Virus record (IMG/VR): IMGVR_UViG_3300025668_000051
Coordinates: 1-20,216 of that record
Length of the DNA: 20,216 bases
DNA from: a virus
Strand: one strand, 5' to 3'
The notes under the pieces are model-generated. The model was given only the letters and a program-made list of their open reading frames with translations. It had not been told where the DNA came from and searched no databases. The position numbers were made by a program, and so were the translations under genes. Shown here piece after piece: positions 1-20,216 of this stretch (position 1 is the stretch's first letter; each line of letters starts with the position of its first letter).

Positions 1-693
1 AATTTTTGCAATGTGCTCGGACATTCTAAGCCGAACTTTGTCCACTTCAGCTTCTCGAATTTTACGAATTGATGCATTGTGTTCCTTTGCTTGACTCAAC
101 TTTGATTCATTTAAATCCATTTGATAGCTATTCTCGGTAATAGCTTCTTTATTAGAAGACACTTTTTCTTTTAACAACGTATTCATTGTACTGAACACTT
201 GAATATCAAGAAGGTCTTCGATAATCTCACGGCGAGTGTGAGCTGGTAATTCCATGAAAGGAACGTAGGTTGCACTACCAAGAACTACAATTTGATTAAA
301 CGATTTATAATTTAAATTCAAAATGTTTTGTTCAAGGTAAGATTGATAATCTCGAGCAGCTGCATCTTGATTAATCATTTCGCCATTTTTCCAGATTTCA
401 AATACAACAGGTTTAATACCACGGCGGATCATAAACTTGTTTTGACCTATTTGAAAATATATCTCAACAAGTGTATCTCTACCGTTAATGCTATTAATGA
501 GCTGGTTCTTATTAATTTTACGAAACGCTTTACCATACAAACCAAAAACAATAGCGTCAAGTAATGTTGATTTACCGCTACCGTTTGTACCACTGATAAG
601 TGTGGTTCTACTTTTATTTAAATCTATCGTAGTCCAAGAATTACCTGATGAAAGTAAGTTCTTGTACTGAACTTTTTGGAATTCAATTTTCAT
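1..693 (-). CDS. 46: gp46-like recombination endonuclease subunit (SbcC/Rad50 family), N-terminal part
   Basis: This is the ATPase subunit of the phage recombination nuclease, which with gp47 resects DNA ends for recombination-dependent replication. The first 231 codons are in the window and the C-terminus lies beyond the left edge. Seen: an N-terminal SMC/Rad50-type head with Walker A GTNGSGKST at residues 35-43, followed by the conserved LDAIVFGLYG stretch, a region ending in TRREIIEDLLDIQVF, and the start of a coiled coil rich in K, E and Q. The ATG at 693 overlaps the stop of gene 47 as ATGA, which indicates translational coupling. A consensus promoter inside gene 47 (1369-1397) could give 46 extra transcription. 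Family assignment is secure. Confidence 0.93.
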   Translation of the reverse strand, partial: MKIEFQKVQYKNLLSSGNSWTTIDLNKSRTTLISGTNGSGKSTLLDAIVFGLYGKAFRKINKNQLINSINGRDTLVEIYFQIGQNKFMIRRGIKPVVFEIWKNGEMINQDAAARDYQSYLEQNILNLNYKSFNQIVVLGSATYVPFMELPAHTRREIIEDLLDIQVFSTMNTLLKEKVSSNKEAITENSYQMDLNESKLSQAKEHNASIRKIREAEVDKVRLRMSEHIAKI

Positions 694-1754
694 GCTACTT
701 GTTGGGCCTCAATATATAAATCATCAATCACTTTCTTAATTAAATCTTTATCGACTTTGGTGTCAATTGATTCAATATAAGAATGTAATATTTCTTTAGT
801 GTCTTTTGTTTCGTCAAGTATTTCGTCAACACCTGCATCTTCTAGGTTTAAACTATCCTCAATAGATTTAACATCAGTAGCGCCTGAGTCTGTTAGTCTA
901 TTAAGAAACAAATCATAGATATATGGGTTTGTCCTGTTTTTAACAATAACTTTTATATAAGCATCTTTAATATTTTCAACATCTAAACTTGCTATGTCTT
1001 CAATAGTCATATTTGTATCATCATATTCAATTTTATGATATATTTGAAAAGGATTAAGTATCCATTCTAATTCTTTAGTTTCCGTATCAAGTACTCTAAA
1101 CCCACGTTTACCTTGGTAATCAGACCACGTCATTTCATACGGAGCACCAAGATAGTTGATGTTACCATATTCAGATGGATGGTGGAAGTGACCAGAATAA
1201 ACCTGTTCAAAATGTTTGAAAACATCCTTATTCAACCCATGATCGTTGATTGCACCTTTCAACATTTCAAAACCTTGAATAGCAAAGTGACCCATGCAGA
1301 TGTCTGCACTCGAGTTTTGCATTGCTATAAGTGATTCTTCCATGTTGTTTTTAGTTAACCATGGCACCATTATAATACTAGTTGACCCAAATGTCAACTC
1401 CACAGGTTTATCCTGATAAATGTTGAAGTCTTTATACTCAGTGAGCAACAACTTCATAGAATTAATTTCGTTAGTGTTGGTGTAATAAACTGAGTGGTTA
1501 CCTACAATAGCGTAGTATTGAATGTTCCTTTTAGCAAGTTCATCGAAGAACATTCTCTTAGCTCGGTCAAGAGTAACATAATTAACGTACTTACGGCGAT
1601 CAAACGTATCGCCTAGGTCTAATACAATATTAATATTATTTTCATCGAGGTGCGGGAAAAATGTTTCTGAAAAGAATTTTTCTTGATGATCTAAGAATAC
1701 TTTAGAATCACCTCGACAACCGAGATGCATATCTGTAATAATAGCAATTTTCAT
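690..1754 (-). CDS. 47: gp47-like recombination endonuclease subunit (SbcD/Mre11 phosphoesterase)
   Basis: This is the nuclease subunit that partners gp46 in end resection and host DNA breakdown. The 354-aa length is close to T4 gp47. Seen: the calcineurin-like metallophosphoesterase motifs in order, TDMHLG (D8, H10), LGDTFDRR (D49), GNHS (N86, H87), MGHFAIQG and SGHFHHP, which supply the two-metal site. The gene lies 3 bases after gene 55 and overlaps 46 by ATGA, so 55-47-46 read as one operon. A perfect sigma70-type promoter sits inside the reading frame near codons 119-129. Confidence 0.95.
   Translation of the reverse strand: MKIAIITDMHLGCRGDSKVFLDHQEKFFSETFFPHLDENNINIVLDLGDTFDRRKYVNYVTLDRAKRMFFDELAKRNIQYYAIVGNHSVYYTNTNEINSMKLLLTEYKDFNIYQDKPVELTFGSTSIIMVPWLTKNNMEESLIAMQNSSADICMGHFAIQGFEMLKGAINDHGLNKDVFKHFEQVYSGHFHHPSEYGNINYLGAPYEMTWSDYQGKRGFRVLDTETKELEWILNPFQIYHKIEYDDTNMTIEDIASLDVENIKDAYIKVIVKNRTNPYIYDLFLNRLTDSGATDVKSIEDSLNLEDAGVDEILDETKDTKEILHSYIESIDTKVDKDLIKKVIDDLYIEAQQVA
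1369..1397 (-). promoter_or_regulatory. internal sigma70-type promoter in gene 47, directed at 46
   Basis: Minus strand TTGACA (1397-1392), a 17-bp spacer, then TATAAT (1374-1369): both hexamers match consensus exactly. It carries the same GTTGACATT context as the other promoters in this window. It would transcribe the end of 47 and all of 46. The -35 box also lies in an inverted repeat (AGTTGAC/GTCAACT, 1380-1399). Activity is inferred. Confidence 0.6.
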
Positions 1755-1757
1755 TTA

Positions 1758-2270
1758 TTATTTCTTTTTCTCTTTATCTCGTGCAAGCTTGTCTTCGAAG
1801 TCTTGTACAAAGGCGTTCATATAGTCTGCGTTTGTATTTAGATGCAGATTAATATCTTCACCACCAGCATAAGTTCCGCCAGATGCTAGCATAGACTGAG
1901 ATGATTTAAAACGAATGTACATTTGCTTTTTCTCTTTTTGAATACGGCGTAGGAACGCGTACCAAATAATTTGAGTAAAGTAAGCAAACGGATTTTGAGA
2001 TTTTTCTGGATTAAAGTTATGAATATACTGAAGACAATTTTCAATACCATCACTAATCATATCTTCTTTATATGAGTATCCACTGAAGTTAGGTTTTGTA
2101 GCAAGTCTTGTAGCAATTTGATAGATACACTTACCAATATAATCAGGTACCCTAGGTTTTATCTCTGCACCTTCGTTTTCTGCATCACGACAGGCTTCTT
2201 GGTATTTGATTAAAGCCTCAAGTAGATCCTTGTTGTTAACGTAATTACGTTTGCGTGGCTTCTTGGCCAT
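1758..2270 (-). CDS. 55: gp55-like late-transcription sigma factor
   Basis: This is an alternative sigma factor that directs host RNA polymerase to phage late promoters (TATAAATA), two of which occur in this window. Seen: 170 aa, with an N-terminal RNYVNNKDLLEAL stretch very like T4 gp55 and a region-2-like core (NFSGYSYKEDMISDGIE, IHNFNPEKSQNPFAYF, FLRRIQKEKKQ). The C-terminus is different from what I recall of T4: it ends DFEDKLARDKEKKK, with no obvious SLDFLYE-type clamp-binding tail. The start is supported by AGGAGG six bases upstream. It heads the 55-47-46 operon behind a TTGACA promoter. Confidence 0.92.
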   Translation of the reverse strand: MAKKPRKRNYVNNKDLLEALIKYQEACRDAENEGAEIKPRVPDYIGKCIYQIATRLATKPNFSGYSYKEDMISDGIENCLQYIHNFNPEKSQNPFAYFTQIIWYAFLRRIQKEKKQMYIRFKSSQSMLASGGTYAGGEDINLHLNTNADYMNAFVQDFEDKLARDKEKKK

Positions 2271-2293
2271 AAGTCCCTCCTGTATTTTTTACT

Positions 2294-2322
2294 ATAGTAT
2301 TATACTATCGAGCTAATGTCAA
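2294..2322 (-). promoter_or_regulatory. sigma70-type promoter for 55-47-46
   Basis: Minus strand TTGACA at 2322-2317, a 17-bp spacer and TACTAT at 2299-2294, in the shared GTTGACATT context. It lies just upstream of the ribosome-binding site of gene 55. A TATAAT at 2304-2299 is also present but gives a spacer of only 12 bp. Confidence 0.6.
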
Positions 2323-2356
2323 CTGTTTTTTTTGTTGATACTGCTGCATTTTTTAG

Positions 2357-2384
2357 TTGACATTATTTCTAGGTGTGGTATAAT
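2357..2384 (+). promoter_or_regulatory. consensus sigma70-type promoter, antisense to uvsW
   Basis: Plus strand TTGACA (2357-2362), a 16-bp spacer and TATAAT (2379-2384). The expected start lies in a small palindrome, CGGTTTTAACCG (2385-2396). Transcription would run into the 3' end of uvsW on the opposite strand. No plus-strand gene follows before position 4966. Confidence 0.5.
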
Positions 2385-2411
2385 CGGTTTTAACCGCTAT
2401 AAAATAATATA

Positions 2412-3902
2412 TTAGATATTAACATTGTAGATTTTAAATTGGAATTGTTCAGTCCCATAAATCTCAATACGTTTTCTAAAATGTTTAAGAGTATAATTCT
2501 CGTAAGAGCCGACCGACAGGTCGTCTGTAATATCATACAGAGTAGCTTTATCAGCATCGTTACCTTTACGTAGTGCTCTACCAATTGATTGCAATACTTT
2601 AATTTCAGATTTAGAACCAGATGCAAAGATTACGTTATCCAATTTCTTAAGGTTAACACCAGTCGAAAAGACACCATAAGAAGCAAGAATATCATGTTGC
2701 TTAATAGGATCATTCTCAACGAGATTTCTAACTCGTTCTCTTTCATCGCCTTTAGTACCACCATATATAAAATGAAGTTGACGATCGTCTTTACGAAGTA
2801 AAGGTTCTAAAATTTTACCATGTTTTTCTACTAAATCAAATAAGACCAAATTGTTTTGACCTTCAAGCGACCAAAGTAAATTACGAATAAACATGTTTCG
2901 TCTCGTGTTGTTTACGAGAAACTCGCGTTCAGCAGGATACTTTTTAGATCCTTCTGATATTTGCTTAATTGCTTTAACAAAATCTTTTTTAATCTGAGCA
3001 TCATAATCTAGTACAATAGCTTTTACATTAAAATCAGCAACTGTACCAGCATCCATAAGATCTTTAGTTGTTACGAATTTTCTTACTTCTCCAAAACAAC
3101 CTTCTAATACTAATCTATGAGTTTTGCTTTCAGATGATTTAAGTGTACCAGTAAATCCATGCCGGTATTGGCAATCAGTAAGTTTATCCATAATCTTTTG
3201 AAGTGATTTAGCTTGGAACTGATGTGCTTCGTCTCCAAGTACTACACCAAATTGATCAAACCAAGCCTTCGGAAGTTTAATAAGAGATTGCCATGTTGAT
3301 ATTACTATTGGTGCATTGGTATGTTTATCTACACCACCTTGGATTTTGTATATTTCATCAGTGCATCCATAGTCTACAAAGTCACCAGCCATTTGGTGTA
3401 CAAGAGAAATCGTTGGAACAATAATAAGAGTTCTATGCTCGTAAGCTCTCCAATAATGCTGTTGAATTAAATGAATGATTAAAGATTTGCCTGAAGATGT
3501 TGGTGACAAAGAAAGAGAACGATTGTGTTTAATAGCATTTACGACATACTGATTTTGATAATCACGTGGCTCAAACTTACAATTGATTTCTTTTGCTATT
3601 TCATATCCGTAATCTTCTGGAACTTTTTCTTCTGCATATAAAGTTCCCTCTACAACAAGCTTATAATCCCGATCAGAACAAAACTTTTTCATGTAACCTA
3701 TAAGGCCAGCATATAAAGTAGGACGCATTGGTTGGAACAATCTTATATAACCATCCCAAACGCGATTTTTAAAAGAAGGATTAAATTTGTATCCTTCAGG
3801 TCTAAACTTAAAGTAGCTTTCTAGTTCCATCTTTATGCCGGCATCAGCTTCAATTCTCATGTGAACCGCATTAATCGGATGGACTGTAATCACTTCTTGC
3901 AT
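2412..3902 (-). CDS. uvsW: UvsW-like recombination DNA/RNA helicase (SF2)
   Basis: In T4, UvsW is an ATP-dependent helicase that remodels branched DNA and R-loops and helps switch from origin- to recombination-dependent replication. Seen: 496 aa, close to T4 UvsW; a Q-motif-like RDYQNQYV (113-120), Walker A PTSSGKS (134-140), motif II DEAH (224-227), motif III TGT (251-253), and the C-terminal helicase segments ASYGVFSTGVNLKKLD and SIGRALRKG (motif VI arginines). It lies three bases after uvsY, so the two are probably co-transcribed. A plus-strand promoter points into its 3' end. Confidence 0.95.
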   Translation of the reverse strand: MQEVITVHPINAVHMRIEADAGIKMELESYFKFRPEGYKFNPSFKNRVWDGYIRLFQPMRPTLYAGLIGYMKKFCSDRDYKLVVEGTLYAEEKVPEDYGYEIAKEINCKFEPRDYQNQYVVNAIKHNRSLSLSPTSSGKSLIIHLIQQHYWRAYEHRTLIIVPTISLVHQMAGDFVDYGCTDEIYKIQGGVDKHTNAPIVISTWQSLIKLPKAWFDQFGVVLGDEAHQFQAKSLQKIMDKLTDCQYRHGFTGTLKSSESKTHRLVLEGCFGEVRKFVTTKDLMDAGTVADFNVKAIVLDYDAQIKKDFVKAIKQISEGSKKYPAEREFLVNNTRRNMFIRNLLWSLEGQNNLVLFDLVEKHGKILEPLLRKDDRQLHFIYGGTKGDERERVRNLVENDPIKQHDILASYGVFSTGVNLKKLDNVIFASGSKSEIKVLQSIGRALRKGNDADKATLYDITDDLSVGSYENYTLKHFRKRIEIYGTEQFQFKIYNVNI

Positions 3903-3905
3903 AAA

Positions 3906-4340
3906 TTAAAATTCCCCAGATTGAAACTTTAGAATGTCAATCATATTCTTGACAATAAAGTTTCTTGAATGTATGGTTTTGACAATGTCTTCTAGGAACT
4001 TAGCTCGTTCCATATGATAATCAATTTTAAGACTGAGATTGATTACTTCCTTGTCTGCTTGAATATATTTATCTACTTCGTTGCGCAGTACTTTTTTCTG
4101 ATACGGCTTCCAACCACGATCCCTTAGATCTTCTTCAGCCATAGAGCCATCATAATATTCACGCTTATCGAACTCAAGCGTTTTATAGTCAGCCTTGAGC
4201 TTTTTTACTCGTAAGACTTCCTTATAATATAGCGTGTAGTATTTGTTGTGAAGTTCTGGGATACGCTTTGACTCACCGGCCAAATTTGTTTCGTTGATTT
4301 TGCAGTCAACTGCCCACAATTCATGAATATCTTCGCTCAA
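3906..4340 (-). CDS. uvsY: UvsY-like recombination mediator
   Basis: UvsY loads the UvsX recombinase onto gp32-coated single-stranded DNA. Seen: 144 aa (T4: 137), mostly helical and charged. The C-terminal half matches the T4 layout as I recall it: ADKEVINLSLKIDY, then a helix, then IHSRNFIVKNMIDILKF, mirroring T4 ADKDVLKVDTSLQY and IKSRGFAIKHIQDMRAF. The start is a TTG at 4340, chosen because AAAGGA lies seven bases upstream and no nearer ATG is in frame. Immediate linkage to uvsW supports the call. A TTGACA promoter lies 35 bases upstream. Confidence 0.82.
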   Translation of the reverse strand: MSEDIHELWAVDCKINETNLAGESKRIPELHNKYYTLYYKEVLRVKKLKADYKTLEFDKREYYDGSMAEEDLRDRGWKPYQKKVLRNEVDKYIQADKEVINLSLKIDYHMERAKFLEDIVKTIHSRNFIVKNMIDILKFQSGEF

Positions 4341-4374
4341 TTTTACATCCTTTAAAAAATAGAATCATATTATT

Positions 4375-4403
4375 ATTCTATCACAAACTATGAGCTATGT
4401 CAA
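4375..4403 (-). promoter_or_regulatory. sigma70-type promoter for uvsY-uvsW
   Basis: Minus strand TTGACA at 4403-4398, a 17-bp spacer, TAGAAT at 4380-4375, in the GTTGACATA context. It lies in the short gap between the gp19-like gene and uvsY. Confidence 0.62.
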
Positions 4404-4408
4404 CTACT

Positions 4409-4888
4409 TTATTCTATGTCAAAGTAATCGTATCTAAATGTAGCAGTAGCTTCAGGGTATTGAATGTCGGTGCCACGAACATCTAAACTGATTGAGGATA
4501 AACCAATTGGAAAGCAATCCTTAAACACCACTTTTTTATTAGCATTTTTATGACTATTATTTAGAATAACCGTGATGTCTGAAACAGTACCAGCTTGAGA
4601 TGCTGCAACAGCTTGGTATTGTTCTGTATTTTCTGGGAAACCAATACCTTTCATCCAATTATATATTTCTAAATAATTGTTCATGTTTTCATCTAAAATA
4701 AAACCCAAGTCAAATTCACCATATGTTAATCTATCTGGAGTATCAAATACTGCACCGATAGGAGTATTCCTTTGAACTGGCTGACTAAACACCGCAGGTA
4801 GTAAAAATCTCTGAGTAAAAAACTCAGTGTTTGGTAGCCTTTGAATGACTACCTCAAACGATAAGGGAGAAAAATAATTTGTTTGCAT
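4409..4888 (-). CDS. gp19-like tail tube / virion structural protein
   Basis: This is probably a tail-tube-type protein, assembling in the contractile tail. Seen: 159 aa from this start (165 from an upstream ATG at 4906), close to T4 gp19 (163). It is beta-rich, with the family pattern PLSFEVVIQRLP near the N-terminus, a central YLEIYNWMKGIG helix, and a C-terminal beta section ending TATFRYDYFDIE. The ATG at 4888 is preferred because AGGA lies six bases upstream, whereas the ATG at 4906 has no ribosome-binding site and overlaps a plus-strand -35 box. Upstream is a minus-strand TATAAATA late promoter, as expected for a structural gene. It may be a paralogue rather than the main tube protein. 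Confidence 0.72.
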   Translation of the reverse strand: MQTNYFSPLSFEVVIQRLPNTEFFTQRFLLPAVFSQPVQRNTPIGAVFDTPDRLTYGEFDLGFILDENMNNYLEIYNWMKGIGFPENTEQYQAVAASQAGTVSDITVILNNSHKNANKKVVFKDCFPIGLSSISLDVRGTDIQYPEATATFRYDYFDIE

Positions 4889-4899
4889 GATATTTCCTG

Positions 4900-4928
4900 T
4901 TGACATATGCTAGAAGCTTTGATAGTAT
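4900..4928 (+). promoter_or_regulatory. sigma70-type promoter upstream of the FkbM operon
   Basis: Plus strand TTGACA (4900-4905), a 17-bp spacer and TAGTAT (4923-4928), in the GTTGACATA context. It is followed within two bases by a late-promoter box, so the downstream operon may be expressed both early and late. Confidence 0.58.
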
Positions 4929-4937
4929 TTATAAATA
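4926..4937. promoter_or_regulatory. palindromic, bidirectional T4-type late promoter
   Basis: The 12-bp palindrome TATTTATAAATA contains TATAAATA on the plus strand (4930-4937) and again on the minus strand (4933-4926). This octamer is the T4 late-promoter -10 element read by gp55-polymerase. One copy faces the gp19-like gene, the other the small ORF and FkbM gene. Confidence 0.65.
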
Positions 4938-4965
4938 ATTCACCAACTATAAAAGGTACAAACGA

Positions 4966-5040
4966 ATGCAGGAAGATTATCGAACTAAAATGTTCGACGA
5001 CCCTTGCGATGATTGCACACACTGGATAGGACATATGTAA
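4966..5040 (+). CDS. 24-aa small ORF with CxxC, coupled to FkbM gene
   Basis: A short ORF starts at ATG 4966, ten bases after AAAGG, and its TAA overlaps the next ATG (TAATG at 5038-5042). The peptide is MQEDYRTKMFDDPCDDCTHW followed by IGHM. It is acidic with a CDDC pair and two histidines, so metal binding is conceivable. It sits directly downstream of tandem early-type and late promoters. It may be a leader peptide, a genuine miniprotein, or chance. Confidence 0.4.
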   Translation: MQEDYRTKMFDDPCDDCTHWIGHM

Positions 5041-5759
5041 TGATAGAAATTGAACAAAGAAAAAATATGAAAGCTTTGAATGTTGAAATGGATACAGGAA
5101 GCTTATGTATGAAAAACGTCTTATTCATGTATAATGAATTTTTCAAAAGCATGGATTATGATTGGTGGTACAAGGTACAGCCTGGTGATGTATGTGTGGA
5201 TGTAGGCGCCTGTGTAGGAATGTTTACAGCCCATGCGTTAGATCTTGGAGCTTCTAAAGTGTATATGATTGAACCTAACAAAGAACTGATGCAAACAGCG
5301 CTTAAAAACTGCTATGATTATATAGTAGACCAAACAGAACAAAGAATTGTCCCAATTGGCCACGCCATAGGGTCAGACTCTAGCCATACCGAACGAGTGT
5401 TTTACACAGATGATTTTAAGACTACAAGTTTTAAAGACTTCCTCGCGCGATATAATATAGAGCACATAGACTACCTTAAACTTGATTGTGAAGGTGGAGA
5501 ATATGACGTGTTGTCAGAAGAAAATTTTGACTTTATTAGAAAAAACGTAAAACACGTTTCTTTAGAAGTTCATCTCAGAGCTACTGACGATGGCATAGAT
5601 AAATTTATTAATTTTAGAAATAAATTTTTAACACCTTACATCAATGAAAACAGAGTAAGATTCCAAGACACTTCTATTAGCAATATGGTTTTAAACGATT
5701 CAGAACTAAGAAATCCAAATAGACCACGCGAGTTTATGATGTATTTAATTAACGGTTGA
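5040..5759 (+). CDS. FkbM-family SAM-dependent methyltransferase
   Basis: A putative O-methyltransferase, probably acting on a sugar or other small acceptor. Seen: 239 aa with a Rossmann SAM site VCVDVGACVGMFTAH (51-65), the acidic ribose-binding IEPN at 77-80, and the FkbM signature YLKLDCEGGEYDVL with LEVHL further on. ATG 5040 is chosen over an upstream TTG at 5013 because TAGGA lies eight bases before it and it overlaps the previous TAA. The TGA stop lies inside the -35 box of the promoter for gene 39. It is separated from the other sugar-modifying genes at 12.5-17.8 kb. Substrate unknown. Confidence 0.8.
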   Translation: MIEIEQRKNMKALNVEMDTGSLCMKNVLFMYNEFFKSMDYDWWYKVQPGDVCVDVGACVGMFTAHALDLGASKVYMIEPNKELMQTALKNCYDYIVDQTEQRIVPIGHAIGSDSSHTERVFYTDDFKTTSFKDFLARYNIEHIDYLKLDCEGGEYDVLSEENFDFIRKNVKHVSLEVHLRATDDGIDKFINFRNKFLTPYINENRVRFQDTSISNMVLNDSELRNPNRPREFMMYLING

Positions 5760-5784
5760 CATTATCGTTCAACTGTGTTAGATT
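5756..5784 (+). promoter_or_regulatory. sigma70-type promoter for topoisomerase gene 39
   Basis: TTGACA (5756-5761), a 17-bp spacer, TAGATT (5779-5784), preceded by AACGG. The stop codon of the FkbM gene (TGA, 5757-5759) is inside the -35 hexamer. Confidence 0.68.
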
Positions 5785-5815
5785 AGAACTATACTGATTC
5801 TTGAGGAGGACTTCT

Positions 5816-7636
5816 TTGTCTGAAGATTTTAAAATTTTAACTGCACGTCAACACGTTAGAGAACGGATTGGCATGTACTTAGGCTCGAGCGCTCGTGAAC
5901 CAATTGAGCGTTTTGTTATGGGTAAATGGGCTATGGTTGAGTCCGTACCAGCGCTATCTAAAATGATTGACGAGATCTTAGATAATGCGATTGACGAGGC
6001 TATTCGTACTAATTTTAAATATGCTAATAAAATTGATGTATCTGTAAAGATGGACAATTCTATTATCATTACAGACAACGGCCGTGGCATTCCTCAAGAG
6101 TTAGTATACGACGAGACCACAAATACTAAAATTGCTCGTGCTACTGCTGCTTGGACTAGAGTAAATGCTGGTACTTCATTTGATGATAATCGAGTTACTA
6201 TTGGTACAAACGGTGTAGGATCCGCAGCTACAAACTTTCTTTCATCTAAGTTTACAGGTAAAACCTGGTCTAATGGAAAAATGTTAACTGTATCGTGTAA
6301 AAACGGTGCTGAAAAAATTAATGAAAAATATTCAGATAAAGTTGGAAATGGTACAGAAGTTACATTTGTACCAGACTTTGATTTGTTTGAATGTAATAGC
6401 CTAAACGATTACGATACTATTTCTTTAGTCGAAGATCGTTTGATTAGTCTTCAAATGGCGTTTCCAGAAATTGCTTTCTCATTTAACAAGCGCCGCATTA
6501 AAGTAAACAATCTTAAAAAATATTCTGAATTGTTTGGCGAAGAAGCTATCGTCGAAAAAACAGATAACCTATCATTCTTTATTACTACGTCTGAAGATGG
6601 GTTTCGTACCAACTCATATGTTAATGGTGTAAATACTCGCCAAGGTGGATCTTATGTTGATTTCATTATGAATTCAATTGTAGATGAGCTTGTCGTTATG
6701 ATTAAGCGTAAGCATAAGATTGAAGTCGTTAAGTCGACGATTAAAAACGGCCTTACCTTTGTTATGTTTGCTCGTAATTTTATCAATCCAAAGTTTGACT
6801 CTCAAACAAAAGAACGCCTGACAAATCCTATGGGTAACGTCAAAGAACATGCTATTGAAGCAGGTATCCATGATGCTGATTGGTTTGCTCGTAAAATTAT
6901 TAATACACCTTCTATTATTGATCCAATTATCGAGGCTCAGTTAGCAAAGAAAATTGCTGCAGACAAACGTGCCGCTACACTTGCTCAAAAGAAATTGCGT
7001 AAAGTTAAAGTAGCAAAACATATCTCTGCTAACAAAGATGATGCTACATTGAAAATTGTCGAAGGTGACTCGGCTATGGGTTTCCTATTAAAGGTACGTG
7101 ATCCTAATAAGGTTGGTGCATTTCCTCTTCGTGGTGTAATCATGAATACCTGGGATATGAAACCAGCTGATGTACTTAAGAACAAGGAATTGTCTGAGCT
7201 CGTAGCAATTCTTGGATTGGATATTAATAATCCAAACTCTGTTGACGACATGACATATCAAAGTGTTGCTACTTTAACTGATGCTGACCACGATGGTATT
7301 GGTCACATTAGTCCATTGCTCATTGCTTTCTTCTATAAGTTCTGGCCAAGGCTTTTAACAGAAAAACGTGTTAAAATTACTCGTACACCGATCATGATTT
7401 CAACGAGAGGTAAAGATGTCAAGTGGTTCTATACCTACGAGGACGCGAATGCACACAAGAGTGAATCTGGTTGGAAGCATAGATATATTAAAGGATTAGG
7501 ATCCTTACAAGAAGATGAATATGATAAAATTATCAATCAACCAAAGTATGACACAGTCACAGTCGACGATGCTGGAATATTTCAAATGATGTTTGGAAAA
7601 GATTCTTCTTTACGTAAACAATATATGTTTGCATAG
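5816..7636 (+). CDS. 39: T4-type DNA topoisomerase II large subunit (gp39+gp60 fused)
   Basis: This is the ATPase and metal-binding subunit of the phage type II topoisomerase, acting with gp52 in replication. Seen: 606 aa in one uninterrupted frame, with GHKL ATPase motifs EILDNAIDEA (53-62), DNGRGIP (87-93) and GTNGVGSAATN (130-140), the QTKERL lysine loop, then the TOPRIM motifs VEGDSAMG and DADHDGIGH. In T4 the TOPRIM part is split off as gp60; here it is fused. The start is a TTG at 5816: AGGAGG at 5804-5809 is six bases away, whereas the longer reading from 5801 would include the ribosome-binding site itself. Confidence 0.95.
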   Translation: MSEDFKILTARQHVRERIGMYLGSSAREPIERFVMGKWAMVESVPALSKMIDEILDNAIDEAIRTNFKYANKIDVSVKMDNSIIITDNGRGIPQELVYDETTNTKIARATAAWTRVNAGTSFDDNRVTIGTNGVGSAATNFLSSKFTGKTWSNGKMLTVSCKNGAEKINEKYSDKVGNGTEVTFVPDFDLFECNSLNDYDTISLVEDRLISLQMAFPEIAFSFNKRRIKVNNLKKYSELFGEEAIVEKTDNLSFFITTSEDGFRTNSYVNGVNTRQGGSYVDFIMNSIVDELVVMIKRKHKIEVVKSTIKNGLTFVMFARNFINPKFDSQTKERLTNPMGNVKEHAIEAGIHDADWFARKIINTPSIIDPIIEAQLAKKIAADKRAATLAQKKLRKVKVAKHISANKDDATLKIVEGDSAMGFLLKVRDPNKVGAFPLRGVIMNTWDMKPADVLKNKELSELVAILGLDINNPNSVDDMTYQSVATLTDADHDGIGHISPLLIAFFYKFWPRLLTEKRVKITRTPIMISTRGKDVKWFYTYEDANAHKSESGWKHRYIKGLGSLQEDEYDKIINQPKYDTVTVDDAGIFQMMFGKDSSLRKQYMFA

Positions 7637-7639
7637 GGG

Positions 7640-7668
7640 TTGACATTAGATAAAAAATGTGTTAGTAT
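7640..7668 (+). promoter_or_regulatory. sigma70-type promoter for gene 52
   Basis: TTGACA (7640-7645), a 17-bp spacer, TAGTAT (7663-7668), in the gap between 39 and 52. The GTGTTAG run ahead of and into the -10 box is shared with the gene 39 promoter. Confidence 0.68.
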
Positions 7669-7708
7669 GGATAGAATCAAAAATTTAAACGGATGGAACA
7701 GACTATAA

Positions 7709-9049
7709 ATGAGCTTACTTGAATTTACAACTGACGGGACTGATTACCCAATATCACATGTAGCCAAAAACGAATGGCTATCTTTTGCTATGTATACAGT
7801 TGAGTCTCGTGCTATTCCTAATATGATCGATGGATTAAAACCTGTACAACGTTTCTATTTGTATTCATCATTACTCAATTCAAAGAAAGACTTCAAAAAA
7901 GTATCAGCTGTTGCTGGTATTATTTCAGACTATGGGTATAACCACGGTGAAGCTAGTGCTGCAGGTGCAGGTCAACTTATGGCTGCTGAGTGGAATAACA
8001 ATATCTGTTTAGTCGAAGGCCGAGGTTCTTTTGGTACTCGTCTAGTACAAGAAGCTGGTGCTGCTCGTTACGTTTATACTCGAGTGCATAATAACTTTGA
8101 GAAGTATGTTAAGGATATGGATCTATCACCAGTGCATAGTGATCCTGAGCACGAGCCTCCTGCTTTCTACTTACCTGTTCTTCCTTTAGTATTGGCCAAT
8201 GGAACTAAAGGTATTGCCACTGGTTTTGCTACCAATATCCTTCCACGGTCCTTAGAATCACTTTCTAGTGCCGTTCGTGAATATGTGTCGGGTGGTACTA
8301 TAACATCGAGGCTTCCAGTGTCATTCCCAGAATTTTCTGGTACAGTAACATATGATTCTGTCGAGGATAGGTATACAGTACGTGGTACTTTTGTAAGAAA
8401 TAGCAAAACAGTATTAACAATTACAGAAGTCCCATATGGTTATGACCGTGAGTCATACGTTAAAGTACTTGATAAGCTCGAAGATGATAACGATATTGTT
8501 TCATACGAAGATCTTTGCGATAAAAACGGTTTTCGTTTTGAAGTTAAATTAAAGTTATCTTCTGCTAATGCATGGACTGACGAGCGTATTATTCGTAAGT
8601 TTAAATTGACTAAGCCACTAAGCGAGAACCTAACGGTTATTGATCATACTGGCAAGCTTCGTGAATATAAAGACGAGCGTGATTTAATTAAAGATTTCTG
8701 CGATTATCGCATGAGTGTTCTATCACAAAGAATTGAAAGACGTAAAGAAGAAGCTAATGAGACTGCTCGTTGGCTGAAGTGCAAGATGGATTTCATTCTA
8801 GCAGTTCTTAACGATAGGATCTTATTTAAACAGCAAACTAAAAAGCAAGTAATTGCCCAAATGTATACAGCTGAAGTTCCTATCCAAGGTGACGATGCAG
8901 AACGCCTATTGCGTATTAACATTATGAGTCTTACTGACGAAATGGTTAGAAGCTTAGACAAAGAAATCAAAGAAGCTCAAAAGGATCTTAAGTTCTGGGA
9001 TAAAACTACTCCTAAGAAACAATTTTTAAGTGACCTCGAAGATCTATGA
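7709..9049 (+). CDS. 52: T4-type DNA topoisomerase II medium subunit (gp52, GyrA/ParC-like)
   Basis: This is the DNA breakage-reunion subunit. Seen: 446 aa (T4: 442), the early RAIPNMIDGLKPVQR motif typical of GyrA/ParC/gp52, SDYGYNHGEASA, GRGSFGTR, and the active-site block AGAARYVYTR, in which R120-Y121 are the likely catalytic pair. A C-terminal coiled-coil arm precedes the end. The protein lacks a GyrA-type C-terminal wrapping domain, as expected for T4-like phages. The ATG at 7709 has only a weak GGATGGA ribosome-binding site 11 bases upstream. The stop overlaps the next gene by ATGA. Confidence 0.95.
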   Translation: MSLLEFTTDGTDYPISHVAKNEWLSFAMYTVESRAIPNMIDGLKPVQRFYLYSSLLNSKKDFKKVSAVAGIISDYGYNHGEASAAGAGQLMAAEWNNNICLVEGRGSFGTRLVQEAGAARYVYTRVHNNFEKYVKDMDLSPVHSDPEHEPPAFYLPVLPLVLANGTKGIATGFATNILPRSLESLSSAVREYVSGGTITSRLPVSFPEFSGTVTYDSVEDRYTVRGTFVRNSKTVLTITEVPYGYDRESYVKVLDKLEDDNDIVSYEDLCDKNGFRFEVKLKLSSANAWTDERIIRKFKLTKPLSENLTVIDHTGKLREYKDERDLIKDFCDYRMSVLSQRIERRKEEANETARWLKCKMDFILAVLNDRILFKQQTKKQVIAQMYTAEVPIQGDDAERLLRINIMSLTDEMVRSLDKEIKEAQKDLKFWDKTTPKKQFLSDLEDL

Positions 9050-9423
9050 AAATACACAGTCGAAACCTAGATCCTGCACTTACTAAAAAGTTTGTAGAGT
9101 TTTGTGTAAAAGAACTCGATATAACTCCAACTATGATTGTCGTCGAGGCTGAAAATGAACTTGAAGGTAATGGACTATGTGTTGATATAAATCCAGGCCA
9201 ATATCTAATTTTAGTTAATTGTAGGAATAGAAACTTAACAGAAATATACACTACCGTGGCTCATGAATTGGTTCACGTAAAACAATATATGCTGGATAAT
9301 TTGGGTTTCCTTCTTGATAGCTCAGAGTTTGAATATGATAAAACTTGGTGGGAAGCTGAAGCTCGTAATCGTTCTCAAGAATTAATTTTAAAATTTGTTA
9401 AAAATTATGAATTTAACGGTTGA
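9046..9423 (+). CDS. small zinc-metallopeptidase-like protein (HExxH)
   Basis: The function is not known. Seen: 125 aa with a gluzincin-like motif HELVHVKQ (H73, E74, H77) and a downstream WWEAEARNRS in which E103 is a plausible third zinc ligand. This resembles SprT/M48-type minimal metallopeptidases but matches none precisely. It overlaps gene 52 by ATGA, implying co-translation with the topoisomerase. Its TGA is inside the following TTGACA box. It may be a protease acting on host or phage proteins; conserved motif residues argue against decay. Confidence 0.7.
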   Translation: MKIHSRNLDPALTKKFVEFCVKELDITPTMIVVEAENELEGNGLCVDINPGQYLILVNCRNRNLTEIYTTVAHELVHVKQYMLDNLGFLLDSSEFEYDKTWWEAEARNRSQELILKFVKNYEFNG

Positions 9424-9448
9424 CATTCTAATAGAATCAGTATATATT
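9420..9448 (+). promoter_or_regulatory. sigma70-type promoter for the small-gene operon
   Basis: TTGACA (9420-9425), a 17-bp spacer, TATATT (9443-9448), preceded by AACGG as at 5751 and 11996. It overlaps the stop codon of the upstream metallopeptidase-like gene. Confidence 0.66.
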
Positions 9449-9477
9449 GATCTTATAAATTATAAAGGAACAACACT

Positions 9478-9564
9478 ATGAAAAACATGCTTATTGATTT
9501 TGCTTCAAACCTTATGTCCGGTGCCATGGTTATTGGTATTTTATTTGTACTGGCAGTAATGTAA
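9478..9564 (+). CDS. 28-aa single-pass membrane miniprotein
   Basis: A very small ORF, 28 aa, with AAAGGAAC upstream of the ATG. The C-terminal half is a hydrophobic segment (GAMVIGILFVLAVM) consistent with one membrane span. It is first after the promoter and overlaps the next gene by TAATG at 9562-9566. The role is unknown; such tiny membrane proteins are common in early phage operons. Confidence 0.6.
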   Translation: MKNMLIDFASNLMSGAMVIGILFVLAVM

Positions 9565-9710
9565 TGAACGACACATTTGATGTAACTGAATGGATCGAAC
9601 AAACATTCAACCGCGATGAGATTGAAGAAATTTTATCGTTAAAAGAATTGATAGTAGAAAATACACCAGATGATGTCATAAATAGCATGTATTCTGGAAA
9701 GGATCTATAA
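9564..9710 (+). CDS. 48-aa acidic hypothetical protein
   Basis: Unrecognised. The 48-aa product is strongly acidic (EWIEQTFNRDEIEEILS then KELIVENTPDDVINSMY) and predicted helical, with no signal or membrane segment. It is linked to both neighbours by TAATG overlaps (9562-9566 and 9708-9712), so it is almost certainly translated as part of the operon. Confidence 0.62.
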   Translation: MNDTFDVTEWIEQTFNRDEIEEILSLKELIVENTPDDVINSMYSGKDL

Positions 9711-10174
9711 TGAAACCTATTCTCATAGCGGCCGCGCTAGCAGTTGCTTCTCCTGCCTTGTCTAACGAACGCGTCAAAGATGTACGTGTGTTCCATCACA
9801 CCAAAAACATTAAACTTTCTGTACCTGTTACAAAAGTGAGATGTGTTGATGTAAAAGAGCCCATATATCAGGACGTTCAAACACAAGGTAATGCTGCGGG
9901 TGGTGCGCTCGCAGGTATGATTATCGGAGGTATCCTAGGAAAAGGGGTATCAGGTAATGATGATGGAGCAGCTGCTGGCGCGGTGATTGGTGGCTTAATT
10001 GGTGCCAATGAAGGTGCTCAGCCTACTACTGAACGACGAATTATTGGATATGAATATGTTGAACGTTGTAAAGAAGTAACTTATAATCAACAAGAATATG
10101 TTGATGCTTATAGTCACTCAACTATAAGATTTTACTTAGACGGAAAACGGTATGTTCTAAACTTTGAAAGATGA
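9710..10174 (+). CDS. exported glycine-zipper protein (17-kDa antigen / SlyB-like)
   Basis: Probably a periplasmic or outer-membrane protein. Seen: 154 aa; a signal peptide MKPILIAAALAVASPALS with likely cleavage before NE; a central glycine-zipper region, GGALAGMIIGGILGKG (64-79) and GAAAGAVIGGLIGANEG (86-102), typical of Rickettsia 17-kDa surface antigen/SlyB relatives; and two cysteines, C45 and C120, flanking it that could pair. No lipobox cysteine is present, so it is not obviously a lipoprotein. Its TGA overlaps the next ATG. In a phage it may alter the host envelope or block superinfection; that role is inferred. Confidence 0.72.
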   Translation: MKPILIAAALAVASPALSNERVKDVRVFHHTKNIKLSVPVTKVRCVDVKEPIYQDVQTQGNAAGGALAGMIIGGILGKGVSGNDDGAAAGAVIGGLIGANEGAQPTTERRIIGYEYVERCKEVTYNQQEYVDAYSHSTIRFYLDGKRYVLNFER

Positions 10175-10695
10175 GTTTAAAACAATACAACCCGTTTTGG
10201 GTCCCGTTTTGGCAAATAAAAATATCCAACTATCTTACAAAAAAATATGAATTGCTCAAGCTTGTAAACTGGGATAATCCTGAGTGTCAATACGAGAATC
10301 ACTTCACAGATTATTTTATAGAAAAGAATTATCTAACTCCGTTTACAGACTTAATTTCAAATGAGTTACAGCAATTTGCTAATGATTTGCAAACCTCTAT
10401 TGAAGTAAAAGACTTGTGGGCTCAACGTTATGTTGGCAATACTAATAATATGAGCCCTCACACTCACGGCAATCATGGATATTCTGCTGTATTATATGTA
10501 GAGTTTAATCCTGAAGTTCATCAGTCAACACATTTTCTTGCACCTTTTAAAAACTTCAGTAATGGTGAAGACTTAATACATAAACCTGAAGTTGAAGAAG
10601 GCGATATATTAATATTTCCGAGTTCAGTAATTCACTATTCTAACCCTTCACATAGTAAGGAACAAAGAACAATATTTTCGTGGAATATGAAATGA
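10171..10695 (+). CDS. putative 2OG-Fe(II) oxygenase-like protein (first of tandem pair)
   Basis: Seen: 174 aa with a cupin/dioxygenase-type pattern: SPHTHGNHGYSAVLYVEF (H97, H99), GDILIFPSSVIHYS (H155) and RTIFSWN (R166), matching the HxH/D...H plus 2-oxoglutarate-binding Arg arrangement of phage 2OG-Fe(II) oxygenases of the TIGR02466 type. The substrate is unknown. It overlaps its upstream neighbour (ATGA) and the following gene, which is a clear paralogue. The HTH in place of a canonical HxD is worth noting: iron ligation by two histidines there is inferred. Confidence 0.68.
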   Translation: MSLKQYNPFWVPFWQIKISNYLTKKYELLKLVNWDNPECQYENHFTDYFIEKNYLTPFTDLISNELQQFANDLQTSIEVKDLWAQRYVGNTNNMSPHTHGNHGYSAVLYVEFNPEVHQSTHFLAPFKNFSNGEDLIHKPEVEEGDILIFPSSVIHYSNPSHSKEQRTIFSWNMK

Positions 10696-11252
10696 GTACG
10701 TTTAAAGTATACCAACCTTTCCCTTTGAATTTTTATCATGTCAGTATATCTGATTGGCGCGAGAAAAAGAAAAAGCTTATGTCTTTAGTAGATTGGAATG
10801 ATCCGCAATGTCAATTCCCTGACCATTACACTGATTATCATAAGCACATGCGCGCAAAAAATGGAAGGCCTCCGTATACTGAAAAATTTATAAACATTTT
10901 TCAAAAAGAATTGGTTGAGTTTGCTAATAGGAATGATTGCGATATAACAGTCACAGCGTTATGGGCTCAAAAATATACACACATGCAAAACATGGAACCC
11001 CATACACATGGAGCATCTGGGTATTCTGCTGTACTTTATGCAGATTTCTATGGTGCTCCTCAAGAAGCTACGAGGTTTTGGGCACCGTTTAAAAATCCTG
11101 TTGACTCTTTAGATTTTACACATTGCCCTAAAGTTAAACAAGGTGATTTAATTCTTTTCCCAAGTTCTTTAATTCACTGGGCAAGGCCAAACACATCGGA
11201 TAATCCTCGAACAATCTTTTCTTTCAACTTACAATTTCACAAAAGAAGCTAA
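10692..11252 (+). CDS. putative 2OG-Fe(II) oxygenase-like protein (second of tandem pair)
   Basis: A paralogue of the preceding gene: both share (L)V(N/D)W(N/D)(N/D)P(E/Q)CQ, LWAQ(R/K)Y, PHTHG, GYSAVLY and FPSS(V/L)IH. Seen: 186 aa; putative ligands H104/H106 and H162, and R173 in RTIFSFN. The ATG at 10692 overlaps the upstream TGA as ATGA; a GTG at 10680 would also be in frame but has no advantage. Divergence between the copies is substantial outside the motifs, so the duplication is not recent. Confidence 0.68.
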   Translation: MSTFKVYQPFPLNFYHVSISDWREKKKKLMSLVDWNDPQCQFPDHYTDYHKHMRAKNGRPPYTEKFINIFQKELVEFANRNDCDITVTALWAQKYTHMQNMEPHTHGASGYSAVLYADFYGAPQEATRFWAPFKNPVDSLDFTHCPKVKQGDLILFPSSLIHWARPNTSDNPRTIFSFNLQFHKRS

Positions 11253-11258
11253 AAAAAT

Positions 11259-11360
11259 ATGATAGAAATCATTATAGCAAACTTAGTATTTTGGTCAGTC
11301 TATGCGTGGATTTGTATGATCCCGTATAACATGCTTCAAAATGCTATAGATAACAGTTAA
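11259..11360 (+). CDS. 33-aa membrane miniprotein
   Basis: A short ORF between the oxygenase pair and the first tRNA. The N-terminal two-thirds is hydrophobic (IIIANLVFWSVYAWICMI) and could span the membrane once; the tail YNMLQNAIDNS is polar. The ribosome-binding site is weak (AAGAAG). It ends one base before the tRNA gene. The role is unknown. Confidence 0.5.
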   Translation: MIEIIIANLVFWSVYAWICMIPYNMLQNAIDNS

Positions 11361-11361
11361 C

Positions 11362-11439
11362 GGTCTCTTAGCTCAGCTGGATCAGAGCAAGTGCCTTCTA
11401 AGCACTAGGTCGTAGGTTCGAGTCCTACAGAGATCACCA
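11362..11439 (+). tRNA. tRNA-Arg (anticodon UCU)
   Basis: Cloverleaf seen by pairing: acceptor GGTCTCT with AGAGATC, D-stem GCTC/GAGC, anticodon stem AGTGC/GCACT with loop CTTCTAA, T-stem GTAGG/CCTAC with TTCGAGT, and encoded ACCA. Anticodon TCT reads AGA, a codon favoured in AT-rich genes. Confidence 0.95.
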
Positions 11440-11443
11440 TATA

Positions 11444-11528
11444 GCTCGCATGTTGGAATTGGTAGACAATGAAGACTTAAAATCTTTTGCCTTAGGGCGT
11501 ACCGGTTCGAGTCCGGTTGCGAGTACCA
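11444..11528 (+). tRNA. tRNA-Leu (anticodon UAA)
   Basis: Acceptor GCTCGCA with TGCGAGT, anticodon stem GAAGA/TCTTT with loop CTTAAAA, a long class II variable arm (TGCCTTAGGGCGT), T-stem ACCGG/CCGGT, encoded ACCA. Anticodon TAA reads TTA. Confidence 0.95.
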
Positions 11529-11534
11529 AACAAC

Positions 11535-11611
11535 GCACCTGTAGCTCAGTTGGTTAGAGCTGAGCGCTCATAACGCTTAGGTCGTAGGTTCGAGTCCTAC
11601 CGGGTGCACCA
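11535..11611 (+). tRNA. tRNA with CAU anticodon, probably tRNA-Ile2 (lysidine type)
   Basis: Acceptor GCACCTG with CGGGTGC, D-stem GCTC/GAGC, anticodon stem GAGCG/CGCTT with loop CTCATAA, T-stem GTAGG/CCTAC, encoded ACCA. CAT could be Met or Ile2. C4-G69 and C5-G68 and the CGCTTAGGTCG segment resemble E. coli tRNA-Ile2 more than elongator Met, and a paired first base excludes an initiator. As Ile2 it would read AUA. Confidence 0.9.
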
Positions 11612-11633
11612 AAACATTTTTAAGGAGAATAGA

Positions 11634-11843
11634 ATGTCTATTAATCAAGATTACATCTTAAATGCAGTGCGCTCGCATGCCCGTGGCCACATTGATAAGC
11701 ATAAATTTAATGTTGAAGTATATCTAAATAACCCAGCCGGTATTGGTGAGCATCCCGATGTGTTCGAAGCTATGGAAGGAGAACTTCTTGAGATGGCAAA
11801 ATACCAAGATGTTTTAGACATGATTGACAAATACTTTACGTAA
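11634..11843 (+). CDS. 69-aa conserved phage hypothetical protein
   Basis: Function unknown. Seen: 69 aa with ARGHIDKHKFNVEVYLNNP and GIGEHPDVFEAMEGELLEMA, a pattern I recall from many marine T4-like phages. Predicted helical and soluble. The ATG at 11634 follows AAGGAG (11622-11627) by six bases; a longer reading from 11604 would start inside the tRNA and is rejected. Its TAA overlaps the next ATG. Confidence 0.75.
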   Translation: MSINQDYILNAVRSHARGHIDKHKFNVEVYLNNPAGIGEHPDVFEAMEGELLEMAKYQDVLDMIDKYFT

Positions 11844-12004
11844 TGTTTACTTTGTTTATAGCAAGCGTTATTGTAGGCAGTTCTGAATTAAAATGGACTG
11901 CCTATGATACGTATGAAACACATATTTCTTGTCTTGTGTCAGGCGTCATACTAGAAACAGACTTTGAAGAAAAAGAAGTATGGATCTGTGCAAAAAACGG
12001 TTGA
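11843..12004 (+). CDS. 53-aa small protein, YDTY family copy A
   Basis: A short gene coupled by TAATG to its upstream neighbour. Seen: a hydrophobic N-terminus (MFTLFIASVIVG, signal or membrane anchor), then ELKWTAYDTYETHISC and a C-terminal VWICAKNG. The order M-TL, hydrophobic, K, YDTY, C, IC is shared with the ORF at 12249, so the two are paralogues. Two cysteines could form a disulfide outside the cytoplasm. Its TGA lies in the -35 box of the next promoter. Confidence 0.68.
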   Translation: MFTLFIASVIVGSSELKWTAYDTYETHISCLVSGVILETDFEEKEVWICAKNG

Positions 12005-12029
12005 CATTTGCTTCAAACTGGTATAGATT
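12001..12029 (+). promoter_or_regulatory. sigma70-type promoter for the 12.06-12.5 kb genes
   Basis: TTGACA (12001-12006), a 17-bp spacer, TAGATT (12024-12029), preceded by AACGG. The upstream gene stops inside the -35 box. Confidence 0.68.
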
Positions 12030-12060
12030 GATTCTATAAAGTAAAATAAAAGGAATCAAC

Positions 12061-12249
12061 ATGATTGACTATATGGTATTTGCAGAACGTCTACGCAACT
12101 TAGCTCGTCGTTCTGATAGCTTTGGCAAAAATCGCCAAGATATTCTTTGGGAGATTATTGCAATGGCTGAAGATTATGAAGAACAAGCAGATCGCATTGA
12201 AATGCAACAAATTATTCAAATGCAACGCGACTTGGTTGAAGCTTCATAA
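12061..12249 (+). CDS. 62-aa helical hypothetical protein
   Basis: Unrecognised. The 62-aa product is charged and fully helical in appearance (AERLRNLARRSDSFGKNRQ, then EQADRIEMQQIIQMQRDL), with no membrane segment. AAGGAATC precedes the ATG. First gene after the 12001 promoter, and its TAA overlaps the ATG of the YDTY copy B gene. Confidence 0.68.
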   Translation: MIDYMVFAERLRNLARRSDSFGKNRQDILWEIIAMAEDYEEQADRIEMQQIIQMQRDLVEAS

Positions 12250-12437
12250 TGTGGACATTAGTGTTTATATACCTTTATGCAGGAGAGGCCTATGCTGTAA
12301 AATACGACACATATGATGATATGGTTACTTGTTTTCAAGCACGTGAAGCACTTGCTGATGAAGTAGGTAAAGGCGCTGGTTATTTTAAACCAGGACAACA
12401 AGCAATCTGCATATCTGAAGAACAAGACTCGGTGTAG
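12249..12437 (+). CDS. 62-aa small exported/membrane protein, YDTY family copy B
   Basis: A paralogue of the ORF at 11843. Seen: N-terminal hydrophobic signal-like MWTLVFIYLYAGEAYA, VKYDTYDDMVTCF, and a C-terminal AICISEEQDSV; two cysteines in equivalent places. It carries an extra segment (GKGAGYFKPGQQ) that copy A lacks. The last ten bases lie inside the tRNA-Pro gene, and the stop codon TAG is formed by tRNA bases 8-10. TAATG links it to the upstream gene. Confidence 0.68.
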   Translation: MWTLVFIYLYAGEAYAVKYDTYDDMVTCFQAREALADEVGKGAGYFKPGQQAICISEEQDSV

Positions 12438-12504
12438 CGCAGTCTGGTAGCGCATCTGCTTTGGGAGCAGAGGGTCGGGAGTTCGAATCTCTCCACCGAG
12501 ACCA
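12428..12504 (+). tRNA. tRNA-Pro (anticodon UGG)
   Basis: Acceptor CTCGGTG pairs perfectly with CACCGAG, D-stem GCGC/GCGC, anticodon stem TCTGC/GCAGA with loop TTTGGGA, T-stem GGGAG/CTCTC with a TTCGAAT loop, encoded ACCA. Anticodon TGG reads CCA. The 5' end overlaps the preceding reading frame. Confidence 0.95.
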
Positions 12505-12516
12505 ATAAGGATTTAT

Positions 12517-13215
12517 ATGAGTAATTTATATGATGTAGATGTAGAGGACTTTAAAGAAATATTAGATGATAAAATGAATTATCACTATATGGAAAAAGGT
12601 CCTTTGCTTTTAAATAAATTTGACAACTATACTTACAACATTCTTGAGTACCTAGATGGTGCTCAAAGTCTGTTAGATGTTGGCTGCGGCTTTGGTGGTC
12701 CTGCTCGTTTTATTCAAAGCGAATTAGGTATTGACGTAAAAGGCGTTAGCAACATACGTTCTCAAGTAGAACATACATCACAATACTTTCCTACATATTT
12801 TAGAAATGCAGAAGAATTTAGCAGTAACGAAAAATACGACGTTGCTGCTTTTTTTGATTCGTTGTGCCATATGGATGCAAAAAAGGTACTTGCAAATATT
12901 GCTAAATATACAGACAAAATACTTATTAAAGATTATACTTTCTTAGACTCAGATTACTATTATTCCGCCCGATGGAATATGCATTTTAGATCTAAATCTA
13001 ATTGGGAATGGTTGTTATCTAAAACTGGATTTAAGTTAAAACATTTTGAAATAAATGATAAAGTTTTAGTTGACGAAACTCATCAGTTTTGGTATAATAA
13101 TTTAAAGAAAGTAGAGTCTAAAAACAAGCAAATAGAAATGCTTAAAGTTATAACACAACAAACACAGCATAAGCCTGGTAAAGCTTATTGTGTTTTATAT
13201 GCAGAAAAGGCTTAA
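12517..13215 (+). CDS. class I SAM-dependent methyltransferase
   Basis: Seen: 232 aa with motif I SLLDVGCGFGGPARF (51-65), an acidic segment after GVSN, a YDVAAFFDSLCHM motif IV region like the UbiE/cyclopropane-type methyltransferases, and a C-terminal substrate half. AAGGA precedes the ATG at 12517. It opens the sugar-modification cluster directly after tRNA-Pro. Substrate not predictable; an activated sugar or glycan is inferred from context. Confidence 0.78.
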   Translation: MSNLYDVDVEDFKEILDDKMNYHYMEKGPLLLNKFDNYTYNILEYLDGAQSLLDVGCGFGGPARFIQSELGIDVKGVSNIRSQVEHTSQYFPTYFRNAEEFSSNEKYDVAAFFDSLCHMDAKKVLANIAKYTDKILIKDYTFLDSDYYYSARWNMHFRSKSNWEWLLSKTGFKLKHFEINDKVLVDETHQFWYNNLKKVESKNKQIEMLKVITQQTQHKPGKAYCVLYAEKA

Positions 13216-13217
13216 TC

Positions 13218-13934
13218 ATGTATACTCAGTACGGAGTTAAATTTAAAGAAATAGAATTTAACGATCAAATTTATTGTGTTCCAAAATATGCTGAAACAAG
13301 ACCATCAGCAATAACTATTTTAAATAAAAAATATTATGAATATGATACTCATGTAATGATGAAATATATTCTTGAAGAAACTGGTCAAAACGCTTTACAT
13401 GCCGGTGCTTTCTTTGGTGACATGATACCAAACTTTTCTGCGTCTTGTAAAGGCCTGCTTTATTGTTTTGAGCCTGTACTCGAAAATTATATTATAGCAA
13501 AGCAATGTATTGAAAAAAATAACATTCAAAATGTAGTTATGGTTAACGCTGCACTAAGCGATAAAGCTGGTACTGCTAAGTTTAGAACCATAAGCCCACA
13601 AGGTTTTCATATGGGTGGATGGTCTCACTATACTGAAGATCCTATTGGATCAAACTATTCTCAAATAGTAACAATGCTGCCTATAGATGATTTAAATATC
13701 GATAACCCTATTGTACTACATCTAGATTTAGAAGGCCATGAAGAACAAGCATTAGCTGGTGCAAAGAAAACAATTGAAAAGTATGAACCTATATTGTTGA
13801 TTGAACACGGTGATTGTGAATCTGAAGTACTTAAAAATTATATGAAAATTCTTGAAACTCCTCTCATAGATGTCTTTAGTACAGAGAAAAATTTAGATTT
13901 AGCTTATAGAGCAATAGGGAAAATTAAATCATGA
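13218..13934 (+). CDS. FkbM-family methyltransferase (second copy)
   Basis: Seen: 238 aa; ALHAGAFFGDMIP replaces the usual DVGANxG of motif I, CFEPV (83-87) supplies the acidic ribose ligand, and LHLDLEGHEEQALAGA with PILLIEHG is the FkbM C-terminal signature. The start is ATG 13218, seven bases after AAAAGG; the longer frame from 13188 overlaps the previous gene and is rejected. The altered motif I (HAGAFFG, lacking the leading Asp) is unusual and could weaken SAM binding. It overlaps the next gene by ATGA. Confidence 0.78.
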   Translation: MYTQYGVKFKEIEFNDQIYCVPKYAETRPSAITILNKKYYEYDTHVMMKYILEETGQNALHAGAFFGDMIPNFSASCKGLLYCFEPVLENYIIAKQCIEKNNIQNVVMVNAALSDKAGTAKFRTISPQGFHMGGWSHYTEDPIGSNYSQIVTMLPIDDLNIDNPIVLHLDLEGHEEQALAGAKKTIEKYEPILLIEHGDCESEVLKNYMKILETPLIDVFSTEKNLDLAYRAIGKIKS

Positions 13935-14632
13935 TAATTCAATGGGATACAATAGATGGCTCAGATAACTATATGGATATTGATAGGCTTGTAGGATTTA
14001 AAAAGCCTCCAAGCTGGTATTCTAAATTAACGCCTTATTGGAATGGAAGTAAAAACTTTAATGATTTTATTAAAACGCAGTGGTCTACTATATTTCAATA
14101 TCAAAATTATAGAATGCACACTGTAAAATCTTGTCCTGGATTTAATACATTCTTTAAAAAGTCTATACAATTAAAACTTGATAATGATTTGCTTATAGAA
14201 ACAGGTGCGGATGGAGGATTTGTTTATACTTATCTAGGCAATCATTTTAGTTTGTCTTCTCATAACGGGCATGAAGCGCCAGGTCTATCAAACAAATATA
14301 TCTTTCTTAAATTTACTTACAACTTAGCATTTAAATATTCAAAAGACTGTGATGTAACTTTTATTGATCCTGTATTATACGATGAACAGCCTTATAGAAT
14401 GTGCCCAGGAATTATTCAAACCCAAAAGCAAAATATCATGTACGTAAATGTTATAACGTTGTTCCCAAAGGTAAACACAAAATACCATTTCCCAAAAGGA
14501 TCTACACTGGCATGTATGCAATTTTCAGAACCAGTTAAAGATATGAAAAAAGTGGATCTATCTGAAGACGTTAAGAAACATAATTACGAAGGCCAGATAC
14601 GAGGCAACAATTCTAAATACTTTGGAAAATAA
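13931..14632 (+). CDS. unrecognised 233-aa protein in the glycan cluster
   Basis: I do not recognise this family. Seen: no signal peptide or membrane span; many aromatic residues, an early KKPPSWYSKLTPYW motif, a histidine-rich centre (GNHFSLSSHNGHE) and beta-rich stretches, compatible with a cupin-like or jelly-roll fold, but that is a guess. It is coupled by ATGA to the FkbM methyltransferase, so it probably works with it. A late promoter begins at the base after its TAA. Confidence 0.75.
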   Translation: MIIQWDTIDGSDNYMDIDRLVGFKKPPSWYSKLTPYWNGSKNFNDFIKTQWSTIFQYQNYRMHTVKSCPGFNTFFKKSIQLKLDNDLLIETGADGGFVYTYLGNHFSLSSHNGHEAPGLSNKYIFLKFTYNLAFKYSKDCDVTFIDPVLYDEQPYRMCPGIIQTQKQNIMYVNVITLFPKVNTKYHFPKGSTLACMQFSEPVKDMKKVDLSEDVKKHNYEGQIRGNNSKYFGK

Positions 14633-14640
14633 TATAAATA
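14633..14640 (+). promoter_or_regulatory. T4-type late promoter
   Basis: An exact TATAAATA octamer directly abuts the upstream TAA and lies 28 bases before the start of the next gene. It would drive the hypothetical protein, endolysin, epimerase, methyltransferase and glycosyltransferase genes late in infection. Confidence 0.68.
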
Positions 14641-14668
14641 TCTCTATAATCTTATTATGGAGGATATT

Positions 14669-14998
14669 ATGTCTGAAAAAATGCCTTGGATATACCAAGA
14701 CTTTAAAAACCTGATGAATATTAATTGGGACGATATAACTTATGACGAATTTTTAGATATATCTAAAGAAATTGAAGGATATGAAGCTAACATTGGATAT
14801 GAATTTATAGATATGGATGAAGAAAATTTAGACTGGGCATCAATATATGCTGTAGTGCAATCTATTGAACAATCTATTTACGATGAAGAATCTAAAAAGC
14901 TTATGAGAGAGATTGATGTTACATTTGAAAAATCTAAGCGAGACACAACAACCGGTGATCAAATGCTTAGAGATATAGGTATTAAATTGAACGAATGA
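14669..14998 (+). CDS. 109-aa acidic hypothetical protein
   Basis: Unrecognised. Seen: 109 aa, strongly acidic (YDEFLDISKEIEGYEANIGY, FIDMDEENLDW), helical, no signal or membrane segment. ATG 14669 is chosen because GGAGG at 14659-14663 lies five bases upstream; an in-frame ATG at 14657 overlaps that site. It is first behind the late promoter and overlaps the endolysin gene by ATGA, so it may be a late or lysis-associated protein. Confidence 0.7.
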   Translation: MSEKMPWIYQDFKNLMNINWDDITYDEFLDISKEIEGYEANIGYEFIDMDEENLDWASIYAVVQSIEQSIYDEESKKLMREIDVTFEKSKRDTTTGDQMLRDIGIKLNE

Positions 14999-15480
14999 AA
15001 TACCGCTTATTTGCGGCTCTATTGTTCACAGCATCTTGTATGCAAGCAGAGCCTGTACCAGAACAAATTAATATCGCAAAATATTACCTAGGTCTTGACG
15101 AAGACAGGAATAGGTATGAACTCAAACTCATACTAGGCGTTGACCCTGCAAAAACAGAATGGTGCGCAGCTTTCGTTAACGCTATGTTAAAAAAGGATAA
15201 CATTCCTGGATCCGATAGTGTTAGTGATTATCCTTTAATGGCTCGTAGTTTTCTTACATGGGGTACTAGGGTGAGATCTAATGATATAAAAACAGGAGAT
15301 GTAGTAGTCTTTCCAAGAGGCTCAGGTGGGTGGCAAGGCCACGTTGGATTTTATTATGGAACAACACCGAAAGGTGAGTGGGTTATATTAGGCGGAAATC
15401 AAGATAACACAGTAAGTTATAAGATGTACGCGCCAAATAAAGCCATTGCTATTAGAAGATGGGAAAAAGAAATAGAATGA
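14995..15480 (+). CDS. secreted CHAP/NlpC-P60-type peptidoglycan hydrolase (endolysin)
   Basis: A cell-wall amidase or endopeptidase. Seen: 161 aa; an N-terminal signal peptide MKYRLFAALLFTASCMQA; catalytic Cys in EWCAAFVNAML (C57), His in GHVGFYYG (H116) and N135 in LGGNQDN, the arrangement of the TIGR02594/CHAP cysteine hydrolases. TASC is an imperfect lipobox, so a lipoprotein is possible but not assured. Export by the host Sec system would make activity less dependent on a holin pore. It sits behind a late promoter and overlaps galE by ATGA. Confidence 0.8.
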   Translation: MKYRLFAALLFTASCMQAEPVPEQINIAKYYLGLDEDRNRYELKLILGVDPAKTEWCAAFVNAMLKKDNIPGSDSVSDYPLMARSFLTWGTRVRSNDIKTGDVVVFPRGSGGWQGHVGFYYGTTPKGEWVILGGNQDNTVSYKMYAPNKAIAIRRWEKEIE

Positions 15481-16340
15481 AAGTCTTAGTAACTGGCGCA
15501 ACCGGTTATATTGGCAGTCATGTATGTAAACTTTTAAAAGAGCACGGACATTATGTTGCGGGCTGGGATATAAACATTCATGGCGAATATAACGACGTAA
15601 GTCAATATGTAAACGTATTAGAAAATATTGACGTAACAGAAAAACATTTACACGGTACGTATGATGCTATAGTACATTTAGCAGGTCGTAGTGTAGTACC
15701 TCAAAGCTTAAAAGAACCAGCAGAATATTATAGAGTAAACGCTATGGGTACATCTAATATTCTCGATAATCTCAGCACCCCAAACTTTATCTTTGCAAGT
15801 ACTTCATCTGCATGGGAGATGGCTTCTCCATATGCTCGTAGTAAAGTAGCAGCAGAAGATATTATTAAGGAGAAAGCAAATGGGCACACTATTTTTCGCT
15901 TTTTTAATGTCTCTGGCACTGATGGTATTAATAGGCAGCTGGGTGATCCAACCCATCTTATTCGTGTTGCTGCTATGGTTTGTGCTGAAAAACTTCCCAA
16001 CGTTAATATATTTGGTATGGATTATAATACTCGCGACGGTACTTGCATACGTGATTATATACATGTTAGCGATCTTACTAATGCTATTGTAAACGCAGTT
16101 GAAAAGGGCCCTACTAATACTCCCTATGAATGTTTAGGAAGTAACGTAGGTTATAGTGTACTTGATGTTTTAGACACTATGGATAAAGTTTCAGGTAAAA
16201 AAATGAAAAGAATATTTTCAGATAGAAGAGAAGGCGACGCTGAAGCAAGCATTGTTGACCAACTATCTGAATATTGCGTATTGACTAAAACATTAGAAGA
16301 TATGTGTCTAGATCAATATAAACTGGAGATTAAATCATGA
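15477..16340 (+). CDS. galE: GalE-like NAD-dependent nucleotide-sugar epimerase
   Basis: An extended short-chain dehydrogenase that interconverts nucleotide sugars such as UDP-glucose and UDP-galactose. Seen: 287 aa (bacterial GalE about 338); NAD motif TGATGYIGSH (6-15), HLAG, catalytic SPYARSK (Y119, K123) after FASTSS, FFNVSG, and GTCIRDYIHVSDL as in GalE. The segment between the catalytic serine region and Tyr is shorter than usual. ATG 15477 overlaps the endolysin stop; the upstream reading from 15459 is rejected. A +1-frame hydrophobic ORF with its own AAGGAG lies inside (15880-16092). Exact substrate unproven. Confidence 0.83.
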   Translation: MKVLVTGATGYIGSHVCKLLKEHGHYVAGWDINIHGEYNDVSQYVNVLENIDVTEKHLHGTYDAIVHLAGRSVVPQSLKEPAEYYRVNAMGTSNILDNLSTPNFIFASTSSAWEMASPYARSKVAAEDIIKEKANGHTIFRFFNVSGTDGINRQLGDPTHLIRVAAMVCAEKLPNVNIFGMDYNTRDGTCIRDYIHVSDLTNAIVNAVEKGPTNTPYECLGSNVGYSVLDVLDTMDKVSGKKMKRIFSDRREGDAEASIVDQLSEYCVLTKTLEDMCLDQYKLEIKS

Positions 16341-16990
16341 GCGGAAAGTTGCATAAGTACTTTTTAAATAACGGCGGTAAGCCTATCCATAAATGGTTTC
16401 ACTACTTTGATATTTACGAACATCATCTACAAAGATTTAAAGGGAAAAGTCCTGTCATTTTAGAAATTGGCGTACAGGCAGGTGGATCCCTACAGATGTG
16501 GAAAGATTACTTTGACGACGATTGTAGAGTTGTGGGATTAGATATTAGTCCTGAATGTAAAGACCACGAAGAAGAAGGCGTAGAAGTCTTTATAGGTAAA
16601 CAACATGAACCAAAAGCTATAAACCAAATTCTAGAAAAATATCCTCACATTGATATTGTTATTGACGATGGCGGACATATTAGTTGGCAGATGATTAATT
16701 GTTTTGATATTTTATATAATAAAATTAGTGCCAACGGAACATATATAGTAGAAGATACTCATGCTTGTTATTGGCCTAGCCATGCCGGTGGATTAAAACA
16801 TCCAATGAGTTTTGTAGAACATGCTAAAAACAAAGTTGATGAAGTAAATGCCGGAGCTGCTAAGTTACCTACAACAGAAATTACAAAAAATACTAATAGC
16901 ATATCGTTTTATGATAGTGTCGTAGTATTCGAAAAAAGACTCCAAGGCATAAAACAAGATGCAAGAACAAGAGGTTACCAATGGACTTAA
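16337..16990 (+). CDS. MycE/TcmP-like sugar O-methyltransferase (class I SAM)
   Basis: Seen: 217 aa; VILEIGVQAGGSLQMWKDYF (40-59) and DIVIDDGGHISWQ (106-118), then YIVEDTHACYW, the pattern of metal-dependent sugar O-methyltransferases from macrolide and tetracenomycin pathways and of related CmcI-like proteins. The DDGGH and ED acids are the probable metal ligands. It overlaps galE (ATGA) and the glycosyltransferase (10 bases), which places it in sugar decoration. The acceptor is unknown. Confidence 0.78.
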   Translation: MSGKLHKYFLNNGGKPIHKWFHYFDIYEHHLQRFKGKSPVILEIGVQAGGSLQMWKDYFDDDCRVVGLDISPECKDHEEEGVEVFIGKQHEPKAINQILEKYPHIDIVIDDGGHISWQMINCFDILYNKISANGTYIVEDTHACYWPSHAGGLKHPMSFVEHAKNKVDEVNAGAAKLPTTEITKNTNSISFYDSVVVFEKRLQGIKQDARTRGYQWT

Positions 16991-17808
16991 AAGAAAAAAT
17001 GAAAGGGTTTCCACCCTGTTACGTAATCAACGTTAAAGGATACGATGATAGAAAAGAATATATGCGTTCTAATTTTGAAAAGCTTGGAATAGAAAAATTT
17101 ACTATCTTTGAGCACACAAAATTTACTTCACCAGATTTTTCTTATAAGTATCACGGGGATAAAGATGTACTAGAAAATCTCGAGCTCGGTCCTACGACTT
17201 CCCACCTTCATAGTATTAAACAATGGTATGAAACTACCACAGAAGAAATGGCAGCATTTTTTGAAGATGACTGTGATTTTAGTACTGTAGAAAAATGGAA
17301 ATTTAAGTGGGAAGATTACTTACCAAAGATGGGCGCGGTGTGGGATGCTCTTCAGTTATGCTTAATGCACGAAGGCTATGGTGTTATGTATCCAAGACAT
17401 AGAGCAGGCCACGATCATGGACTACAGTGCTATGTAATTAAACGATCTTATGCTAAAAAATTAATTGATTATTACTTTGAAGAAGATGGTACAATTAATT
17501 TTAAAATGCCTTGGAAATTAAAAACAGACGAGTCAAAAAGATTTGCTCCTTCTGTTGAAAACGTTATCTATGGATTAGGAATAGTTTATATACATCCTTT
17601 GTTTAACCATAATATTCATGCATATCCATCTATATCTTATCCACTAGGAGAATTTCCGGTAGAGCAAGAATTGGCAGTCAGATCTTACGAATACGTTAAA
17701 AATTGGTGGGAAGTTCGCGGTCAACACGGAAACCTTGATCAATTATTTGACTTTGACTGGTGCTGTAGATCAGGCCAAGGTTTCACTGGTGTTCAACACA
17801 TTTATTAA
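16981..17808 (+). CDS. glycosyltransferase family 25-like (LPS-type)
   Basis: Seen: 275 aa; the family opening CYVINVKGYDDRKEYMRSNF (13-32), a TTSHLHSIKQW donor-binding stretch and AAFFEDDCDF with the acidic metal/donor motif, as in LPS galactosyltransferases of the GT25 type. It is the last gene of the plus-strand cluster and overlaps the methyltransferase before it. Its TAA shares the palindrome TTAA with the stop of the convergent gene. With the GalE-like epimerase as a plausible donor supplier, a galactose-type transfer is an inference. Confidence 0.78.
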   Translation: MDLKEKMKGFPPCYVINVKGYDDRKEYMRSNFEKLGIEKFTIFEHTKFTSPDFSYKYHGDKDVLENLELGPTTSHLHSIKQWYETTTEEMAAFFEDDCDFSTVEKWKFKWEDYLPKMGAVWDALQLCLMHEGYGVMYPRHRAGHDHGLQCYVIKRSYAKKLIDYYFEEDGTINFKMPWKLKTDESKRFAPSVENVIYGLGIVYIHPLFNHNIHAYPSISYPLGEFPVEQELAVRSYEYVKNWWEVRGQHGNLDQLFDFDWCCRSGQGFTGVQHIY

Positions 17809-18119
17809 TTTTTAGGTTTTTTACCGCCTATAACTTTTACTCCGGCCTTGGCTTCAACAGCATTAAGTCTTCTTTCAAGGTCGTCAATTTTTTTAGTAAC
17901 CTTTGGATAACGTTTTCTCCAAGCGTTAGGATCGTCTTGTAACCATTCCCAACCAAACCGATCTACTAAATAATCTAAGGTATTGTCTAGTTTACCCATT
18001 AAATAGAGTGCAGCTTTTGTGTTTCTAAACCAAGCTAAAAAAGCTGCACCTAATACAGATCCGCCAATTGCGGTGTAGATCCATAAAGTATCACCAAACA
18101 TTCTTGTGAGCATTTCCAT
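17805..18119 (-). CDS. 104-aa membrane-anchored coiled-coil protein
   Basis: Unrecognised. Seen: an N-terminal hydrophobic span (LWIYTAIGGSVLGAAFLAW, 12-30), then a long charged helical region (DDLERRLNAVEAK) and a basic tail (GGKKPKN). Probably one pass in the inner membrane. It is coupled to the next upstream gene by TAATG and is last of the minus-strand group containing the lipase. The architecture would suit a holin or spanin-like accessory, but there is no specific motif. Confidence 0.68.
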   Translation of the reverse strand: MEMLTRMFGDTLWIYTAIGGSVLGAAFLAWFRNTKAALYLMGKLDNTLDYLVDRFGWEWLQDDPNAWRKRYPKVTKKIDDLERRLNAVEAKAGVKVIGGKKPKN

Positions 18120-18271
18120 TATTCAGACTTCCAAATTGTCCATGCGCCCCATGCAATTGCAGCGTATGCCATAAGGTTAAGAGGTGCTATTAGCATCATT
18201 AAACCAGCCGCTACCAGCATCACTCCATCCCAAGTCGTTCTTTCTGTTAATCTGTTTTTTAACCAATTCAT
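18119..18271 (-). CDS. 50-aa two-span membrane protein
   Basis: Seen: 50 aa, MNWLKNRLTERTTWDGVMLV then AAGLMMLIAPLNLMAYAAI and AWGAWTIWKSE, a pattern I recall from small proteins of marine T4-like phages. Two short spans with charged ends, holin-like in form only. ATG 18271 follows AAGGA by eight bases; a longer frame from 18304 lacks one. It overlaps out of frame with the gene at 18177-18377 for 95 bases. Confidence 0.7.
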   Translation of the reverse strand: MNWLKNRLTERTTWDGVMLVAAGLMMLIAPLNLMAYAAIAWGAWTIWKSE

Positions 18272-18377
18272 CTTGGTATTCCTTCCAAAATTTTTGTCTA
18301 TCATTCGTAGACGTTGCGTTTTTTTCGTGGTACTTATAAACTTTTAGATAAAACTCTAAATTTATACCACTAGACAT
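18177..18377 (-). CDS. 66-aa hypothetical protein overlapping its neighbour
   Basis: Unrecognised soluble protein: MSSGINLEFYLKVYKYHEKN, then DRQKFWKEYQDELVKKQ and a C-terminal GWSDAGSGWFNDANSTS. ATG 18377 is seven bases after AAAGAG; ATG 18383 is an alternative. The start overlaps the end of the lipase gene by 8 bases and the 3' half is out of frame with the downstream membrane protein. It fills what would otherwise be a gap, which supports it. Confidence 0.55.
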   Translation of the reverse strand: MSSGINLEFYLKVYKYHEKNATSTNDRQKFWKEYQDELVKKQINRKNDLGWSDAGSGWFNDANSTS

Positions 18378-19107
18378 TTTCATTCTCTTTGGTATACTTG
18401 CAATAATGGTTCATACCATGATCGTATGCTCCGTCGAATGGCATTCCTTTTTTAAACGCACGCCATCTTCCACGCCATTTATCTTTTGTTCTTTGCCATT
18501 TACTCATTTTTCTAATATTACCGAAGTAGTTGATGTACCGCGGTTGCGAATGGTGTCTATATCCCATTGCAGCAAAAGGAACACAAGTGACCAAATCGTT
18601 GTTGTTAACATGGCGGAAATGAGGTATGGTATCAAACGATTTAACAAATTTCTTATTCCCTGCTCTTGGAGATCCGTATGTATATAAGCAATCTACTTTA
18701 TTACCGAATCTGCTAGTTGCGATTGTAGCCATTGCACCACCCAATGAGTGACCACATATAAAAAATAATTTACCTTCTATTTTCATACTACCTAAGGCAG
18801 TGTTAATTTGATCCCAAACTTTATTTACTTCTTCTTGGAATCCATTGTGTACATACCCGTGACCATTGTTTGCTTTATCTGGCCATGCGTTTAAATCGGC
18901 TTTAATGTCTGAAAACTCGCCAGGTTCTGTTCCTCTAAAACATATGACTAATTCTTGCTTATTTGAAATAATATGACATTGAGCCCCGTCGTGTTCAATA
19001 AAACGGTGTGTAGTATATCCTAATTTCTTATATTTAGGCTTAGCTTGCTTTGCATCTAAATATGCAATTTCAGCGCACTCTGCCATCTTAGCACAGTTTT
19101 CTATCAT
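18370..19107 (-). CDS. class 3 lipase (alpha/beta hydrolase)
   Basis: A serine hydrolase likely cleaving lipid esters. Seen: 245 aa; oxyanion segment VICFRGTEPGEF (54-65), nucleophile elbow GHSLGGA (S121), LYTYGSPRAGNKKF typical of Lipase_3, candidate Asp in NNNDLVT (D171) and His in YDHGMNH (H230 or H234). No signal peptide is seen, so it would start in the cytoplasm. It is flanked by small membrane proteins and overlaps the DUF6356 gene by ATGA. In a phage it could attack host membrane phospholipid during lysis or alter lipids during infection; both are inference. Confidence 0.87.
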   Translation of the reverse strand: MIENCAKMAECAEIAYLDAKQAKPKYKKLGYTTHRFIEHDGAQCHIISNKQELVICFRGTEPGEFSDIKADLNAWPDKANNGHGYVHNGFQEEVNKVWDQINTALGSMKIEGKLFFICGHSLGGAMATIATSRFGNKVDCLYTYGSPRAGNKKFVKSFDTIPHFRHVNNNDLVTCVPFAAMGYRHHSQPRYINYFGNIRKMSKWQRTKDKWRGRWRAFKKGMPFDGAYDHGMNHYCKYTKENENV

Positions 19108-19301
19108 TTGTTTCTATCCTTTAAAATGTCTTTCATTACGTTTGATGCTGTATGCGTAAAACATCTGGGTGCAACAGCATGTATTAATAGTGCGGGCACA
19201 AGTAACTGTAATCTAATAGCAGCCTTCACCGCGCCTTTGGCATGCTGCAATCCTGTTTCGCCAACTTCTTCTAAATGTAATTTGCATTGTTTACTTAGCA
19301 T
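19104..19301 (-). CDS. DUF6356-like small membrane protein
   Basis: Seen: 65 aa with CKLHLEEVGETGLQHAKGAV and LLVPALLIHAVAPRCFTHTA, the layout I associate with DUF6356: an N-terminal CxxHL motif, an amphipathic helix, and one membrane span ending in HA(V/L)xP. AAGAGG lies seven bases upstream. It overlaps the upstream gene by 11 bases and the lipase by ATGA. Function unknown; conserved cysteines and histidines could bind metal. Confidence 0.7.
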   Translation of the reverse strand: MLSKQCKLHLEEVGETGLQHAKGAVKAAIRLQLLVPALLIHAVAPRCFTHTASNVMKDILKDRNK

Positions 19302-19596
19302 TATCTAACCTCTTTAATTTATCCTTTAGCGAAGATGAAGTGGTTTTTGCTTGTACCTTGGATTTAGCGTCTTCCCATCGAACGTTAGCACTGGACAATA
19401 CAACATGGTCTTTCTCTGCTGGCTTTTCGTACGATTCGGGGCTATCCATCTTATGGCGTTCTCTTGCTTTTTGGAGTCGCCTTGCTGTTTCGTTTCGTTT
19501 TTGTGCCCAATATCTTTCAATCATATTCTCCGTGAACCGTTTGTCTACTAATTCATCAATATATGCTTTAAAAAACAACTCAAACCACCGTTTCAT
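19291..19596 (-). CDS. 101-aa basic helical hypothetical protein
   Basis: Unrecognised. Seen: 101 aa, highly charged and basic (RYWAQKRNETARRLQKARER; KLKRLDNAK tail), helical at the N-terminus, no signal or membrane segment. Coupled by ATGA to the small gene upstream and by an 11-base overlap to the DUF6356-like gene. Its basic nature would fit nucleic acid or acidic partner binding, without a motif to prove it. Confidence 0.68.
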   Translation of the reverse strand: MKRWFELFFKAYIDELVDKRFTENMIERYWAQKRNETARRLQKARERHKMDSPESYEKPAEKDHVVLSSANVRWEDAKSKVQAKTTSSSLKDKLKRLDNAK

Positions 19597-19739
19597 TTGT
19601 CTTCTTCATATTTATTTGGATTTAAAGTTTCATCTACATGAGGCCCAACGTTTAACCAGTACGCTTTACTCGCTGGTACGACAGCCGTCCAAGCTGATAT
19701 GAAAACCAATATAAAGGCTGCTATAAGAAATGGTTTCAT
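19593..19739 (-). CDS. 48-aa single-span or secreted miniprotein
   Basis: Seen: MKPFLIAAFILVFISAWTA then VVPASKAYWLNVGPHVDETL and NPNKYEEDK, i.e. a signal-like hydrophobic N-terminus and a polar acidic tail. Cleavage after ASKA is possible. ATGA overlaps on both sides (19593-19596 and 19736-19739) argue that it is translated. Function unknown. Confidence 0.6.
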   Translation of the reverse strand: MKPFLIAAFILVFISAWTAVVPASKAYWLNVGPHVDETLNPNKYEEDK

Positions 19740-19846
19740 TTACATTCGCACTTCGTACATACGTCGTTAATACACTCTTTACAATCAGGTCTATAACAAT
19801 GGCAATCATGTCCGCATTTTGTGCATGTTCGTTTTGGTTCAATCAT
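19736..19846 (-). CDS. 36-aa cysteine-rich zinc-binding-like miniprotein
   Basis: Seen: MIEPKRTCTKCGHDCHCYRP then DCKECINDVCTKCECK: nine cysteines (8, 11, 15, 17, 22, 25, 30, 33, 35) and two histidines in 36 residues, arranged as repeated CxxC/CxC units. This is enough ligand for two zinc sites or a metallothionein-like cluster. AGGAGG lies five bases before the ATG, and the TGA overlaps the next ATG. No known family recognised. Confidence 0.68.
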   Translation of the reverse strand: MIEPKRTCTKCGHDCHCYRPDCKECINDVCTKCECK

Positions 19847-19855
19847 AATACCCTC

Positions 19856-20215
19856 CTAGTTTGCTAATGGATTATCTAAAGCTCTTTGTAACTTATCGCT
19901 TAATTGAGTTTCTAATTCTCTCATTTGTCGAACCATTTTTTCTTCTAAGTCAGTCATACGCTGACCACTTGACTCGCGCAAATCGGATGCTTTGGTATCA
20001 TATTGGTTTTGTAACGCATCCCTTTTATTATCAAAGCGCTCTTCAGCATTTTGAATTATTTGTCTTATATCTGCTTCGGTATCTCGTACAAGCTTTTCAA
20101 CTCTACGTGTTTGATCCTCAAGGTAACCGATTTGTGAGTTTGTGTCTACTTTATTTTCACGGTTACGTGTTGCTGCGTCGTCTAATTGTTTTTGAAGTGC
20201 AACAAGTTGAATACT
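19856..20215 (-). CDS. coiled-coil protein, C-terminal part
   Basis: An open frame runs in from the right edge for 119 codons and stops at TAG 19858-19856; the N-terminus is outside the window. Seen: continuous heptad-like charged helix (LQKQLDDAATRNRENK; RVEKLVRDTEADIRQIIQNA; MVRQMRELETQLSDKLQRAL), no membrane segment. It could be a structural or tail-associated protein or an internal head protein; nothing distinguishes these. Confidence 0.68.
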   Translation of the reverse strand, partial: SIQLVALQKQLDDAATRNRENKVDTNSQIGYLEDQTRRVEKLVRDTEADIRQIIQNAEERFDNKRDALQNQYDTKASDLRESSGQRMTDLEEKMVRQMRELETQLSDKLQRALDNPLAN

Positions 20216-20216
20216 A

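Follow-up and report, generated by a model that had tools for sequence, protein, structure and literature searches.

An early-type promoter nested with opposed late octamers between divergent genes of a T4-like phage: a likely bidirectional gp55 late promoter

Gene layout of the divergent junction

Can a short gap between two divergent phage genes hold a late promoter that is read in both directions together with an early promoter that overlaps it? This question was raised by a 20,216-base IMG/VR record, a fragment of a T4-like phage known from its sequence alone, which was analysed over its whole length and is referred to here as the window. The leftward genes in the window are gp3, uvsY, uvsW, gp55, 47 and 46, and the rightward genes include an FkbM methyltransferase gene and gp39. 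The gap between the two sets is 77 bp long and is bounded by the start of gp3 (4888) and by a small ORF (4966). A sequence-only reading of this gap had proposed that one site serves a gp19-like gene on the minus strand and an FkbM operon on the plus strand.

The minus-strand gene matched the tail-tube family phrog_45, and its clade profile matched the structure of the T4 gp3 tube terminator (9mkb, E 6.7e-8), with no gp19 entries in the clade-profile search. Cyanophage homologs are annotated as gp3 or tail completion protein and adjoin uvsY. The proposed identity as gp19 was ruled out by the 9mkb match and the absence of gp19 entries, and the gene was assigned to the gp3 tail-tube terminators. 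The -35 box of the early-type promoter had also been thought to overlap a possible start codon of this gene. We found that the homologs start where ATG 4888 stands, and this codon has its own Shine-Dalgarno sequence. The ATG at 4906 belongs to the -35 box read in reverse; it was rejected as a start codon on the basis of the homologs, and in relatives, L030 among them, the upstream ATGTCAA does not share the reading frame of the gene. As judged from the homologs, gp3 probably starts at ATG 4888, so the -35 box would be free of start-codon overlap.

On the plus side, the FkbM gene was present as proposed, but the first gene of the unit is a predicted, previously unannotated 24-aa CxxC microprotein, and the usual plus-side partner, which diverges from gp3 in the relatives, is gp39. 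Searches of the microprotein against PHROGs and Pfam gave no match. Its DDPCDDC motif occurs at the same place in many relatives, even in those without FkbM; the conserved motif reads [FW]DDPCDDCTHWIG, and the microprotein is kept beside gp39 in many relatives. In the window and in L083/L206, the FkbM gene separates the microprotein from gp39; in most relatives it is missing at this place. FkbM-type genes were also observed to adjoin gp3 in both orientations, which suggests a hot spot.

Table 1. Features of the window at and around the gp3 junction
Feature	Position	Strand	Details
Palindrome TATTTATAAATA, common -10 region of two opposed predicted late promoters	4926..4937	.	direct read; equals its own reverse complement; kept in relatives and at T4 26/51
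Late octamer TATAAATA toward microprotein/FkbM/gp39	4930..4937	+	predicted start 4943; counterpart in 14/18 junctions
Late octamer TATAAATA toward gp3	4926..4933	-	predicted start 4920; present in 18/18 junctions
Early-type promoter TTGACA-N17-TAGTAT	4900..4928	+	TTGACA 4900-4905, 17 nt, TAGTAT 4923-4928; predicted start ~4935; in 17/18 junctions
Second early-type promoter TTGACA-N17-TAGATT	5756..5784	+	directly before gp39
TTGACA-N16/17-TANNNT promoters	1369-1397, 2294-2322, 4375-4403	-	
TTGACA-N16/17-TANNNT promoters	2357-2384, 5756-5784, 7640-7668, 9420-9448, 12001-12029	+	
gp3-like tail-tube terminator	4409..4888	-	start ATG 4888 (probable); Shine-Dalgarno AGGAA 4894-4898; phrog_45; T4 gp3 structure 9mkb; synteny with uvsY-uvsW-55
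gp55 late sigma factor	1758..2270	-	phrog_234, E 7e-60
24-aa CxxC microprotein MQEDYRTKMFDDPCDDCTHWIGHM	4966..5040	+	predicted ORF; Shine-Dalgarno AAAAGG 4951-4956; TAATG overlap with FkbM
FkbM-type methyltransferase	5040..5759	+	PF05050, E 6e-16
gp39-like DNA topoisomerase II large subunit	5801..7636	+	phrog_543, E 2e-212

Late octamers and early-type promoters in the window

Direct reading confirmed the earlier observation that TATTTATAAATA, a perfect 12-bp palindrome, carries the late octamer TATAAATA on both strands with 4 bp in common. On both strands the octamer, the first T of which is variable, lies a short way upstream of a gene, and gp55 is encoded by the same phage (Table 1); gp33 and gp45 lie outside the window. 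Since the late octamer occupies positions -13 to -6 relative to the start (PMC1524935), the predicted late starts are those given in the table; the starts near 4919 and 4944 that had been proposed were close and were corrected by one base each. The predicted late leaders are ~32 nt (gp3) and ~23 nt (microprotein). The Melnitz gp3 gene also has its own TATAAATA, at 129242.

The complete early-type promoter described in the sequence-only reading was indeed found beside the palindrome, and its TAGTAT -10 box overlaps both the palindrome and the gp3-directed octamer by 3 bp (4926-4928). TTGACA-N17-TANNNT occurred nine times in the window, against 0.49 expected, and none of 500 shuffles reached nine; the class is beyond doubt real and not a product of chance. 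Several of these sites have TTGACATT and a TAG-type -10 in common. Many strong TTGACA-N16/17-TANNNT promoters sit just 5' of genes, and the set probably represents the early promoters of the phage.

The octamer showed no enrichment in the window, with three occurrences of TATAAATA against 3.3 expected and six of NATAAATA against 12 expected, and the case therefore rests on comparison. The 12-bp palindrome arose in 12 of 500 dinucleotide shuffles of the window.

Comparison across gp3 junctions

All IMG/VR contigs were scanned at the DNA level for TTGACA-N17-TANNATTTATAAATA, using no protein information. The scan revealed 42 matches, 37 of which lay directly upstream of a gp3 homolog (within 200 nt); these homologs were mostly 46-61% identical to the gp3 of the window, and the 37 matches are not independent events, because L002, L028, L051 and L059 are near-identical to the window here. 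The non-redundant palindrome set comprised 16 members. Away from gp3 lay five matches: L058, from a gp55-bearing phage, at a different divergent junction; L029, between divergent genes in a record without a gp55 match; and L041, L048 and L050, which lack the full palindrome. With the exception of L058, these were taken as background.

Loci were also gathered by gp3 or gp55 homology, with no selection for the palindrome, and the tally was made on 18 non-redundant junctions in which gp39 diverges from gp3. The gp3-directed octamer was present in all 18. The gp39-directed octamer was present in 14 (shuffle mean 1.0, maximum 5) and the palindrome in seven (shuffle mean 0.013), and an early promoter faced gp39 in 17, the eighteenth (L081) having the weaker TGTACA. 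No gp39-directed octamer was recognisable in L088, L171, L175 and L192, so late transcription of the gp39 side is not obligatory. The start offsets of the opposed octamers varied (4, 7, 14-15, 22 and 28-31), and both octamers persisted. In the co-directional gp3 junctions (n=8, 2 non-redundant), no octamer facing away was found. Where FkbM alone was adjacent in divergent junctions, two octamers pointed at each other in 8/16.

On the gp3 tree, the palindrome requires 4 changes, where shuffling gives a mean of 20.7. The palindrome loci thus cluster, which means few independent events at the gp3/gp39 pair; as read from this tree, the palindrome at the gp3 junction is old and has been inherited mostly vertically. 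Column conservation was not used as evidence, since for the palindrome it is circular when taken over palindrome-bearing loci. A looser IMG/VR scan is in line with a set of several spacings to which the palindrome belongs: among the 80 matches listed, at least six adjoin gp3, at least one of them with the palindrome.

The palindrome at other gene pairs, including T4

The suggested search for other palindromes at divergent genes found them in relatives, at the gp3/gp39 pair, at T4 26/51 and at second sites within the clade. A search of ten cultured T4-like genomes revealed a single occurrence, in T4 itself (NC_000866 116450-116461; L227). The palindrome was absent from the other nine (RB49, Syn9, S-PM2, HTVC008M, KVP40, P-SSM2, DLP6, Sf-FR1 and Melnitz) and is thus not universal. 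The sole TATTTATAAATA of T4 lies exactly between the divergent late genes 26 and 51, both of which are baseplate genes. The exact 12-mer was present at 26/51 in all seven Tevenvirinae sampled (T4, Moon, mobillu, IME523, CBH8, KPN6 and pEC-M719-6WT.2), the flanks drifting to 2 invariant columns of 16, and in six of the seven the palindrome was the only late octamer of the gap. In our view, the T4 26/51 palindrome probably acts as a bidirectional late promoter that has gone unremarked.

A second palindrome, also between divergent gene starts, was present in larger contigs of the window's clade, and a gp55-bearing contig of 202 kb carries two, both at divergent pairs. In L349, L350, L351, L353 and L354 (clade contigs and the 202-kb contig), palindromes were observed between other divergent small genes. 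In L349/L350 the palindrome has as one neighbour a short protein rich in Cys (CIGCGRTKEQISEW), which resembles a protein next to the gp3 junction of L195/L198 (CIGCKRTQREISEW).

Likely bidirectional late use and alternative explanations

An early promoter combined with opposed octamers is a conserved module at divergent junctions, and this conservation makes bidirectional late use very likely. It also upholds the idea of a single site for both genes, with gp3 rather than gp19 on the minus side. From conservation, we infer that both octamers initiate transcription and that RNA is made in both directions, with the start sites and timing set out here. For the window, we regard it as likely that a gp55 late promoter working in both directions is nested with an early promoter, the latter serving the gp39 side.

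Three other explanations were weighed against this one. The gp3-directed octamer could be the sole late promoter, with the gp39 side served by the early promoter alone and the AATA that follows the octamer being an A+T-rich coincidence. The four junctions without a gp39-directed octamer and gp39's own early promoter in the window fit this explanation, which we nevertheless judge improbable: the gp39-directed octamer occurs at changing positions in 14/18 junctions, against 1.0 by chance, 37/42 composite matches stand at the gp3 junction, co-directional junctions have no octamer facing away, and the T4 26/51 palindrome is conserved in 7/7. Less probable still is an operator role, in which a dimeric DNA-binding protein would sit on the palindrome and repress the early promoter or gp3, the likeness to the octamer being secondary. 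Perfect dyad symmetry beside an early -10 box would suit such an operator, but in relatives the half sites stand 7-31 bp apart, each an intact octamer, which a dimer operator would not tolerate, and T4 26/51 keeps the palindrome without an early promoter. The variable spacing of two persisting octamers fits two promoters and not an operator of fixed geometry.

Homologs of gp39 are early or middle genes in T4, so late expression of gp39 is not obviously needed. Both octamers might then work while the late RNA of the plus strand is antisense, leader or noise that does not serve expression of the downstream genes. We hold this to be very unlikely, since the start of a conserved microprotein with its own Shine-Dalgarno sequence follows 23 nt after the predicted plus start, and both sides of T4 26/51 are baseplate genes.

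Proposed mechanism

Under the preferred reading, a bidirectional late promoter nested with an early one, the 77 bp between the gp3 start and the microprotein-FkbM-gp39 unit would hold three nested promoters. Early in infection, the host sigma-70 polymerase would use TTGACA-N17-TAGTAT to transcribe the plus side, the usual cargo of which in relatives is the gp39 topoisomerase. Late in infection, the gp55 polymerase with its clamp would read the palindrome toward the late structural gene gp3 and also in the plus direction, keeping the gp39 side on. In the window gp39 is preceded by an early promoter of its own, so the plus transcript may chiefly carry the microprotein and FkbM.

Because the boxes overlap, one polymerase at a time would occupy the palindrome, and competition between the two directions is plausible. 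At E. coli bidirectional promoters, strong activation of one direction is needed before competition is seen (PMC12825309), so it would be possible under clamp activation. In many relatives 14-31 bp part the two octamers, and exclusivity is therefore not the conserved trait; we argue that bidirectional late transcription would be the selected feature and the overlap its most compact form.

T4 late activation is given its polarity by the way the gp45 sliding clamp is oriented, with a nicked strand or a primer-template junction downstream (PMC2988020), and clamp orientation should hence direct a symmetric promoter. We raise only tentatively, as a somewhat doubtful possibility, that the palindrome is a direction-addressable late promoter: whether it fires toward gp3 or gp39 would be set by the direction in which the replication machinery passes, and it would thereby report fork polarity. 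Promoter sequence drops out as a variable when a late promoter is symmetric, so T4 26/51 would be a clean substrate for the question of whether the direction of transcription depends on clamp orientation alone.

Relation to known promoter systems

The junction resembles T4-type late promoters (TATAAATA, gp55/gp33/gp45) in having the octamer on both strands, 5' of a structural gene, with gp55 in the same fragment; it differs in that its opposed octamers have 4 bp in common and are overlapped by an early promoter. The T4 26/51 junction has the identical 12-bp palindrome between divergent gene starts, but it serves baseplate genes, has no early promoter and has its start codons ~50 bp apart. A literature search for a palindromic or divergent T4 late promoter found no description; earlier T4 literature, the 2003 genome review among it, was outside its reach, and prior notice is possible.

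Bidirectional promoters of E. coli (PMC12825309, PMC10268837) likewise have a common symmetrical -10 region at which steric exclusion is expected, and their common start spacings are 18, 10 and 23 (PMC12825309); the predicted late starts of the window are 23 bp apart, one of these three. The E. coli promoters are sigma-70 promoters, whereas the symmetry in the window lies in the gp55 octamer: here the opposed -10 elements overlap in a perfect 12-bp palindrome with divergent genes on both sides in conserved association, and the sigma-70-type -10, TAGTAT, is one-way. Sigma-70 bidirectional promoters being already known, the same principle would hold here for the clamp-activated gp55 late system, and at several gene pairs, one of them in T4 itself.

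In RB49 and S-PM2, both of which lack MotA, overlapping early and late promoters have been proposed to replace MotA middle control (PMC2984593). Tandem early and late promoters similarly precede gp39, the homolog of which is middle-type in T4, at the gp3 junction (early in 17/18 and late in 14/18 junctions, facing gp39); the junction differs in that its late element is also common to a divergent late gene. The composite would show that ~80 bp can suffice to place a divergent pair under early, middle-like and late control.

Divergent pairs with late octamers that point at each other were also observed, in Melnitz (62711-62762) and upstream of gp3 in L007, L012 and L098. These resemble the window in providing two late octamers for a divergent pair across a short gap (Melnitz 62721/62762; L007-type gp3 junctions) and differ in that the octamers face each other 25-34 bp apart with no overlap. 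The predicted transcripts of such pairs would overlap at their 5' ends.
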